Shown here: positions 1 through 64,000 of the stretch, in pieces
Layout of the letters: each line of letters opens with the position of its first letter
How positions within the stretch are numbered: the first letter of the stretch is position 1
Assembly: GCF_000742135.1 (NCBI RefSeq)
Contig: NZ_KN046818.1
Coordinates: 2,276,600-2,340,599 of the forward strand
Reading direction: 5' to 3'
Source of the DNA: Klebsiella pneumoniae
GTDB lineage: Bacteria; Pseudomonadota; Gammaproteobacteria; Enterobacterales; Enterobacteriaceae
Length of the DNA: 64,000 nucleotides
Made by a program: the position numbers and the translations under genes
The notes under the pieces: generated by a model
What the model saw: only the letters and a program-made list of their open reading frames with translations
What the model was told of the DNA's origin: nothing
The model's database searches: none

Positions 1-2
1 TT

Positions 3-278
3 GCCCCGCATCTCGACGCGCCGGTTATTGCGCCCATCCAGTCCCGCCAGGTGAATGCCCTGATGATGACCAGCGGCATGTACCAGAACGCCGGTGAATT
101 CGCCTGGCGCGTTGGCCTGCCGGCGAAATCGGGCGTCGGCGGCGGGATCGTGGCGATTGTCCCGCAGGAGATGGCGATCGCCGTGTGGAGCCCGGAGCTT
201 GACGACGCCGGGAACTCGCTGGCCGGCGTGGCGATGCTGGAAAAACTAACTCAGCGGATGGGGAGGTCGGTGTTCTGA
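3..278 (+). CDS. glsB: Glutaminase, C-terminal part (5' end outside window)
   Basis: The open frame enters from the left edge and encodes the last 91 residues of a serine-dependent beta-lactamase-fold glutaminase, which hydrolyses glutamine to glutamate and ammonia in the cytoplasm. The stretch [15 protein letters not shown] is the conserved C-terminal segment of the family, and the end ...[13 protein letters not shown] looks complete. Its stop overlaps the start of the next gene (TGATG arrangement), as in the E. coli glsB (yneH)-yneG pair, so the two are probably co-transcribed. The identification rests on the conserved motif and the gene order glsB-yneG-dgcF-uxaB. The catalytic serine and lysine lie upstream of the window and cannot be checked. 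Confidence 0.9.
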
Positions 279-646
279 TGGTCGATCAGGATCGCTTGTT
301 TGCGCGCCTGGCGCGCTCGACGTTTCGCTCACGCTTCCGTCTGGGGGGGAAAGAGCGGCAATATTGTCTCGATAAGGGACCGGAGGTCATTGATCGGCAT
401 GCCGCAGACTTTATTCGCCAGCGGCTGGCGCCCGCTGCGCCGATCAATGATGGCAAGCAGACGCCGATGCGCGGTCACCCGGTGTTTATCGCCCAGCACG
501 CGACCGCTACCTGCTGTCGCGGTTGCCTGGAAAAATGGCATGCCATTCCCCATGGCCGCGCGCTGAGCGAGCCGGAGCAGGACTATATCGTGCAGGTCAT
601 CCACCGCTGGCTGGTGCTACAAATGAATGCGCCGTCTGTGCGCTAA
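278..646 (+). CDS. yneG: DUF4186 family protein YneG
   Basis: A 122-residue protein of the DUF4186 family, of unknown function. A histidine and cysteine cluster (RGHPVFIAQHATATCCRGCL, about residues 64-83) followed by EKWHAIPHGRAL suggests a metal site, but no activity is known for the family. The ATG shares its A with the stop codon of the glutaminase gene, so translation is probably coupled. The order glutaminase, YneG, diguanylate cyclase matches E. coli. Other frames through this stretch give spurious overlapping ORFs; this one is chosen for family similarity and the junction with glsB. Confidence 0.85.
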   Translation: MVDQDRLFARLARSTFRSRFRLGGKERQYCLDKGPEVIDRHAADFIRQRLAPAAPINDGKQTPMRGHPVFIAQHATATCCRGCLEKWHAIPHGRALSEPEQDYIVQVIHRWLVLQMNAPSVR

Positions 647-760
647 TTTGCATTTGATCGGCGCCGGAGTATGCCTGATAAATATTCTCATGTTATGATA
701 ATCCGCTAACTAACTATTAACATAATAATTTCCTGAAACAATTAGACGGATAATTACTGA

Positions 761-2185
761 ATGTCTTCACTGTCGATTCGGTCATTTACGCTGTTTCGTG
801 AAGAACAACCCGTGCGCGATGCATTGGTCTTATTTACGTTAACGCTACTGCTGCATTTTCTTGGCGCTATGCTGCGTCTGGTGCAGGAGCTCTCTTTCTT
901 CTGGCCGCTCAATGCAGTGATGGCCGGGATTTTTGCACGCTATGTATGGCTTAACCGCAGCTATTTTTATGCCGTCTGTTTTGCAGCAATGCTGGTCTAT
1001 GACGGATTAACCTCGCGCTGGGGAATGGGCTTTGCCTCATTGCTGATTAACTTTTCCAATATTGTCTTTATTGTGACGCTGGCGCAGCTGGTGCTGTGGG
1101 ATAAACGTCGCGCCGACTCCATGCCGGGCCCGATAAACGCGCTTAATTTATTCTGTTTCTGCCTGTTAGCCGCCTTACTGTGCGCAGCGGTCGGCGCGCT
1201 GGGGTCGGTGGATGTTGAACGCGCCACCTTCGTTCCCCAGCTGGCGGACTGGTTTAGCGAACAGTTCTCAACGGCGGTATTAATCCTGCCCTTTATTCTG
1301 ACCCTGACGCTGCCTTCGGCATTAAGCGGTTTTCGCTTTCGCCAGCTGCTGCCAGTGCTGGCGCTGGTCCTGTCAATTGCGCTTGGCGTGGCGGTAGGCG
1401 GCGCGGGCAGCATTACCTTCCCGTTACCGGCTTTGATCTGGTGCGCTGTACGCTATCCGCTGCCGCTGACCTGTCTGCTGACTTTTCTCACTGGCATCGG
1501 CGAAATACTGCTGGTCGCTAATTCGTTAATTCACTTTTCGCCAGATGCGCGAATGCAGCCGTGGCAGCTGTTCTCCACCCGCCTCGGAATTGCCGCCATG
1601 CTGATTAGCCCGGTGATTGTAGCATCCAGTGTCGAAGCGATTAACACGCTGGTGAAGCAGCTGGCCCTGCGCGCCGATTTTGACTTTCAGACCCGCGTCT
1701 ATTCCCGTTCCGGACTGAGCGAAGCGTTGAAGCGTCAGACGCTGCCGGCGGATAAGCTGCTGACGGTGATGGTGCTGGATATCGATGGCTTCAAACGGGT
1801 GAATGATGCTCTGGGCCATGAAGGCGGCGATTGCGTGCTGACCCAGTTTGCCCAGCAGGTTCGACAGCTGGTGGGTGAGCAGGGGATGGTGGCCCGTATC
1901 GGCGGCGAAGAGTTTGCGGTGGCCGCCGTCGTCGACAGCGCCCAGCAGGGCTATTTGCTGGCGGAAAAGATCCGTCACGGGGTGGAGTCGCAGCCTTTCG
2001 GCCTGGGCCAGAACCCGATCCACCTGACCATCAGTCTGGGACTGGAGACGCGCGAGGTAGGCCACGCCCGCATCACCGAGCTGTTTAACCAGCTGCTGTT
2101 GGCGGCGGACGATGAGATGGTGAAAGCCAAACAGAGCGGTCGTAACCAAATTTGTATGCCGACGCTGACCGAAAGCGCGCCATAA
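761..2185 (+). CDS. dgcF: Diguanylate cyclase with MASE1 membrane sensor
   Basis: A 474-residue inner-membrane diguanylate cyclase corresponding to E. coli DgcF (YneF). Residues about 15-300 hold a run of eight or so hydrophobic helices typical of a MASE1 sensor. The C-terminal GGDEF domain (about 325-465) carries the signature RIGGEEFAVA, the active GGEEF form, and the substrate motif VLDIDGFKRVND. It should therefore make cyclic di-GMP. An RxxD-type product inhibition site is not obvious just before the signature. It follows yneG by 114 bp, so it probably has its own promoter in that AT-rich gap. The sensed ligand is unknown. Confidence 0.9.
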   Translation: MSSLSIRSFTLFREEQPVRDALVLFTLTLLLHFLGAMLRLVQELSFFWPLNAVMAGIFARYVWLNRSYFYAVCFAAMLVYDGLTSRWGMGFASLLINFSNIVFIVTLAQLVLWDKRRADSMPGPINALNLFCFCLLAALLCAAVGALGSVDVERATFVPQLADWFSEQFSTAVLILPFILTLTLPSALSGFRFRQLLPVLALVLSIALGVAVGGAGSITFPLPALIWCAVRYPLPLTCLLTFLTGIGEILLVANSLIHFSPDARMQPWQLFSTRLGIAAMLISPVIVASSVEAINTLVKQLALRADFDFQTRVYSRSGLSEALKRQTLPADKLLTVMVLDIDGFKRVNDALGHEGGDCVLTQFAQQVRQLVGEQGMVARIGGEEFAVAAVVDSAQQGYLLAEKIRHGVESQPFGLGQNPIHLTISLGLETREVGHARITELFNQLLLAADDEMVKAKQSGRNQICMPTLTESAP

Positions 2186-2262
2186 GAAAATCCTATCGGG
2201 ATCCTACTTGTGCTAATTTTTGGTTAAAAACATAGTGATGTGGTCGATAACAGGGAGCTTTT

Positions 2263-2793
2263 ATGACCACATCCTTTTCACTGCGCACGCTCTCGCGTGA
2301 CGATATTCTCCATCACCTCCCGGCATTAAGCGAGATCCTGGCAAGCTGTGTCAACGGCGGCGCCTCGGTGAGCTTTATGCTGCCTTTCGCGCCGCAAACG
2401 GCGATAACGTTCTGGCAACGCACTGCCGACAGCGTGGCGGCCGGGGAGCGCATTGTGCTGGCCGCCTTCGACGCGGAGGAACGTCCCGTTGGCACCGTGC
2501 AACTTATCACCAGTCAACCGGAAAACCAGCCCCATCGAGCGGATGTCGCCAAATTATTGGTTCACCAAAATGTCCGCCGCCAGGGGATCGCCCAGGCGTT
2601 GATGAGCGAGCTGGAGCGCATTGCCCGGCGGGAAAGGAAGACGGTGCTGGTGCTGGACACGGCGACCGGCAGCGGGGCGGAACAGTTCTATGCCCGCTGC
2701 GGCTGGGAAAAAGTGGGGGAAATTCCGCGCTATGCGCTGATGCCCGACGGCGAAATGACTGCCACCTCACTATTCTATAAGTTTCTGCCCTGA
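2263..2793 (+). CDS. GNAT family N-acetyltransferase
   Basis: A 176-residue single-domain GNAT acetyltransferase. The acetyl-CoA pyrophosphate-binding motif is seen as VHQNVRRQGIAQALMSELE (motif A, R/QxxGxG/A form, about residues 98-116), followed by VLVLDTATGSGAEQFYARCGW, the family C-terminal motif with a tyrosine. The substrate cannot be read from sequence; related proteins acetylate small amines or antibiotics. A GGGAGC ribosome site precedes the ATG. It stands alone between dgcF and uxaB and has no E. coli K-12 counterpart at this place. Confidence 0.85.
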   Translation: MTTSFSLRTLSRDDILHHLPALSEILASCVNGGASVSFMLPFAPQTAITFWQRTADSVAAGERIVLAAFDAEERPVGTVQLITSQPENQPHRADVAKLLVHQNVRRQGIAQALMSELERIARRERKTVLVLDTATGSGAEQFYARCGWEKVGEIPRYALMPDGEMTATSLFYKFLP

Positions 2794-2857
2794 CGGCCGC
2801 TATTGCAGATTGCTTTGATCAAAACAGGGTTTCACTGGTAGCAAAACCTGATAACTT

Positions 2858-2868
2858 ATTGGACCAAT
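2858..2868. promoter_or_regulatory. Palindrome upstream of uxaB
   Basis: ATTGG-A-CCAAT is an 11-bp perfect inverted repeat 38 bp before the uxaB start. Hexuronate repressors of the ExuR/UxuR GntR group bind ATTGG...CCAAT type palindromes, although with a longer centre, so this is a candidate operator only. Confidence 0.4.
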
Positions 2869-2906
2869 TACTCAGGTTGTATGACTACTATTAGAGGGAA
2901 CCCATT

Positions 2907-4358
2907 GTGAAAACTTTAAACCGTCGTGATTTCCCCGGCGCGCAGTACCCTGACCGTATCATCCAGTTTGGGGAAGGTAACTTCCTGCGCGCATTCGTTG
3001 ACTGGCAGATCGACCTGCTCAACGAGCATACCGACCTGAATGCGGGCATCGTGGTCGTGCGGCCTATCGCCACAGATTTTCCGCCTTCGCTGAACACCCA
3101 GGATGGCCTGTACACGACTATTATTCGCGGCCTGAACGAGCAGGGCGAAGCGGTCAGCGATGCGCGTCTTATCCGCTCGGTCAACCGGGAGATCAGCGCT
3201 TACGCAGACTTCGACGCTTTTTTACGCCTGGCGCATAACCCGGAGATGCGGTTTGTCTTCTCCAACACCACCGAGGCGGGCATCAGCTACCATGCCGGGG
3301 ATCGGTTTGACGACGCGCCGCCGGTCAGTTATCCGGCGAAACTGACCCGTCTGTTGTTTGAGCGTTACCAGCATTTCGCCGGTGCGGCCGACAAGGGATG
3401 GGTGATTATTCCCTGCGAGCTGATCGATTATAACGGCGAGGCGCTGCAGGCGCTGGTGCTGCGCTATGCTAGCGAATGGGAACTGCCGCAGGCATTTATC
3501 ACCTGGCTGACCTCAGCGAATACCTTCTGTTCGACGCTGGTGGATCGCATTGTGACCGGCTATCCGCGTGATGAAGTGGCGGCTCTCGAGGCGCAGACCG
3601 GCTATAAAGATGCTTTCCTTGATACCGCTGAGCATTTCTACCTGTTCGTTATCCAGGGACCTGCCTCGCTGGAGGCCGAGCTGCGTCTCGATAAACTGCC
3701 GCTGAATGTGCGCATTGTGGACGATATCAAGCCGTATAAAGAGCGCAAAGTGGCGATCCTCAACGGGGCGCACACCGCGCTGGTGCCGGTGGCCTTCCAG
3801 GCCGGGATCGACACCGTGGGTGAGGCGATGAACGATGCGGAGATTTGCGCGTTTGTCGAAAAGGCGATTTATGACGAGATTATTCCGGTGCTGGATCTGC
3901 CGCGCGATGAGCTGGTGTCATTCGCCAGCGCCGTGACAGGGCGCTTCCGTAATCCCTATATTAAACATCAGCTGCTCTCGATTGCGCTCAACGGCATGAC
4001 CAAGTACCGCACCCGTATTCTGCCGCAGCTGCTGGCGGGGCAGAAAGCGCATGGCGCGCTGCCGCCGCGTCTGACCTTTGCCCTGGCGGCGCTGATCGCC
4101 TTTTACCGGGGAGAGCGGGAGGGTGAGAGCTATCCAGTACAGGATGACGCCGACTGGATATCGCGCTATCAAACGCTGTGGGCCCGCCATCGCGATGGCC
4201 AGATGAGCACTCGCGAGCTGGTCACCGCCGTGCTCAGCGTGGCGGATCACTGGCAGCAGGATCTGAGCCAGATCCCGGGGCTGGTGGAGCTGGTGACTGC
4301 CGACCTTGACGCTATCCTGACCTGCGGTATGCGCGACGCCGTCAAACCTCTTTGCTGA
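2907..4358 (+). CDS. uxaB: Altronate oxidoreductase (tagaturonate reductase)
   Basis: A 483-residue mannitol-dehydrogenase-family enzyme, the same length as E. coli UxaB and highly similar along its whole length from memory of that protein. It reduces D-tagaturonate to D-altronate with NADH in galacturonate breakdown. The N-terminal dinucleotide motif [10 protein letters not shown] (about residues 21-30) and the family signature around [18 protein letters not shown] (about 271-288, with catalytic lysine) are intact. The start is GTG at 2907 with AGAGGGAA upstream. A palindrome in the promoter could serve hexuronate-responsive repression, and a good terminator follows directly, so the gene is likely monocistronic. 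Confidence 0.95.
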
Positions 4359-4372
4359 TAGTCCATCTATAC

Positions 4373-4405
4373 ACCCGGCTGCGGCCGGGTTGTGCAGGAT
4401 TTTTA
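4373..4405 (+). terminator. Terminator of uxaB
   Basis: A seven-pair stem ACCCGGC/GCCGGGT with a four-base loop lies 15 bp after the uxaB stop, followed within a few bases by a T run (GATTTTTATT). This is a typical rho-independent terminator. Confidence 0.8.
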
Positions 4406-4505
4406 TTAGTTACAACATACTATTATACTAACCTATAACAGCCGGTCAGTGGCTCCTCTGCATACGGCTTTTTAGTGCCAAATCGTTCCGAACAGCAGGA
4501 GAATT

Positions 4506-4586
4506 ATGGCCGAAGCGCTTGAACAAATATCTGCGCAGGAAAATAATGGCCTCAACTCATATCTCCTGCCAATATTCGCAGGCTAA
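4506..4586 (+). CDS. Small ORF, 26 residues, possible leader peptide
   Basis: An ATG with a strong ribosome site (CAGGAGAATT) opens a 26-codon frame beginning MAEALEQISAQENNG and ending in FAG. It lies just before the GNAT gene that starts at 4612, in another frame. I do not recognise it. It could be a translated leader for the downstream gene, or the surviving N-terminus of a lost gene: E. coli has yneE in this interval. The good ribosome site is the only support. Confidence 0.35.
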   Translation: MAEALEQISAQENNGLNSYLLPIFAG

Positions 4587-4611
4587 TGCATTCATCTGTA
4601 AGGAAACTCTC

Positions 4612-5058
4612 ATGGTCATCGATATCCGGGAAGTACGGCCCCACGACAAAGCCGAATGGCTTCAGCTTTGGCAAGGCTACACTCGTTTTTACGGTAGCCC
4701 GCAGCCGGAAGAGGTGACCGAATGCACCTGGCAGCGGATGCTGGATGTAAACTCGTCTGTATTGGGTAGAGTCGCGGTGGTGGATGATGCGGTGGTCGGC
4801 TTCGCTATCTGTGTTCTTCATGAGGGAACCTGGGTTACCACGCCGATCTGCTATCTGGAGGATTTGTTTGTCGATCCCGCCTTCCGTGGACAGGGTATTG
4901 CCAGAACCATGATTAAGTCGCTGCTAAGCGAAGGGGCGGACAAAGGCTGGTCGCGGCTGTACTGGCATACGCGCCGTGATAATCCCGCCCGTCATCTGTA
5001 TGATGAGTTTACCCCGGCTGACGATTACGTACGCTACAGGATCACGCTTGAGTCCTGA
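4612..5058 (+). CDS. GNAT family N-acetyltransferase
   Basis: A 148-residue GNAT enzyme. The chosen start is the ATG at 4612, preceded by AAGGAAA at good spacing and beginning MVIDIREVRPHDKAEW. An earlier in-frame ATG at 4519 gives an N-terminus unlike the family. Acetyl-CoA motif A appears as LFVDPAFRGQGIARTMI (about residues 86-102), followed by WSRLYWHTRRDNPARHLYDE, the typical C-terminal part with a general-acid tyrosine candidate. The substrate is unknown. It sits between uxaB and the foreign insert. Confidence 0.85.
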   Translation: MVIDIREVRPHDKAEWLQLWQGYTRFYGSPQPEEVTECTWQRMLDVNSSVLGRVAVVDDAVVGFAICVLHEGTWVTTPICYLEDLFVDPAFRGQGIARTMIKSLLSEGADKGWSRLYWHTRRDNPARHLYDEFTPADDYVRYRITLES

Positions 5059-5122
5059 AGCGGTAAGAGGTTGTTAAGCTTTTCCCGCTATAACAGGGGA
5101 AACAGGCTCAGGAGAAGCAACG

Positions 5123-5221
5123 ATGGAAAAACGTCTTGAAACAGTGGTCAATGTGATTATGTTTCTTTCGCTATTGGCAACGGCCTGGGATCTCTCGCTG
5201 GTGCATCATCTCGCGTGGTAG
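5123..5221 (+). CDS. Small single-helix membrane protein, 32 residues
   Basis: The frame starts with ATG after AGGAGAAGCAACG, a strong ribosome site, and encodes MEKRLETVVN, then a hydrophobic core (VIMFLSLLATAW), then a histidine-containing tail ending in W. This is the pattern of short inner-membrane proteins of enterobacteria: charged N-terminus, one helix, short tail. It stands alone, 64 bp after the GNAT gene, and a perfect hairpin follows its stop. I do not recognise it by name. Its final TGG TAG coincides with the left boundary of the direct repeat that flanks the Hcp insert. Confidence 0.55.
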   Translation: MEKRLETVVNVIMFLSLLATAWDLSLVHHLAW

Positions 5222-5241
5222 TAAATTATATCATCTGAAAC

Positions 5242-5263
5242 GCGGCGCCTCTTGCGGCGCCGC
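5242..5263. terminator. Hairpin, left copy
   Basis: Perfect eight-pair stem GCGGCGCC/GGCGCCGC with loop TCTTGC, between the small ORF (plus) and the tautomerase remnant (minus). It is convergent and probably bidirectional. No long T run is present. It is duplicated at 7067-7088. Confidence 0.6.
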
Positions 5264-5268
5264 CTGTC

Positions 5269-5456
5269 TCATTCATCCGCCATCTTCCCTGGGCTAAAAC
5301 TCCAGTCCTCCAGTTGGTTAAACTGGATAACCACCATCACGTCCTGCGGGCTGACCGCCATCTCATCGTCTAACCGTGCGCAGAGCCGACGATAGAGTCC
5401 TTGTTTCTGCGCCCGGCTGCGCGGTTTTCCAGCGAAAATATGAAACAATACGAAGT
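5269..5456 (-). pseudogene. Tautomerase 3' remnant
   Basis: This minus-strand stretch keeps the reading frame for the last 60 or so residues of the tautomerase encoded intact at 7094-7474, ending in GKMADE. It has no start or N-terminal half, and so lacks the catalytic proline. Several differences from the intact copy are synonymous or conservative. One change in the C-terminus replaces alanine by proline (SFSPGK against SFSAGK). It is best read as the stump left where the Hcp insert entered. Confidence 0.8.
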
Positions 5457-5627
5457 AATAGCTAACCGAGATATTTTAAACCGGGCAGGGTGCGAGGGAA
5501 TATAAACAAAAGAGTAGAGTCAATATTACTATCAAGGCCATCGTTTTATAAGTATATTGAAAGGCCAGATGATCATAAGAAATATGTGCCGGAACAATGA
5601 ATGATCTAATAAAGGAAGGATCTAATT

Positions 5628-6345
5628 ATGTATTATAGGAATTTCATCATTACCTCAATCGAGGCGGAGCGTATTCTGGCCATGAAATTTGATGAAGCAT
5701 TTGCTGGAGTAAAAAAGAATGTTATTGATACACTGAATCAAATGGGAAATGGTATAACCCGTGCTTCGTATTATACTTCCTGCTTAATGGATAATTATCA
5801 GGATGTTTGTTCTAAGTTAAAGCAAGAGGACACAAGATTTATTGCAGGGCTGGCGCAGTTAGTTAAAAGCCGTGATATCATTTTCCAAATGATTAAAATA
5901 TATATAGAAACCTACTTTCAAAATAAAAAAAGAAGAAAAAGCTCAATATATTCTCAAGAAGCTTGTCGGCGCGGGAGTTTACATATCATCTTCAGGATTA
6001 ACTAATCGTATTTTAATAATGGCAGTAGCAACCATGATTTGCCAGACTTCCAGGTTTAATACTGTTGTATATGGGCGTATCAACAGGGCAAGGTCATTAG
6101 TCCTTAAAGGGAGTGTAACTGCTACCGCAGTGGTATTAAACGTGTATGGATTGATTCAGGATGCCGCTAATAGCGCTGACAATTTGAAAATGCATAATTC
6201 ATTTTATTACAATGCGTTATACGCTAACCATCTGGAGATGATGTACTTTCTCATCGAACCTGTCATCGCAGGCGTTCCTTATTTAAATCCGATGATTATT
6301 TCTGATGATGAACTTGCTGAATTACTTATTCAATTAATGAGGTGA
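5628..6345 (+). pseudogene. Putative type VI secretion effector, split by a frameshift
   Basis: Two adjacent frames, 5628-6005 (125 residues, start preceded by AAAGGAAGGATC) and 6019-6345 (108 residues, no ribosome site), join into one 238-residue protein if a single A is removed from the A7 run at 5925-5931. After that change the frame reads ...FQNKKEEKAQYILKKLVG and continues through the otherwise start-less second part. The joined product is helical with two or three amphipathic or hydrophobic stretches near GAGVYISSSGLTNRILIMA, SVTATAVVLNVYGLI and MYFLIEPVIAGVP. That is compatible with a small membrane-inserting toxin such as the Hcp-dependent Ssp6 family, but I cannot confirm homology. 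It is followed by a two-helix protein and hcp. It is strongly AT-rich against its surroundings. It could be a decayed gene, a slippage-expressed gene or a base-call error. Confidence 0.55.
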
Positions 6346-6349
6346 ATGG

Positions 6350-6544
6350 ATGGATTTCTTGAAAAGATGGTTAAAAGAAGAATTCATTCTTTTTTTATGG
6401 GGATGGGGTATTGTATTATTAATCATTATATTTAGCATGATTGCAGTCTCTCTTTTTCCTGACATTGCCATTAACTTAATAGGACTTTTTGTTTTATTAA
6501 TCATTGGGTTTCACGTTGTCGTTTGGTTTAAAGTTAAAAACTGA
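6350..6544 (+). CDS. Two-helix membrane protein, candidate immunity protein
   Basis: A 64-residue protein beginning MDFLKRWLKEE, with two hydrophobic segments (about residues 12-33, FILFLWGWGIVLLIIIFSM, and 38-60, IAINLIGLFVLLIIGF) and a lysine-rich tail. It starts five bases after the upstream frame stops, with GAGG at short spacing, so it is translationally coupled to the putative effector. Position between a suspected membrane-active effector and hcp, plus its inner-membrane character, fit an immunity protein. No family is recognised, so this is inference from context. AT-rich like the rest of the insert. Confidence 0.5.
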   Translation: MDFLKRWLKEEFILFLWGWGIVLLIIIFSMIAVSLFPDIAINLIGLFVLLIIGFHVVVWFKVKN

Positions 6545-6562
6545 TATGAAAGAGGAGGGGTA

Positions 6563-7045
6563 ATGTCAAATCCAGCATATTTATGGTTAACTGATGAGAA
6601 TGATTCGCCTATTATAGGTTCTTGCCTGATGCCCACACGCACGGGTTCCATCGAATTGCGCGCAGTGAATCATCATGTTTGGTTACCTACCGATAATAAT
6701 ACAGGAAAGCTGACGGGAACCCGTCTTCATACACCGGTTAAAATTCAAAAAGAGTTTGACAGAACAACACCTTTGCTATTTAGGGCTCTTTGTGAAGGTC
6801 GAACATTAAGATCGGCAACGCTAAAAATGTACAGAATAAATGAGGCGGGACTGGAGGTTGAATATTTTAACATAGCGATGGCGAATATTAAGATTACGAC
6901 AATCACACCAAATTTACATCCGGCCGGAATGACAAGTACTCACCTTGAAGACATTGATTTCCGTTATGAGACGATCACCTGGATATACACAGAAGGGAAC
7001 ATCATGTATCGTGATTCATGGAACGATCGCTGTTGTGCATGGTAG
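6563..7045 (+). CDS. hcp: Hcp family type VI secretion tube/effector-carrier protein
   Basis: A 160-residue Hcp1-family protein. The characteristic N-terminus (YLWLTDENDSPIIGSCLMPT), the segment NTGKLTGTRLHTPVKIQKEF and the end FRYETITWIYTEGNIMYRDSW are all typical, and the length matches the family. Hcp hexamers form the secreted inner tube and bind small effectors in their lumen. AAAGAGGAGGGG gives a strong ribosome site. No other type VI structural gene is in the window, so this is an orphan hcp that probably serves a secretion system elsewhere and carries the product of the neighbouring effector gene. The C-terminus departs somewhat from usual (NDRCCAW). Confidence 0.9.
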   Translation: MSNPAYLWLTDENDSPIIGSCLMPTRTGSIELRAVNHHVWLPTDNNTGKLTGTRLHTPVKIQKEFDRTTPLLFRALCEGRTLRSATLKMYRINEAGLEVEYFNIAMANIKITTITPNLHPAGMTSTHLEDIDFRYETITWIYTEGNIMYRDSWNDRCCAW

Positions 7046-7281
7046 CAAATGATATAGTGCTGAAACGCGGCGCCTCTTGCGGCGCCGCCTGTCTCATTCA
7101 TCCGCCATCTTCCCTGCGCTAAAACTCCAGTCCTCCAGTTGGTTAAACTGGATAACCACCATCACGTCCTGCGGGCTGACCGCCATCTCGTCGTCTAACC
7201 GCGCGCAGAGCCGACGATAGAGTCCCTCTTTCTGCGCCCGGCTGCGCGGTTTTCCGGCGAAAATATGAAACAGCACGAAGC
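7041..7281. repeat. Right copy of imperfect direct repeat flanking the Hcp insert
   Basis: Matches 5217-5456. It starts at the hcp stop (TGGTAG), includes the hairpin, and runs into the 3' end of the intact tautomerase gene. The differences between copies mean that the duplication is old or that the incoming DNA came from a divergent strain. Confidence 0.85.
7067..7088. terminator. Hairpin between hcp and the tautomerase gene
   Basis: Perfect eight-pair stem GCGGCGCC/GGCGCCGC, loop TCTTGC, placed between convergent genes. Identical to the hairpin at 5242-5263. Confidence 0.65.
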
Positions 7282-7474
7282 GGGCGCTGCGTCCTTCGCT
7301 GAGGTAGTGCGGGTCGTAAATGCGCTGCTCATCGGCGGCCCGTTCGATAAACTGAAATCTATCTGCTGACGGAACGTCGAACTCCGCCACCAGACACTCA
7401 TGAAAGAGCGCCGACAATTGAGCAAACTCCGCGGGACGCCAGGCGGTGCCAAGCGAAATTCGGGTCAGGGGCAT
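7094..7474 (-). CDS. Tautomerase family protein
   Basis: A 126-residue protein of the tautomerase (4-oxalocrotonate tautomerase/MIF) superfamily. The start at 7474 gives MPLTRISLG, with proline directly after methionine, the catalytic base position of the superfamily. Longer frames upstream merely read through the neighbouring gene. Residues HIFAGKPRSRAQKEGLYRRL and the end VMVVIQFNQLEDWSFS fit the C-terminal half of such proteins. It overlaps the upstream carboxymuconolactone-decarboxylase gene by 10 bp, so they form an operon. Its 3' end is duplicated on the far side of the Hcp insert. The substrate is unknown. Confidence 0.85.
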   Translation of the reverse strand: MPLTRISLGTAWRPAEFAQLSALFHECLVAEFDVPSADRFQFIERAADEQRIYDPHYLSEGRSARFVLFHIFAGKPRSRAQKEGLYRRLCARLDDEMAVSPQDVMVVIQFNQLEDWSFSAGKMADE

Positions 7475-7785
7475 GACGCCTCCTGCGCGTTCAGGCAGGT
7501 CAGGGCGCTGGCCGCCGCCGGCCAACCGGCATAGAACGCCAGATGGGTAAACAATTCGACAATTTCTTCCCGGCTCAGGCCATTCTGATAGCCGAGCGCG
7601 ATGTGCCACGGCAGCTGTTCAGTTTTGCCCTGCGCCGTCAGGGCGGAAAGGGTGATCAGGCTGCGTTCGCGGGGCGACAGCTCGCTCCGCGCCCAGATAT
7701 CGCCAAACAGCACCGTTTCGGTCAGCTCGGCTAGCTTTGGCGCGATAGCAGCCAGCGTTCGGCGATCGACAGGAGGAGTACTCAT
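7465..7785 (-). CDS. Carboxymuconolactone decarboxylase family protein
   Basis: A 106-residue AhpD-like/CMD-family protein. Conserved parts are ELSPRERSLITLSALTAQGK (about residues 35-54) and LPWHIALGYQNGLSREEIVEL, including the family histidine. No CxxC redox pair is visible, so it resembles true CMD or uncharacterised homologues rather than AhpD. It is the first gene of a two-gene operon with the tautomerase, suggesting joint handling of a small unsaturated keto acid or lactone. An unusual overlapping set of inverted repeats lies in its promoter. Confidence 0.85.
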   Translation of the reverse strand: MSTPPVDRRTLAAIAPKLAELTETVLFGDIWARSELSPRERSLITLSALTAQGKTEQLPWHIALGYQNGLSREEIVELFTHLAFYAGWPAAASALTCLNAQEASCP

Positions 7786-7857
7786 AGTGATTCTCTTTGC
7801 AGGTTAAAGGAGTCATCACTGTCGCACGCTGACTAAGATATTGAATATCGCAACGTT

Positions 7858-7885
7858 CAGGATTATCAATCCTGAAAATCAGGAT
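7858..7885. promoter_or_regulatory. Overlapping inverted repeats in the CMD-tautomerase promoter
   Basis: Three alternating half sites, CAGGATT-atc-AATCCTGA-aaa-TCAGGAT, form two overlapping perfect palindromes (7858-7874 and 7869-7885). They lie 73-100 bp upstream of the CMD start and overlap a plausible -35 (TTGATA on the minus strand). This looks like a binding site for a dimeric regulator in two registers. No regulator gene is adjacent. Confidence 0.55.
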
Positions 7886-7945
7886 GGTATAGCCGATCCT
7901 TTACACCTTTCATCACTCCGCTTTTCTGCCCACCTATACCAACGG

Positions 7946-8707
7946 TCAGGCGGCGATCTTTCGCGCCACGATAAACAGCCGTGGGAAACGCAGGAGCACC
8001 TTCCCGTTACACTGTAACGGATAGTGTGCGGCCAGCAATGCGAAATAGCGTGTGAGAAACGCGCTTCCGGCCTGCTCGTCCAGGCCTGCCAGATAGGGGC
8101 GTAACCCGGTGCCCTGCAGCCAGTCGACAATCGCCTGATGAGAAGCAAGGGGATGAAAATAGGTGGTGCGCCAGATATCAACTTCGCAACCCTGGCGGCT
8201 GAGCAGATCGTACCAGGCGGCGGGCGGGAGTAACGGCTGGCGTCCACGGTCCGGCAACCCCATCTCGCTGGCAACCTGACGCATCAGGGTATGGGAAGGT
8301 TCCTGCCAGTTATCCGGCATCTGCACTGCCAGCGTTCCGTTGTCCGCCAGCTGGTTTACCAGATGGGGGAAAAGCGTCTCATGATCCGTCAGCCACTGCA
8401 GAGAGGCGTTGGCATAGATCACATCTGGCGGTTGCGCAGGCCGCCAGCGGGCAATATCGGCATCAATGAATTCGCAGTCGGGTAAGGCCTGCGCCGCCTG
8501 GACCAGCATGGCCGGGGAGTTATCGATACCGACGATCGTCGCCAACGGCCAGGCGGCGCGTAGCAGGCGGGTGCTGTTTCCCGGCCCGCAGCCGAGGTCG
8601 ACGGCGTGCTCGACCTGCAGATGGGCAATACGCGAGAGCAGGTCGGCCGCGGGGCGGGTACGTTCAGCGTCAAATTGCAGATACAACGAAGGATTCCAGT
8701 CGGCCAT
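7946..8707 (-). CDS. tam: Trans-aconitate 2-methyltransferase
   Basis: A 253-residue SAM-dependent methyltransferase matching E. coli Tam (252 residues), which methylates trans-aconitate, a spontaneous by-product that inhibits the citric acid cycle. SAM motif I is [14 protein letters not shown] (about residues 36-49), followed by GIDNSPAML (motif II) and YANASLQWL. The start chosen at 8707 (MADWNPSLY) fits the family; an upstream methionine would add 14 unusual residues. In E. coli tam also neighbours uxaB, so this is backbone. The promoter gap to the right holds a 13-bp palindrome found twice more in the window. Confidence 0.92.
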
Positions 8708-8805
8708 CGGGTGCAGTTCCTGTGTGAGGAGGGAGACAGGGTAAAGCATAGAACGCGTCAGGCGGCATGTCAGCGGTTAATGAACCTCAGCGGTCACCTT
8801 TGTGC

Positions 8806-8818
8806 GTGACAGTGTCAC
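8806..8818. promoter_or_regulatory. 13-bp palindrome upstream of tam
   Basis: GTGACAGTGTCAC, a perfect inverted repeat with one central base, 99 bp upstream of the tam start and in the 208-bp gap. The same 13-mer occurs at 19248-19260 and 51429-51441. Confidence 0.4.
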
Positions 8819-8915
8819 AAAATAGAACGTGGCTGGATTCCGCCTGCGCTGTTGGCCGAACCTGGGATTGAGACATGGCAGGGAACGTCTCTGCGCCCGT
8901 GGCGGGCGCAGGAGC

Positions 8916-9206
8916 CTATTCGGCGTTTTTGAGCGCCTCGGCGCGGCTGGCGGTGGCGTAGACAAAATCCAGCATCGGCTCGAGATCGGTGTCATAGCCA
9001 GCCTGAATAATTTTTCCTCGCAGCCATTCGATTTCACTGGTGATATCGGGAGGAAAAATGTTGTTATCCTGCGCCCGGCGCAGCCATTTCAGCAGAAAGT
9101 TATTCTTTCCCCTGATACCACCCGCTTTTTTCGATTTTCCGTGCATCTTCAGCGCGACCAGGACGCAGTAATAGAAATGAACGCGCTGATTAAAACTTTG
9201 GTGCAT
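8916..9206 (-). CDS. Hypothetical protein, 96 residues
   Basis: An unrecognised cytoplasmic protein, chosen to start at MHQSFNQRVH (9206). An earlier in-frame start at 9320 would add 38 residues of low-complexity polar sequence. It is rich in lysine and arginine in the middle (KMHGKSKKAGGIRGKNN) and helical afterwards, with an aspartate- and glutamate-rich second half. The ribosome site is weak. It stands alone between tam and an MFS gene, all on the minus strand. Function unknown. Confidence 0.5.
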   Translation of the reverse strand: MHQSFNQRVHFYYCVLVALKMHGKSKKAGGIRGKNNFLLKWLRRAQDNNIFPPDITSEIEWLRGKIIQAGYDTDLEPMLDFVYATASRAEALKNAE

Positions 9207-9434
9207 GTCTGTGTTTCCCGCCAGAATCAGGAATTCACCGTGTGGGTCAGTGATTCGGATTGGACTACGGTACCGGGCTGGATCGTTGCGCGAACTCTGT
9301 TGTCTACCAGTACCGTCCATGCATCTGTTGCCAGACGCTGACGGGATGTTGGCACGGAAGCCGAATCGTCGTCAATTGCCGATTCATTTTTTGCCGGCGT
9401 CATCGGACCGCGGCGGCCCCCGAGCCGGGCCACA

Positions 9435-10622
9435 CTACTCTCTGGCGACAAGCCGCTGTTGCCGATGTACGCGGAAAATCAGCAGGAATGCGAGCGCCAC
9501 CACGATCGCCGCCAGCAGATACAGCGTGGCGAGATCGTAGAACCCGGCGACCCAGCCGGCCAGCGGCCCGGTCAGGCCCAGCGCCAGATCAAGAAACGCC
9601 GAGTAGGTGCCGAGGGCGGTCCCCTGATTTTGCTCTTCCACCTGTTTTACCGCCTCAACTCCTAAAGCCGGAAAGACCAGCGAGAAACCCGAACCGGTGA
9701 GAAAGGCGCCGACGCCGGCCATCCATGCTGATGGCGCCAGCCAGATAAGCAGCAGGCCGAGACTTTCGATGATGAAGCAGGCCAGGGAGACCGGGACTCC
9801 GCCAAAGCGGGTAATGGTATTTCCCAGCACCAGGCGAACGCAGATAAAGCCGACGCTGAACAGCGAAAGGGTAAACGCGGCGCCCTGCCAGCTATGCGCG
9901 GCGAAGTAGAGGGTGATAAAGGTGGCGATAACGCCGAAACCGACGGTGCCAAAGGCCAGCCCCAGGCCGTAAGGCCAGATTTTTCGCACCACCGAGTGAA
10001 AGGGCGCTCTGGCGCCGGCGATCACCTTGACGTCCTGGCGGGTACGAGCGAACAGCAGACCGATGGCCGCGACCAGCACTACCACCGTAGCAAAGCCGCT
10101 GATGCCAAAATAGTGATTGAGGGTAACTCCCAGCGGCGCCCCGACCGCCATCGCCACATAGGTCGCCACGCCGTTCCAGGAGATAACCCGTGACGTGTGG
10201 ATCGCGCCGACGGTTTTGATCCCCCACAGGGTGGAGCCGGTGGCGGTAAAGCTCTCGCCGACGCCGAGAAACACCCGGCCCGCCAGCAGCGCGGCAATGG
10301 CCAGCATCGGCGTTGCCTGCAGGACTACCGCCAGTAGCGTGAAGGCGCCACTGAGCAGGCAGCAGACGATCCCAAGGCTGACCACTTTTTTCGGCCCCCA
10401 GATATCGGTATAGCGCCCGGCGTGCGGCCGGCTTACCAGCGTCGATATGTACTGCAGACTGATCACAATTCCGGCCACAAAGGTGCTGTAGCCCAGCTGA
10501 TAGTGAATATAGCCCGGCAGTACGGCCAGCGGCAGACCAATGGAGAGATAGCAGATACAGGTAAAAACAACGATCGAAATAATGCGCAAATTGAGTTGTG
10601 TAGTGCTGACGGAAGTGCTCAT
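9435..10622 (-). CDS. MFS transporter, YfcJ/YhhS subfamily
   Basis: A 395-residue twelve-helix major facilitator protein of the UPF0226 (YhhS/YfcJ) group. The subfamily feature QYISTLVSRPHAGRYTD (loop 2-3, about residues 57-73), then GRVFLGVGESFTATGSTLWG, are clear. Members are assigned to efflux of sugars or small toxic compounds such as glyphosate or arabinose without firm physiological roles. It stands alone with a promoter in the gap to its right. Helices begin at about residue 12 and end near 385, so it is complete. Confidence 0.85.
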   Translation of the reverse strand: MSTSVSTTQLNLRIISIVVFTCICYLSIGLPLAVLPGYIHYQLGYSTFVAGIVISLQYISTLVSRPHAGRYTDIWGPKKVVSLGIVCCLLSGAFTLLAVVLQATPMLAIAALLAGRVFLGVGESFTATGSTLWGIKTVGAIHTSRVISWNGVATYVAMAVGAPLGVTLNHYFGISGFATVVVLVAAIGLLFARTRQDVKVIAGARAPFHSVVRKIWPYGLGLAFGTVGFGVIATFITLYFAAHSWQGAAFTLSLFSVGFICVRLVLGNTITRFGGVPVSLACFIIESLGLLLIWLAPSAWMAGVGAFLTGSGFSLVFPALGVEAVKQVEEQNQGTALGTYSAFLDLALGLTGPLAGWVAGFYDLATLYLLAAIVVALAFLLIFRVHRQQRLVARE

Positions 10623-10777
10623 AGGGATAAGAGGTTAATACAACGGGATGTGTAGCATAGCGCGCCGTGAGGACGCTGGCGAGGCGCGACAGCGTTTTAT
10701 CGGTAACCGACGGGAACGATATTTATACGAATGTAAATAACCGCTTTTACAGCGCTTAACGCCCGCCTCGCTCAGCG

Positions 10778-11200
10778 TCAGCTCGCCGCCATACCCGACG
10801 AATCACACACCATGCCCCAGGCGCGGTTTTGCAATACCGTGCGGTAGCCGTCCCGGTCGACGAAAGTGACGCCATTGACCTCCCAGTAAGGGTTAAACGC
10901 CGTAACGCGCAGAAATCCGGCGGCGTCCATGGCTGCGCACTGTGCCTCCCATGCCGCCTGCTGCGGATAGTACAGCACCAGCAGATCTTCATCGCCTGCC
11001 GAGGGGGTGACGGGATGGTGGCGGCAGTGGGTGAATTCCAGATGCCAGCCCGCTTCGGGCGCGCCGAGCATTATCCCGCTGAATCCTTCATGATCGGTAA
11101 AGCTGCCGAGCTGCTCGAGTCCCAGCCCGGCGCAATACATGCTGGCGGTGGTGTCCAGTTCGCTGACCGGCCTGGCAATGCGCATATGACAGAACGACAT
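10778..11200 (-). CDS. VOC family protein (glyoxalase fold)
   Basis: A 140-residue vicinal-oxygen-chelate protein, resembling Bacillus YycE. The start at 11200 (MSFCHMRIARPV) is preceded by ACGGGAGTC at proper spacing, better than the upstream methionine. The two beta-alpha-beta-beta-beta halves are visible, with a HLEFTHC segment (possible metal ligands His and Glu) and a typical C-terminal NPYWEVNGVTFVDRDGYRTVL. Substrate unknown. It is transcribed away from the following MFS gene, sharing a 207-bp control region. Confidence 0.8.
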   Translation of the reverse strand: MSFCHMRIARPVSELDTTASMYCAGLGLEQLGSFTDHEGFSGIMLGAPEAGWHLEFTHCRHHPVTPSAGDEDLLVLYYPQQAAWEAQCAAMDAAGFLRVTAFNPYWEVNGVTFVDRDGYRTVLQNRAWGMVCDSSGMAAS

Positions 11201-11354
11201 AATGACTCCCGTGAGCATAAGTTGAGTTGATACTGTACCGGTAAATCGGCCCGGCGTGTGTTAAGCCGTGCCCAGGCGCCACCTTCTCTCTGTAAATACC
11301 ATAGCGGATTAACATCCACCTTGCGCCAACAATACCTCTTCATCATAATAAAAA

Positions 11355-11380
11355 AAGAACTATAAAATATTATTGTTCTT
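11355..11380. promoter_or_regulatory. Inverted repeat before the YbfB-like MFS gene
   Basis: AAGAAC and GTTCTT arms enclose a 14-bp AT-only centre (TATAAAATATTATT) immediately upstream of the MFS start at 11408. The AT centre could contain the -10 box, so a bound regulator would block it. Confidence 0.35.
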
Positions 11381-11407
11381 AAATTGAGAAACATTGTGGG
11401 GTGGTGG

Positions 11408-12565
11408 ATGAATAACCAATCGCGCCAGGCCTTATGGCTGGCACTGGCTGGATCGATAGTACTGATGATCGGCATGGGCTATGGGCGCTTTGCCTTCACC
11501 GGCGTGCTGCCGCTTATGCTTAATGAAGGTCTGTTAACCCTGCACGAGGGCAATCTCGCCGCGTCGGCCAATTACGCTGGCTATCTGGTCGGTGCGTTGC
11601 TGCTGGCGCGGGTGCAGCCTGGGGCCGCCACCCGACTGAGCATTATCTCCGCCGGGTTGACCATCGCCAGCCTGGCGCTGCTGGCCTGGGTGAGCTCGCC
11701 GTGGATCATTATTACGCTGCGCGCCGTCGCCGGCGCGCTGAGCGCGATAACGCTGATTGCAGGTTCGCTGTGGCTGCTGGAACATATGGGGCATCATCAC
11801 GGGGCGCCGTTGCTGTATGCCGGGGTGGGGCTGGGGATATTTATCTCCGCGGAGGGGATCGCCCTTGGACATGCCCTGAACCTCACCAGCCAGCAGATCT
11901 GGCTGCTCTGCGCATTATGCGCCGGTCTGCTGCTGGCGCTGGCGATCCGTTGGCTGCTGACTCCGCCGGCTGCACTGGTGCGGGCTTCCCATGTTGAAAC
12001 CTCCTCGCCTGCGTCCGGGAGCGATACCCGTCGCGCGGCGTGGCGACTCTTGATGGTTTACGGTCTGGCGGGCTTCGGCTATATCATCACCGCCACTTAT
12101 CTGCCGTTGTTTCTGTCCGGTTCGCTGCAGAGCGTTGACCCGGTCCATCTGTGGGCGCTGTTTGGTCTGGCGGCCGCGCCGTCCTGCCTCATCTGGCATA
12201 AGCTGGTGCTAAAGTGGGGATACCGGCAAGCGCTGACCCGCAACCTGCTCGTCCAGGCGCTTGGCGTGATCCTTCCAGCCTGCAGCGCTTCATTGCTGTT
12301 TTGCGTGCTAAGCGCGCTTTTGGTGGGCTTTACCTTTATGGGCACCGTAACCATTGCGCTACCGAAGGCGAAAAGTCTCAGCCATCAGGTGAGCTTCAAT
12401 ATGATTGCCGCGATGACTGCACTGTACGGTGTGGGACAGATTGCCGGGCCGCTTATCGCCGGCGCGCTGTATCAGATCGCGGCTTCATTTAACCCGGCGC
12501 TCTATGCCGCGGCGCTGGCGCTGCTGATTGCCGCAGGGCTGGTCTTTACCGAACGCCAGGCTTAG
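11408..12565 (+). CDS. MFS transporter, YbfB/YjiJ family
   Basis: A 385-residue major facilitator of the YbfB/YjiJ family (PF06779-like). The start at 11408 (MNNQSRQALWLAL) has a GGTGGTGG stretch in front and avoids an odd extension. The family pattern MGYGRFAFTGVLPLML in helix 1 and NLAASANYAGYLVGALL in helix 2 is clear. It is complete with twelve helices. Substrate unknown. Its stop overlaps the end of the convergent LysR gene by four bases. Confidence 0.85.
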   Translation: MNNQSRQALWLALAGSIVLMIGMGYGRFAFTGVLPLMLNEGLLTLHEGNLAASANYAGYLVGALLLARVQPGAATRLSIISAGLTIASLALLAWVSSPWIIITLRAVAGALSAITLIAGSLWLLEHMGHHHGAPLLYAGVGLGIFISAEGIALGHALNLTSQQIWLLCALCAGLLLALAIRWLLTPPAALVRASHVETSSPASGSDTRRAAWRLLMVYGLAGFGYIITATYLPLFLSGSLQSVDPVHLWALFGLAAAPSCLIWHKLVLKWGYRQALTRNLLVQALGVILPACSASLLFCVLSALLVGFTFMGTVTIALPKAKSLSHQVSFNMIAAMTALYGVGQIAGPLIAGALYQIAASFNPALYAAALALLIAAGLVFTERQA

Positions 12566-13407
12566 CCAATCGCCACGCTTTGCAGCAGCTTGCGCCACTC
12601 GCTCAGGGCGGGGGCGCTCAAGCCGCTGCGCCAGATAAGCTGGGTGGTCGCCTCGCACAGCGGTTCGCTAAGGCAGTTTTCGGGAAGCGTCATCAGCGAC
12701 AGCACGCTCTCCGGCAGCAGGCAGGCGTAGCGCCCGGACGCCACGCAGGCAAGCATGCTGTGATAGGAATTGACCTCATGCACCTCGACAGCCGCCTGCT
12801 GTTCCGCCAGCCAGCGTTCTCCCAGCGCGCGGTAGCTGCAGCCGCTGGCAAATGCCGCGAACCGCAGCGGACCCGGGGTCTGCGGACGGACCAGCATCAG
12901 GGTTTCATAAAACACCGGGGTGAATGCCAGCTCGGCGGGACAGGCCGGTTGCCCATCGGCCCCTGGCGGCAAGCAGACCAGCGCGGCATCAAGGGCGGCG
13001 GTTAACACCCCCTCGGTTAACTGGCGGGTCGGTTGGGTGATGAGGGTGATATCCACCTGTGGGCACTGCTGTTGGAAGCGGGTAAGCAGCGGCGGCAGCC
13101 GGCTGGCGGCGGTCGCCTCCATCGCGCCCAGACGCAGACTGCCGCCTGGGGTTGTCGGATGCAGAGCCTGCTTTGCCTCTTCCGCCAGGCTCAGGATCCG
13201 CCGGGCATAGCTGAGAAACTGCACGCCTGCCGGGGACAACACCATTTTTTTGTTGCCGCGAACGAAGAGCTCAACGGCAAGCTCCTCTTCCAACTGCTGA
13301 ATGCGGGTCGTGATATTGGACTGTGCGCGGCCCAGCCGTTTTGCTGCCTGGGTGACGCTCTGCGTTTCTGCCACCTGAATGAAGATCTCGAGTGTGCTGT
13401 GGTTCAT
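12562..13407 (-). CDS. LysR family regulator
   Basis: A 281-residue LysR-type regulator. The N-terminal winged helix-turn-helix is VAETQSVTQAAKRLGRAQSNITTRIQQLEEEL (broken here: about residues 12-43), the rest is the periplasmic-binding-like effector domain. It is divergent from the nitronate monooxygenase gene, with 89 bp between starts, so that enzyme is its likely target and its effector could be a nitroalkane or related compound. The C-terminus ends at the convergent MFS gene. Confidence 0.88.
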   Translation of the reverse strand: MNHSTLEIFIQVAETQSVTQAAKRLGRAQSNITTRIQQLEEELAVELFVRGNKKMVLSPAGVQFLSYARRILSLAEEAKQALHPTTPGGSLRLGAMEATAASRLPPLLTRFQQQCPQVDITLITQPTRQLTEGVLTAALDAALVCLPPGADGQPACPAELAFTPVFYETLMLVRPQTPGPLRFAAFASGCSYRALGERWLAEQQAAVEVHEVNSYHSMLACVASGRYACLLPESVLSLMTLPENCLSEPLCEATTQLIWRSGLSAPALSEWRKLLQSVAIG

Positions 13408-13496
13408 ATTTTTCTTCTCAATACGATAATAATGTTGATCTTACCATCTTTAAAGGAGATGGTAAGCCTCCAGCATCGTTAATGCATGAGGAAACC

Positions 13497-14555
13497 ATGA
13501 GCAACCCGCTGCTTTCGCTTCTTGATATTGATTATCCCCTGATTCAGGCCCCGATGGCGGGCGTCTCCACCCCCGCGCTGGCTGCCGCGGTAAGTAATGC
13601 CGGTGCGCTGGGCTCGCTGGGGCTGGGCGCTTCAACCGTTGCCCAGGCGGAAGCGATGATAGTCGCCACCCGCCAGCTGACGGACCGCCCGTTCAATGTC
13701 AATCTGTTCTGCCATGCGCCGCCCCGGCGCGACGCCCGGCGGGAAGCCGACTGGGCAACAACATTACGTCCCCATTTTGCCCGCTATGGCAGTACGCCAC
13801 CGGATTCGTTAAGCGAGATATACCAGACATTTGTCGGTCATGCGCCGATGCTGGAGCTGCTTCTCGACATCTCGCCGGCGGTGGTGAGCTTTCATTTTGG
13901 TCTTCCTGAAGGTGAGACGATCCAGCGTCTGCGGCGGCAGGGGATCGTTACCCTGGCGACGGCAACCTCGCTCCAGGAGGCGCTGCTGATTGAACAGCAG
14001 GGGATCGACGTGGTGGTCGCTCAGGGCTATGAGGCGGGTGGGCACCGGGGGATCTTTGCTCCGCAGGCGCCTGACGCGCAGCTGAGCACCTTCACCCTGG
14101 TGCAACTTCTGCGGCGTCGACTAACCATCCCGGTGGTGGCCGCCGGGGGCATCATGGACGGAGCGGGGATCGCCAGCGTGATGCAGTTGGGGGCGCAGGG
14201 TGTACAGCTCGGTACGGCGTTTTTACTGTGTCCGGAATCGGCCGCCGACGCCGGCTACCGCGCGGCGATCCACAACAGCCTTGACGGGCGTACGGTGCTG
14301 ACCTCCGCGATATCCGGGCGTCCGGCACGCTGTCTGGCGAATGCCTTCTGTGCGCTGGGGGAAGGCTATCCGGCGAGCGCCGTGCCGGATTATCCGCTGG
14401 CGTATGATATCGGCAAAGCGCTGGCCGCCGCCGCGAAAGCCCAGGGCGTCCATGAGTATGGCGCCCACTGGGCCGGGCAGGGGGTGGGGTTGATCCGCGA
14501 GTGTGACGCCGCCACTCTGGTCCGCCAGCTGGCGGCAGAGAGCGGCTGGAACTAA
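13497..14555 (+). CDS. Nitronate monooxygenase family flavoprotein
   Basis: A 352-residue TIM-barrel FMN enzyme of the 2-nitropropane dioxygenase/nitronate monooxygenase group. Start at 13497 with GAGGAAACC ribosome site. Motifs: IQAPMAGVSTPALAAAVSNAG (start of barrel, about residues 14-33 of it), FNVNLFCHAPP, QGYEAGGHRG (class I nitronate monooxygenase motif with the catalytic His, about residues 181-190), VVAAGGIMDG and GAQGVQLGTAFL for FMN phosphate. It oxidises propionate-3-nitronate-type toxins to keto acids plus nitrite. Regulated presumably by the divergent LysR gene. Confidence 0.88.
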   Translation: MSNPLLSLLDIDYPLIQAPMAGVSTPALAAAVSNAGALGSLGLGASTVAQAEAMIVATRQLTDRPFNVNLFCHAPPRRDARREADWATTLRPHFARYGSTPPDSLSEIYQTFVGHAPMLELLLDISPAVVSFHFGLPEGETIQRLRRQGIVTLATATSLQEALLIEQQGIDVVVAQGYEAGGHRGIFAPQAPDAQLSTFTLVQLLRRRLTIPVVAAGGIMDGAGIASVMQLGAQGVQLGTAFLLCPESAADAGYRAAIHNSLDGRTVLTSAISGRPARCLANAFCALGEGYPASAVPDYPLAYDIGKALAAAAKAQGVHEYGAHWAGQGVGLIRECDAATLVRQLAAESGWN

Positions 14556-14565
14556 TGACTGACGG

Positions 14566-15221
14566 CTAGCGGCGGTGGGCCAGGCGGCGCACCAGCCGAT
14601 CGCCGGCCATTTGCACCCCCTGGACCATCGCCACCAGGATCAGCACTGTGCCAAACATGACTTCATTATTAAACCGCTGATAGCCGTAGCGGATGGCGAG
14701 GTCGCCGAGTCCACCGCCGCCGATCACACCGGCCATGGAGGAGAAACCAATCAGCATCACGATGGTCAGCGTGATCCCGGCCAGCAGCGTTGGCAGGGCT
14801 TCCGGCAGCAGGGATTTAAAAATGACGTGCCAGACGTTGCCGCCCATCGACAGAATGGCTTCAATTCTCCCGTAGTCCACCTCGTCGAGCGCGTTTTCCG
14901 TCAGACGGGCAAAGAATGGAAAGGCGCCGATGGTTACCGGCACGATGGCGGCGGTGCTGCCCAGCGTGGTGCCGACGATCAGGCGGGTAAAGGGGATCAG
15001 GGCGATCAGCAGTACGATAAACGGCAGCGACCTGCCGATGTTGATTACCGCGCCTAACAGCGCGTTCAGTTTCGGCATCGGCGCCAGCCCGTTGGCGCGG
15101 GAAATAAATAACAGCACGCCGGTGGGCAGCCCGATCAGCACGGTAAACAGGGCCGCCAGGCCCACCATATAAAGCGTATCCAGCGTGCCGTCGAGTAATA
15201 ACGGCCACAAATCTTCCCAGC

Positions 15222-15237
<16 letters not shown>
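14566..15237 (-). CDS. MetI-like ABC permease
   Basis: A 223-residue inner-membrane permease of the methionine uptake (MUT) family. It has five hydrophobic segments, and the EAA loop is [20 protein letters not shown] with the conserved PEALP. The start at 15237 has a strong GGGGAGG in front and overlaps the ATPase gene by 16 bp. It matches E. coli MetI in layout but is clearly a paralogue: the true metNIQ lies elsewhere in enterobacteria. Last gene of the oxygenase-metQ-metN-metI-like operon. Confidence 0.85.
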
Positions 15238-16009
<772 letters not shown>

Positions 16010-16013
<4 letters not shown>

Positions 16014-16816
16014 GACTGAGGGGCCACCGGGATCACCGAGCCGTTGTAGGTTTTACGGATAAACTCCGCCACCTGCGGCGAGGTCAGGTCTTTCGCCAGC
16101 GCCTTAATGCGCGGGTCATTCGCCAGGGCTGGGGTGGTCACCAGAATATTGGCGTACGGGTTATGCTCGGCGCTTTCCAGCCCCAGGGCATCCTTCGCTG
16201 GCACCAGGCCGGCTTCCAGCGCGTAGTTACCGTTAATCACCGCCAGGTCGACATCGTCGAGGGAGCGCGGGATCTGCGGCGATTCAATCTCCAGAATCTT
16301 CAGGTGTTTCGGGTTCTCGACAATATCCTTCGGCGTCGCCAGGGTGGTGGCCGGGTCGGTAAATTTGGGGTCCAGCTTGATAAGCTTCTGCGCCTGCAGC
16401 AGGAACAGCGCCCGGCTCAGGTTGGTGGTGTTATTCGGCACCGCCACGGTGGCGTTTTCCGGCAGTGATGAGAAATCTTTATGCTTATGCGAATAGATCC
16501 CCAGCGGCTCAATATGCACGGTGGCCGCGACGGCAAAGGTTTTACCCAGCGCTTTCTCCTGATCCTTCAGGTAAGGGACATGCTGGAAGTAGTTGGCATC
16601 CACATCGCCACTGGCCAGCAGTTCATTGGCGTTGACCCCGCTGGTCAGCTCCACCACCTTCAGATCGAGGCTGGGATCGATTTTTTTGATGTAGTTGAGG
16701 ATCTCCGCGTGGGGAACCGGGTCCGCGGCGACGCGCAGCGCGGCAGCCTGGACAGACGTCCATGCCAGAGAAAGAGACAGTGCGACCCCTGCCAGTTTAA
16801 AAGCGGCATATTTCAT
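16010..16816 (-). CDS. MetQ-like periplasmic binding protein
   Basis: A 268-residue NlpA/MetQ family solute-binding protein. The signal peptide (about residues 1-24, ending SVQA before [11 protein letters not shown]) is of the ordinary signal-peptidase I type: no lipobox cysteine is present, while E. coli MetQ is a lipoprotein. Family features are [22 protein letters not shown], and [16 protein letters not shown]. It delivers the substrate to the MetNI-like pair encoded downstream. Placement directly behind an oxygenase gene suggests that the imported compound is oxidised. Confidence 0.87.
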
Positions 16817-16839
16817 GGTGTGTTCCTTTTTAGTTATGG

Positions 16840-17868
16840 TTAAACGATCAATTGCTCGGCGCGTTCGCGAAACACGTCCTGATAGTAGCGTTCCGCCACG
16901 TCCGGATGGGAACGCAGACGGCCCTTGAGATAATTCCAGCCGACATCGCGCAGCAGCGGATTGTGCGGGTCGCTGTCCGGCCCTCGCGCTTCACGCGCCA
17001 GCTCGGGCGGCAGGGTGTAAACCGGCACCACCGCGTCAAGCTGGGCGCCGAGGAAGAAGGCGATGGAGAGGCGCTGCTGCTGCGCCGGCGGCGACACCAC
17101 GCGATGGACGGTAGCGCGCAAATACCCGTTGGTCGCCAGCTCCAGCAGTTCGCCAATATTGACCACAAAGCTGCCGGCCAGCGGCACGGCGTCGATCCAT
17201 TCTCCAGGCGCGACCTCTACCTGCAGTCCTTTCTGCTCGTCCTGCAGCAGGAAGCTGAGAAATCCCGAATCTTTATGGGCGCCGACGCCCTGGCTGCTTT
17301 GGGTCTCCTGCTGGCCGGGGTAGCGGATCAGTTTGATATGCTCGTTGGGTTTGTCGCCGTAGAGCTGATCGAAAGCATTTTCCGGGAGCTGCAGGGCTTC
17401 GGCAAAGGCGCGCAGCAGGCGGATGCCCACCTGGGTCATCTGCTGTTGCCAGTGAAGTAATACCGGTTTAAGCGACGGCAGGGCGGCAGGCCACAGATTC
17501 GGACCCTGCAGGCGCTGCCAGCGCGGGGCGTCGTCGCTGAGGGTCAGCGCCAGACGTTCGGCGCCGATATCAAACTGTTCTCGCCAGTCAGGCTGGCCGC
17601 GCGTCAGCTCAGAGGCCGCGCGGTTATAGCCGCGAAAATGGGGGGAGTGGATCATCGCCACCTGCTGTTTTTGCGCCTCATCGAGAGCAAAAAAGCGCTG
17701 GGACTGGCGCTGAACTTCATATTGAAGCGCGTCGTCGACACCGTGGTTGATCAAATAGAAGAAGCCGATGTCGCGGGCGGCATGACGCAGGTCGGCCAGG
17801 AAGGCCGCTTTATCCGCGGGGTCCGCGTAGCGGGCCAGGTCGAGAATCGGCAGGGTGGTCGCGTTCAT
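16840..17868 (-). CDS. 2-oxoglutarate/Fe(II) oxygenase, isopenicillin N synthase family
   Basis: A 342-residue DIOX_N plus 2OG-FeII oxygenase protein. Residues about 6-120 form the DIOX_N region (IGFFYLINHGVDDAL). The jelly-roll iron site appears as AHKDSGFLSFLLQDE (HxD, about residues 198-212) and ATVHRVVSPPAQQQRLSIAFFL (distal His, and RxS for 2-oxoglutarate). The iron site is intact, so it should be active. First gene of a four-gene operon with a MetNIQ-like importer. Bacterial relatives with unknown substrates are often beside sulfur or amino-acid importers. The substrate is inferred to be the imported compound. Confidence 0.85.
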   Translation of the reverse strand: MNATTLPILDLARYADPADKAAFLADLRHAARDIGFFYLINHGVDDALQYEVQRQSQRFFALDEAQKQQVAMIHSPHFRGYNRAASELTRGQPDWREQFDIGAERLALTLSDDAPRWQRLQGPNLWPAALPSLKPVLLHWQQQMTQVGIRLLRAFAEALQLPENAFDQLYGDKPNEHIKLIRYPGQQETQSSQGVGAHKDSGFLSFLLQDEQKGLQVEVAPGEWIDAVPLAGSFVVNIGELLELATNGYLRATVHRVVSPPAQQQRLSIAFFLGAQLDAVVPVYTLPPELAREARGPDSDPHNPLLRDVGWNYLKGRLRSHPDVAERYYQDVFRERAEQLIV

Positions 17869-17998
17869 TGTGTTCTCCGAAAACGGGGTAATAAGTTATG
17901 GGTTGATTAAGGTTCTGGGTTCGGGCACAACAGCAGCGCATGGTGATTTCCTCTGTCCGGGGCTGAACACAGCTTGCCTCAAGGCCAAATAAGCAACC

Positions 17999-18010
17999 AA
18001 TAACGTTATT
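17999..18010. promoter_or_regulatory. Palindrome upstream of the oxygenase-importer operon
   Basis: AATAACGTTATT, a 12-bp perfect palindrome about 130 bp upstream of the oxygenase start in the 282-bp gap to the VF530 gene. LysR-type sulfur regulators (CysB, Cbl) use longer AT-rich sites, so this is only a candidate operator. The rest of the gap shows nothing else I can name. Confidence 0.35.
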
Positions 18011-18150
18011 TTCTAATTTATGACCGCGCGGGGTTCAGTGCTTTTGCGTTAAATAGATATAGGCGCGAAGCGCGTAATGAAGCCGGTTGCGCCCGTCGGT
18101 GAGAGCCAGTAAGGTAAGCGCACTTTTTAATGCGGAACGGACGTATCGTA

Positions 18151-18414
18151 ATGCACAGCTCGAAAGATCCCCTGCACGGCGTGACGCTGGAAGCGCTGCT
18201 CAATGCCCTGGTGGCGCGCTATGGTTGGGCGGAAATGGCCCGCCAGGTCAACATTAACTGCTTTAAAAGCGATCCCAGCATTAAGTCCAGCCTCAAATTT
18301 CTCCGCCGGACGCCGTGGGCGCGCAAAGAGGTGGAGGCTATGTATCTCGCCTCCCTTGATGATGACGCGCCGGTGGAGAAAGCGGATCCCTGGGCAAACT
18401 GGCAGAAAAAATAA
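18151..18414 (+). CDS. VF530 family DNA-binding protein (DUF2132)
   Basis: An 87-residue helical protein of the VF530 family, with the typical opening [19 protein letters not shown] and the central [24 protein letters not shown]. The family fold is a swapped four-helix form proposed to bind DNA; no physiological role is established. The start at 18151 is chosen because homologues begin near the DPLHG segment. It is followed 21 bp later by a cupin gene on the same strand, so they are likely co-transcribed. Confidence 0.85.
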
Positions 18415-18435
18415 CCCTTACCACAGGACACCATC

Positions 18436-18747
18436 ATGCAGAGCTGGAGCAGTAAAGATTTCACCGCCGAACGCGCGTGGGGCGCGCTGGATATTGCCAA
18501 TTTTTCCGGCACCACCGTGCGTCTGCACTGGACCGACCAACCCTATATCTGGCACATCAATGATGGTCAGGAGGTGTTTGCCGTGATGGATGGTCAGGTG
18601 GCGATGCATGTGAAAGTCGACGGCGAGGAGCAGATCATCATGCTAAACGCCGGCGATATCTTCTACGCCGGGGTGGGATGCGAGCATGTCGCTCACCCGC
18701 AGGGGGCGGCGCGTATTCTGGTGATTGAGAAAGAAGGGTCGGTCTGA
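18436..18747 (+). CDS. Small cupin-domain protein
   Basis: A 103-residue single cupin barrel. Cupin motif 1 is degenerate (HINDGQEVFAVMDGQVAMHV) and motif 2 is GDIFYAGVGCEHVAHP, which retains a histidine. The weak metal ligands leave it uncertain whether it is an enzyme or a binding protein. It lies 21 bp after the VF530 gene and is followed by a strong terminator, so these two form a complete small operon. Confidence 0.82.
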   Translation: MQSWSSKDFTAERAWGALDIANFSGTTVRLHWTDQPYIWHINDGQEVFAVMDGQVAMHVKVDGEEQIIMLNAGDIFYAGVGCEHVAHPQGAARILVIEKEGSV

Positions 18748-18752
18748 CCCCG

Positions 18753-18779
18753 CGGCGGGCGGTTCTTTGCCCGCCGTTT
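18753..18779 (+). terminator. Terminator after the cupin gene
   Basis: Eight-pair GC stem CGGCGGGC/GCCCGCCG with an eight-base loop, followed by TTT. It begins six bases after the cupin stop codon. Confidence 0.75.
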
Positions 18780-18923
18780 CATCGCCTGTCAGATGCGACA
18801 TACCGCGTTGATATAAATTACCTATCCTGCTTTCGATATATTTAATTCTTGTTTGCCATTCCCTTCACCCCAGCACTATCTTTTGCCGCAGGCGCCTGAC
18901 CAGGCACAATCGCGGGAGAGATC

Positions 18924-19679
18924 ATGGCAACCTTGCAGTGGGACCACGCAGTACAGTTTGTGAATCAGCCGGAAGCGGCGATTGATATCTTTGCCGGGCA
19001 GCTGCTGCGGGCGGTGGCCGGAGGGCGGCATCCGGGGTGGGGAACCCGTAATGCGCTGAGCTATTTTGGCCTGACCTATATCGAATTCCTCGCCATTGCC
19101 GACCCGGACGAACTGCGCGCCGCGACGGACAAATTCCTCCTTTCGCGCGACGCCGCACGGCTGCTGCCGGAGAATGAGGCGCTGTTTCGGGTGGCGCTGC
19201 GCAGCGACGACATCGACGCCACCTATGACCAGTTGCGTCGTACAGGGGTGACAGTGTCACCGATTGTCGATGGCCAGCGCAACGATCCGCAGGGCAATAT
19301 CATCCGCTGGCGGATCTTCACCATCGATGGCGACACTGCCGGGCTGGTCTATCCCTTTGTGCTGCAGTGGGGAGAAGACGACGCCACCCGGCTGACGCAG
19401 CTGCGCGCCCAGAGGCTGGACGCGCCGCATCCGCTGGGCGACATTGCGCTTGAGCAGGCGGTGTTCGAGGTGGTCAATCCGCAGGCGGTGCGCGATCGCT
19501 GGCAGGCGCTGCTGGGCTTTCCGCCACTGGGGGAGCAGGGACTGGACGTGGGCGGCCAGCAATTTATCTTCCGTGAAGGGGCTGCCAACCAGCTGACCGA
19601 ACTGGTGTTCCGCGTCGCCAACCCGGCGCTTAAGGGGCAGCGCTTTCGTGTCGGCAACGGCGTGTATCGCTTTACATAA
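18924..19679 (+). CDS. VOC family protein with glyoxalase-like domain
   Basis: A 251-residue protein of the glyoxalase-like (PF13468-type) group. The N-terminus WDHAVQFVNQPEAAIDIF holds the first ligand histidine; two related halves follow (second starts near residue 173, LEQAVFEVVNPQAVRDRW). Function unknown. GGGAGAGATC precedes the ATG. It is convergent with the AraC regulator to its right. The coding sequence contains the 13-mer palindrome also found upstream of tam and at 51429, here encoding V-T-V-S. Confidence 0.82.
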   Translation: MATLQWDHAVQFVNQPEAAIDIFAGQLLRAVAGGRHPGWGTRNALSYFGLTYIEFLAIADPDELRAATDKFLLSRDAARLLPENEALFRVALRSDDIDATYDQLRRTGVTVSPIVDGQRNDPQGNIIRWRIFTIDGDTAGLVYPFVLQWGEDDATRLTQLRAQRLDAPHPLGDIALEQAVFEVVNPQAVRDRWQALLGFPPLGEQGLDVGGQQFIFREGAANQLTELVFRVANPALKGQRFRVGNGVYRFT

Positions 19680-19688
19680 AGGCTGACT

Positions 19689-20633
19689 CTAGCGTGCCGT
19701 GGCGCGCAGGGCCCCCGGCGGCTGGCCGGTGATGCGTTTGAAAGCCCGGCTGAAGGCCGCCAGCGATTGATACCCGAGGCTGAAGGCGACTTTTTCCAGC
19801 GCCTGGCCTTCATGGGTGATGTACTGCACCGCCAGCCGCATACGCAGCTCGGTGAGATAGCGGGCGGGGGTGGTGCCGGTGGCGGCGAGAAAACGTTCCG
19901 CGAACAGCGAGCGTGAAAGACCCGCCTCCCGCGCCAGATCTTCCACTTTCCAGTTGACCCCCGGGCGCTGATGCATGGCGTAGATCGCTTTCGCCAGCCG
20001 GGGATCGCGCAGGACCTGTACCCAGCCGGTGGCGTTGCCGCACCCGCACGCTACCCAGCCGCGGACAATCAGCGCGGCCACCACGTCCGCCAGCCGGGCG
20101 AGGATCCCGGCATAGCCTGCCTGGCGGGTGAGCGATTCCCGCTCCATCGCCGCCAGCAGCGGCTGGATCTCCGGCCAGGTGTTTAGCAGGCTGCTGACCT
20201 GCATCACCTCGGGCATGGCCTTGACCAGCGGCTGCATGCCGCCGAGCTCAAAGTCCATACAACCGCTGAAAATGACGGCGCGCTCCGGGCAGTCAGGCTG
20301 GTCGCCAGCGTTGATACAACTTACCGTGCTGCACACCGTTTCGCTGGGCAGCTGCGCCACATTGACCACCGTGGCCTGCGGATCTGAGAGCAGGGCGTGC
20401 CCGTCGCCGTTGGGAATAAATAGCGCATCGCCGCTCTCGAGGGTGAACTGTTCTCCGCTGGCCATGCGCAGCAGCACCGGCCCGCGGCTGAAGAAATGGA
20501 ACTGGGCTTTACCCGCCACGGCGCTAAAGCCGACGCCGAACGGGCGTGCGGTTTCGATGCGCCGGTAGTTAACGCCGGAGAGGCGCATACCGCGCAACAG
20601 TTCGCTGGTCAGGTCGATGGCAGGCTGGCTCAT
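19689..20633 (-). CDS. AraC family regulator with cupin-6 sensor
   Basis: A 314-residue AraC-type protein. The N-terminal half is a cupin-6 sensor (AKAQFHFFSRGPVLLR, then FIPNGDGHALL) with a CxxC-like pair near SCINAGDQPDCPE that could respond to redox or metals, as in the RclR/CuxR-like group. The C-terminal half has two helix-turn-helices (VEDLAREAGLSRSLFAERF and EKVAFSLGYQSLAAFSRAFK). It is divergent from an MFS exporter gene with 105 bp between, and is presumably its activator. Confidence 0.87.
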   Translation of the reverse strand: MSQPAIDLTSELLRGMRLSGVNYRRIETARPFGVGFSAVAGKAQFHFFSRGPVLLRMASGEQFTLESGDALFIPNGDGHALLSDPQATVVNVAQLPSETVCSTVSCINAGDQPDCPERAVIFSGCMDFELGGMQPLVKAMPEVMQVSSLLNTWPEIQPLLAAMERESLTRQAGYAGILARLADVVAALIVRGWVACGCGNATGWVQVLRDPRLAKAIYAMHQRPGVNWKVEDLAREAGLSRSLFAERFLAATGTTPARYLTELRMRLAVQYITHEGQALEKVAFSLGYQSLAAFSRAFKRITGQPPGALRATAR

Positions 20634-20738
20634 GGTAATTCCGGACGAATAATCAATAACTGAAGAGTATGCATCATATATCGTCCGAAAGTAAGTCCCT
20701 AAGATGACCAGGATGTTAATAAACCTGGAGAGTTGTAT

Positions 20739-21947
20739 ATGAGTTCCTGCATAGCTGCTGACGCGAGCCTGTCTCCCGCCAAACCTGCCTGGCGCGCCGT
20801 CTATGCCCTGGCCCTCGGGGTGTTCGGCCTGATCGTGGCCGAGTTTCTGCCCGCCAGCCTGTTAACGCCGATGGCCAGCAGCCTCGGCGTCAGTGAAAGG
20901 ATGGCCGGACAGGCGGTCACCGCGACGGCGCTGGTGGCGTTAGTTACCGGCCTGCTGATCGCCACCGCCACCCGCAATATCGATCGCCGCTGGGTGCTGA
21001 TGTTCTTTTCCGTACTGCAGATAGTCTCCAGCCTGATGGTCGCTTTTGCCGATTCGCTGGCGTTTCTCCTGCTGGGCCGTCTGCTGTTGGGGATCGCCAT
21101 CGGCGGCTTCTGGGCGATGTCCACCGCCACGGCGATGCGTCTGGTGCCGGCGGCCCATGTGCCAAAGGCGCTGGCGATCATCTTTTCCGCGGTGTCTGTC
21201 GCCACGGTGGTGGCCGCGCCGCTCGGCAGCTACCTCGGGGAGCTGATCGGCTGGCGCAACGTGTTTATTCTCTGTGCGATACCCAGCCTGCTGGCGCTGC
21301 TCTGGCAGCTGTGGGGGCTGCCCTCCATGCGCCCGGAGAGCGTCGGGACCTTCTCCACGCTGTTCAGGGTGCTGCGCCGTCCCGGTATGCTGGGCGGCAT
21401 GCTGGCGACGATCCTGATTTTCAGCGGCCATTTCGCCTTCTTTACCTACCTGCGGCCGTTCCTTGAGACCGTCGCGCAGGCCAGTATCGAAGGGGTTTCG
21501 CTGATATTGCTCGGCTTCGGTGTCGCTAACTTTATCGGCACTTCGGTGGCGAGCTATCTGCTGAGCCGTAGCCTGCGCCTGACCCTGGCGCTGCTGATGG
21601 TGACGTTTGGCCATCTGACCGTGCTGGCCGGGCTGCTGGTCGCCCTGTGGGGATTTGCCTTCGGCCTGGTGCCGGTGGCCTGGTCCACCTGGCTTGCCAC
21701 CACCGTGCCGGATGAAGCAGAAAGCGCGGGCGGTCTGCTGGTCGCCTCTATTCAGCTGGCCATCGGCGCCGGGGCCGCCGGCGGCGGGGCGGTGTTTGAT
21801 TTGCACGGCGCCAGCGGCGTCTTCACCGGCAGCGGTCTGCTGCTGTTGAGCTCGATGGTGATTGTCTTCGCCGCCGTACGGGTGAAACCGGTCGCCCGCG
21901 CCGACCAGCCGGTGACGGGCCGCTTATCCCGCGAGATCGATAACTAA
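20739..21947 (+). CDS. MFS transporter (arabinose-efflux-like, DHA1 type)
   Basis: A 402-residue twelve-helix exporter. The start at 20739 has CTGGAGAG at correct spacing. Typical DHA1 features: VFGLIVAEFLPASLLTPMA in helix 1, GRLLLGIAIGGFWAMSTATA in helix 4-5 (motif A/C region), and GVANFIGTSVASYLL. It is similar to YdhP/AraJ-type efflux pumps. Its likely regulator is the divergent AraC gene. The 3' end overlaps the convergent hpxE gene by 24 bp. Confidence 0.85.
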   Translation: MSSCIAADASLSPAKPAWRAVYALALGVFGLIVAEFLPASLLTPMASSLGVSERMAGQAVTATALVALVTGLLIATATRNIDRRWVLMFFSVLQIVSSLMVAFADSLAFLLLGRLLLGIAIGGFWAMSTATAMRLVPAAHVPKALAIIFSAVSVATVVAAPLGSYLGELIGWRNVFILCAIPSLLALLWQLWGLPSMRPESVGTFSTLFRVLRRPGMLGGMLATILIFSGHFAFFTYLRPFLETVAQASIEGVSLILLGFGVANFIGTSVASYLLSRSLRLTLALLMVTFGHLTVLAGLLVALWGFAFGLVPVAWSTWLATTVPDEAESAGGLLVASIQLAIGAGAAGGGAVFDLHGASGVFTGSGLLLLSSMVIVFAAVRVKPVARADQPVTGRLSREIDN

Positions 21948-22898
21948 ATTGGCCGACAGGCTGCGGGAGCAGCACAGCGCAATATGCTGCTCTGCGGCCT
22001 GTTTTTCCGCCTCCGACTGCACGGTATCCCGGTGGTCGACGGTTCCCTCGCGTACCGGCGTCAGGCAGGCGCCGCAGATCCCCATCTCGCAGGAGAGCGG
22101 CACCGCGACGCCATGCTCCTGCAGCACCTGGGCGATGGTTTTGTCCCCCGGCACAGGCCAGCGCTCCCCGGTGGAGGCGAGGGTGATGGTGAAGGTTCCG
22201 TCCGCCGCCGACGCCGCCGTCGGGGAGGGCGGCTGGAACGCTTCGCTGTGCAATTGTTCCTCTCCCCATCCGACCGCCCGCGCGGTATCGCGAACCCGGG
22301 CCATAAATCCGGGCGGACCGCAGAAGTAGACCCGGGTGTCGGCGTCCGGAGCCCCCAGATCCTGCGCCAGCCGCTGGCGCGGACTCTGCCCCTCGTCTGA
22401 GCAGTGGATCTGGCAGATTCCACCCGTTAGCTGGCGGGCGATCTCGGTGGCGAAGGCGGCCTCCTGCGCACGGCTAACGTAATAGTGCAGCGTAAAGCTG
22501 GCGCCGGACGCCGCCCGGGCATGGGCCATCGCCAGCAGCGGCGTAATACCGATCCCGGCGGCGAGAAGCACCACATGGCCGCCCTCGTGCAGCGGAAAGT
22601 GGTTGCGCGGGGCAGAGATCATCAATGGCTGTCCCGGGCGCAGGGTGTCATGAATATAACGGGAGCCACCGCGAGACTGCGACTCGCGGGCGATGCAGAG
22701 CAGATAGCGATCCCGTTCGGCCGGGCTGCCGGTCAGGGAGTACTGACGGATCAGCCCGCAGGGAAGATGGAGATCGATATGGGCGCCGGGCGTCCACGAC
22801 GGCAGCGGTTGCCCCTCGGCGCTCACCAGACGAACGGCCAGATTTTTCGCGCCCTGGCGCCACAGGCCATCGACCACCACCGGGAGTATGTCGCGCAT
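21924..22898 (-). CDS. hpxE: Reductase component of hypoxanthine oxidase
   Basis: A 324-residue phthalate-dioxygenase-reductase type protein: FMN/NADH module first (SLTGSPAERDRYLLCI, AAGIGITPLLAMAHA), then a C-terminal plant-type 2Fe-2S ferredoxin domain with cysteines in CEMGICGACLTPV and LCCSRS. It passes electrons from NADH to the Rieske oxygenase HpxD. The start at 22898 has GGAGG directly upstream; the ATG at 22913 overlapping the hpxD stop is the alternative. hpxDE is a two-gene operon described in K. pneumoniae that converts hypoxanthine to xanthine, activated by HpxR. Confidence 0.9.
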   Translation of the reverse strand: MRDILPVVVDGLWRQGAKNLAVRLVSAEGQPLPSWTPGAHIDLHLPCGLIRQYSLTGSPAERDRYLLCIARESQSRGGSRYIHDTLRPGQPLMISAPRNHFPLHEGGHVVLLAAGIGITPLLAMAHARAASGASFTLHYYVSRAQEAAFATEIARQLTGGICQIHCSDEGQSPRQRLAQDLGAPDADTRVYFCGPPGFMARVRDTARAVGWGEEQLHSEAFQPPSPTAASAADGTFTITLASTGERWPVPGDKTIAQVLQEHGVAVPLSCEMGICGACLTPVREGTVDHRDTVQSEAEKQAAEQHIALCCSRSLSANLVIDLAG

Positions 22899-22909
22899 AT
22901 GACCTCCAC

Positions 22910-23947
22910 TCATACCAGAAAGAAATCGCCAAAACCCATCTTCTTCAGCCCGCGCCGGTAGGCGATAGAGCTGCGGTCTGCCGGAATATGCGCCTCCAGG
23001 GTCAGATCCAGCGGCAACCGTTCCGGACGCTGGGTCTCGACCATCAGGCGGTCCTCTTCGAACACCCGCAGGTTGAACGCATGTACGTCTTCCACCGGCA
23101 CGTGCAGATCGAAGTTGCGGGCAATAGGGGCAAACATCCGCGTCACCCGGGACGACACCGGCGAGGCGGCGTTCATGATCACCAGCCTGGCGTCGGCGGG
23201 AAAATGGATGGTCAGCGTAGCGGTGAACGGCAGATGCATTTCAAAGTGACGCAGCCACTGGAATCCTTCCGGCGCGCGGAAATCAGAGCTGGCCGGGTAA
23301 TTGCCCACCGAGCTCCAGTAGTCGGCAACAAAGCCGAACGGCGTCTCCTGCGGGGTATAGTCCGGCACCTGCTGGTTGTCCGGATCGGCGAAGGTGTCGG
23401 TGTGGATCCACGCGAAGTGGGCGACATCGAGAAAGCCTTCGACCTGGCGGCCGGCAAATCCCTTTACCTCGAAGGCCGGGCAGTTGATTTGCTGAAAGCC
23501 GGCGTCGTCCCAGTGCGGCATGGTCGGTAACGGCGGCGGATTGTCCGGATCGCAGGCCAGGCAGGTCCAGATCAGCCCGTAGCGCTCCTCCACGGCGAAG
23601 CTGGTGAGATGCAGTTTGGCCGGAATGGGTTGCCCCGGACTGGAGGGGATGCGGTTGCAGCGGCCATCCTCGCCAAAGCGCAGGCCATGATAGGGGCAGA
23701 CGATGCCTTCCTCTTCATGAAACCCCAGGGTCAGCGGCACCCCGCGGTGCGGGCAGACGTCGCGGGCGACCACCACCTGGCCTTTAATACGGTAGATAAC
23801 CAGCTGTTCGTCCAGCAGGGTGGCTTTCACCGGGGCGCCGGTAATATCGCAGGCGCGGGCCACCGGGTGCCAGCAGCGGGCCAGCCGCAGCCAGTCCTCT
23901 GGATCAAAGGTGCAATGGGCGGGGGGCGTGGGGGTGATTGTCTTCAT
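22910..23947 (-). CDS. hpxD: Rieske oxygenase component of hypoxanthine oxidase
   Basis: A 345-residue Rieske non-haem iron oxygenase similar in layout to vanillate O-demethylase VanA. The Rieske cluster motif is CPHRGVPLTLG...CPYHG (CxH then CxxH, about residues 64-87). The C-terminal catalytic domain holds the mononuclear iron ligands in the DVAHFAWIHTDTF region. In Klebsiella, HpxDE replaces a molybdenum xanthine dehydrogenase for hypoxanthine oxidation. First gene of the operon, transcribed divergently from hpxR, with the known HpxR site between. Identification rests on gene order and motif agreement with the described hpx cluster. Confidence 0.92.
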   Translation of the reverse strand: MKTITPTPPAHCTFDPEDWLRLARCWHPVARACDITGAPVKATLLDEQLVIYRIKGQVVVARDVCPHRGVPLTLGFHEEEGIVCPYHGLRFGEDGRCNRIPSSPGQPIPAKLHLTSFAVEERYGLIWTCLACDPDNPPPLPTMPHWDDAGFQQINCPAFEVKGFAGRQVEGFLDVAHFAWIHTDTFADPDNQQVPDYTPQETPFGFVADYWSSVGNYPASSDFRAPEGFQWLRHFEMHLPFTATLTIHFPADARLVIMNAASPVSSRVTRMFAPIARNFDLHVPVEDVHAFNLRVFEEDRLMVETQRPERLPLDLTLEAHIPADRSSIAYRRGLKKMGFGDFFLV

Positions 23948-24040
23948 GATTTCTCTTCCTGCTCACATCGGTGATTGTTTTATTGTTGTGAGATTATTGT
24001 TGTCATATTAGGGTGTTCACATCCATCACCATTAATTCAC

Positions 24041-24054
24041 TCTGCTGTTGCAAA
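24041..24054. promoter_or_regulatory. HpxR binding site
   Basis: TCTGC-TGTT-GCAAA exactly matches the reported HpxR site TCTGC-N4-GCAAA between hpxD and hpxR. It lies 19 bp before the hpxR start, which fits the reported negative autoregulation, and about 95 bp upstream of hpxD, which fits activation. Confidence 0.9.
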
Positions 24055-24072
24055 AAAGAGTACAGGGGCGCC

Positions 24073-24996
24073 ATGAGTCCATTTTCCCGTTTCGCGCACT
24101 ATTTCATCGCCGTGGCCCGCTGCGGCAGCTTGCGCCGGGCCGCCGAGCAGCTGCATATCTCCGCCTCGGCAATTAACCGCCAGATCCTGCAGGCCGAGGA
24201 GGCCTTCGGTACCCCGCTGTTCGAGCGCCTGCCGGAGGGACTGCGGATGACCACCGCCGGTGAGTTGCTGTATGACAATCTGCTGCGCTGGCAGAAGGAA
24301 TTTCGTCAGACCCGACAGAAATTTGATGAGCTGCAGGGGATGAAGCGCGGAAGCGTTAGCGTTGGCATGGTGCAGGCGCTGGCGGAAGGGGGCTTCGCCG
24401 CCGCGCTGGCGGAGATCATCGCCAGCTGGCCGTGGCTGGAGCTGGATCTGCAGGTGGCTGACAGCCACACCGTCAGCCAGAAAGTGCGTCAGGCGGACCT
24501 GGACGTCGGCCTGATCCTCGATCCGCAGGGGCAGGCTGGACTCAGCGTGCTGGCCTTTGCCGAACTGGAGGTGGGGATTGTGATGCGTCCGGACCATCCC
24601 CTGGCGGGGGCGAAGGCGCTGTCTTTGGGCGAGCTCAGCCTGGAGCGGCATATCGTGCCCGGCGCGCCGCTGATCGTCCATGAGCGGGTGGCGCTCCTCT
24701 ATCGCCACCATGACTTTGCGCCGGAGAATACCATCAGCTGCAATGATATCCGGCTTATCAAGTCGTTGGTGCTACGCGGCAGCGGCGTGACGCTCCTTAG
24801 CCTGCTCGACGTGCTGGACGAGGTCCAGCGTGGACAGCTGGCCTTTGTCCCGCTGCGCAGTACGCTGCTGCGACCGCTGACCCTGGCGCTGTGTACTGCG
24901 CCCTCGCGTCAGCTTTCGCGGCCAGCGCAAATGGCCATTCAGACGCTGAGTGCGGTGATCGAATCCATGGCGACGGTCAGCCCAGCGGCCCGCTGA
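24073..24996 (+). CDS. hpxR: LysR-type activator of hpxDE
   Basis: A 307-residue LysR protein. The start at 24073 (MSPFSRFAHYF) is preferred over an upstream in-frame ATG that would put the HpxR operator inside the coding region. Helix-turn-helix near CGSLRRAAEQLHISASAINR (about residues 17-36), then an effector-binding domain. In K. pneumoniae it activates hpxDE in response to hypoxanthine and represses itself. Its 3' end overlaps the convergent hpxO by 20 bp. Confidence 0.92.
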   Translation: MSPFSRFAHYFIAVARCGSLRRAAEQLHISASAINRQILQAEEAFGTPLFERLPEGLRMTTAGELLYDNLLRWQKEFRQTRQKFDELQGMKRGSVSVGMVQALAEGGFAAALAEIIASWPWLELDLQVADSHTVSQKVRQADLDVGLILDPQGQAGLSVLAFAELEVGIVMRPDHPLAGAKALSLGELSLERHIVPGAPLIVHERVALLYRHHDFAPENTISCNDIRLIKSLVLRGSGVTLLSLLDVLDEVQRGQLAFVPLRSTLLRPLTLALCTAPSRQLSRPAQMAIQTLSAVIESMATVSPAAR

Positions 24997-26131
24997 GGAT
25001 GGTGTCGCACATGCCGTTGATAATGCGCTCCCCGGTCTCCTCGCGCAGCTCCTGGTACCAGGCTTCGGTGAGCTGCATATCCTTCCCGTGGGTAATATCG
25101 CACCGCTTGCGCGCCTTCAGCACCAGGTCACGAACCCGGTCGCAGCGCTGGGCTTCGTACTCGCGCAGGGCGGCCGCAATATCTCGGGTCTGGCGGAAAA
25201 CGGCGCCCAGCACCACCGCATCTTCCATCGCCGCGCAGCCTCCCTGGCCAATATCCGGGGTGGTGCTGTGTCCGGCATCGCCGAGCAGCGCGACGCGGCC
25301 GCGCACCAGGCGGCTGAAAGGTTCGATATCATGGATTTCAATGCGGTTGGTGGTCTGCGGGTCGAGGGCGGCGATCAGCTTCTGCACCGGCGGCGCCCAG
25401 CCGGCAAAGTAGCGGCTGAGGTCAGCGCGCAGGGTGTCACGATCCTCCGCCAGACCCGCCGGCAGCGGCACATCAAAGAAAAAGTAGAACCGGCCGGCGG
25501 AGACCGGCATCAGCGAGACGCGCTTGCCTTCGCCGACAAAGGTGGTCCACTGATCGCCGGGGGCCAGCGCTTCATCTATCTCCACCAGACCGTTCCAGTT
25601 GACGTAGCCGGCGTAGCGGCGCTGCGGGGTAAAGCCCAGCACCCACGGACGCAGTGCGGAATGGCTGCCGTCGGCGGCAATCAGCAGATCGCTGCTGGCG
25701 CTGCTGCCGTCGGTAAACCATACCGTCACGCCGTCGGCGTCTTCTTCACAGCGGGTGACGCGTTTGCCGAACTGCACGCTGTCCCGTCCCCAGTAATCCA
25801 GCATTTCCCGCTGCAGTTCTGCCCGGGAGACCGGGCAGGGGCGGCTGCCGGTGCGTTCGATCAGCGGGGCGAGACTGAACTGGGTCATGTTCTCGCCGCT
25901 GCGGAAATCACGATACGCCATCCGGCGCAGCGGCCCGCCGAAGGTCTCCATGATGTCGCCCATGCCGAGGTGGGCCATGCACTTCACGCCGTTGGGCCAC
26001 ACGGAAATCGCTGCGCCGACCGGTTTGATCTCTTTCACCGCTTCATAGACGTCGCAGTCGATCCCCGACTGTTTGAGCGCCACTGCCGCGCTTAAACCGC
26101 CGATGCCGGCGCCAATCACGATTGCTTTCAT
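24977..26131 (-). CDS. hpxO: FAD-dependent urate hydroxylase
   Basis: A 384-residue class A flavoprotein monooxygenase that hydroxylates urate to 5-hydroxyisourate with NADH and oxygen. The FAD motif GAGIGG is at residues 7-12, GDAGH at 284-288, and the residues reported to matter for catalysis in K. pneumoniae HpxO, Arg204 and Tyr216, are both present at those numbers. Single-gene transcription unit, convergent with hpxR and divergent from hpxPQT. Complete and apparently functional. Confidence 0.95.
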   Translation of the reverse strand: MKAIVIGAGIGGLSAAVALKQSGIDCDVYEAVKEIKPVGAAISVWPNGVKCMAHLGMGDIMETFGGPLRRMAYRDFRSGENMTQFSLAPLIERTGSRPCPVSRAELQREMLDYWGRDSVQFGKRVTRCEEDADGVTVWFTDGSSASSDLLIAADGSHSALRPWVLGFTPQRRYAGYVNWNGLVEIDEALAPGDQWTTFVGEGKRVSLMPVSAGRFYFFFDVPLPAGLAEDRDTLRADLSRYFAGWAPPVQKLIAALDPQTTNRIEIHDIEPFSRLVRGRVALLGDAGHSTTPDIGQGGCAAMEDAVVLGAVFRQTRDIAAALREYEAQRCDRVRDLVLKARKRCDITHGKDMQLTEAWYQELREETGERIINGMCDTILSGPLG

Positions 26132-26233
26132 TTTTTCTCCTTCTCCCGATGTTGTGACTGACTACAGCAATTTGCGTACCAGTTCGCTGGAGGGAGGAAA
26201 ACCGCCTGCCTGAGGCACAGCGATGGCTCATGA

Positions 26234-26250
26234 CGCACCGCATCGGTGCA
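26234..26250. promoter_or_regulatory. NtrC binding site upstream of hpxPQT
   Basis: GCACC-GCATC-GGTGC followed by A matches the NtrC consensus TGCACC-N5-GGTGCA except for the first base. It lies about 190 bp upstream of the sigma-54 promoter, a normal enhancer distance. It agrees with published NtrC control of hpxPQT. Confidence 0.8.
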
Positions 26251-26346
26251 ATGTGAGGTATTGGTTGCCTTTTTATGAATCAAAAGTTTCTGCATGTTGC
26301 ATTAAGAATCTATCGTTTCAGACGCCTGGTTCAGCAGCGGAGAGGG

Positions 26347-26358
26347 GTGATGCATCAC
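26347..26358. promoter_or_regulatory. Palindrome between the NtrC site and the hpxP promoter
   Basis: GTGATGCATCAC, a 12-bp perfect palindrome 65 bp upstream of the sigma-54 promoter. It could be the site of an unidentified regulator that senses urate, or a second activator site. The rest of the 344-bp gap between hpxO and hpxP holds the hpxO promoter and AT-rich DNA that could bend with IHF. Confidence 0.4.
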
Positions 26359-26422
26359 GAGCGTAATCTAAGTTGATGATTTTGGAGTGATAATAAATTT
26401 ATTGGTGCCCTTTTGTCGTCTC

Positions 26423-26437
26423 TGGCCTGCTTTGTGC
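26423..26437 (+). promoter_or_regulatory. Sigma-54 promoter of hpxPQT
   Basis: TGGCCTGCTTTGTGC has GG and GC separated by ten bases, the -24/-12 pattern, and matches TGGCAC-N5-TTGC at most positions. Transcription would begin near 26449, which rules out the ATG at 26446 as hpxP start and supports that at 26476. Confidence 0.75.
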
Positions 26438-26475
26438 ACTAGCCCATGCACTTCTCTTTGCTACGGGATATCACT

Positions 26476-27855
26476 ATGTCTGACGAACATCACAGTGGCC
26501 TGCTTTACGGCCTTGAACAGCGGATCCCACCGCTTCCGGCCTTTTTCAGCGCTCTCCAGCATGTGCTGGCGGGCCTGGTGGGGATCATCACGCCGCCGCT
26601 GATTATCGGCGCTACCCTCGGGCTTGGCGACTGGCTGCCGTATCTCATCAGTATGTCGCTGCTGGCCTCGGGCATCGGCACTTTTCTGCAGTCCAATCGG
26701 GTATGGGGCATCGGCGCCGGGATGATCTGCATGCAGGGCACCAGTTTTGCCTTCCTCGGCGTGACGGTGGCCGGAGGGATGTGGGTAAAAGCGCAGGGCG
26801 GCGGGCCGCAGGATATGATGGCGATGCTGTTTGGCGTTAACTTTGTCGCCGCTCTGGTGCCGGTGATTGTCAGCCGCTTTATCGAACCGCTGAAGAAAAT
26901 CTTTACTCCCATCATTACCGGCAGCGTGATTGCGCTGATCGGCATCAGCCTGATCAAGGTCAGCGTCATCAACTGGTGCGGTGGGGAAAAGGCCGAGGAT
27001 TTCGCCAGCATGAACAATATCGCGCTCGGGGCGGGCACCCTCGGGGTTATCGTCCTGCTGAGCTGCGCCAAAAACCGCTGGCTGCGGCTCTCCTCGGTGG
27101 TGGTGGGCATTGCCGTGGGCTGCATCGCAGCGGGGCTGAGCGGTCAGTTCCATCTTCACAGCCTGGGCGACACCCTGTTTCGCCTGCCGACGCTGTTTCC
27201 GTTCGGCTTTCAGTTTAACAGCGCGATATTTCTGCCGGTCGCCCTGGTGTCGCTGGTCTGTATTCTGGAGGCGGTGGGCGATCTGACGGCCAACTCGCTG
27301 ATTTCACAACAGTCTGTTGACGATCGCGCTTTCCGTAACCGGCTGAAGGGCGGTATCCTGGCGGATGGCGTCAGCTGTATGGTGGCGGCCATGCTCTGTG
27401 CTTTTCCGAACACCACCTTCGCGCAGAACAACGGCGTGATCCAGATGACCGGGGTGGCCAGCCGCTATGTCGGACGCTACATTGGCGTGATTCTGATCCT
27501 GCTCGGGCTGTTCCCCCCGGTGGGCGAACTGCTGCGGCAGATCCCGGCGCCGGTGCTGGGGGGCGCCACGATGGTGATGTTTGGCTGCGTGGTGGCGGCC
27601 GGGATCCGGATTATTACCCAGACCCCGCTGAGCCGTCGCGATGTGCTGATCGTGGGGCTGGCGTTTGGCGCGGGTCTTGGCGTGGAGTCGGTGCCGGCGT
27701 TTCTCAGCCATTTTCCGCCGATGGTCGGCGATCTGTTCGGTTCGGCGGCCACCAGCGGTGGGCTGGTAGCGATAGCGCTGAACCTTATTCTGCCGCAGGA
27801 GCAGGCGGCGACGAAATCGTTAAGGAGTCAGGATGATCGCGCTGAGTCAGTTTAA
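26476..27855 (+). CDS. hpxP: Purine permease of the NCS2 family
   Basis: A 459-residue NCS2/nucleobase-ascorbate transporter. Characteristic segments are QHVLAGLVGIITPPLIIG near the N-terminus, GTSFAFLG in helix 3, and NTTFAQNNGVIQMTGVASRYVG (about residues 320-341, helix 10 motif) followed by PAPVLGGATMVMFG. The start at 26476 (MSDEHHSGL) follows CGGGATATC and lies downstream of the predicted transcription start. It imports a purine such as urate or hypoxanthine. First gene of hpxPQT, overlapping hpxQ by 23 bp. Confidence 0.93.
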   Translation: MSDEHHSGLLYGLEQRIPPLPAFFSALQHVLAGLVGIITPPLIIGATLGLGDWLPYLISMSLLASGIGTFLQSNRVWGIGAGMICMQGTSFAFLGVTVAGGMWVKAQGGGPQDMMAMLFGVNFVAALVPVIVSRFIEPLKKIFTPIITGSVIALIGISLIKVSVINWCGGEKAEDFASMNNIALGAGTLGVIVLLSCAKNRWLRLSSVVVGIAVGCIAAGLSGQFHLHSLGDTLFRLPTLFPFGFQFNSAIFLPVALVSLVCILEAVGDLTANSLISQQSVDDRAFRNRLKGGILADGVSCMVAAMLCAFPNTTFAQNNGVIQMTGVASRYVGRYIGVILILLGLFPPVGELLRQIPAPVLGGATMVMFGCVVAAGIRIITQTPLSRRDVLIVGLAFGAGLGVESVPAFLSHFPPMVGDLFGSAATSGGLVAIALNLILPQEQAATKSLRSQDDRAESV

Positions 27856-28333
27856 CAGCCTGAGCAAAGATGAGGCGGCGGGGCTGCTGGCCCCTTGCGT
27901 GGCGATCCCGGCCTGGGGCGAGACGCTGGTGAGCTTGCGACCTTTCGCCAGCCGCCATGCGCTGCTGCAGGCCGCCCGTAAGGCGATGGCTAACTGGGGA
28001 GAGGATGAGCTGAACGCGGCGCTCAGCGCCCATCCGCGGATCGGTGAGAAGCCGACCGGCGGCCAGGCGCATGCGGCGCTGTCGTGCCAGGAGCAGTCGA
28101 CGGTGGACAGCGAGAATGAGCGGCTCGCGCAGGCCCTGCGGGAGGGGAATGCCCGCTACGAAGCCCGCTTTGGCCGGGTGTTTTTAATCCGCGCCAAAGG
28201 GCGCAGCGGCGATGAGATGTTGCAGGCGCTGACGCACCGGCTGCAGCATACCGCCGACGAAGAAGTGGCCGAGGCGCTTGCCCAGCTGCGAGAGATTACG
28301 ATGTTAAGACTGGAAGGAGTGATTGGCGAATGA
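27833..28333 (+). CDS. hpxQ: OHCU decarboxylase
   Basis: A 166-residue 2-oxo-4-hydroxy-4-carboxy-5-ureidoimidazoline decarboxylase, the last step of urate oxidation to (S)-allantoin. The all-helical family is recognised by AHPRIGEKPTGGQ with the catalytic His67, and by SCQEQSTVD and NARYEARFGRVFLIRAKGRS. The ribosome site AAGGAGTCAGG lies within hpxP. It overlaps hpxT by four bases (ATGA). Confidence 0.95.
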   Translation: MIALSQFNSLSKDEAAGLLAPCVAIPAWGETLVSLRPFASRHALLQAARKAMANWGEDELNAALSAHPRIGEKPTGGQAHAALSCQEQSTVDSENERLAQALREGNARYEARFGRVFLIRAKGRSGDEMLQALTHRLQHTADEEVAEALAQLREITMLRLEGVIGE

Positions 28334-28656
28334 GCATCCTGAGCACCCATATTCTGGATATTTCCACCGGTACGCCGGCAGAAGGCGTAACGGTCAGCCT
28401 GAGCCGGGAGGGCGAGACGCTGGCGAACCTGGTGACCAACGCCCAGGGGCGTATCGCCACCTTTAGCGCCGAGCCGCTGCCGGCGGGGCGCTATTGCTTA
28501 ACAGCGGAAACCGGGGCGTGGTTTGCCCGCGCCGGGCGCGAGAGCGTCTTTACCCGGGCGCAGATTGATTTTGTTATCGGCGAGGCGGCAGAGGACCATT
28601 TCCATCTGCCGTTTCTCATCGCCCCGGGCGGGTGGTCGACCTACCGCGGCAGCTAA
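28330..28656 (+). CDS. hpxT: 5-hydroxyisourate hydrolase
   Basis: A 108-residue transthyretin-related protein that hydrolyses 5-hydroxyisourate to OHCU. The N-terminal STHILD with the catalytic histidine, the HFHLPFLIAPGGWSTYRGS end with the YRGS signature tetrapeptide and normal length all agree. No signal peptide, so cytoplasmic, like HpxO and HpxQ. Last gene of hpxPQT, followed by a repetitive palindromic element rather than a simple terminator. Confidence 0.95.
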   Translation: MSILSTHILDISTGTPAEGVTVSLSREGETLANLVTNAQGRIATFSAEPLPAGRYCLTAETGAWFARAGRESVFTRAQIDFVIGEAAEDHFHLPFLIAPGGWSTYRGS

Positions 28657-28729
28657 GCGCGGCTGCCCGCTGCCGGGCGGCGCGGCCCTTGCCCGGCCTG
28701 GATCGTTACGGAGCGGTGAGAGACAGCCC

Positions 28730-28761
28730 GTAGGCCCGGTAAGGCGCAGCCGCCACCGGGC
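28730..28761. repeat. REP (repetitive extragenic palindrome) element
   Basis: GTAGGCCCGGTAAGGCGCA...GCCACCGGGC is the Klebsiella form of the enterobacterial REP unit: GCCCGGT and ACCGGGC arms with the usual TAAGGCG internal bulge. It stands 74 bp after hpxT, probably stabilising the end of the mRNA. Confidence 0.75.
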
Positions 28762-28797
28762 ATGTACAGGTGGCTCCGGCGATCATCCTTCCTGTTT

Positions 28798-28899
28798 TAT
28801 CCCCACACAAGGATGATTATTCTATTATCCCCACCAAGGGATATCCTTGACATTATCCCCTGTAGGGTATAAAACCAAGTTTATCCCGACAGGGGGATA
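28798..28899. promoter_or_regulatory. Four HipB operators at 28-bp intervals
   Basis: The HipB consensus TATCC-N8-GGATA is met exactly at 28826-28843 and 28882-28899, and with one mismatch at 28798-28815 (last base) and 28854-28871 (second base of the right arm). The four starts are 28 bp apart to the base, so all sites lie at related helical faces. E. coli hipBA also has four operators. Confidence 0.88.
28847..28873 (+). promoter_or_regulatory. hipBA promoter
   Basis: TTGACA at 28847-28852 and TATAAA at 28868-28873 with a short 15-bp spacer (a 16-17-bp register is also possible). The third operator spans the spacer and -10 box, so HipB binding would block RNA polymerase. Confidence 0.65.
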
Positions 28900-28921
28900 A
28901 ATGATGGTGAGGAACAAGGCG

Positions 28922-29188
28922 ATGAATTCCCCGCAGATATACAGTCCCGTGCAGCTGGCCAATTACCTGAAGCTGCTGCGCCAGCAGAACCACTGGACCC
29001 AGGATGCGCTGGCCAGGCGGATCGGCATTAAGCAGGCCACGCTGTCCAATTTTGAAAATCACCCCGACAAAACCACCTTAACCACGCTGTTTAAGATCCT
29101 CCAGTCGCTGGGGGTGGTGATGACGCTGAACGCCAAAGCTGCTGAGACGGCGCCGGCTCCCGATAACAACACGGACCTTGACTGGTAA
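28922..29188 (+). CDS. hipB: HipB antitoxin and repressor
   Basis: An 88-residue helix-turn-helix protein, the same length as E. coli HipB when started at 28922 (MNSPQIYSPVQLAN). Earlier ATGs at 28901 and 28904 are possible. The HTH is WTQDALARRIGIKQATLSNFE (broken here: starts near residue 27), closely matching E. coli. It neutralises HipA and represses its own operon through four operators. The C-terminal tail DNNTDLDW ends in tryptophan, like the E. coli degron end. The stop overlaps the hipA start (TAATG). Confidence 0.93.
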   Translation: MNSPQIYSPVQLANYLKLLRQQNHWTQDALARRIGIKQATLSNFENHPDKTTLTTLFKILQSLGVVMTLNAKAAETAPAPDNNTDLDW

Positions 29189-30510
29189 TGGCGACGCTTA
29201 CCACCTGGATGAACAATGTGCGCGTGGGAACCTTAACCCGCCAGGCTAACGGGGCGCACAGTTTTCGCTATGACGAAGAGTGGCTGCGCAGCCTGCGCGC
29301 CAGACCGCTCTCCCTCTCACTGCCGCTGCAGTATGGCAATATCACTGCCGACGCGGTGTATCACTATTTTGATAACCTGCTGCCCGACAGCCCGCAGGTC
29401 CGCGACCGGATCGTCAGGCGCTATCAGGCGCGCTCGAAGCAGCCGTTCGATCTGCTGGCCGAAGTCGGGCGGGATAGCGTAGGGGCGGTGACCCTCCTGC
29501 CGCCGGGGGAAGAGGCGCACCTGGAAGGATTACGCTGGCAGACGCTGGACGAGGCGCAGCTTACCGCCTTGCTGACCGCTTACCAGTCGGATATCCCCCT
29601 CGGGATGATTACCGGCCAGGACGATTTCCGTATCTCGGTGGCCGGCGCCCAGGAGAAAACGGCGCTGCTGCGGATGGGCGAGCAGTGGTGTATTCCGCAG
29701 GGCGCCACGCCGACCACGCATATCATTAAGCTGCCCATCGGCGAGATAAAGCAGCCCAATGCGACGCTGGATCTGCGTGAAAGCGTGGATAATGAGTATC
29801 TGTGCCTGGCACTGGCCAGAGAACTGGGCCTGGCGGTGCCGGAAGCGGAGATCATCGCCACCCCGCGGATCCGCGCCCTGGCGGTAACCCGCTTCGACCG
29901 GCGCTGGGCGCAGGAGGGACGGGTGCTGCTGCGTCTGCCGCAGGAGGATCTGTGTCAGGCTTTTGGTCTTCCTTCAGCGATGAAATATGAGTCTGACGGC
30001 GGGCCGGGTATCGCCGCGATCATGACCTTTCTGCTGGGCTCGAGTGAAGCGCTGAAAGATCGCTATGACTTTATGAAGTTCATGGTCTTCCAGTGGCTGA
30101 CGGGGGCGACGGACGGTCACGCAAAAAACTTCTCAATTTACCTGTTGCCCGGCGGCAGCTACCGCTTAACACCGTTCTACGACATTATTTCGGCGTTTCC
30201 GGTGCTGGGCGGCACGGGACTGCATCTGCGCGATCTGAAGCTGTCGATGGGGCTCAATGCCACAAAAGGGCGTAAAACAGAGATTAACGCCATCTATCCG
30301 CGTCATTTTCTGGCGACGGCCAAAGCGGTGAACTTTCCCCGGGAGCAGATGCTGGCGATCCTCCAGGAGTTTGCCGGGCATGTGCCGCAGGCAATCGAAA
30401 GCGCTCGCCGGACGCTGCCGGCGGACTTTTCCAGCCACGTCTGGCAGGCCATTACAGAGAACATGCTGAAGCTGCACGCCCGCCTGCAGCAAGGGCTGCA
30501 GGCGCTATAG
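29188..30510 (+). CDS. hipA: HipA toxin, serine/threonine kinase
   Basis: A 440-residue kinase, same length as E. coli HipA, which phosphorylates glutamyl-tRNA synthetase GltX and induces dormancy. The autophosphorylation serine is Ser150 (DFRISVAGAQEK), catalytic Asp309 lies in GATDGHAKNFS and magnesium ligand Asp332 in FYDIISAF. The two positions altered in the high-persistence hipA7 allele, Gly22 and Asp291, are wild type here. It is translationally coupled to hipB. The module looks fully functional. Confidence 0.95.
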   Translation: MATLTTWMNNVRVGTLTRQANGAHSFRYDEEWLRSLRARPLSLSLPLQYGNITADAVYHYFDNLLPDSPQVRDRIVRRYQARSKQPFDLLAEVGRDSVGAVTLLPPGEEAHLEGLRWQTLDEAQLTALLTAYQSDIPLGMITGQDDFRISVAGAQEKTALLRMGEQWCIPQGATPTTHIIKLPIGEIKQPNATLDLRESVDNEYLCLALARELGLAVPEAEIIATPRIRALAVTRFDRRWAQEGRVLLRLPQEDLCQAFGLPSAMKYESDGGPGIAAIMTFLLGSSEALKDRYDFMKFMVFQWLTGATDGHAKNFSIYLLPGGSYRLTPFYDIISAFPVLGGTGLHLRDLKLSMGLNATKGRKTEINAIYPRHFLATAKAVNFPREQMLAILQEFAGHVPQAIESARRTLPADFSSHVWQAITENMLKLHARLQQGLQAL

Positions 30511-30526
30511 CAGAGCCGGCTGGCGG

Positions 30527-31819
30527 CTAGCTCTGCGGCTGCCCCCAGCGGCTGCGCAAATAGTTAACCGCCTGCCGGGTTTGCGGCTGATTGAGGTTGT
30601 TTTCGCGGAACAAGATGGTGCCCTGGATCTGCGGCAGAGTCTCATTGAGATCGAGCTGCTTTTTCAGCTCCGGCACGCCGCCATCCACCGTCCAGTCAGG
30701 CTCGTTTTTGGACGGTTCACCCACCTTGTACAGCGCCACGCCGATATACAGCCGGGTATGGGTCGGTTTAACCACCTCGGCCCACCAGTTGGCCAGCACA
30801 TCATAGCGCGCGGCATCGCGGGCAAACGGCCAGTAGATCTGCGGCGCGATGTAGTCGAGCAGTCCCTGCTGCACCCAGCTGCGGGTATCGGCATAGGATT
30901 CATCATAGGCGGCCGCGCCCCGGGTATCCGACCCCGCCGGATCGTGGGAGCGGTTGCGCCACACCCCGGCCGGGCTCACGCCAAACTCGACGTTCGGATT
31001 GAGCTTTTTGATGGTGGTGGAAACCTGGGCTATGAGCTGCTGGGTGTTATGCCGCCGCCAGTCGCCCTTCGAGGCATAGCCCTGCCCGTAACGGCGGAAA
31101 GTCTCGTTGTCGTTAAGCGGTGAAGAGGCGGTTTCGGTGTAGAAATAGTCGTCGAACTGCACGCCGTCAATCGGGTAGTTCTGCACCACTTCAGCGACGA
31201 TGCTGGTGATCCAGTCCCGTGCTTCGGGAATGCCCGGGTCGAGGACAAAGCGATCGCTGGCGGTGCGGATCCAGTTACGGTGCAGGACGAACACGCTGGC
31301 CGGTACCTGGGTGAGGGTGTTGTTCAGCTCGGCAATCGTCGACGGTTTGGTGTTGACCGAGACGCGGTAGGGGTTAAACCACGCGTGAACCTTCATGCCG
31401 CGCTTGTGCGCTTCATCCAGCATAAACTGCAGCGGATCGTAGCCAGGGTATTCGCCGATTTTGCCGGTCAGCATATCGGACCACGGCAGAATATCCGACC
31501 GCCAGAGCGCCGTACCGTCCGGTTTCACCTGGAAAAAGACGGTGTTGATCCCCAGGCGCTGCAGGTTATCGAGTTTAGCGATCAGCGCCAGCTTCTGCTG
31601 CGTGATGCGGCTCTCCGGCGTGCTGGCGATAATCGACCCGACCGGCGGCCAGTCAAGGCGCGAAACGGTGGTGAGCCACACGCCGCGCACCGGCTCCCGG
31701 TGCGCCTGCCCGGCTTTGACGGCGGCAGCGTTCGGCGGCGTGACAAGGGATTTAGGGGCTTTACTGGTGCAGCTGAACAGCATGCCAGCGGCGATGAGCG
31801 CCGCGCCTGCCAGCGCCAC
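30527..31819 (-). CDS. digH: Divisome-localised glycosyl hydrolase, lipoprotein (YddW)
   Basis: A 430-residue or longer GH-like family 10 lipoprotein, closely related along its length to E. coli DigH, which cleaves denuded peptidoglycan glycans at the septum. A signal peptide ends in a lipobox-like FSC (ALIAAGMLFSC). Core segments RGVWLTTVSRLDWPP, FFQVKPDGTALW and GVQFDDYFYT are conserved. The first conventional start is the GTG at 31819, but the frame stays open upstream and encodes SHSRRFPLASK, an ideal positively charged signal-peptide beginning. No ATG, GTG or TTG precedes that part; see findings. Confidence 0.88.
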   Translation of the reverse strand: MALAGAALIAAGMLFSCTSKAPKSLVTPPNAAAVKAGQAHREPVRGVWLTTVSRLDWPPVGSIIASTPESRITQQKLALIAKLDNLQRLGINTVFFQVKPDGTALWRSDILPWSDMLTGKIGEYPGYDPLQFMLDEAHKRGMKVHAWFNPYRVSVNTKPSTIAELNNTLTQVPASVFVLHRNWIRTASDRFVLDPGIPEARDWITSIVAEVVQNYPIDGVQFDDYFYTETASSPLNDNETFRRYGQGYASKGDWRRHNTQQLIAQVSTTIKKLNPNVEFGVSPAGVWRNRSHDPAGSDTRGAAAYDESYADTRSWVQQGLLDYIAPQIYWPFARDAARYDVLANWWAEVVKPTHTRLYIGVALYKVGEPSKNEPDWTVDGGVPELKKQLDLNETLPQIQGTILFRENNLNQPQTRQAVNYLRSRWGQPQS

Positions 31820-31960
31820 TTTGCTGGCTAAGGGGAATCGACGAGAATGGCTGATGATGAACTCCCGTGTACTCAGATCGTCGCGTGTAGGCGCTATTCT
31901 CTTACGATTCGCCGGTCAGAGCAATTCCTTCATCCGCTTCATCCGTCGGTTCGCCATCGC

Positions 31961-32965
31961 CTAGTCATAATGCAAGGTATAGGTCGCGACGGCCGACACC
32001 TGACCGGCGGTGATCCGGGAACGTGTCTGGTAGTAGCGGGCAGTGAGCGGCAGGGTAAACCGGCCCGCGCTCGCGCTGCCCAGCGTCATCTCATGATTCA
32101 GTACGACCGGCTGACGATGGTAAAGCAACTGCACGCCAATACCCTGCGCCCGATCGTCGGTGGCGTCATTGCGCAGAACGCCATGCCCCCGGGCGGAGAG
32201 GGGCTCCGCGCCGTCAACTCGCAGGAAAATCGTGACCGCGCTGTTGCAATCCAGCTGCAGCGCGAAAGGGGTGTCGCCGGTGGTTTTGCCGACGCCGCCG
32301 AAGTGGTCAAGCATCGCCGCAGGGAGCTTGATCAGGGCTGGCGTGGCGTCATTCACTGAACATCCCGCGGTGCTGATCCTGCCGGTTAAGTCTAACGCGG
32401 CCAGCGGGGTATGCTCCGCCATTAAAAAGCGCTCGCTGTGATACTCAAGCTCGCCCGGCGTCGCCGCGGGACCGGTTTTAATGAGCTCAATCGTCAGGCG
32501 GAAATAGCCCAGTTTCCACACCGCATCGGGCAAGGCGGCGGGATTGTCCACCCGTTGGCTAAACGGCGAGGGCGTCGGCCGGTCAGGAAAGCCGCCATAG
32601 CCGCCGATAGCGCGCAGCGATACGCGAACGCCAATGCCGGCGAGGTTAGTTTGATAAACCGTCGGTCGCGTCACTCCCCCGGACAGCAGACTGTCCAGCA
32701 GCAGCGGTGACAGCCCGTGCGGATCGTCCGCGCAGCGGATCCACTGTTCGCCGCCGTCGCTAAGGCGGTTCCAGGCGAAACTTTTATGATACAGCGGGGT
32801 GCCGGGTCTGGCGTCAGCCGGAACCGTGAACTGCCCCACGTTCAGCCGAAGGGGGGAGGCCTGGCCGCGGACAAACACTGGCGTACAGGCCCATCCGCTG
32901 GCGGCCGGTAACAGAATAAATAACAGCGTCATGGCGACCCGACGCAGGAGAGTTAAAAAGGACAT
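31961..32965 (-). CDS. Fimbrial tip adhesin
   Basis: A 334-residue two-domain fimbrial protein. Signal peptide about residues 1-26 (ending ASGWA before CTPVFV). The N-terminal lectin-like half has paired cysteines (CTP and CADD), and the C-terminal pilin domain begins near STAGCSVND and ends with ATYTLHYD, the usual beta-zipper end with penultimate tyrosine. This arrangement is that of FimH-type adhesins, although sequence similarity to FimH is low. Last gene of a pilin-chaperone-usher-adhesin operon; overlaps the usher gene by 13 bp. Receptor unknown. Confidence 0.82.
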   Translation of the reverse strand: MSFLTLLRRVAMTLLFILLPAASGWACTPVFVRGQASPLRLNVGQFTVPADARPGTPLYHKSFAWNRLSDGGEQWIRCADDPHGLSPLLLDSLLSGGVTRPTVYQTNLAGIGVRVSLRAIGGYGGFPDRPTPSPFSQRVDNPAALPDAVWKLGYFRLTIELIKTGPAATPGELEYHSERFLMAEHTPLAALDLTGRISTAGCSVNDATPALIKLPAAMLDHFGGVGKTTGDTPFALQLDCNSAVTIFLRVDGAEPLSARGHGVLRNDATDDRAQGIGVQLLYHRQPVVLNHEMTLGSASAGRFTLPLTARYYQTRSRITAGQVSAVATYTLHYD

Positions 32966-35454
32966 GATAACGTCTGCTGTAAAATGAGTGGATGGGGGGG
33001 CTGCGCCAGCGTCGGGGTGAGATCGTAGCGGGCGCTACAGCGCTGCTGAGGGCCCGGCCCCCATTGCGCATAAAGGGTGCCTTTTGGCGCCAGGCCGGCC
33101 AGGTACACCTGACCCTCGCTGGCAACGATGCTGTTGGTGTCTTTGGCGCGTACTTCGCTGCCAAAGGGCAGCGGTTGTCCCCGCGACTGCAGCGTAAACA
33201 GCGCCTTATAGCCAACGTGGGTGTGAAAGCGCGCCAGAACCACCGCGTCTTTGGTAGGGACCAGCGTCGCGGTGCTGTTGGCCAGATCCACATTCTCCGG
33301 CAGCGAATGGCTGTCGAGAGAGACGTCGTTGCGGTGATAGGCGGTGGCGAAGGGCAGCACGGCGTACCCGTCACCATTGGTGGCGATGGTTTTCTGGTTG
33401 GCGAGGGTCACACCCCCGGCGCCACCGGCGTCAATCAGGACGACAGCGCCATTCATTTCCGGTGTAAAGACTACCCCGTGGCGGTGAATCAGAATGCCCC
33501 CGCTGGCGCCGTAGTTCAGACGAGCGGCCTGCGAATCGTGGCTGTAGCCGAGATTCAGATCGCCCCTTCCACTGCTGTACCCGGCCGTCAGGCTGCCGCT
33601 GGACCCGTTTTGCCGATCGCGGGTTTGGCTGACGGCGTAGCTAAGCGCGTGATTGTCCAGCAATGTGCCGTTGAGGCTGACCATCTGACTGCCAACGCTG
33701 TGGCGGGAGGAGGTCAGGGTATAGCCGGCATAGCTCCCCGGCAGCAGGTGGCTCAACGGCACGGAAAGTGACAACGTCACCACTTTGTCGGAATGCGGCT
33801 CGTCATCCTCCTCGTCACCGTGGCTACTGCGGGAGTCGCTGTAGCTGAGCGACCACGCGATACCGTGAACCTGGCTGCTGATCCCCATATTGGCGGTACG
33901 CTGTGAGGCGCCCCCTGACCAGTAGCTGTCCTGGTCGAGGCTCAGATAGAGGGTGATATCGTACGGCAGGCTCTGGCTGGCGGTGATTTGCAGGGTCGTT
34001 TTTTTGTTGTCGTTATCCCGCGAGTCGGCGTCGGGATCCGGGCTGGAATACGCCTCGCTCAGCGTGGCATAGCGCTGATGCGAATAACGCCAGCCGGTGA
34101 AAGTGAACTGCGTGCCAAGACGATCAAAACCTTTGCTGTACTGGAGCTGCCAGGCCCGGCCATCGATCGGATCCTGCTGGTGCCGGTCGCGGGCGTTTAA
34201 CAGCTGCAGCGAGAGCGCCCCGGCTTCTCCCAACCCCTGTCCTGCGCCGAGCGAGAGGTTATGGTATTGCGCCGCGCTCTGCAGTCCGCCAAACAGCGTC
34301 AGGTTATGGGCGAACCCGCGCATCAGCGACAGCTGCATCATCAACGGCCGCTGGCTGGCATCGTCGCTATGGTAGCGCCCGGCGACCAGGTTGTATTTCA
34401 GGCTGCCTTCGCGCTGCATGCTGGTCACCGAAGCATACGGCTGGGTGAAGCGGCGGATTTCGCCATCCGACTCTTTGACGGCAACCTCAAGATTGCCGCT
34501 GCTGGCGGTGGGATAAAGATCGTCAATCACGAACGCGCCGGGGGTGACGTAGGTTTGATACAGCACGTAGCCATTTTGCCGAACCGTGACCTGGGCGTTG
34601 GTTCTGGCAATCCCGCGGATGGTCGGGGCAAAACCTTTCTGCGAGTCCGGGAGCATTGCATCGCTGGAGGCGAGGGATATTCCCTGAAACTGTACCGCGT
34701 CAAACACATCGCCCGACGTGAAGGTATCCCCGAGGGTCAGTTCACTCTGCCAGCGCGTCAGGTCGCGCTCAAGCCAGGCGCCGCTGGTCGTCCACTGGGG
34801 CTTATCATCGCTGTTGGCGGTCAGGCTATTGCTGGCGCGCAGGCGCCAGGCGCCGACGTTCACGCCGCTTTTCAACATCAGATAGTTATCGCGCTCGGTG
34901 CTGCCCTCGCGGGTACGCTGGCTGGCGCCTGAATAACGATAGTTACTCTGAAAGGCGCTAATACCTTCGTCCCACAGCGCAGAGGGAACATTATCCCTCG
35001 CCCGGTGCGTCATCAGCGCCTGAGGAATGGTCATTACCAGCCGCTGATGAGCAAAATCGAAATTGACCGTGCTGCCCGGCAGCAGCGCGTTGAGTTCGGG
35101 ACATGAGCGGGACGTTGCGCCGGGCGCCTGGGACAGCACGGCCGGGTTAACTCCGGCCTGCAGCAGATCTTCCGGCTTAAGGCAGGGCGTGAGCTGTCCG
35201 CGATCGTTCTGGCGAAACGTGACGGTCTTACGGGCGTCCAGCGTGACGCCGTTGACCTGCCAGCTCACCGGATAGTCGCCTGGCGGCTGGCCCGCCTGCT
35301 GATTGAAGCGTTGCAGATCCACTGCCGGCAAATGGTCGTTTTTCTCCAGCAGATCCATATTAAAGGTCGCCTGGGCGTGCAAGAGCGCGCTCTGTCCGCC
35401 CAGCAGGATGGAGAGGCTGACGACGGTAACGGTATGAGCCGGGCCGTGGCGCAT
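32953..35454 (-). CDS. Fimbrial outer-membrane usher
   Basis: An 833-residue PapC/FimD-type usher. A signal peptide is followed by ATFNMDLLEKND, the usual N-domain opening. The barrel motif YPTASSGNLEVAVKESDG and plug region are typical, and the C-terminus carries AKGTLYAQWGPGPQQRCSARYDL-like end (split here), with a late cysteine. It assembles pilins handed over by the chaperone. It follows the chaperone by 15 bp and overlaps the adhesin. Confidence 0.92.
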   Translation of the reverse strand: MRHGPAHTVTVVSLSILLGGQSALLHAQATFNMDLLEKNDHLPAVDLQRFNQQAGQPPGDYPVSWQVNGVTLDARKTVTFRQNDRGQLTPCLKPEDLLQAGVNPAVLSQAPGATSRSCPELNALLPGSTVNFDFAHQRLVMTIPQALMTHRARDNVPSALWDEGISAFQSNYRYSGASQRTREGSTERDNYLMLKSGVNVGAWRLRASNSLTANSDDKPQWTTSGAWLERDLTRWQSELTLGDTFTSGDVFDAVQFQGISLASSDAMLPDSQKGFAPTIRGIARTNAQVTVRQNGYVLYQTYVTPGAFVIDDLYPTASSGNLEVAVKESDGEIRRFTQPYASVTSMQREGSLKYNLVAGRYHSDDASQRPLMMQLSLMRGFAHNLTLFGGLQSAAQYHNLSLGAGQGLGEAGALSLQLLNARDRHQQDPIDGRAWQLQYSKGFDRLGTQFTFTGWRYSHQRYATLSEAYSSPDPDADSRDNDNKKTTLQITASQSLPYDITLYLSLDQDSYWSGGASQRTANMGISSQVHGIAWSLSYSDSRSSHGDEEDDEPHSDKVVTLSLSVPLSHLLPGSYAGYTLTSSRHSVGSQMVSLNGTLLDNHALSYAVSQTRDRQNGSSGSLTAGYSSGRGDLNLGYSHDSQAARLNYGASGGILIHRHGVVFTPEMNGAVVLIDAGGAGGVTLANQKTIATNGDGYAVLPFATAYHRNDVSLDSHSLPENVDLANSTATLVPTKDAVVLARFHTHVGYKALFTLQSRGQPLPFGSEVRAKDTNSIVASEGQVYLAGLAPKGTLYAQWGPGPQQRCSARYDLTPTLAQPPHPLILQQTLSCPF

Positions 35455-35469
35455 CGCGACATCAGACGC

Positions 35470-36165
35470 TTAGTGCGCCGAAACGGGGGCGCTAAACGTC
35501 TGCACAGCGCCAAAGTCATCCAGAATGCGCCAGCTCACCTCGCGGGCGCAGGCCTCGCCGGGGAGGGCATACTCTTCACGGCTGTGAGGAGCAATCACGC
35601 TGCGCTCAAGCGGCGTTTTCTGGTTCTGGCCCGCGCAGGTGAGCGTGGTGATAGTCACATAATAGGGGGAGGCATTCTCCGCCTGCAGGTGGTTGCCGCT
35701 GATCCGCCAGCGCAGGTGCTGCGCCGCGTCGAGCGCCGAGCCAGGGAGCCCTGCCGGGCGATAAATGAGCTTCAGTTGATTCTTAATAGCAAATTGCAGA
35801 ATGTTCTCGCCAGCCGGCGCGGTATTGGCAGGGATCACTTTGATATTCAGGGTGAACAAACTTTCCCGATCGTTTGGCAGTTGCGCCGAGGTTAATAACA
35901 CGCGCAGATCGTTGCTGTCTCCGGCATCCAGACGGAACAATGGCGGGGTGACGATAAACGGTGATTTATTATTATCAGCCAGATCGTCTACCCAGCTCTG
36001 AATAAGCACCGGATCGTGAGGATTGGTGTTTTTTACCGTGATGTCTGCCTCATGGCTTTGTTCATTATAAATGACACGTGTGCCGGCAATGGCAACCCCG
36101 GCGGCAGACGCCAGGAACGGGCAAAAGAGAAGGCTCAGGATAAAAGCCGCTTTATAACACTGCAT
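35470..36165 (-). CDS. Periplasmic fimbrial chaperone
   Basis: A 231-residue PapD-like chaperone. The start at 36165 (MQCYKAAFILSLL) gives a clean signal peptide; the longer frame upstream adds a non-matching extension. Conserved residues are the arginine in GTRVIYNE and the lysine in FAIKNQLKLIYRP, which bind the pilin C-terminus. The two immunoglobulin-like domains are complete, with a disulfide pair in the second. Between pilin and usher genes. Confidence 0.9.
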   Translation of the reverse strand: MQCYKAAFILSLLFCPFLASAAGVAIAGTRVIYNEQSHEADITVKNTNPHDPVLIQSWVDDLADNNKSPFIVTPPLFRLDAGDSNDLRVLLTSAQLPNDRESLFTLNIKVIPANTAPAGENILQFAIKNQLKLIYRPAGLPGSALDAAQHLRWRISGNHLQAENASPYYVTITTLTCAGQNQKTPLERSVIAPHSREEYALPGEACAREVSWRILDDFGAVQTFSAPVSAH

Positions 36166-36241
36166 AATTGAGGATCCGGTCACGAGGAAGAGAATAAGGG
36201 CAGGAGGACGCTGCCCTTGGAAAAGTGGCAATCATGACATT

Positions 36242-36805
36242 CTATTCGTACACAATATCAATATTGGCCGTGGCATTAATATTGCCGGCAGTGACATCCT
36301 GTGAGGAATCGCTCTTCAGATCGGCAATAAAGTTAAATGCAATATCACCGTTTTCGTCGGCTTGCGAAACCGCCGTTTTGCTCTGCTTGTCAAAGGTCAG
36401 CTGAGTGCCTTCCGTTGAGCCGTCAGGGGAAGAGAAGACTTCAATGCCCACCCCTTTGGCGGTATCCGCGGCGTCGGAGAGCGCCAGCACGGCGGCGCTG
36501 GTGCCGTTAGCGTTGGTGTCCGGAGTACCTTCCAGGCTGATACTGATGTTCTGCGCCAGTGGGCAACCGGTGAGGTTGATAGTGAACGGCGTTTCTGCGG
36601 TTTTCGCTTCATGGGATTTCAGCGCCGACATATCGACGTTGCCAAAATCGACATTAACATCGCCACCGTTATTGGCGATCTGGCAGGACTCGTTAATAAT
36701 TTTACCGGTGAAATTCAGTGTACCCGCCGCGCGGGCGGTGGTCACAGTAGCCAGACTTAAGGCCAGCAGTGAACCAACAACCAGCAGGGTGCCTTTTTCT
36801 TTCAT
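36242..36805 (-). CDS. Major fimbrial subunit (type 1 family pilin)
   Basis: A 187-residue pilin. Signal peptide about residues 1-27 (ending ARA), mature start AGTLNFTGKIINESCQI, the donor-strand and first cysteine, second cysteine in NLTGCPLA, and C-terminal NINATANIDIVYE with penultimate tyrosine. It is the first gene of the operon; an AT-rich promoter region with a late gap of 443 bp lies upstream. Start chosen at ATG 36805 with AAGG upstream. Confidence 0.9.
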   Translation of the reverse strand: MKEKGTLLVVGSLLALSLATVTTARAAGTLNFTGKIINESCQIANNGGDVNVDFGNVDMSALKSHEAKTAETPFTINLTGCPLAQNISISLEGTPDTNANGTSAAVLALSDAADTAKGVGIEVFSSPDGSTEGTQLTFDKQSKTAVSQADENGDIAFNFIADLKSDSSQDVTAGNINATANIDIVYE

Positions 36806-37248
36806 ACTCAAACCTTATTAAATAATCACAAGTTAACAAAAGCATTTAACATTTTTAAAGCATGTTTTTTATTTCTGTTCACAAAAAACGGTAAGCATCG
36901 CTAATGTATATTACCGTCGGGGGCGGGATTATACGGAGAACATCGTAAAGGCCCATTGATAAGATGTGTTAAGCTGTAACATTATTTATTTTTTGGTGTA
37001 AGTATAATCTCATTAAATATTGAAAAGAGTCCCATACGTATAATGCATTATTTCCGGGAGATAACTGTTCTGAGCAAATTTTACGAAAAGTTGTTGTTAT
37101 TCCCGGCAGTTGACCGGGTGGCCCGGAATAATCATTTACGCTGCCGCTATTTTGCAGTAGCGTGGAGTGACGGCAGGAAGCCGCAGGTTGTAGGGCACAG
37201 AAACGATGCTGTGCCGCGCAGTGTCACCCGTTATCAAGGAAGATTGCT
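36806..37248. other. Fimbrial control region
   Basis: A 443-bp gene-free stretch between the pilin (minus) and a mini-pilin gene (plus). The half next to the pilin is very AT-rich and contains likely promoters and H-NS-type tracts. I see no recombinase gene beside it and no matched inverted repeats of fimS type, so phase inversion is not indicated. The other half is GC-richer and holds the hairpin at 37194-37215. Confidence 0.5.
37194..37215 (+). promoter_or_regulatory. Hairpin in the leader of the mini-pilin gene
   Basis: GGCACAG-aaacgatg-CTGTGCC forms a perfect seven-pair stem 33 bp before the ATG at 37249. It could act in the mRNA leader or as an operator. Confidence 0.35.
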
Positions 37249-37536
37249 ATGTCTCCATTCCGTCTCGCTCTGCTATGTCTGTGCCTGGCGCCGCTGGCGT
37301 CGTCTGCTGCGCTTTCCGGCCAGGTTCATTTTTCAGGACGGGTCATCAATCCGGCCTGTGTTATCGCCCCCCGGCACGATCGTATCGATGTCTCGTGCCA
37401 GCACCATTCACCGGAACAGGTCGCCTTGACAAACAACCGTCCTCGCTACGCCATGCCGGACAATCGCGGTGAGGTCAGTATTCACTGGCGAAATGCGCAG
37501 CATAGTGAAGCGGATGTCATTATTCGCTATCGCTAA
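37249..37536 (+). CDS. Short fimbrial-subunit-like secreted protein
   Basis: A 95-residue protein with a signal peptide (cleavage after about SSA, residue 20) followed by LSGQVHFSGRVINPACVI, which is the donor-strand start of a type 1 pilin with its first cysteine. A second cysteine (DVSCQHH) comes early, and the end is VIIRYR rather than the usual tyrosine zipper. At half normal pilin length it is either a degenerate pilin or a special terminator-like subunit. AAGGAAGATTGCT gives a good ribosome site, so it is probably expressed. Orientation is opposite to the fimbrial operon. Confidence 0.65.
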   Translation: MSPFRLALLCLCLAPLASSAALSGQVHFSGRVINPACVIAPRHDRIDVSCQHHSPEQVALTNNRPRYAMPDNRGEVSIHWRNAQHSEADVIIRYR

Positions 37537-37584
37537 GGCAGGATAAAGGCAATGAAGAGTAAGCTGATGCAAGAAGGTAAAGGA

Positions 37585-37603
37585 TAAACCGTTGTGCGGT
37601 TTA
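37585..37603 (+). terminator. Hairpin after the mini-pilin gene
   Basis: TAAACCG-ttgtg-CGGTTTA, a seven-pair stem, 48 bp after the stop. No strong T run, so a weak terminator at best. The remaining DNA to 37762 shows nothing that I recognise. Confidence 0.4.
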
Positions 37604-37762
37604 TGCGCGCATCAGCCATAACCAGCGGGCAGGCGCGCGCGCAGAAATCATTCATGAAAACAATTATTGCCGCCGCCCGGCGGCAGAATCAGGTGTCGTC
37701 TGGCGCCCAAGCGAGCTCCGGGATCGGAAAGCGGCCCACCGTCATAGAGAAAGGGAAGCAAC

Positions 37763-38545
37763 TCAGCGGATCCGCGACTGTTCATCGTCGCGTAACGTCA
37801 GCACCTCAAAACCGTTGGCGGTGACGGCCACGGTGTGCTCCCATTGCGCGGAGAGTTTTTTATCGCGGGTAACCACCGTCCAGCCATCTTTTTTGGTTTT
37901 GATACGGCTGTCGCCCTGGTTGACCATCGGCTCAATGGTGAACACCATGCCTTCCTGCAGCACGGCGCCTTCTCCGGGGCGGCCGTAATGCAGCACCTGC
38001 GGTTCCTCATGCATTTCCTGACCGACGCCGTGACCGCAATATTCTCTGACCACGCTATAGCCATGTTCCTCCACCCAGCGCTGAATAGCGTGGCCAATAT
38101 CGCCCAGCGTCGCGCCAGGCTTCACCACCTCAATGCCTTTCCACATCGCTTCATAGGTAGTCTTTACCAGCCGGCGGGCCAGCGGGGAGACATCGCCTAT
38201 CAGGTACATCTTACTGGAGTCGGCAATCATGCCCGCTTTCTCGAGGGTGATATCGACGTTAACAATCATCCCGGAGCGCAGATGTTCGGTCGCTTTGGGG
38301 ATCCCGTGGCACACCACATCGTTAATGGAAGTGTTCAACACATAGGGAAAATCGTATTGCCCCTTGCTGGCCGGGCGGGCGTGCAGCTGGTTGACGATAA
38401 AATCTTCCACTCGATCGTTAATCGCCATCGTCGTTACGCCGGGAACGATAAAAGTATCCAGCATATCAAACACTGACGCCAGCAGCTGGCCGGCATGGCG
38501 CTGCCGGGCGAGTTCGTCGGCGGTTTTAATGATTATTGATGGCAT
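37763..38545 (-). CDS. map: Type I methionine aminopeptidase (second copy)
   Basis: A 260-residue M24 metallopeptidase that removes N-terminal methionine from proteins. The five metal ligands are all present: Asp in VNVDITL, Asp in IADSSKM, His in CGHGVGQ, Glu in FTIEPM and Glu in QWEHTVAV; the substrate histidine is in VVCHGIP. The usual housekeeping map lies beside rpsB, so this is an extra copy. It overlaps the ParD-like gene upstream by 20 bp, an unusual partnership. Whether it has a special substrate is unknown. Confidence 0.92.
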   Translation of the reverse strand: MPSIIIKTADELARQRHAGQLLASVFDMLDTFIVPGVTTMAINDRVEDFIVNQLHARPASKGQYDFPYVLNTSINDVVCHGIPKATEHLRSGMIVNVDITLEKAGMIADSSKMYLIGDVSPLARRLVKTTYEAMWKGIEVVKPGATLGDIGHAIQRWVEEHGYSVVREYCGHGVGQEMHEEPQVLHYGRPGEGAVLQEGMVFTIEPMVNQGDSRIKTKKDGWTVVTRDKKLSAQWEHTVAVTANGFEVLTLRDDEQSRIR

Positions 38546-38744
38546 TGATCACCTCCAGCAGACGGTCAGAGCCGGATTTCAGCATCAGCAGTTTGATCTG
38601 CTGGTGGTTAAGCTCAGGGTAGAGTTCGCTCATCATGCCCAGACGGATCCAGTATTCCGCCTGGGCATTGACGGAGCGGGACATGGCTTTGCTGGCATCA
38701 CGAATATCATCGTGCAGCAGATCGGAGATTTTGACGATTCCCAT
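38526..38744 (-). CDS. ParD-like family protein
   Basis: A 72-residue protein of the ParD-like family (PF11903), chosen to start at MGIVKISDLLHDDIR (38744). The N-terminal half resembles a ribbon-helix-helix DNA-binding unit (VKISDLLHDDIRDASKAMSR), the rest is helical. Its gene overlaps map by 20 bp in one operon, in the position an antitoxin would occupy, but no toxin is present unless the aminopeptidase takes that role. Repeated GTATA motifs in the promoter suggest autoregulation. Confidence 0.8.
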   Translation of the reverse strand: MGIVKISDLLHDDIRDASKAMSRSVNAQAEYWIRLGMMSELYPELNHQQIKLLMLKSGSDRLLEVINAINNH

Positions 38745-38746
38745 AG

Positions 38747-38782
38747 ATATATACCGTAATGATTCGTATATACATCGTATAC
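38747..38782. promoter_or_regulatory. GTATA repeats in the ParD-like/map promoter
   Basis: GTATAC (38777-38782), GTATATAC (38766-38773) and a GATATATACC (38746-38755) cluster within 36 bp directly upstream of the ParD-like start. These overlapping palindromes fit a ribbon-helix-helix operator combined with an AT-rich -10 box. Confidence 0.45.
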
Positions 38783-38836
38783 AATCCAGCGCGGGATGTC
38801 CTTGGCATTTTGTGGCGTGGATGGCGAGCACCATGC

Positions 38837-38859
38837 AAAAAAGCCCGACCAGCGGGCTT
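38837..38859 (-). terminator. Rho-independent terminator (minus strand)
   Basis: Stem AAGCCCG/CGGGCTT with five-base loop, followed on the minus strand by a run of six T. It ends transcription coming from the 82-residue gene at 39034-39282 before it reaches the ParD-like promoter. Confidence 0.75.
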
Positions 38860-39033
38860 ATATTCAGCATTTTTTCGGGTTAAAAATTCGCGCTGTGCAC
38901 CATGGCGAAAATTACCCATTAGATTATAGGTATGCAGAAAGAAAATAACATGATGGCGACGCATCAATATATTTTATGCAGGTGTTAATTTTGCGTATTA
39001 ATATTCTCCCGTCAGGCCGGGAATCCGAAGGAT

Positions 39034-39282
39034 TTACAGCGCGTCAGTGAGTTTATCCACCACCACTTTACCCGCATTATCGAACTGCGTAATGCGGAAA
39101 CTGTCGCTCCAGGAGCGGCGGGTGGTGAAGCGGTCGAACAGGGATACCCGGCCTTTGCGCTGGCCATCTTTACTTAAAATAACCCATTCGGTCACCGAAG
39201 AATAATGCTGGCTATTGTCATGCCGACTCTGTTGTTCAACAAGCTGGTCTTCTTTTTCCACTTTTAAATAATCACGCAACAT
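39034..39282 (-). CDS. Hypothetical protein, 82 residues
   Basis: A small basic and polar protein starting MLRDYLKVEKEDQ with a very good ribosome site (TGGAGGTTAAAT). It contains SSVTEWVILSKDGQRKGRVSLFDRF, a beta-rich middle, and ends KVVVDKLTDAL. No signal peptide or membrane helix. Not recognised. It is monocistronic, with its own terminator at 38837-38859 and an AT-rich promoter upstream. The strong translation signal and clean terminator argue for a real, perhaps stress-related, cytoplasmic protein. Confidence 0.7.
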   Translation of the reverse strand: MLRDYLKVEKEDQLVEQQSRHDNSQHYSSVTEWVILSKDGQRKGRVSLFDRFTTRRSWSDSFRITQFDNAGKVVVDKLTDAL

Positions 39283-39578
39283 ATTTAACCTCCATAGAAA
39301 GTATTATTAACATTACCCCTTTTATTTATTCTTTCAATCAAACTTTTTAATCAATAAAAGTAACTATTAGTGGGCGACCTAAGTGCAAAAATCGCGGGGA
39401 ATATCACTCCTTCGGACGGCCTGGTCCACTACGCTTAACGAGAGCGTCCGCCGCGCCTACTGCGGTGTCCGGGTCAGAAAGAGGCCAACAAAAGGCCATA
39501 TCCTTGTATTCTTAATAGGCGTAATTCTGCTATATCTAATGCGTTTTGCCACGACCAAGCCACAGAGAGCGCTGTACC
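39283..39578. other. Divergent control region with hairpins
   Basis: About 296 bp between the 82-residue gene and the GGDEF-EAL gene. The left part is AT-rich promoter DNA. The right part, now inside the likely mRNA leader, has CGGACG (39414) paired with CGTCCG (about 39445) and a GGCC-aacaaaa-GGCC stem. No known riboswitch pattern is recognised. Confidence 0.4.
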
Positions 39579-41234
39579 ATGAGTAACGATCACCTGACGG
39601 ATATTGCCTATCGCCACTTTATTGAAAGCGTTAAAGATTATGCCATCTATATGCTGAGCGCCGACGGCACGGTCATTAGCTGGAATGAGGGCGCCCGCCG
39701 GGCAAAAGGGTACCTGAGCGACGAGATCATCGGTCGCTACTTCGGTCTCTTCTATAGCGAAGCTGAGCAACTATCCGGTGTACCCGCAAAAAACCTGGAA
39801 ATCGCCCTGCGTAGCGGGCAGTTTGAAGGGGAAGGCTGGCGGTATCGCAAAGACGGGTCCCGATTCTGGGCGCATGTCATGATCGATACCATCCGCGATG
39901 AGCAGAACACCCTGCTGGGTTTTGCCAAAATTACCCGCGACATTAGTGAACAGAAGGCGATTAACGACCGCATCGCCTGGATGGCGCGCTACGATGCGTT
40001 AACCGGTTTACCCAATCGGGTGGAGTTTTTTGAACGGGTGGAGAAGCTGATCACTGGAAATGATGCCCGCCGCTTTGCCATTTTCACGATCGATTTAGAC
40101 AAATTTAAAGAGATTAACGATCTGCAGGGACATCTGATTGGTGACCAGCTGCTGCAGCGCGTGGCGGGCGCCGTTCTCAAAACGCTGCAGAAGGAGGAGA
40201 TGGTCGCCCGCTTCGGCGGCGATGAGTTTGTGGCCGTTAAACCTTTTTCCGATGAGGGGGAAGTGGATGCCTTTGCTGCGCGCCTGTGGCACTGCTTCAG
40301 CGGTAAGCAGACGTTTGCCGCGACGGAAGTGGTTCTCTCCGCCAGCATTGGCATCTCAGTCTACCCGGAGGACGGCACGGATATTAATACGATACTGAGC
40401 AATTCCGATCTGGCTATGTATCGGGCAAAAAGCAGCCTCGACCATAAGATTTGCTGGTATGAACGTGAAATGGATGACAAGACGCGGCAGCGCAATATGA
40501 TGGCCGCCGATATCCGGCGCGGTATTCACGCCGGGGAGTTTTCGCTCCACTATCAGGCTATCCGCAACATCAAAGATCGTAGCATCACCGGTTACGAGGC
40601 GCTGCTGCGCTGGCAGCATCCGCAGCTGGGGACGATCCCACCGGACGTGTTTATTCCCATCGCCGAAGAGAGCGGCGCCATCGTGCCCTTAGGTTACTGG
40701 GTGCTCGAGCAGGTGTGTAACGAATCGCTGGAAAATGGTTTGAACAGAATAGTTTCGGTCAATATCTCTCCGGTGCAGTTGCGTCATCGTAGCTTTATCG
40801 AAAAAGTCCGCGAGATCCTGATGCGTACCGCCTACCCGGTCAGTCTGCTGGAGTTTGAGGTCACCGAAACGGCGTTTGTGATCAATAAACAGCTGGCGTT
40901 CAGCGTTCTGCATCATCTGCAAAAAATGGGGATCAGTATTGCGCTGGATGACTTTGGCACCGGTTACTCCTCCCTGAGCATGCTGCGCGATTTTCATTTC
41001 GACGTCATCAAACTCGACCGCAGCTTTATGACAGATGTGGAGAGCAACCCTCAGGTACGCTCATTCGTGCGAGCCATTATTTCGCTGGGCAATTCGATCA
41101 ATACGCCGCTTATCGCCGAGGGGGTGGAAACGGCTGGACAACTGCAGATCCTCGAAGAGGAGGGATGTGACGAGATGCAGGGATTTCTGTTCGGCGAGCC
41201 GGTCGATATCAAACACCTGCCCGACCGGCGCTGA
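39579..41234 (+). CDS. PAS-GGDEF-EAL cyclic di-GMP enzyme
   Basis: A 551-residue cytoplasmic protein. An N-terminal PAS domain (about 10-130: YMLSADGTVISWNEGARRAKGY) is followed by a GGDEF domain with RFGGDEFV (about residue 215) and an EAL domain (about 305-551) with YEALLRWQHP, SVNISPVQLR, FEVTETAF, DDFGTGYSS, KLDRSF and AEGVET. All phosphodiesterase residues appear present and the GGDEF signature is canonical, so it could be bifunctional, with cyclic di-GMP breakdown the more usual outcome. No membrane helices. Start chosen at MSNDHLTDIAYR. Sensed signal unknown. Confidence 0.9.
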   Translation: MSNDHLTDIAYRHFIESVKDYAIYMLSADGTVISWNEGARRAKGYLSDEIIGRYFGLFYSEAEQLSGVPAKNLEIALRSGQFEGEGWRYRKDGSRFWAHVMIDTIRDEQNTLLGFAKITRDISEQKAINDRIAWMARYDALTGLPNRVEFFERVEKLITGNDARRFAIFTIDLDKFKEINDLQGHLIGDQLLQRVAGAVLKTLQKEEMVARFGGDEFVAVKPFSDEGEVDAFAARLWHCFSGKQTFAATEVVLSASIGISVYPEDGTDINTILSNSDLAMYRAKSSLDHKICWYEREMDDKTRQRNMMAADIRRGIHAGEFSLHYQAIRNIKDRSITGYEALLRWQHPQLGTIPPDVFIPIAEESGAIVPLGYWVLEQVCNESLENGLNRIVSVNISPVQLRHRSFIEKVREILMRTAYPVSLLEFEVTETAFVINKQLAFSVLHHLQKMGISIALDDFGTGYSSLSMLRDFHFDVIKLDRSFMTDVESNPQVRSFVRAIISLGNSINTPLIAEGVETAGQLQILEEEGCDEMQGFLFGEPVDIKHLPDRR

Positions 41235-41236
41235 TG

Positions 41237-41259
41237 CGCCCACCCTCCGCTGGTGGGCG
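41237..41259. terminator. Bidirectional terminator
   Basis: Eight-pair stem CGCCCACC/GGTGGGCG with seven-base loop, lying between the convergent GGDEF-EAL and esterase genes, three bases after the former's stop. Confidence 0.65.
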
Positions 41260-41267
41260 TAAGGGCG

Positions 41268-42203
41268 TTACTGATGCGCAAGCGCTGCCTGTCCGGAAAG
41301 ATGCAGCAGCGCCGAGCGCAGCGAGACCTCGAACATCTGACCGTGCGTCAGACCGGGGTAGCGCCAGAAGGCTACGGTCAACCCTTTACTGGCAAGCTGC
41401 TGTTGGGTTTGACGCAACACCTCAAGCGAGGCCTCGTGCCCGGACGGCTCTCCACGGGCTTTACCGTCACCCTCGAGTAGGTACAGCGATTTCCCGCGAA
41501 AGCGGACGGCATCAAGACTTTGGCTTGCCTGCAAAGGCGATTGCAGGGCCTGACCTAGCGACGGGCTGGCGGAATAGTAGATCCCGAACGGCGAAGCCTT
41601 CCTCCAAGCGTCGAGCACAAACAATCCGCCGTAGGAGTGGCCCCAGATAGCGCGCTGGTGGGGATCTATTTTCAGGTTAGCTTCCGTCTGGGGAACCATC
41701 GTTTCGGTCAGCAGCTGGCGAAAAACATCATTGCCGCCGGTTTTACGCGGCGGTAGCGCGGGTTTCCCGGCGCGAGGCTCATGCGTCTTTAGCGGTGGGG
41801 TGTAATCCCAGGCGCGGGCTGCGGTATCAAAGGGCAGCGCGGTCTGGTAGCCGATAGCGACGATCACCGGCGGGGAGCCGGCGAAGAGCTGCTGCAGAAA
41901 CGCGTCGTCGAGTTTATCCATCACCGCGTTGCCATCCAACATATACAGTACCGGATAGCCGGCGGCGGGCGGGGCTTTGTCCGGCACTGCGGTCCATACC
42001 CGGTAGTGACGTTCGCCATCGGCAGAGTCATACTGGCGTTGCGTAAAGTGGTAAAACGCCGACCCTTTATCCGCAATGTTCGGCCCCAGCGGCTGAAGAT
42101 CCGGCCGGGCAATACTGCCGCTGCTGTAGAAGAGTGCGCCAATCGCCAGCGTCAGCAGCCCGCTCGTACGACCTGTTGTGATGCTCCCTGAACTCAACTT
42201 CAC
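41268..42203 (-). CDS. Periplasmic IroE-like siderophore esterase
   Basis: A 311-residue alpha/beta hydrolase of the Fes/IroE esterase family. The N-terminus has a signal-anchor-like hydrophobic stretch (GLLTLAIGALFYSSG), as IroE does. The nucleophile elbow is IWGHSYGGLF (about residues 193-202) and the catalytic histidine is in PGLTHGQMF. Length resembles IroE (318). A Fur-type box lies 69 bp upstream, so iron control is likely, and hydrolysis of enterobactin or a glucosylated form is the natural proposal. It is not beside an iro cluster here. Confidence 0.82.
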   Translation of the reverse strand: MKLSSGSITTGRTSGLLTLAIGALFYSSGSIARPDLQPLGPNIADKGSAFYHFTQRQYDSADGERHYRVWTAVPDKAPPAAGYPVLYMLDGNAVMDKLDDAFLQQLFAGSPPVIVAIGYQTALPFDTAARAWDYTPPLKTHEPRAGKPALPPRKTGGNDVFRQLLTETMVPQTEANLKIDPHQRAIWGHSYGGLFVLDAWRKASPFGIYYSASPSLGQALQSPLQASQSLDAVRFRGKSLYLLEGDGKARGEPSGHEASLEVLRQTQQQLASKGLTVAFWRYPGLTHGQMFEVSLRSALLHLSGQAALAHQ

Positions 42204-42271
42204 CTCGTCTGTCCCCCTGTTTTGTTGCTTCTGGCGTTATTGTTGGGCTGACACGTTAGCACAGCTTTTAT

Positions 42272-42290
42272 GATAATGGTTCTCATTTCT
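42272..42290. promoter_or_regulatory. Fur box
   Basis: GATAATGGTTCTCATTTCT matches 13 of 19 positions of GATAATGATAATCATTATC, including the intact GATAATG and TCATT arms. It lies 69 bp upstream of the esterase start. Confidence 0.7.
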
Positions 42291-42390
42291 TTTTCTGGCG
42301 TTGCCACAAACTGTATGCTGGGGGAGCGGGTGACGGGATAAACGGAGATGACGAAGAGAAGGCCCCCTATAGGCGGTCATAAAAGAAAAT

Positions 42391-42531
42391 TCAGGAACGA
42401 TCGTGAAGGTGACTCAACAGTTTTTTGACCAGCGGAGTGAGCGCAATAAACAGCAGCGCAATAATTACGATCAGCAAGAGCGTCAGCCCTTTATGGTGGC
42501 TGATAAGCACCAACAGCATCGCCAGCGTCAT
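42391..42531 (-). CDS. Small membrane protein, 46 residues
   Basis: An uninterrupted frame reads MTLAMLLVLISHHKG, then a strongly hydrophobic helix (LTLLLIVIIALLFIALTPLV), then a basic tail KKLLSHLHDRS. AAAGGATCATACC before the ATG is a good ribosome site. It follows the 102-residue membrane protein gene by 24 bp on the same strand, so both are likely one operon. The pattern of one or two helices with a basic end is that of small stress-induced inner-membrane proteins or a toxin-like peptide. Not recognised by name. Confidence 0.6.
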   Translation of the reverse strand: MTLAMLLVLISHHKGLTLLLIVIIALLFIALTPLVKKLLSHLHDRS

Positions 42532-42555
42532 GGTATGATCCTTTAATAAATGGCG

Positions 42556-42864
42556 TTAACCACCGCCAAGGTGAATAAAATTCAACAGAATGGTCATGAC
42601 CACCCAGGCCAGCAGCAGATAGCGTCGTTTATCGCGTCGAGCTTCCAGCGCAGCAAAATAGTTAGCGCTGTACCAGGTCGATATGATAATAGCCAGCGTG
42701 ATGATGACCTGCCAGATCGCCTCGCTGAAACCGGTGACGATGCTTATGCCACGAAAGCAGAGGACAATCGCAATACCGTTAAACGCATTACACATCAGCC
42801 ATCCCCACAGACTTGCGGGTCGGCTAAATAAATATCCCAATCGTAAAACCAATGTCGTATTCAC
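42556..42864 (-). CDS. Hypothetical three-helix membrane protein
   Basis: A 102-residue protein with about three transmembrane segments (LWGWLMCNAFNGIAIVLCF, FSEAIWQVIITLAIIIS and YLLLAWVVMTILLNFI), with a charged loop EARRDKRR between the last two. No family is recognised. It precedes the 46-residue membrane protein gene on the minus strand. Moderately AT-rich compared with its surroundings. Confidence 0.65.
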   Translation of the reverse strand: MNTTLVLRLGYLFSRPASLWGWLMCNAFNGIAIVLCFRGISIVTGFSEAIWQVIITLAIIISTWYSANYFAALEARRDKRRYLLLAWVVMTILLNFIHLGGG

Positions 42865-43177
42865 CCTGCTAAAATAATCGCGCTGTAAAATGCATTTTAA
42901 CGATCGAACAGGTATTGATATAAATCAAAACTAATGGAATACCGCAGGAATCACTGGCGTACGGTGCTAACAGCGCGAGCAATAAACCTGAGGGTCAGTA
43001 GCCCTGAAGAATATTTAACTCATTGTTTTAATGGGGTTTTAGTTATGAGATGCCTGCGGTAACGTGCGTACTTCAAGCAAGTAGCAATACGTTGGTTGCT
43101 CTGGTTATTATTGCCATTGAGGTTATAACGGGGAGAATCAGATTATTCGCCATGTTTGCTGGGCGAGGGGTGAAAAT
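42865..43177. other. Gene-free region
   Basis: About 310 bp between the membrane-protein operon and the EIIA terminator. The part next to 42865 should hold the operon's promoter. A plus-strand frame from 43050 has a hydrophobic beginning but no ribosome site and runs antisense into the EIIA gene, so I do not call it. Confidence 0.4.
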
Positions 43178-43203
43178 CCGACCGGGGCCAGAGCTCCGGT
43201 CGG
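43178..43203 (-). terminator. Terminator of the EIIA gene
   Basis: Perfect eight-pair stem CCGACCGG/CCGGTCGG with ten-base loop, starting nine bases after the EIIA stop on the minus strand and followed by ATTTTC. Confidence 0.7.
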
Positions 43204-43211
43204 TGTCATAC

Positions 43212-43655
43212 TTAATGGGGCAAGGCGTTATGCTGCAGAATTTTCAGGAAATCATGTTTGTCGGAGATTAATGACAGTGCGTTAGCGATCAGCTCATCGC
43301 TAAATATCGAGGCAATTTCCTTGAGTACGTCAATATGCTCTTTCTCTTTCGCGATCACGCCGATGGCAATAAACATTACATTGCTCCGATCCCAGATTAC
43401 GCCATCAGGAAACTGATAGATCTCAATCCCGGTTTTAAGGATGATATCCGTCGCGGATTTCGGCAAATGCGGCAGGGTGATGCCATTGCCTAAAAAGGTC
43501 GAGACCTGATGTTCACGCTCCAGCAGAAAGTGGACACATTCCTGATTGACATAGCCTTTGGCTTTAAACTCCGCGCCGATCATGGCGATGACTTCCGCTT
43601 TATTACTGGCTTTGCAGCCAATATGCAGATTATCCAGCGTGATGTTATCGATCAT
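43212..43655 (-). CDS. Stand-alone PTS EIIA protein (mannitol/fructose type)
   Basis: A 147-residue EIIA type 2 domain. The phosphorylated histidine is His63 in GNGITLPHLPK, and the segment TGIEIYQFPDGVIWD followed by AIGVIAKEKEHIDVLKEIA is typical of mannitol/CmtB EIIA. No EIIB or EIIC gene is nearby. Instead the gene overlaps, by 11 bp, an MFS sugar transporter gene upstream, so the EIIA is more likely regulatory than part of a transport chain. Start at 43655 with GGGAGGTTGG upstream; a longer frame merely reads the neighbour. Confidence 0.87.
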   Translation of the reverse strand: MIDNITLDNLHIGCKASNKAEVIAMIGAEFKAKGYVNQECVHFLLEREHQVSTFLGNGITLPHLPKSATDIILKTGIEIYQFPDGVIWDRSNVMFIAIGVIAKEKEHIDVLKEIASIFSDELIANALSLISDKHDFLKILQHNALPH

Positions 43656-45090
43656 AACCAACCTCCCTGGTGAGACGAGTGGATTTTTTATCTTCATGGT
43701 TTGCTGACAGCTCTGCTTCTAACTGCTCAAGCGATTTATTGGAGGTCTCGGGCAGGGCAAAGACCACGAAAAGAATGGCTAAATAGTTAATGGCGGCGAA
43801 GATAAAGAAGACCGGCCCAAGGCCCAGTTTTGCCTGCAGCAGCGGGAACAGATAGCTGACCACCGCGTTCATGATCCACATGAAAAATACCGAGATCCCC
43901 ATCGACAGTCCGCGGAATTTCAGCGGGAACAGTTCGGCTAATACCACCCAGGTAATAAAGCCCATGGAGCCCTGCATCACGCCGACGAACAGCGCGCCCA
44001 GCAGCCAGATGGCGGTAGCTTTCAGGTCACCCACCAGGGTGTAATCGACAGCGGCGATAATCAGATGCAGGGTTGCCATAATGGCGAAACCGTAGATGAT
44101 GATTGTCTTACGTTTGAAGCGGTCGACAAGGAACAGTACCCCGATCAGCATACCGCCCACGGAGAAAACACCGTTCAGCACGTTGCAGATCAGCGAAGTA
44201 CGCTCTGAGAAACCGGCGGCACTCAGGATTTCCGTACCGTAATACATAATGACGTTAACGCCGGTGGTTTGCTGCAGTGCGGCCCAGGTAATGCCGACCA
44301 GCAAAATTTTGAGGATCCAGGGTGTTTTGACAATCGTCGCAAAGGTGCTCTGGGCGCTGTACTTATTACCAGCTTCAATTTTGATCAGGGTAGAGATGTC
44401 ATCGTACTCCTTCTGCGCGCGTTCCGCCGGGCGGATTTGTTTGAGGATATGCAGCGCTTCATCATGACGATTTTTGCTGATCAGCCAGCGCGGGCTTTCC
44501 GGCGCGCGCCACATGCCAACGAACAGGCAGATGGCCGGAATCGCTTGTACCAGCAGCATATAGCGCCAGACGTCCGGCAGATGGCCCCAGATGATGCCAA
44601 TGATCGCGTTGATGGCAAACGCCGCCAGCTGGCCAATGACGATGGCGACTTCATTCAGGCCGGTCAGCTTGCCGCGCATCTCGGTAGGCGCCACTTCTGA
44701 AATAAAAGTGGGGGCGGTGACCGAAGCGCCGCCGACGGCATAGCCCAGCAGGGCGCGCGCAATCAGCAGGGTAGTGATATCGGGGGCCGCGGCGGAAAGC
44801 AACGCGCCGATGAGAAAAACAAAGGAGAGAAAGAGTAAATATTTACGCCGGCCGAAGTAATCGGCAAATTTGCCGCCAAACACGCTGCCCAGCGCGGCGC
44901 CGACCAGCAGAACGCTCATTACCAGCCCTTCGGTGGTTGGGGTCAGCGCCATGTACTGCTTCAGTGAGGAAAAGGCGCCGTTGATAACGCCGGTGTCGTA
45001 ACCGAAAAGCAGGCCGCCGAAGGTGGCCACTAAGGTGATCTGATGAAGTCGTTTTCTCTGTTGCTGGTTCAGGTTTGTTATAAATGACAT
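43645..45090 (-). CDS. MFS sugar transporter (sugar porter family)
   Basis: A 481-residue sugar:proton symporter of the SP family (IolT/XylE-like). The family signatures are complete: GGLLFGYDTGVINGAF in helix 1, GKFADYFGRRKYLL between helices 2 and 3, RALLGYAVGGASVTAPTFISEVAP in helix 4, APESPRWLI after helix 6, QQTTGVNVIMYYG in helix 7 and LPETSNKSLEQLE at the end. The start at 45090 (MSFITNLNQQQRK) follows AAAGGGACTACC. Substrate could be a polyol, inositol or pentose. Coupled with a PTS EIIA gene downstream. Confidence 0.9.
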   Translation of the reverse strand: MSFITNLNQQQRKRLHQITLVATFGGLLFGYDTGVINGAFSSLKQYMALTPTTEGLVMSVLLVGAALGSVFGGKFADYFGRRKYLLFLSFVFLIGALLSAAAPDITTLLIARALLGYAVGGASVTAPTFISEVAPTEMRGKLTGLNEVAIVIGQLAAFAINAIIGIIWGHLPDVWRYMLLVQAIPAICLFVGMWRAPESPRWLISKNRHDEALHILKQIRPAERAQKEYDDISTLIKIEAGNKYSAQSTFATIVKTPWILKILLVGITWAALQQTTGVNVIMYYGTEILSAAGFSERTSLICNVLNGVFSVGGMLIGVLFLVDRFKRKTIIIYGFAIMATLHLIIAAVDYTLVGDLKATAIWLLGALFVGVMQGSMGFITWVVLAELFPLKFRGLSMGISVFFMWIMNAVVSYLFPLLQAKLGLGPVFFIFAAINYLAILFVVFALPETSNKSLEQLEAELSANHEDKKSTRLTREVGYDR

Positions 45091-45791
45091 GGTAGTCCCT
45101 TTATTTTGTTGAACGACACAAGATAAAAATACATCTCCCCAGTCAGGATTTATCACGCCTGTGTTGTCGTATCTAACTGAATTAAATGATTTTCTTCTTT
45201 GTGTAATTGCTCAGCACAAGGCAGGGTACGCTAAGCAATGGCGGTCAAAGAGGTTTACGGCTTGGTGTTGACATGGATGTAGTCGATATCCGTTCTCCTT
45301 TGCGGGTTAGCGGTCTTTAGTGCGTCAGTCGCGACGACATTTGCCGATGAACAGCGCTCTGGTGTGGCACGTTGCTGTCGCTCCGGCGATTTTACCGTGG
45401 TAAGAATATGGCACAAAGAAATGGAATGAACATGCAACAAGATCACATTATGAAAATTTAATTTCATATCAGTGTTGCAGAATGGTAAATGCATGAAGCC
45501 AATCACAAAGGCTAAAGGGAGTATATCCCCATGAAAAGCAGGTTAAATTTACAGTGAGGTAATAACGATGTTGTTTTCAGTGGGTTAATGTAAATCGAAG
45601 AATACTACGCAGATCACATTTTTACGCCATAATATTGAAGAATAGAATTTATATTTCATTGTCACGATCGGGGCAAAATGAAGATAGAGGCCTTTTACCA
45701 CCGGTCTGAAGGGGGAAATGAGCGGTTCGCTTTGCCCACGGGGGCGGAGGTTAAGGATGAATGCATCACCGGGGGAAACATCGGGTAAAAA
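45091..45791. other. Long AT-rich control region
   Basis: About 700 bp with no convincing gene. It contains the promoter of the MFS-EIIA operon. At 45450-45467 ATGAAAATTTAATTTCAT is a near-perfect 18-bp palindrome suited to a dimeric regulator. GATCACA half sites of CRP type occur at 45441 and 45617. A minus-strand frame 45255-45506 has no ribosome site or recognisable content. The end next to 45780 is the terminator zone of aglB. Confidence 0.45.
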
Positions 45792-45815
45792 TGCAGAGAA
45801 GGGGGATTCTCTGCA
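45792..45815 (-). terminator. Terminator of the agl operon
   Basis: Nine-pair stem TGCAGAGAA/TTCTCTGCA with six-base loop, followed on the minus strand by TTTTT. It lies 21 bp after the aglB stop. Confidence 0.85.
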
Positions 45816-45836
45816 TCTTACCCATCACGAAAAAGA

Positions 45837-47165
<1,329 letters not shown>

Positions 47166-47176
47166 TTACCACCTCG

Positions 47177-48709
47177 TTATTCAATAACACCCAGACTGGC
47201 GTTGACCGCCGTTCGAATTTTGTTAACTCCCAGGCCATAGATAACCTGGACATGGTTTCCTTTAATCAGCACGCTGCTCCCGCCGCTCTCTTTCAACAGC
47301 GTCTGCTGGATAAGGGCGGGGTCCCGCACATCAACCCGTAGACGGGTAAAACAGTTGCCCACCGCACAGACATTCTCTTTCCCTCCCAGCCCGGCAATCA
47401 CCAGCGCGCCTTTATCCGGATGCTCGCTATTAGCCTGTTGCGAATGCTCATCTTCGGCTGCGGTTTCGCGGCCCGGGGTGAGCAGCCGCAGACGGGTAAT
47501 ACAGAAGGTGCCGACCAGGTACATGGTCGCGGTTTCCAGCAGACCGAGGGCGACAAACACCGGCCAGCGCGTCGCGCTGACTCCCGCCGGGAGGTTATAG
47601 ACGACGAAATCGATGAGACCGTTAGTGGCGCAGACCCTGACGTGAAGCAGCCAGGCCAGCATCTGGAAAAAACCGTCCAGCAGGGAGTAGATAAGCCACA
47701 GCAATGGGGCGGTGAAGATAAAGAGAAACTCAAAAGGTTCGGTGATCCCCACCAGGACGGAGGTAACAATCAAGGGGATCAGCGTGACTTTCAACCGCTG
47801 CTTATTCTCCGGTTTCGCCGTACGGTAGAAGGCGAGCGCCATGCCGGCGGTGCCAAAAATCTTCACCATCCCATAGGTGAGGAAACGGGCGGAATCACTG
47901 AGCGCGTCAACGGGGTGGCGGGCGATTTCGGCCAGGAAAATAGGCTTAGCGCCAATGACGGTCTGACCATCGATCAGCAGCTGACCGCCGATAGAGGTAA
48001 AAACGAACGGCGACCAGATCAGATGATGCAGCCCGGTGGGGATCAGGAACCGGTTGAGAAAGCCGTACAGGAAGACCCCGATGGCGCCAAAGGATTTCAT
48101 AAAGCCGGTCAGCGCCGAGATGCCCAGCTCCACTACCGGCCAGAGATAGACGGTGGCGATGGCGAACATGCCAACCAGCGGCAGCATCACGATCAGCACC
48201 AGCTTACTGTTGCCGTAGATCGACAGCGCGCCGCGAAACTCAATCCCAACCACGCGATTATGGACAAAGGCGACAGCGCAGCCAAGGATAATCCCAAGGA
48301 ATACGCCCATATCGATAACCTGAAAACCGAAGATAAAGGTTTGTCCGCTGCCGTACAGTTGCGCGTTGGTGGCTCCGGTCGCCAGGCGATGGGTGAGGGT
48401 TAGCCAGCTATTATTCGCCGCCAGGTACATCAGCCAGGTCATGGCCGCCACGAAGGCCGCTTCGGCCTTGCGGGTTTTCGCCAGACCGCTGGCCAGCCCA
48501 AGGCAGAACAGAAACCCTAGATGGTTCATCAGCGCCCAGAGCATACTGGAGACAAATTTCCCCATCAGGTAGAGCCCGCTGCTTTCATCCACCCACAGCC
48601 GGTTGGTCGTCATGCTGAACAGGGCGATCAACAGGCCGATAGCTGGCAGATACAGTACCGGCCCGATCATCGCCTTGGAAAAGTCCTGAAGCTTTTTCAC
48701 TCCAATCAT
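47177..48709 (-). CDS. aglA: Alpha-glucoside PTS EIICB
   Basis: A 510-residue PTS permease. The EIIC part (about residues 1-400) has ten or so helices with TGLHHLIWSPF and GITEPFEFLF, the glucose-family signatures. The C-terminal EIIB domain carries the phosphorylated cysteine in VCAVGNCFTRLRVDVRD. No EIIA is fused, so it would take phosphate from EIIA-Glc (Crr). Start at 48709 (MIGVKKLQDF) follows AGAGGACAACC. First gene of aglAB, with a CRP site upstream and a divergent GntR regulator. Confidence 0.92.
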   Translation of the reverse strand: MIGVKKLQDFSKAMIGPVLYLPAIGLLIALFSMTTNRLWVDESSGLYLMGKFVSSMLWALMNHLGFLFCLGLASGLAKTRKAEAAFVAAMTWLMYLAANNSWLTLTHRLATGATNAQLYGSGQTFIFGFQVIDMGVFLGIILGCAVAFVHNRVVGIEFRGALSIYGNSKLVLIVMLPLVGMFAIATVYLWPVVELGISALTGFMKSFGAIGVFLYGFLNRFLIPTGLHHLIWSPFVFTSIGGQLLIDGQTVIGAKPIFLAEIARHPVDALSDSARFLTYGMVKIFGTAGMALAFYRTAKPENKQRLKVTLIPLIVTSVLVGITEPFEFLFIFTAPLLWLIYSLLDGFFQMLAWLLHVRVCATNGLIDFVVYNLPAGVSATRWPVFVALGLLETATMYLVGTFCITRLRLLTPGRETAAEDEHSQQANSEHPDKGALVIAGLGGKENVCAVGNCFTRLRVDVRDPALIQQTLLKESGGSSVLIKGNHVQVIYGLGVNKIRTAVNASLGVIE

Positions 48710-48809
48710 GGTTGTCCTCTCGTCTTTGCAGACCGCTGTCATCACCTGATGAATAGGCTTATCAGACTAGGAGCAGACCACCGGGATCCCGAGCAGGAAA
48801 AGGGCCATC

Positions 48810-48825
48810 TGTGACGAAAGTCATA
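48810..48825. promoter_or_regulatory. CRP site in the agl control region
   Basis: TGTGA-CGAAAG-TCATA fits the CRP consensus TGTGA-N6-TCACA in eight of ten arm positions. It lies 101 bp upstream of aglA, as expected for catabolite control of a PTS operon. Confidence 0.65.
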
Positions 48826-48943
48826 TATATTGTTGCTGGACAGATATATAAATATGGCGTGATTTATAGATGTGTCATTGTTGATTTTTTCGCTGCAAGA
48901 TAAAAATAATCATCTAATTACATGAAGTTATTCATGGTTACCG

Positions 48944-49675
48944 TTGACTGGCGCCACTCCATCGAGACATCTAAAAGTGATTTATAAAAAGATTGCCACT
49001 GAACTGCGGACCCGCATCAACAGCGACGACTATGCCGTCGGCGATATGCTGCCCAGCGAAAAAGCGCTCGCCGCGGAGCTGAAGGTCTCGGTGATGACGC
49101 TGCGCAAAGCGCTGGCGCTACTGGAGGAAGAAAAGCTGATCGCGCGGCGGCACGGCAGCGGAACCTGCATTGTGCGTAAAAGTAACTATCATGGCGGGGA
49201 ACTGGAGGGCTTTAACTACCAGATGCAGGTGGTGGGCGTCACCAACTACCGTAACAAAGTTATTGAATTTACGCTGCTTGATGCCCCGCCAGCCATTGCC
49301 CAGCAGTTAAAGATCCAGCCGGGGGAGAAAGTGTATTACGTCAGACGGCTGCGGCTGATCGATGAGGTCCCAATCCTGGTGGAAAACAGCTATATCCCCT
49401 TCGCCACCTTCCCCTGGCTCAGCGTGGGTAACCTCGAGCAGTCTAAGTTCAACTATTTTAAAAAAGAGTGCCATATCACCATCATCGAGAGCCACCGCAG
49501 CTATACCCCGGTGCTGGCGACCCGTGAGCAGGCGGAGCTGCTGCAGGTGGCGCCAAACAGCCTCCTGCTGCGGGTGCAATCGATCAGCTACGCCCAGAAC
49601 CGGGCGATCGTCGATTTCTCAGAGATCTACCAGAACACCAGTAAGTATAATGTGAAGCACATTACCCGCCGCTAG
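48944..49675 (+). CDS. GntR/UTRA regulator of the agl operon
   Basis: A 243-residue GntR-family regulator of the HutC/UTRA type. N-terminal winged helix (AVGDMLPSEKALAAELKVSV, then MTLRKALALLEEEKLI, about residues 31-67), and a C-terminal UTRA sugar-binding domain ending KYNVKHITRR. It is divergent from aglAB and is probably its repressor, released by a phosphorylated alpha-glucoside. The first start codon available is TTG at 48944; a GTG at 48974 is the alternative, and neither has a good ribosome site. Confidence 0.82.
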   Translation: MTGATPSRHLKVIYKKIATELRTRINSDDYAVGDMLPSEKALAAELKVSVMTLRKALALLEEEKLIARRHGSGTCIVRKSNYHGGELEGFNYQMQVVGVTNYRNKVIEFTLLDAPPAIAQQLKIQPGEKVYYVRRLRLIDEVPILVENSYIPFATFPWLSVGNLEQSKFNYFKKECHITIIESHRSYTPVLATREQAELLQVAPNSLLLRVQSISYAQNRAIVDFSEIYQNTSKYNVKHITRR

Positions 49676-49680
49676 AGGAT

Positions 49681-50424
49681 TCAGACCAGCCATCCCCGGG
49701 CGATCAGCTCTATCCCCAGCGCCAGCAGGAACAACAGAAAGCCCTGACGAAAGCGCTGCGGGCTGAGACGTGAGCGGATCCGCTGTCCCAGCCACATGCC
49801 GAGCAGTGCCGGCAACAGCGCCAGCGCCGACAATAGCCATGCATCATCATGCCAGCCATCGTGCAGGGCGAGGCCAGCCGCCAACGCCAGGGTGGAAAGG
49901 GTGAACGACAACCCCAGGGCCTGCACCAGCTCGTCGCGACGAAAGCCCAGCGCCTGTAGCCAGGGAACGGCCGGAATAACAAATACCCCGGTCGCCCCGG
50001 TGATAACGCCGGTCAGCCCGCCCATGAGCGGCGACAGCCACTTCTCCACGCGGCCGGAAACCTGAAACACCGGACTGCAGAGCGCATACCCGGCATAGAC
50101 TATCAATGCGGCGCCAAGCGCCAGCGCCGACCACCGAGGATTGAGGCCGATCAGCAGTGAGGATCCAGCCAACGTGCCAATAATAATCCCGGTCATCATA
50201 AGCCAGAGACGGCGTACAATCTGCGCCAGCGCCGGGCCTGCCAGTAACTGCCAGAGATTGGTGAGCAGCGAGGGAAGGACCAGCAGCGCCGCTGCGGCCT
50301 GCGGCGGCATCAGCAGGCCAAGCAGGCCCATCGCCACGGTGGGCAATCCCATGCCGGTCACCCCTTTGACCAGCCCGGCGGCAATAAAGATCAACAGGAA
50401 AGAGATCGTGTGTAAATCGAACAT
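49681..50424 (-). CDS. TauE/SafE family permease
   Basis: A 247-residue membrane protein with about eight helices, of the sulfite exporter TauE/SafE family. Family repeats are GLVKGVTGMGLPTVAMGLLG (N-half) and LMGGLTGVITGATGVFVIP (C-half). Such permeases export sulfite, sulfoacetate or other organic anions. It is divergent from the LysR gene, sharing 111 bp, and convergent with the GntR gene, from whose stop it is separated by only five bases. Confidence 0.87.
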   Translation of the reverse strand: MFDLHTISFLLIFIAAGLVKGVTGMGLPTVAMGLLGLLMPPQAAAALLVLPSLLTNLWQLLAGPALAQIVRRLWLMMTGIIIGTLAGSSLLIGLNPRWSALALGAALIVYAGYALCSPVFQVSGRVEKWLSPLMGGLTGVITGATGVFVIPAVPWLQALGFRRDELVQALGLSFTLSTLALAAGLALHDGWHDDAWLLSALALLPALLGMWLGQRIRSRLSPQRFRQGFLLFLLALGIELIARGWLV

Positions 50425-50535
50425 TATGGCTCACTTTTCAGGGTAGAAAGGGGCATTGAAACAGCTGGTCGTGAGGGCCACAATGCGGTATGTTGGCCAT
50501 AGACTACGGAAAAACCGAAGGGAAAGGAGGGCCTG

Positions 50536-51420
50536 ATGCGACTGGATCTGGCCGATCTGCGGCTATTTATCGCCATCGTGGATACCGGTAGTATCACCGG
50601 CGGAGCGGCGAATGCCCATCTGGCCCTGGCGTCCGCCAGTGAGAGGCTGCGCAAGATGGAGGCCGAGATCGGCGTGCCGCTGTTGCACCGTCATGCCCGC
50701 GGGGTGACGATGACAGAGGCCGGGGAGGTACTGGCGCGCCATGCCCGCCCGCTTCTTGCGCAGCAGCAGCGTCTGCGCCAGGCGATGCACGCCTTCGCCT
50801 GCGGTCAGCGGGGGACGCTGCGCCTGTTCGCCAACACCTCGGCGATGTCGGCCTTTCTGCCGGGGAAGCTTGCCGCCTGGATGGCAGCGCACCCGGCGGT
50901 GCAGATCGAAACCGAAGAACGCACCAGCGCGGATATCGTCAGCTGTATCCTGGCGGGCGTGGCGCAGGCCGGAGTGGTGTCCGATGCGGTCGACGCCGGG
51001 CCGCTGCGCCTCGATCCCGTCGCTGACGACCCGCTGGTGCTGATCGTGCCGCCAGCTCACCCTCTGGCCGAAAAACAGGAAGTGGCGTTTGCGGCGGTGC
51101 TCAACGAGCCGTTGGTCGCCCTCTATCAGACCAGTGCGCTACAGCAGCATATCGAACAGCACGCAGCTGAACTCGGCCAGGCGCTAAACGTTCGGGTCAG
51201 GATGAGCCATTTTGCAGGGCTTTGCGAGATGGTGGCGCACGGCGCCGGCGGGGCGATCCTGCCGCGCGTTATTGCCGAGCGTTACCGGCAGCGCTATTCG
51301 TTTGCCGTCATCGGGTTACAGGACCGCTGGGCGCAGCGCCGTTTGTGCCTGTGCTATCAGGATGACGCCAGCCTGTCGCCAGCGATGCGCCGCTTACTGG
51401 AATGGCTTCGTCAGCCTTGA
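50536..51420 (+). CDS. LysR family regulator
   Basis: A 294-residue LysR-type protein. Helix-turn-helix near VDTGSITGGAANAHLALASASERL (split here, about residues 16-39), then an effector-binding domain with PLVLIVPPAHPLAE. AAAGGAGGGCCTG gives a strong ribosome site. It is divergent from the TauE/SafE permease and precedes the truncated dehydrogenase gene on the same strand. It may control either; the divergent permease is the usual target. Confidence 0.87.
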   Translation: MRLDLADLRLFIAIVDTGSITGGAANAHLALASASERLRKMEAEIGVPLLHRHARGVTMTEAGEVLARHARPLLAQQQRLRQAMHAFACGQRGTLRLFANTSAMSAFLPGKLAAWMAAHPAVQIETEERTSADIVSCILAGVAQAGVVSDAVDAGPLRLDPVADDPLVLIVPPAHPLAEKQEVAFAAVLNEPLVALYQTSALQQHIEQHAAELGQALNVRVRMSHFAGLCEMVAHGAGGAILPRVIAERYRQRYSFAVIGLQDRWAQRRLCLCYQDDASLSPAMRRLLEWLRQP

Positions 51421-51428
51421 GAACATCA

Positions 51429-51441
51429 GTGACAGTGTCAC
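51429..51441. promoter_or_regulatory. 13-bp palindrome before the truncated dehydrogenase gene
   Basis: GTGACAGTGTCAC, extended here to AGTGACA-G-TGTCACT (15 bp), in the 111-bp gap after the LysR gene. Same 13-mer as at 8806 and 19248. Confidence 0.4.
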
Positions 51442-51531
51442 TTTTCATGCCCGTTATTGCTACTGACATCCGTGCCAGAGATGCGATAGTAGAGGTCCGC
51501 TTTTATTAAGACGCGAATCAGGACAGACAAG

Positions 51532-51975
51532 ATGAGTACATTACCAAAGGTCGCGGTGCTGGGACTCGGCGCCATGGGACACGCTTTTGCCAGTAACCTG
51601 CTGAAAAACGGCTTTACCGTTGCCGGCTGGAACCGTTCGCCAGCCCGCGGCGAAGATTTACAGGCGCATGGGTTATCTCTGCACGCCACGCCGCAGCAGG
51701 CGGTGGCCGATGCCGAGGTGATCATCAGTATGCTCGCCGACGGCGAGGCCACCCTCGAGGTACTGGCGCAAATCGCGCCCGCCTGTCAGCCGCAGGCGAT
51801 CTATTGCCAGATGGGCACCATTGGCCTGCCGGAGACCCGGCAGGCCATCGCGTTGTTGCGGGAACTTCAGCCAGCGATGACCTATATTGATGCCCCGGTG
51901 TCGGGGACCAAAGCCCCAGCGGAGAAAGCGGTAGAGGTGGCGCGTTCTTCGGCGGAGTCCGACGCCATGGCGTAG
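51532..51975 (+). pseudogene. Truncated 3-hydroxyisobutyrate dehydrogenase-like gene
   Basis: The first 131 residues are a typical beta-hydroxyacid dehydrogenase N-terminus: VAVLGLGAMGHAFASNLLK (NAD(P) fold, about residues 7-25), YCQMGTIGLPETR and YIDAPVSGTKAPAE (substrate-binding region). Then the frame runs into DNA antisense to the convergent MFS gene and stops after 16 meaningless residues. The family is near 290 residues; the whole C-terminal helical domain with the catalytic lysine is missing. The change occurs near 51921-51927. The product should be inactive. Confidence 0.85.
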
Positions 51976-53066
51976 TAGATAGGCCACACGGCGTTGGCCA
52001 CCAGGCCAAAAAATAGCTGAATGGCGATAAGGCGCGGCATATTGGTGGCGAAATAGAACAGCGCAATGCCGATACTCATCCACAGACCGCAGACGATCAG
52101 GGTTCGTTTACGGCCAAAGCTATCCGACAGCCAGGGCCAGATTACCTGACCCAGGGTACCGGTAAGCGTGAAGATAATACTCAGCCCGGCGGACGCCGCC
52201 AGCGACAGGCCGGAGACGTGATAAAGATACGGGGGCAGTACAACGTTAATGCCCATATAGACGATTTGCGTCAGCAGGGTATTGCCCGCCGTCAGCGAAA
52301 TATTGCGGTTGCGCAGGGTGCGTAAAAAGGTCTTCATCCCTTCGCCTTTGGCGACATGGCTGCTTTCCTGCGTCGCCGGGCGCGTCAACCCCTGGCTGTC
52401 GATATGCTGATAAAGCGTGTTGATGCGGTCGGCGGTAGAATATTTTGCCCAGAAGATCATTAGCGGGATGGCGACGAGCAGCACCAGCAGGAAGCAGTAG
52501 CGCCAGCTGCCTTCGCCAAACGTGGCAAGCACCAGGCTTGCCACCACGCCGCTCAGCAGCGCGCCAATCGGATAGCCGGTATGATGCACCCCCAGCGCAA
52601 AACCACGCTTCTCTTTCGGCCACCACTCCGCGGTGTTGCTGACGCCGACGGGTTCGCCCCAGCCGGCCCCAAGGTTGACGCCCACGCGCAGCAGCACAAA
52701 GGCCGTCAGCCCGTGGCTGATCGCTTTAATCCCGGAAATAAAAGACAGCGCGGTATAGCCCAGCACCAGCGGTACCTGAAAGCGCGCTCGTTTCCAGCCA
52801 GACCCGTAGCGATCGCTCCAGATGGAGCCGGGAATATCCAGCACCGCAAGGGCTACCATGATCAGGGCGACGATATTGCCCCACTGTTCCGGCGAGAGCG
52901 AGAACTCCTTAGAGATGACCGGGCCAAGGCGCAGGATCATCTCGCGATCGTAGGCGTTAAGCACCCAGATTAGCCAGCAAACCAGTAGCGAAACCCAGGA
53001 GAAGCGATGTATCAGCCGCTTTTTGCCACGTTGTTCGCCGGCAGGTGTGTGATTGATTGTTGTCAT
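51882..53066 (-). pseudogene. C-terminally truncated MFS transporter
   Basis: A major facilitator gene of the anion:cation symporter type starting at 53066 (MTTINHTPAGE). Features such as LGAGWGEPVGVSNTAEWWPKEKRG and HHTGYPIGALLSG show a normal N-terminal half. After SAEERATSTAFS the frame enters the antisense of the dehydrogenase gene and ends twelve or so residues later (...GALVPDTGASI). The last two helices of the usual twelve are missing. The 394-residue product probably does not fold properly. The same break truncates the dehydrogenase gene. Confidence 0.8.
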
Positions 53067-53175
53067 AGTCGTGTTTACTCCGCGGCGTCGCGACAGCATG
53101 ATGCGCGCCGCCTGGTGTCAGGGTCAGAGTCAGTTCGCCGGGTATTATTGTTATCGCGGCGAGCCGGTGGTTCGT

Positions 53176-54054
53176 TTAGCCGGCGAAGCGCCGTTCCGCT
53201 ACGCCGGTCACGCCCAGGTCGTAAATGGCGAACAGGCTGCCGCGCAGCTGATTATCTTCCGGGAAGCGCGGCAGGGGCGGCTGCGCCATGGAGGTGACGT
53301 ACAGCACATCAAGGTTTTCGCCGCCGAACATCACGCTGGTCACTTTTTTCACCGGCATCTCAATGATGCGATCGACCTTGCCCTCCGGGGTATAGCGCAC
53401 CAGCTTGCCCGCGTAGACCAGCGCGTTCCACAGATAGCCTTCGCTGTCCACGGTGGCGCCGTCCGCCGCGCCGCCTTCGCTGCGATCGACATGGCAAAAG
53501 ACCCGTTCGCCGGAAAGATCGCCGGTCGCGGTGTTGTAGTCCCAGGCGCAGATTTCGCCCGTCCAGGTATCGGCAAAATAGAAGGTCTCGCCGGAGGGGC
53601 TCCAGCAGGGGGCGTTAGAGACGATAATGTCTTTCTTCAGCACGTGCAGGGACAGATCGGGGTCCAGGCGATATAGCGCGCCGCTCGGTTCCTCTTCGCG
53701 CATATCCATTGACCCGAACAGAAAGCGTCCCTGACGATCGACTTTGCCGTCGTTGAGCCGGTTAAAGGGTCGGTCCGCTTCCGGATGGTGCAACAGCGTC
53801 AGCTCGCCGCTGGCGAAGTCGAGCAGATGAACGCCATTCTGCAGCGCCACCACCGCGCCTTCGCCGTTCTGGCGCAGGGCGAAAGAGCCAATTTTCTGTC
53901 GCACGTCCCAGCTCTTGATCGCGCCGCCCTGCGCGTTGCAGGCGAACAGGCGCCCGTCGAGGCTGTCCACCCACCAAAGACGCTGCTGTTCGACATCCCA
54001 GACCGGGCTTTCGCCGAGTCGGGTTTTTAAATCCAGTAACACTTCAATGCGCAT
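53176..54054 (-). CDS. SMP-30/gluconolactonase family protein
   Basis: A 292-residue six-bladed beta-propeller lactonase. Metal ligands of the family can be placed at Glu in LGESPVWD (about residue 15), Asn in VSNAPCWSPSG and Asp in DGATVDSEGYLW. It hydrolyses a sugar- or hydroxy-acid lactone. It follows the MFS gene by 13 bp, so a transporter-lactonase pair is likely. The truncated MFS gene lies 109 bp downstream. Confidence 0.88.
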   Translation of the reverse strand: MRIEVLLDLKTRLGESPVWDVEQQRLWWVDSLDGRLFACNAQGGAIKSWDVRQKIGSFALRQNGEGAVVALQNGVHLLDFASGELTLLHHPEADRPFNRLNDGKVDRQGRFLFGSMDMREEEPSGALYRLDPDLSLHVLKKDIIVSNAPCWSPSGETFYFADTWTGEICAWDYNTATGDLSGERVFCHVDRSEGGAADGATVDSEGYLWNALVYAGKLVRYTPEGKVDRIIEMPVKKVTSVMFGGENLDVLYVTSMAQPPLPRFPEDNQLRGSLFAIYDLGVTGVAERRFAG

Positions 54055-54067
54055 AATGGCCTCCTGA

Positions 54068-55405
54068 TTACACTTTTTCGCCGTGGGCCTGTTTCGCCGA
54101 TACGGAGCCTGGGGATGAGGAACTTTTGAGAAACAGGGACACCAGCGCGCCGATAATCAGTAGCGCGACAGCGAACCATAAGCCGGACGTTGCCGCACCG
54201 GTGCGGTCCTCAAACGCGCCGAGAATAAACGGCCCGAGAAAGCCCCCGCACAGCCCGAGGCAGTTGAGCAGGCCGAAGCTGCCCGCCAGCATATGCCCGC
54301 TCATGATGGACGGGAGCCAGTTAAAGATGATGGATTGCATAGCGAAGAACATGAAAGCGGCCAGCGAGAAGCCAAGCAGCGCCACACCGTGGCCGGCAAT
54401 GGCGCCAATCGCCATGCCGGTCGCCATGACCAGATATCCGGCCATCAGCATGCTGCGGGAACGCTGTTCCGTGCGGGCGAATCGCGGCAGCAGGATCCCA
54501 CCCGCGGCGGCGGCAATCCACGGGATGGCGGTCAGCAGACCAATCTGCAGCGGAGTAAGCTGGCCCCAGCTACCGATGATCCCCGGCAGGAAATAACTCA
54601 GGCCGTAAACCGAAAACTGGTGGGTAAAGTAAATCAACACCAGCAACAAAAACACTCGGGTGGACAGCGCGGTTTTCAGGGAGAAACGGCTCGGCGTATG
54701 GCGCGTTTCCTCGGCTTCTTTCGCCAGTACCGCGTTAATGGCTTGCACATCGTCGCTGTCCAGCCAGCGGGCGTCGGCTGGTTTATCCGGCAGTCTGCGC
54801 CAGACGACGAACGCCAGCGCTATCGCAGGCAGCCCTTCGATAAAGAACATCCACTGCCAGCCGTGCCAGCCGGACATGCCATCAAGGCTTAATAACAATC
54901 CGCCCAGCGGCGCGCCGATAATATTGGCCAGACAGACCCCCAGCAGGAACAGGCCGGTGGCTTTTGCGCGCTCTTCGCGGCCAAACCAGAGGGTGAGGTA
55001 GTAAATAATGCCCGGATAGAGTCCCGCTTCGGCGGCGCCGAGCAGAAGGCGCATCACGTAAAAGGACGTAGGCCCGGTGACAAACGCCATACCGCAGGAG
55101 AGGATGCCCCAGGTAATCATGATGCGAGCTATCCAGCGCCGTGCGCCAATCCGGGTGAGAAACAGGTTACTGGGGATCTCCAGCACTGCGTAGGTGAGAA
55201 AAAACAACCCGGCCCCGAGGCCGAATGCGGTTGCGGAAAGGCCGATATCCACCGACATGGTCGCTTTCGCCATGCCAATATTGGTACGATCAATAAAGCT
55301 GATGATGTACGCCACGATAAGCAGCGGCATCAAATGGCGGTAGATTTTTTTATGGGTGCGTTGCAGCTGCGTCCCGTTTACCGCCTTTTCATTTATTGCG
55401 GACAT
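54068..55405 (-). CDS. MFS transporter, anion:cation symporter family
   Basis: A 445-residue twelve-helix transporter of the ACS family (phthalate, hexuronate or hydroxy-acid importers). Characteristic are SFIDRTNIGMAKATMSVDIGLS at helix 1 (split here), FFLTYAVLEIPSNLFLTRIGAR and LGAAEAGLYPGIIYYLTLWF. It probably imports an organic acid used by the enzymes encoded upstream. It lies 135 bp after the thiolase gene with a strong hairpin between, and 13 bp before the lactonase gene. Confidence 0.88.
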   Translation of the reverse strand: MSAINEKAVNGTQLQRTHKKIYRHLMPLLIVAYIISFIDRTNIGMAKATMSVDIGLSATAFGLGAGLFFLTYAVLEIPSNLFLTRIGARRWIARIMITWGILSCGMAFVTGPTSFYVMRLLLGAAEAGLYPGIIYYLTLWFGREERAKATGLFLLGVCLANIIGAPLGGLLLSLDGMSGWHGWQWMFFIEGLPAIALAFVVWRRLPDKPADARWLDSDDVQAINAVLAKEAEETRHTPSRFSLKTALSTRVFLLLVLIYFTHQFSVYGLSYFLPGIIGSWGQLTPLQIGLLTAIPWIAAAAGGILLPRFARTEQRSRSMLMAGYLVMATGMAIGAIAGHGVALLGFSLAAFMFFAMQSIIFNWLPSIMSGHMLAGSFGLLNCLGLCGGFLGPFILGAFEDRTGAATSGLWFAVALLIIGALVSLFLKSSSSPGSVSAKQAHGEKV

Positions 55406-55508
55406 GGTTATTATTTCCCCGTATTCGTGGTCAGAAGACTTGCCGGGATCGAGACGATCCCGTTCGTCAGCTCACAGGTTGTCGCCGGGTGCTGACCCGA
55501 ACGACGCC

Positions 55509-55539
55509 CGGCCCGAAGCCCCACTTCGGGCCGTCTTTT
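55509..55539. terminator. Hairpin between thiolase and MFS genes
   Basis: Ten-pair stem CGGCCCGAAG/CTTCGGGCCG with five-base loop CCCCA. The T run (TCTTTT) lies on the plus-strand side, so for the minus-strand operon this is a strong stem without a tail. It probably attenuates read-through or protects the upstream mRNA. Confidence 0.55.
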
Positions 55540-55540
55540 G

Positions 55541-56731
55541 CTAAGCGCCTTCGCGCTCGAACAGCATAGAAATCCCCTGGCCGCCGCCGATGCACATGCT
55601 GACCAGACCAGTGCGTGCGCCGCTGCGCGCCATTTCATACATCAGTTTGACCGGCAGAATCGCACCGCTGGCGCCTACCGGGTGGCCGAGGGCGATCGCG
55701 CCGCCGTTGACGTTAACGCGGGCCGGGTCGAGACGCAGATCGTTCATCACCGCCAGCGCCTGAGCGGCGAAGGCCTCGTTGAGTTCAATTAAATCAATGG
55801 ACTGCACATCTATATTGAGACGGTCCATCAGGCGTCGGGTAGCGGGAGAGGGACCAAACCCCATAATCTCCGCTCCGCAGCCGGCGACCGCCCAGCCGCG
55901 AATGCGCATGCGCGGGGTTAAGCCGCGTTTTTCCGCCTGCTGGCGGGTCATCATCACCAGCGCCGCCGCGCCGTCGTTAATGCCCGATGAGTTGGCCGCC
56001 GTCACCACGCCGTCGGCTTTAAACGCCGGACGCAGCGTGGCGAGCTTTTCACGCGGGGTGTCGCGCGGGTGTTCATCGGTCGCAAACAGGCGGGTCGCTT
56101 TTTTGCCGTCCGGCACCTCAAGGGCCAGGATCTGCTCGCGAAAGCGACCCTCCGCGATCGCCTTCAGCGCCTTCTGCTGGCTCGACCAGGCGAAATCGTC
56201 CATCGCTTCGCGGGTAATACCGAAGCGTTGCGCGACGTTTTCCGCGGTGATGCCGTTGTGATAAGGGCCTTCCGGCCAGGTGAGAATGGAGATCAGGCCA
56301 TCTTCCAGCTCGCCATTGCCCATGCGATAGCCATCGCGCGCTTTACGCAGGTAGTAGGGCAGCTGGGTCATATTTTCAGTGCCGCAGGCGACGACCACCT
56401 CGGCCTGGCCGCTTTGCAGCTGCATCATGCCGTCCGCCAGGGCCTGAAGTCCGGAGCCGCACTGGCGGTTAACGGAATAGGCGGTGCTCTCCTGCGGGAT
56501 CCCCGCGCGCAGCTGACAGATGCGGGCGATAAAACCGCTTTCGGCGATTTGCCCGACGTTGCCGACGATCGTTTCGTCGATATCCTGCGGCGCAATCCCG
56601 GCGCGGGCGATCGCTTCGCGAATGACGGCGGCCCCAAGGTCATGCTGATGGGTATGTTTAAGACTGCCGTTAAACGTGCCAATAGCGGTACGGACGCCGC
56701 TGACAATCACAATATCATTAGCCTGGGTCAT
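55541..56731 (-). CDS. Acetyl-CoA acetyltransferase (thiolase)
   Basis: A 396-residue biosynthetic/degradative thiolase of the PhaA/AtoB type. The catalytic residues are Cys91 (NRQCGSG), His350 (ALGHPVGASG) and Cys380 (MCIGGGQG). It would cleave acetoacetyl-CoA (or a longer 3-ketoacyl-CoA) to acetyl-CoA. It lies 11 bp after the SDR gene in an operon with a CoA-transferase and an acyl-CoA ligase, which points to degradation rather than storage, as no PHA synthase is present. Confidence 0.92.
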   Translation of the reverse strand: MTQANDIVIVSGVRTAIGTFNGSLKHTHQHDLGAAVIREAIARAGIAPQDIDETIVGNVGQIAESGFIARICQLRAGIPQESTAYSVNRQCGSGLQALADGMMQLQSGQAEVVVACGTENMTQLPYYLRKARDGYRMGNGELEDGLISILTWPEGPYHNGITAENVAQRFGITREAMDDFAWSSQQKALKAIAEGRFREQILALEVPDGKKATRLFATDEHPRDTPREKLATLRPAFKADGVVTAANSSGINDGAAALVMMTRQQAEKRGLTPRMRIRGWAVAGCGAEIMGFGPSPATRRLMDRLNIDVQSIDLIELNEAFAAQALAVMNDLRLDPARVNVNGGAIALGHPVGASGAILPVKLMYEMARSGARTGLVSMCIGGGQGISMLFEREGA

Positions 56732-56742
56732 TGTTTTTCTCC

Positions 56743-57477
56743 TTACAGCACCATGCCGCCGCCGACGTTAATCACTTCACCATTGATATAGCGCGCGCCA
56801 TCGGACGCCAGAAACGCCACGCACTCGCCGACGTCTTTCGCCTCGCCGGCATAACCCGCGGAGATTTTACTGATCATGATTTGCCAGACGTTTTCCGGTA
56901 CGCCGCGCGTCATGTCGGTATCGATAAAGCCCGGGCAGATGGCATTCACCGTGACACCTTTTTTCGCCAGTTCGCGGCAGGCGGTTTTGGTCATTCCCAC
57001 CACGCCGGCTTTTGACGCCGAATAGTTGGTTTGCCCGACGTTGCCAAGCCAGCTGGCGGAAGCGATATTGATAATGCGGCCCGCACCGCGCTCGCGCATG
57101 CGGATAGCGGCCTGCTGCATACAGAGGAAAGTGCCTTTCAGGTTAATGTCGATAACCGTGTCCCAGTCCGCTTCCGTTAATTTGTGCAGCATGGCGTCGC
57201 GGTTGATTCCGGCGTTATTCACCAGAATGTCTACCGGGCCAAACGCCTCTTCGGCCTGGGAAAACAGGGCTTCGACCTGCGTTTTTTCAGCGATATTGCA
57301 GCTGATAAACAGCGCCTGTGCGCCCGATTCGCGCAGGGAAGCGGCGGCGGCTTCGCCGTGTGCATCACGATCGGCGATAATCACTCGCGCGCCTTCCCGC
57401 GCAAGCACCTGGGCAATGCCAAAGCCGATACCGCGTGCGGCGCCGGTGACAATGGCGGTTTTACTGGCAAGTTTCAT
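56743..57477 (-). CDS. SDR family oxidoreductase (3-hydroxyacyl-CoA dehydrogenase/FabG-like)
   Basis: A 244-residue short-chain dehydrogenase. Cofactor motif TGAARGIG at residues 11-18, NNAG at 87-90, catalytic Ser140, Tyr152 and Lys156 (YSASK). It is most like FabG/PhaB, which act on 3-ketoacyl thioesters. In this operon a likely step is oxidation of a 3-hydroxyacyl-CoA to the 3-ketoacyl-CoA that the thiolase cleaves. It lies 11 bp from both neighbours. Confidence 0.88.
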   Translation of the reverse strand: MKLASKTAIVTGAARGIGFGIAQVLAREGARVIIADRDAHGEAAAASLRESGAQALFISCNIAEKTQVEALFSQAEEAFGPVDILVNNAGINRDAMLHKLTEADWDTVIDINLKGTFLCMQQAAIRMRERGAGRIINIASASWLGNVGQTNYSASKAGVVGMTKTACRELAKKGVTVNAICPGFIDTDMTRGVPENVWQIMISKISAGYAGEAKDVGECVAFLASDGARYINGEVINVGGGMVL

Positions 57478-57488
57478 AGCAACGTTCC

Positions 57489-59081
57489 TTATGAGTCAGA
57501 GGATGAATTCCGGGACAGATGTTCCGCGAGACCGCAGGGCGGCGGGGCGAACAATCGGCTATCCATAACCTGAAGATCCGCGGCGATCGCCGGATGAAAA
57601 TCCATATGCGCCAGGATGTCGCGCTCAAGATCGATACCGGGGGCGATTTCCGTCAGCACCGGTCCTTCCGGGCGCAGTTCGAAAACCGCCCGTTCGGTGA
57701 CGTAATGCATGGTTTGTCCTTTGGCGCGGGCCAGTTCGCCGTTGTAAGAAATCTGGTTTACCCCGGCGACGAATTTACGCACTTCGCCTTCGCGGCGGAT
57801 ATGCAGCGCCCCGTGTTCACAGGCGATCTCCAGCCCTTTGGCGGTAAAAGAGGAGCAGAACACGACGTGGCGGGCATTCTGGGTGATATCGATAAAACCG
57901 CCCGCGCCGGGGCAGGATGCGCCGAGCCGTGTGGCATTGACGTGCCCGTGCGGGTCAATCTCGCCGGCGCCCATAAAGGTGATGTCGACCCCTGCGCCGT
58001 TGTAGTAGAGCATTTGATCCTGGTGGCTAATCATCGCGCTCAGATTACGGCCGATACCGAAATCCACGCCACCCGCCTGCTGCCCGCCGTAGATCCCTGA
58101 CTCGACGGTGATGGTGACCTGCTCCCCGAGCTGTTCCTCGTGAATGATGGCGCCAATCACGTCATTGGGAATACCGGTGCCGAGATTGATGACGCAGCCG
58201 GGGGTCAGATAGCGGCAAGCAATCCGCCCGATAAGCTTGCGCAGGTCCAGCGGCAGCGGCGCATTCTGCGCGGCGGGCAGCTGGATATCGCCGCACAGCG
58301 CTGGGTCGAAGGCCCAGCTTGAAGTCTGGCGGTGATCCGTCTGCGGCTCTTCGCATACCACGATGGCGTCGATCAGGTTGCCGGGAACAGTGATGCTTTT
58401 CGGATGCAGCGAGCCTTTCGCTACGCGATATTTCACCTGCGCCAGCACCTTCGCCCCGTAGCGTCTGGCGGCGAGAACGGCGTGCAGGACTTCCAGCTTC
58501 ATCACCTCTTCATCGGTCGTGAGGTTACCGTCTTCATCAGCATGGGTGCCGCGCACAATGACCACGTCCAGAGGAAGGGCCGGATAAAACAGATATTCGT
58601 CGCCGCGAAACGTGACGTGCTCGATCAGATTGGGTCGTTCGCGGGTGCGGGCGTTCATCCTTCCGCCCTCTATGCGCGGATCGACAAAGGTACCGAGACC
58701 GACGGGAGAAAGCCGCCCCGGCAGTCCGGCGGCCATCGCGCTATAGAGATGAACGATCTGCCCCTGCGGCAGGCACCAGGCTTCCACTTCGTTGTTGTTG
58801 ATCATCGCCATCCAGCGCGGCGCCAGGCCCCAGTGCGAACCGATAAGGCGGGTCACCATACCCGGATGGGCAAAGTGCTGGATACCGCGCTGGCGATCGC
58901 TTTGCCCCGCGGCATGCAGTAGCGTCAGGTCACGCGGTTCGCCCGCGGTCAGAAAGCGCGCTTCGATGGCGCTTAAAATGGACTCCGCCGCGCCGATAAG
59001 CGTCATCCCGACGGTGCAGACGGTGTCGCCGCTGGCGACCCACCGCGCCGCCTCATGGGCGTCGATAAATTTGCTGCTCAC
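57489..59081 (-). CDS. Acyl-CoA:acetate/3-ketoacid CoA-transferase (YdiF-like)
   Basis: A 530-residue family I CoA-transferase with alpha and beta halves fused, as in YdiF and propionate CoA-transferase. GTGIPNDV is at residues 301-308 and the catalytic glutamate is Glu327 in ITVESGIYGG. Further family features are FMGAGEIDPHGHVNATRLG. It moves CoA between acetate or acetyl-CoA and a short 3-keto or hydroxy acid. The start overlaps the end of the acyl-CoA ligase gene by four bases. Confidence 0.9.
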   Translation of the reverse strand: MSSKFIDAHEAARWVASGDTVCTVGMTLIGAAESILSAIEARFLTAGEPRDLTLLHAAGQSDRQRGIQHFAHPGMVTRLIGSHWGLAPRWMAMINNNEVEAWCLPQGQIVHLYSAMAAGLPGRLSPVGLGTFVDPRIEGGRMNARTRERPNLIEHVTFRGDEYLFYPALPLDVVIVRGTHADEDGNLTTDEEVMKLEVLHAVLAARRYGAKVLAQVKYRVAKGSLHPKSITVPGNLIDAIVVCEEPQTDHRQTSSWAFDPALCGDIQLPAAQNAPLPLDLRKLIGRIACRYLTPGCVINLGTGIPNDVIGAIIHEEQLGEQVTITVESGIYGGQQAGGVDFGIGRNLSAMISHQDQMLYYNGAGVDITFMGAGEIDPHGHVNATRLGASCPGAGGFIDITQNARHVVFCSSFTAKGLEIACEHGALHIRREGEVRKFVAGVNQISYNGELARAKGQTMHYVTERAVFELRPEGPVLTEIAPGIDLERDILAHMDFHPAIAADLQVMDSRLFAPPPCGLAEHLSRNSSSDS

Positions 59082-60634
59082 TTTTTATCCTCCGTTGATA
59101 GCGTGATGATGGATTCTGCGAGACGCTTTTTGAGCTGCTGTTTGCTCACTTTGCCGTTGTGGGTACGCGGTAAAGCACGGGTGAAAATAATGCGCGCCGG
59201 TAGCTTAAAACGGGCGATTTTGACCTTGAGCCAGTCGAGGATCTCTTCGCTGGTCAGGTGATGCTGGCCATCCGGCACGATAAACGCCACGGGCTCTTCG
59301 CCGTAGACCGGGCTGGGGGTCGGGATGACGGCAACTTCCCGTACTCCCCGATAGGTAGAGAGAATGTTTTCCAGCTCCAGTGAGTAAATTTTCTCGCCGC
59401 CGCGATTGATCATGTCCTTGCTGCGGTCTTTGATGTACAGCCAGCCTTCGTCGTCGAGATAGCCCAGATCGCCGGTACAAAACCAGCCCTGCGCATCGCA
59501 GCTCGGGCGTCGCTCGCTGTGCTGCCAGTATTCGCGGATCACCACATCGCCTTTTAGCCAGATATGGCCGATTTGTCCGGCGGGGAGGGGCTGCTGGCGA
59601 TCGTTGCGGATGGTAATGGCGAGACCCGGGATCGCCTGACCTGAACTGCCGCATTTATCGCTGCCCCAGACGTCGCCCGGAAAAATCGTCGCAGGCGAGG
59701 TCGTTTCGGTGAGGCCGTAGATTGGCTGAATCGCGGTATGCGGGAACAGGGTTTTTAACTCCTTGATCAGTCCATCGCTCAGGTGGCCAGCGCCGCAGGC
59801 AATCGTGCGCAATGCCGGAAAATCGCTGGGATGGTTGACGCTCTGCTCACGCGCAGCCTGGCAAAGAAGGATAAAAATGGTGGGCGAGCCGTGCAGAAAG
59901 GTAATGTTCTGCTCGCGCAGGGTGGTGATCACCTGCGGGGCGTTGAACCGATGCTGCAGCCAGATGCTCGCGCCGAGGCTAATAAACAGCGCCAGCAGCG
60001 CCGACAGGCCGGTGATGTGATAGATAGGCACCGCCAGGATGGTGCTATCCGCGGCGGTGAGATTCAGTTTTTGCGTATAGGCGTCAATCGCGCAGAGCAG
60101 GTTATTGTGGGTGATAATCGCCCCTTTAGGCTCTCCGGTGGTGCCGGAGGTGAACATCATCACCGCCGTATCGTCGCGGTTAACCGGGACCGGCGGGCGG
60201 GTCAGCGGTTCGGGAAGGCAGAGCGCCTGCCATTCGCTGAGAGAAACCGCACGCGCGTCAGGGGTGTTTTTCAGCCAGTCCTGTACTGTCGCATCGAACA
60301 GGACAACCCGGGGAGCGATATGGCCTACCAGCGCCTCGCTTTCGGCCTGCTTAAGCTTGGTGCTGAAAGGCACCACTTCGATGCCCAAACCCAGCGCGGC
60401 AAAAAGGACTTCGCAAAAAGCGGGGTGATTGCCCCAGGCCAGCAGAATACGGTCGCCTTTGCGCAGCGACCAGCCGCGATCAAGCTGCGCCATCGCCCGC
60501 TGTACCCGCAGATGAAAATCGCGGTACAGATAGCGCCGATCCTCAAACGCCAGCGCCAGGGCATCCGGGCTGCGGGCGGCGCTGTGGCTCAGGGCCTGGT
60601 ACAGATTCTGGAAGTCGGCGGAGGTGCTGTTCAT
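59078..60634 (-). CDS. AMP-forming acyl-CoA ligase
   Basis: A 518-residue ANL-superfamily ligase. The AMP-binding P-loop is MFTSGTTGEPKG (about residues 160-171), then the GWFCTGDLGYLDDEGWLYI motif and DRSKDMINRGGEKI (hinge), and the catalytic lysine about residue 495 in THNGKVSKQ. It activates a carboxylic acid as its CoA ester; the chain length is unknown. First gene of the ligase-transferase-SDR-thiolase operon; the 247-bp gap upstream holds its promoter. Confidence 0.88.
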   Translation of the reverse strand: MNSTSADFQNLYQALSHSAARSPDALALAFEDRRYLYRDFHLRVQRAMAQLDRGWSLRKGDRILLAWGNHPAFCEVLFAALGLGIEVVPFSTKLKQAESEALVGHIAPRVVLFDATVQDWLKNTPDARAVSLSEWQALCLPEPLTRPPVPVNRDDTAVMMFTSGTTGEPKGAIITHNNLLCAIDAYTQKLNLTAADSTILAVPIYHITGLSALLALFISLGASIWLQHRFNAPQVITTLREQNITFLHGSPTIFILLCQAAREQSVNHPSDFPALRTIACGAGHLSDGLIKELKTLFPHTAIQPIYGLTETTSPATIFPGDVWGSDKCGSSGQAIPGLAITIRNDRQQPLPAGQIGHIWLKGDVVIREYWQHSERRPSCDAQGWFCTGDLGYLDDEGWLYIKDRSKDMINRGGEKIYSLELENILSTYRGVREVAVIPTPSPVYGEEPVAFIVPDGQHHLTSEEILDWLKVKIARFKLPARIIFTRALPRTHNGKVSKQQLKKRLAESIITLSTEDKK

Positions 60635-60827
60635 GTGTCTCTCCTGATATCGCGTATTGAGTAGGAGTAGTCTGGGGAAATTCAGGAGAGGAAATTGCCG
60701 AATGGCTCACAATAGAAAATCAACAAAACAGAAGCAATTTTGTAACATTGCACAATGGGCAGGAGAGACCGGGTGGGGGAGAGATATCCGCGAATCAAAC
60801 CGACGTGAATAAAGCCAGAGGACGTAT

Positions 60828-60858
60828 CTTTTAGACCCGTGTTAACCGGGCCTAAAAG
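60828..60858. terminator. Hairpin after the PfkB kinase gene
   Basis: CTTTTAG-a-CCCG pairs with CGGG-c-CTAAAAG (eleven pairs with one mismatch, seven-base loop). It lies 24 bp after the kinase stop on the minus strand and upstream of the ligase gene, so it probably separates the two operons. The rest of the gap to 60635 holds TTGT-gcaatgtt-ACAA near 60741, a possible operator of the ligase promoter. Confidence 0.55.
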
Positions 60859-60881
60859 AGTGAAGGGGTCAGCCCTGCCGC

Positions 60882-61790
60882 TTAGCGTTTACAGGCATCG
60901 AACTCGAGCCGTTCGCCATCGGGGCCGCGAATAAGCAGGAAGCGCACGTTGTCTTCTTCTATCGGCCCTTCATCGAGCTGATAACCGAGCGCCGCCAGCC
61001 GCGCCGCCAGCGCGCCGTTGAAGGCATCGCCCGCACCGGTAGTGTCTCGGGGGTGAGAAGGAAAGCAGGGAATAGGGGATTTCACCCCATGCTCGCTCAG
61101 CAGGGCGCCGCTGGCGCCGAGAGTGATAATGACGTTGCGCGCGCCCTGAGCATGCAACACGTCGGCGGCCTCAGCCGCGGCCGTCAGACTGTCAACCCGG
61201 CGTCCGGTCATTAACCCGGCCTCCGTGGCGTTCGGTGTAAGTAAATCCACTTTGCGTAGAAGGGCGTGCTCAACGGGCTGCCAGGGCGCGGGATTGAGCA
61301 TCACCAGGGCCCCGGCTTGTTTGCCGGCGTCTATGACCTGTTCAATAGCAGAAAGATTGTTCTCCAGCTGAACCAGAACCACATCCGCGCAGCCGATAGC
61401 GGGAATGCAGCCGGCGATTTCATCATCGGTCACCGTCATATTCGCGCCGGGATCGACGGCAATCATGTTTTCGGCATCGTTACCGGCGACATAAATCAGC
61501 GCATTGCCGGTGGGGATCTCTTCGGCGACCAGCAGCGTCACAGCATTGAAGCCCACGCCTTTCAGATGACGGCGGGCAAAATGGCCGAAGGTGTCATTGC
61601 CAATCTTGCCGATATAGTGGACATTTGCTCCCGCTTTTAGCGCGGCGGTGGCCTGGTTCGCCCCTTTACCTCCGGCGCTGGTCATACTTCCGCAGGCCAC
61701 TAACGACTCACCTGGTACCGGAAAGTGATCCACCCTGGCGACCATGTCGAAATTGAATGAACCAAAAACACAGACTTTTCCTGACATCAT
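60882..61790 (-). CDS. PfkB family carbohydrate kinase (ribokinase-like)
   Basis: A 302-residue sugar kinase. The PfkB signatures are GGKGANQATAALKAGANVHYIG (split here, near residues 41-62) and DTTGAGDAFNGALAA (about residues 246-260, with the catalytic Asp). Closest type is ribokinase. It lies eight bases after the epimerase gene, so the two are co-transcribed; it would phosphorylate the sugar whose phosphate the epimerase or aldolase then handles. Confidence 0.9.
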   Translation of the reverse strand: MMSGKVCVFGSFNFDMVARVDHFPVPGESLVACGSMTSAGGKGANQATAALKAGANVHYIGKIGNDTFGHFARRHLKGVGFNAVTLLVAEEIPTGNALIYVAGNDAENMIAVDPGANMTVTDDEIAGCIPAIGCADVVLVQLENNLSAIEQVIDAGKQAGALVMLNPAPWQPVEHALLRKVDLLTPNATEAGLMTGRRVDSLTAAAEAADVLHAQGARNVIITLGASGALLSEHGVKSPIPCFPSHPRDTTGAGDAFNGALAARLAALGYQLDEGPIEEDNVRFLLIRGPDGERLEFDACKR

Positions 61791-61798
61791 TCGCTCCT

Positions 61799-62488
61799 CT
61801 ATACCAGCTCGGGGGAGTGCAGCGCGGCGGACAGTTCGCGGGACATGGTTTCCCAGGCCAGCTCGAGCGGCATATCAGCGCGGAATAAACCGCTGCTGCC
61901 CATCACCAATATCTGCGCCCCGGCGCCCAGCAGCGCGCGGTAGGTGTTGCGGTTACAGGAGCCATCGACTTCCAGCAAGAAGCGGAGGCTGCCGGTCTCT
62001 TTGAGCTGATGAAGCTGCGTAATTTTGGCGAGCATTTCAGGAATAAACGGCTGACCGGCATAGCCTGGGTCGACGGTCATCACCGTCACCTTATCGAGCA
62101 GATGCAGATAGTGCTGGATGCTCTCAACCGGTGTGGCGGGATTGAGCACCATTCCCACCTCTTTCCCCGCCTGACGAAGCATATTGATAACCCGGAACGC
62201 TTCGCGGCAGATGGTCTCCGGATGCAGTGAGAAGGCGTCTGCGCCGGCGTCTAACAGCGCCGGTATAAACGAAGCGGGCGCTTCGACCATCAGATGGACA
62301 TCGATAGGAAGCGAGGTGTAGGGACGGATCTGCGCCACAAAGCTGGCCGACAACGCCAGATTTTTGACATAGTGGCCGTCCATGATGTCGACATGCAGCC
62401 TGTCGGCTTTGCTGTTTAGAAAGCGCAGCTGTTCCGTCAGCTTCATCATGTCCATACACATCAGCGAGGGAGAAAGGTAATAACGCAT
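61799..62488 (-). CDS. Allulose-6-phosphate/ribulose-phosphate 3-epimerase (AlsE-like)
   Basis: A 229-residue TIM-barrel epimerase of the ribulose-phosphate 3-epimerase family. Metal and catalytic residues appear in LHVDIMDGHYV, DVHLMVEAP, VMTVDPGYAGQPF and LLEVDGSC; GSSGLF binds phosphate. Overall it reads closer to E. coli AlsE (D-allulose-6-phosphate 3-epimerase, which also opens SPSLMCMD) than to Rpe. Between the DeoR gene and a PfkB kinase gene, so a sugar-catabolic role is likely. Confidence 0.85.
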   Translation of the reverse strand: MRYYLSPSLMCMDMMKLTEQLRFLNSKADRLHVDIMDGHYVKNLALSASFVAQIRPYTSLPIDVHLMVEAPASFIPALLDAGADAFSLHPETICREAFRVINMLRQAGKEVGMVLNPATPVESIQHYLHLLDKVTVMTVDPGYAGQPFIPEMLAKITQLHQLKETGSLRFLLEVDGSCNRNTYRALLGAGAQILVMGSSGLFRADMPLELAWETMSRELSAALHSPELV

Positions 62489-62597
62489 AAGGCCTCATTT
62501 ATTCCGGTGGTGGCTGAATTCAGGCAAAGTCTGGCCCTGCCGCGGTAAGCAGCGTTTCGACATTGCGCGTATTAACCGTCACGTCATGACGGCGTAC

Positions 62598-63398
62598 TCA
62601 GGCGATTTGCAGGCTGACGTTATGCCAGGTCATCTCTTTTTCCAGCAGCGGATCGACAAACCTTTCAGTCACCAGACAGTCCAGCTCGCCCAGTCCGCCG
62701 ATACGCGCGACGCCTGTTCGCCCCAGCTTGCTGCCGTCGACCAAAGCCACAGTCTGACGGGCGGCCAGCAGCATCTGTTTCAGCAGGGCGGCGTGGGCTT
62801 GCGTACCCGCATACAAGCCGCTATCGCGCTCCAGCCCCTGGCAGGAGAAAAAGAGCGTATCAATGGCATATTCGCGTAGCGTTCGTGAGGCGGTTTCCCC
62901 GAAGAACGACTCTTCGGTCGGGGAGAAATCGCCCCCCAGCCCGACGAGATGCAACGAGCGTCGGCTCATCAGAGTTTGTAAGATGCGAATGGAGGGCGTA
63001 ATCACCGTCAACGCCATCTCCGGCATCTGCCGGGCCAAAAACCAGCTGGTGCTACTCCCGTCCAGGACAATGGTCTGTCCCGGTTGGAGAAACTGCAGTG
63101 CTTTACGGGCCACGCGCATTTTGCCTTCGCTGTGCAGCAGCGTTCTGTGCTGAAAGCTTCCCTGGCTATCTTCAACTGGCAGGGCGGATGCCGCCGCCCG
63201 GGTCGCCGGCAGCGGATTTTCCGCCGCCAGCGCTCCACCGTGGCTTCGGGTTAAGATCCCTTTGCGTTCCAGCTCGCTCAGATCGCGGCGAATCGTTTCC
63301 CTGGAGACCCGAGTCGCTTGCGCAATCTCATTCACCCGCATGACGCCGTGTTGGCCCAGCAGTTCAACAATCAAACGATGACGTTCCAGCGGCAACAT
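62598..63398 (-). CDS. DeoR/GlpR family repressor
   Basis: A 266-residue DeoR-type regulator. N-terminal helix-turn-helix LPLERHRLIVELLGQHG and VNEIAQATRVSRETIRRDLSEL with RSHGGAL, then a sugar-phosphate-binding domain with LDGSSTSWFLA (about residues 116-126) and VDGSKLGRTG. It heads the minus-strand operon with epimerase and kinase and is divergent from the DeoC-like gene, so it probably represses both sides in the absence of a phosphorylated sugar. Confidence 0.9.
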   Translation of the reverse strand: MLPLERHRLIVELLGQHGVMRVNEIAQATRVSRETIRRDLSELERKGILTRSHGGALAAENPLPATRAAASALPVEDSQGSFQHRTLLHSEGKMRVARKALQFLQPGQTIVLDGSSTSWFLARQMPEMALTVITPSIRILQTLMSRRSLHLVGLGGDFSPTEESFFGETASRTLREYAIDTLFFSCQGLERDSGLYAGTQAHAALLKQMLLAARQTVALVDGSKLGRTGVARIGGLGELDCLVTERFVDPLLEKEMTWHNVSLQIA

Positions 63399-63796
63399 AG
63401 CTCTCTCCTGAAGTACATAATCAGATTACCTTTCCCTTGCGCAGAGCGTTGAGACCTCGGGAATGTCCCACGAAGGCAAGCTATCCGCAGCCGAACACTG
63501 TGATAGCGCACGCATTTCGCTTCACTTCCGTCAGCGGTTTGCGCTATTTCGCCCGTGATTCAGGCATAAACAAAAACAAACAAAAATAAATGCAAGATTG
63601 CTTTTGCGCCCATTTATGCCCGATTACGCCTGCTCTGCAAGGTTAACGCTTATTTCCTGCTGCTAATTAAAAACAAATAAAAATAAAAAAATGCTAATTT
63701 GATCACGTTATTTTCATTTAATGCGTTTTTAAATGGATTTAAGCCAAATATCAGCATTAAATGAAAGCAATTAAAAACAAAGGACAGGATAAGACC
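63399..63796. promoter_or_regulatory. Divergent control region with A-rich repeats
   Basis: A 398-bp gap. Three related A-rich tracts, each with AAAAACAAA as its core, lie at 63567-63593 (CAAAAACAAACAAAAATAAA in it), 63667-63694 (TTAAAAACAAATAAAAATAA in it) and 63770-63785 (ATTAAAAACAAAGGAC). DeoR-family proteins bind repeated AAAC/AAACAAA-type elements, so these are candidate operators for the adjacent DeoR protein. Confidence 0.5.
63692..63707. promoter_or_regulatory. Candidate CRP site
   Basis: TGCTA-ATTTGA-TCACG matches seven of ten arm positions of TGTGA-N6-TCACA. It lies 90 bp upstream of the DeoC-like start, a normal distance for activation of a sugar operon. Confidence 0.45.
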
Positions 63797-64000
63797 ATGA
63801 ATGAAACAACCCGTCGTTTTGCACGTTTAGTTGATCTGAGCGCAGTTCAGGCCACCAGTACCGAAGCGGATGTTCGCGCCTGCGCCGAGCTGGCTGCCAG
63901 ATACAACATTATTTCCGTCCACGTACTGCCTTGCTGGACGCGCTTTCTCAGTACGTTGCTGCCGCAGCAGGGTACGGGAGAGGTGATGATTGGCGGTCCG
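63797..64000 (+). CDS. Deoxyribose-phosphate aldolase (DeoC)-like protein, N-terminal part
   Basis: The first 68 codons are within the window, beginning MNETTRRFARLVDLSAVQA. The pattern LVDLSAVQATSTEADVRACAEL is a diverged form of the DeoC opening LIDHTLLKPDATEADI (about residues 11-32), followed by YNIISVHVLPCWTRFL in place of the usual VCVNP strand. AAAGGACAGGATAAG precedes the ATG. It is divergent from the DeoR, epimerase and kinase genes and may start a longer operon beyond the window. The catalytic lysines are downstream and cannot be checked. Confidence 0.7.
   Translation, partial: MNETTRRFARLVDLSAVQATSTEADVRACAELAARYNIISVHVLPCWTRFLSTLLPQQGTGEVMIGGP

What the first reader, a model, noticed from the sequence alone, without database searches (positions are those of the whole stretch)
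5217..7281. AT-rich Hcp/effector/immunity insert between copies of a tautomerase gene end
The insert holds, in order, a split small protein with membrane-active character, a 64-residue two-helix protein coupled to it, and an Hcp. The reading as an Hcp-carried effector with its immunity protein follows from known Hcp biology (small effectors ride in the Hcp lumen; Ssp6-type effectors are small pore formers with inner-membrane immunity proteins). No type VI structural genes are near, so it would be an auxiliary cassette. The effector and immunity families are not recognised and may be new.
Basis: partly seen in the sequence, partly recalled or inferred. Interest (0 to 1): 0.7.

Follow-up and report, generated by a model that had tools for sequence, protein, structure and literature searches.

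The report
Ssp6-family effector cassette with orphan hcp
A small foreign DNA block in a Klebsiella genome carries a known kind of bacterial weapon cassette: a membrane-attacking protein (its gene is broken here), a tiny self-protection protein and a spare injection-tube protein that probably carries the weapon into rival bacteria.

Summary
A 1.6-kb AT-rich block (36.9% GC; window 58.2%) lies between two ~243-bp copies of a tautomerase gene's 3' end; three congeners keep the site empty with one copy. It encodes a frameshifted helical protein (intact 238-aa copies exist), a 64-aa protein with two hydrophobic segments, and a true Hcp. The families are not new: by remote but significant profile similarity plus gene anatomy the large protein belongs with the Ssp6 pore-forming T6SS effectors, and Mariano et al. 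2019 reported Ssp6-like genes beside 'orphan' hcp genes in some K. pneumoniae strains. Effector, small membrane protein and hcp stand in that order in 62 of 79 genome loci. Best reading: an auxiliary cassette served by the main T6SS about 240 kb away, its Hcp carrying the pore-former and the small protein giving immunity. Here the effector is broken while immunity and Hcp stay open. Function is inferred, not tested. More novel, in passing: relatives of the pair sit between portal and replication genes of P2-like prophages (13 of 43 viral-contig loci), and two genomic triplets lie between remnants of those genes, so prophages may spread this weapon.

The parts
5213..5455 (.). left copy of the duplicated tautomerase 3' end (direct repeat); truncated gene end, minus-strand ORF 5269-5448
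5456..7036 (.). AT-rich insert, unique part (1581 bp, 36.9% GC)
   Evidence: absent from L103, L104, L105
5628..6005 (+). first half of the Ssp6-family effector gene (125-aa ORF; its last 24 residues are out of frame)
   Evidence: profile hit G000:C1:2282227-2282550
6019..6345 (+). second half of the same effector gene (108-aa ORF); frame lost in an A-rich stretch upstream of it
   Evidence: intact copies
6350..6544 (+). 64-aa protein with two hydrophobic segments, predicted immunity protein
6563..7045 (+). Hcp/TssD tube protein, 160 aa, 52% identical to the Hcp of the main T6SS cluster
7037..7280 (.). right copy of the direct repeat; the hcp stop codon lies just inside it
7094..7474 (-). whole tautomerase-family gene (Tautomerase_2); the ORF tool's longer frame runs 7094-7609
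   Evidence: annotated 'tautomerase family protein', 381 bp, in CP125156.1

Best explanation
An auxiliary, horizontally gained T6SS cassette. The orphan Hcp joins tubes built by the main T6SS and carries the Ssp6-family helical protein in its lumen. After injection the effector inserts into the rival's membrane, forms ion-conducting pores and depolarises it. The 64-aa two-helix membrane protein protects the producer and its sisters. In this strain the effector gene is frameshifted, so the locus most likely acts as an immunity-plus-Hcp remnant, unless slippage or an assembly error hides an intact gene. Shown here: gene identity, order, conservation, empty site, signs of purifying selection. Inferred from the Ssp6 literature: delivery in Hcp, pore formation, immunity.
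For: Hcp identity (4e-47 to solved chain 4hkh, 'putative type VI secretion protein'). Order effector - small ORF - hcp on one strand: 61 of 79 genome loci by script, 62 with L028, where the script took the other copy; in a few the hcp frame is short or split. A small ORF with at least two hydrophobic segments directly downstream: 74 of 79. Profile-profile match of this family (A1) to a Serratia family (A3): probability 96.8, E 3e-10 over 129 columns. That family's L131 locus has a 67-aa two-segment ORF overlapping the effector gene by 4 nt, the published anatomy of ssp6-sip6 (204 bp, 4-nt overlap, two TMH). Mariano et al. report Ssp6-like genes with orphan hcp in some K. pneumoniae. A main T6SS lies in the same genome (TssC; TssL, TssH, VgrG, TssA, TssF, TssG, Hcp and, below its curated cut-off, TssM). 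dN/dS between the CP125156.1 and G013 copies: effector 0.11, immunity 0.05, hcp 0.36, the last two on 6 and 14 differences. The model is all-helical.
Against: The similarity to the Serratia family is remote: 16% identity over 129 columns, residues 1-65 and 215-238 not aligned. L131 is taken as Ssp6-like by anatomy, not by name. The small protein has no BLASTP similarity to the L131 partner. 17 of 79 relatives have no hcp downstream on the same strand. Hcp and effector relationships do not match exactly: the best outside neighbour is the same for only 4 of 16 rows from genomes with several relatives, although overall r is 0.92 (54 pairs, confounded by host relatedness). Structure searches gave nothing usable.
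Confidence: 0.82

Rival explanations
1. The pair is at root a phage-borne membrane module (superinfection exclusion or abortive infection: a depolarising protein held by a membrane partner) that some bacteria later joined to an hcp and turned into a T6SS weapon. The insert would then owe its origin to phage cargo.
For: Relatives lie between portal and gpA-like genes in 13 of 43 viral-contig loci, all 13 with the small two-segment ORF and none with hcp. All 21 A1 members match phrog_26461. The prophage-type family aligns over its full length, E 8.5e-71.
Against: No PADLOC model matches any of 5 proteins tested. The hcp-linked form dominates among the closest genomic relatives (62 of 79). tblastn of P0001 finds nothing in 50,697 phage records. 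No phage-like neighbour was found around the Klebsiella insert.
Confidence: 0.12
2. In this lineage the locus is a decaying relic: the effector is broken and the rest is kept only as an immunity gene plus hcp, or has no use at all. This is compatible with the main reading for the family.
For: The window copy is frameshifted. Other broken Klebsiella-like forms exist: P0018 (132 aa), P0017 (internal deletion), and P0002, which leaves the family sequence after residue 193 and reads into the antisense of tam (window 8223-8276), implying loss of immunity gene and hcp.
Against: Intact in 2 of 2 other K. pneumoniae records and in G013; dN/dS of the intact copies is 0.05-0.36. The frameshift could be an assembly error.
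Confidence: 0.4
3. The small proteins are Hcp chaperones or regulators rather than effector and immunity protein.
For: Tight linkage to hcp in 62 of 79 loci.
Against: 17 of 79 genome loci and 33 viral-contig loci that show the small ORF, 32 of them without hcp. Remote homology to the Ssp6-like Serratia family.
Confidence: 0.04

Closest known systems
Ssp6/Sip6 of Serratia marcescens and the Ssp6 effector family (Mariano et al. 2019, PMC6889166)
   Same: Effector gene followed directly by a tiny ORF for a two-TMH protein; found in Enterobacteriaceae; the paper names orphan-hcp contexts in some K. pneumoniae strains; remote profile homology to a Serratia pair with the ssp6-sip6 anatomy.
   Different: Ssp6 itself is not linked to T6SS genes; this cassette carries its own hcp. 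The immunity-type proteins show no BLASTP similarity. The effector is broken here. There is a 4-bp gap between the genes, not a 4-nt overlap.
Ssp4 family of T6SS pore-formers (PMC12669606)
   Same: Helical, Hcp-dependent pore-forming effector with a membrane immunity protein (passages).
   Different: Presented as a distinct family; not compared here by sequence, because no Ssp4 sequence was fetched.
Orphan tssD/hcp loci of Klebsiella (PMC12469244)
   Same: Survey reports most tssD genes outside the main loci (11,544 of 14,160), with putative effectors near them (passages).
   Different: The main text has no occurrence of Ssp6, and this locus is not described in the passages read.

Membership tests
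Hcp/TssD | Match to curated Hcp models over full length | tested here: met
   TIGR03344 127.9 bits, cut-off 58.9, residues 1-155; PF05638 92.2 bits, cut-off 23.5; solved chain 4hkh 4e-47
Ssp6 effector family | Sequence homology to Ssp6 | tested here: inconclusive
Ssp6 effector family | Small ORF with two TMH immediately downstream | tested here: met
   64 aa, two hydrophobic segments by a simple hydropathy scan, 4-bp gap; 74 of 79 relatives alike
Ssp6 effector family | Restricted to Enterobacterales | tested here: inconclusive
   78 of 79 genome-locus titles bear names that I recall as Enterobacterales; one (L020) is titled Martelella alba, an alphaproteobacterium by taxonomy, but carries rpoD and mug in the same surroundings as L015, so the title may be wrong; not resolved
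Ssp6 effector family | Immunity protein similar to Sip6 | tested here: inconclusive
   No BLASTP alignment at E<=100 to the 67-aa L131 partner, but Sip6 itself was not at hand, and the paper says only some family immunity proteins are recognisably similar, so this is not a required feature
Ssp6 effector family | T6SS-dependent secretion and cation-selective pores | not testable with these tools
   needs experiment
Ssp6-like gene with orphan hcp in K. pneumoniae (2019 report) | Same locus as in Fig. 6 or Supplementary Fig. 9 of that paper | not testable with these tools
   Figures are not held and supplements were not open; only passages, section 11 and legends were read
Anti-phage defence system | Match to PADLOC models | tested here: not met
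   0 of 5 proteins at E<=0.1

The most novel reading that the evidence does not exclude
Ssp6-family effector-immunity pairs are prophage cargo. P2-like phages carry them at the site between portal and gpA, and some phages carry them with their own hcp. They thus hand a ready T6SS warhead with its private tube protein to new hosts. When the prophage decays, the triplet stays behind, so cassettes like this one could be the end product of phage delivery.
Probability: 0.4. Interest if true: 0.6.

Novelty: already known. Interest (0 to 1): 0.33.

Why it matters
It identifies what looked like unknown families as Ssp6-type T6SS weapons with a likely dedicated carrier. It gives a clean empty-site and duplicated-site pair for studying how such cassettes come and go in Klebsiella, with the effector broken in several ways while immunity can remain. 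The prophage relatives make it testable whether phages spread T6SS effectors together with the tube protein that carries them.

Tried and rejected

Considered and rejected: that the two upstream proteins are phage structural proteins (the PHROG family has no structural function, and the genomic majority is hcp-linked); that the duplication is a transposon target-site duplication (243 bp is too long by general knowledge; none of the insert's genes looks like a transposase). I have no proven mechanism for the duplication. Integration of a circle sharing the 243 bp, or recombination with DNA carrying it, fits. Both copies share species-specific changes in their middle part, which suggests gene conversion.

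Full report
What is there. Between a GNAT acetyltransferase gene and a tautomerase gene lies a block whose unique part (5456-7036) is 36.9% GC in a window of 58.2%; the lowest stretch of that length in the window lies here. It is bounded by two direct copies of the tautomerase gene's 3' end, 230 of 244 positions identical. Three unnamed congeners (L103, L104, L105) match both sides with one copy and no insert. A fourth (L102, from G013) has the same cassette. So this is a gained cassette and the duplication came with it. Two alignment columns near the outer edge separate left from right copies in all three genomes with the cassette (window, CP125156.1, G013), while the middle of the repeat is alike within each species. 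The insertion, or a later transfer of the whole locus, is therefore older than the strain. Synonymous divergence of the cassette genes between CP125156.1 and G013 is 0.06-0.18, against 0.22-0.79 for four neighbouring genes, which hints at later exchange of the cassette between species.

Genes. 5628-6005 and 6019-6345 are halves of one gene: intact 238-aa copies lie at the same site in CP125156.1 (annotated hypothetical protein) and NZ_CP079635.1, 2 of 2 other K. pneumoniae records seen (labelled plasmids, but 5.4 and 1.0 Mb long), and in G013. The frame is lost in an A-rich stretch near the middle of the gene. Whether this is real cannot be told here. 6350-6544 encodes 64 residues with two hydrophobic segments (20-36, 43-59), 4 bp after the effector stop codon. 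6563-7045 is a true Hcp, 52% identical to the Hcp of the main T6SS cluster of the same genome. That cluster, ending about 240 kb upstream, has TssC, TssL, TssH, VgrG, TssA, TssF, TssG, Hcp and a TssM below its curated cut-off. No TssC or VgrG lies in the window; other T6SS genes were not searched for there.

Relatives. A database search with the intact copy gave 77 proteins, none with a functional name in the listing. Among 60 genomes from the window's genus, family and order 14 had a match. Plasmids hold relatives too (22 records, 20 of them under 60% identity). A scan of genome contigs gave 119 relatives, of which the best 80 (79 loci) were kept, so counts lean to close relatives. In 61 of 79 by script, 62 with L028, an hcp follows on the same strand, short or split in a few, 160-283 bp after the effector gene in 55 of the 61, with a small ORF in between. 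In 74 of 79 the small ORF has at least two hydrophobic segments. In 17 of 79 no hcp follows (two of these have one on the other strand). Effector and Hcp divergence correlate (54 pairs, r 0.92, 0 of 2000 permutations as high), but host relatedness is not removed. In 16 rows from genomes with several relatives, the nearest outside relative was the same for both genes in only 4. So the Hcp travels with the effector over short times, with exchange.

Which family. Mariano et al. 2019 (PMC6889166; passages and section 11) describe Ssp6, a cation-selective pore-former delivered by T6SS, its immunity protein Sip6 (204-bp ORF, 4-nt overlap, two TMH, found in the outer-membrane fraction), and 95 homologues in Enterobacteriaceae. 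[quoted passage not shown] The profile of the present family finds relatives in 12 of 30 genomes of the genus of L077 (Serratia plymuthica by title). One, at L131, is 215 aa with a 67-aa two-segment ORF overlapping by 4 nt, exactly that anatomy. Profile-profile comparison gives probability 96.8 and E 3e-10. The link to Ssp6 by name was not tested, as its sequence was not at hand. A literature search with 'Ssp6-like' + Klebsiella + T6SS + effector found only that paper. A 2025 Klebsiella T6SS survey (PMC12469244, abstract, outline and passages) notes orphan tssD genes with nearby putative effectors; its main text does not name Ssp6.

Mechanism. Best supported: Hcp-lumen delivery of a helical pore-former, with the small membrane protein as immunity. 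The gene anatomy, order, conservation and selection (dN/dS 0.11, 0.05, 0.36 for effector, immunity, hcp, the last two on few differences) are shown; delivery, pore formation and immunity are inferred from Ssp6. The model of P0001 (21-row alignment, mean pLDDT 76.9, pTM 0.70) is all-helical and matches no solved fold usefully.

State in this strain. The effector is broken; immunity and Hcp are open. Other Klebsiella-like database forms are also broken: P0018 stops at 132 aa, P0017 lacks an inner stretch, and P0002 leaves the family sequence after residue 193 and runs into the antisense of tam (window 8223-8276), which implies a ~2-kb deletion that also removed immunity gene and hcp. Such losses fit a weapon under arms-race turnover, but frequencies in the species were not measured.

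Phage link (aside). 43 viral-contig loci encode relatives. In 13 of 43 the gene lies between a P2-type portal gene and a P2-type gpA gene. Of the other 30, 5 show portal or terminase only, 2 gpA only, 3 another terminase or portal type, and 20 none of these (10 of them with a repressor-like gene); many are short. PHROGs calls the L152 genes 'portal protein', 'terminase large subunit' and 'nicking at origin of replication'; the name P2 is recalled. A 13-row alignment of viral-contig relatives matches this family over full length (E 8.5e-71). 33 of 43 have a small two-segment ORF downstream, 8 end at the gene, 2 are neither; 1 of 43 (L141) has an hcp. Two genome loci with the full triplet, L015 and L018, lie between truncated remnants of those same two phage genes, and L020 has a portal remnant on one side. 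In a wider comparison with the viral contigs' genes 20 of 81 loci had some hit, but these three were the ones with portal or gpA; the window and CP125156.1 had none. L141, a 55.8-kb viral contig, carries the full triplet near a PmgS-like gene. Searches for this in print (listings only) showed no paper on it, which is weak evidence of novelty.

Verdict. A real, well-read observation, but a known kind of cassette. The interest lies in the broken effector with retained immunity and in the prophage connection.

Noticed in passing
L144, L149, L151, L152, L156, L158-L160, L162-L164, L169, L176 (viral contigs): Ssp6-like gene plus a small two-segment ORF between P2-type portal and gpA genes, without hcp: 13 of 43 viral-contig loci.
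   Followed up: partly
L015:7166-10020, L018:6501-10278, L020:7953-10272: Effector-immunity-hcp triplets lie between (L015, L018) or beside (L020) truncated P2-type portal/gpA remnants; L015 and L020 have rpoD and mug nearby.
   Followed up: partly
L020: Record titled Martelella alba (an alphaproteobacterium) whose locus has the same rpoD/mug surroundings as an Enterobacterales MAG (L015); the record title may be wrong.
   Followed up: partly
L141:5995-7381: A 55.8-kb viral contig carries the whole effector-immunity-hcp triplet near a PmgS-like gene, perhaps a P1-like phage-plasmid (that name is recalled).
   Followed up: partly
window 5123-5221: A 32-codon ORF with a hydrophobic stretch ends where the left repeat begins; its last codons (AW, stop) are like the end of the hcp gene at the right repeat, a possible junction of the insertion (read).
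   Followed up: no
G000:C1:2835853-2837322: A second vgrG far from the main T6SS cluster in the window's genome.
   Followed up: no
G000:C1:2352210-2352275: A short weak match (E 4.4e-4, one stop inside) to the effector profile outside the window, perhaps a fragment or chance.
   Followed up: no
L176:2110-2754 and 5974-6510: Two diverged Ssp6-like genes on one prophage-like contig, each with a small ORF downstream.
   Followed up: no
database protein P0002: An effector form running into the antisense of tam, implying a deletion that removes immunity gene and hcp; 349 member sequences listed.
   Followed up: partly
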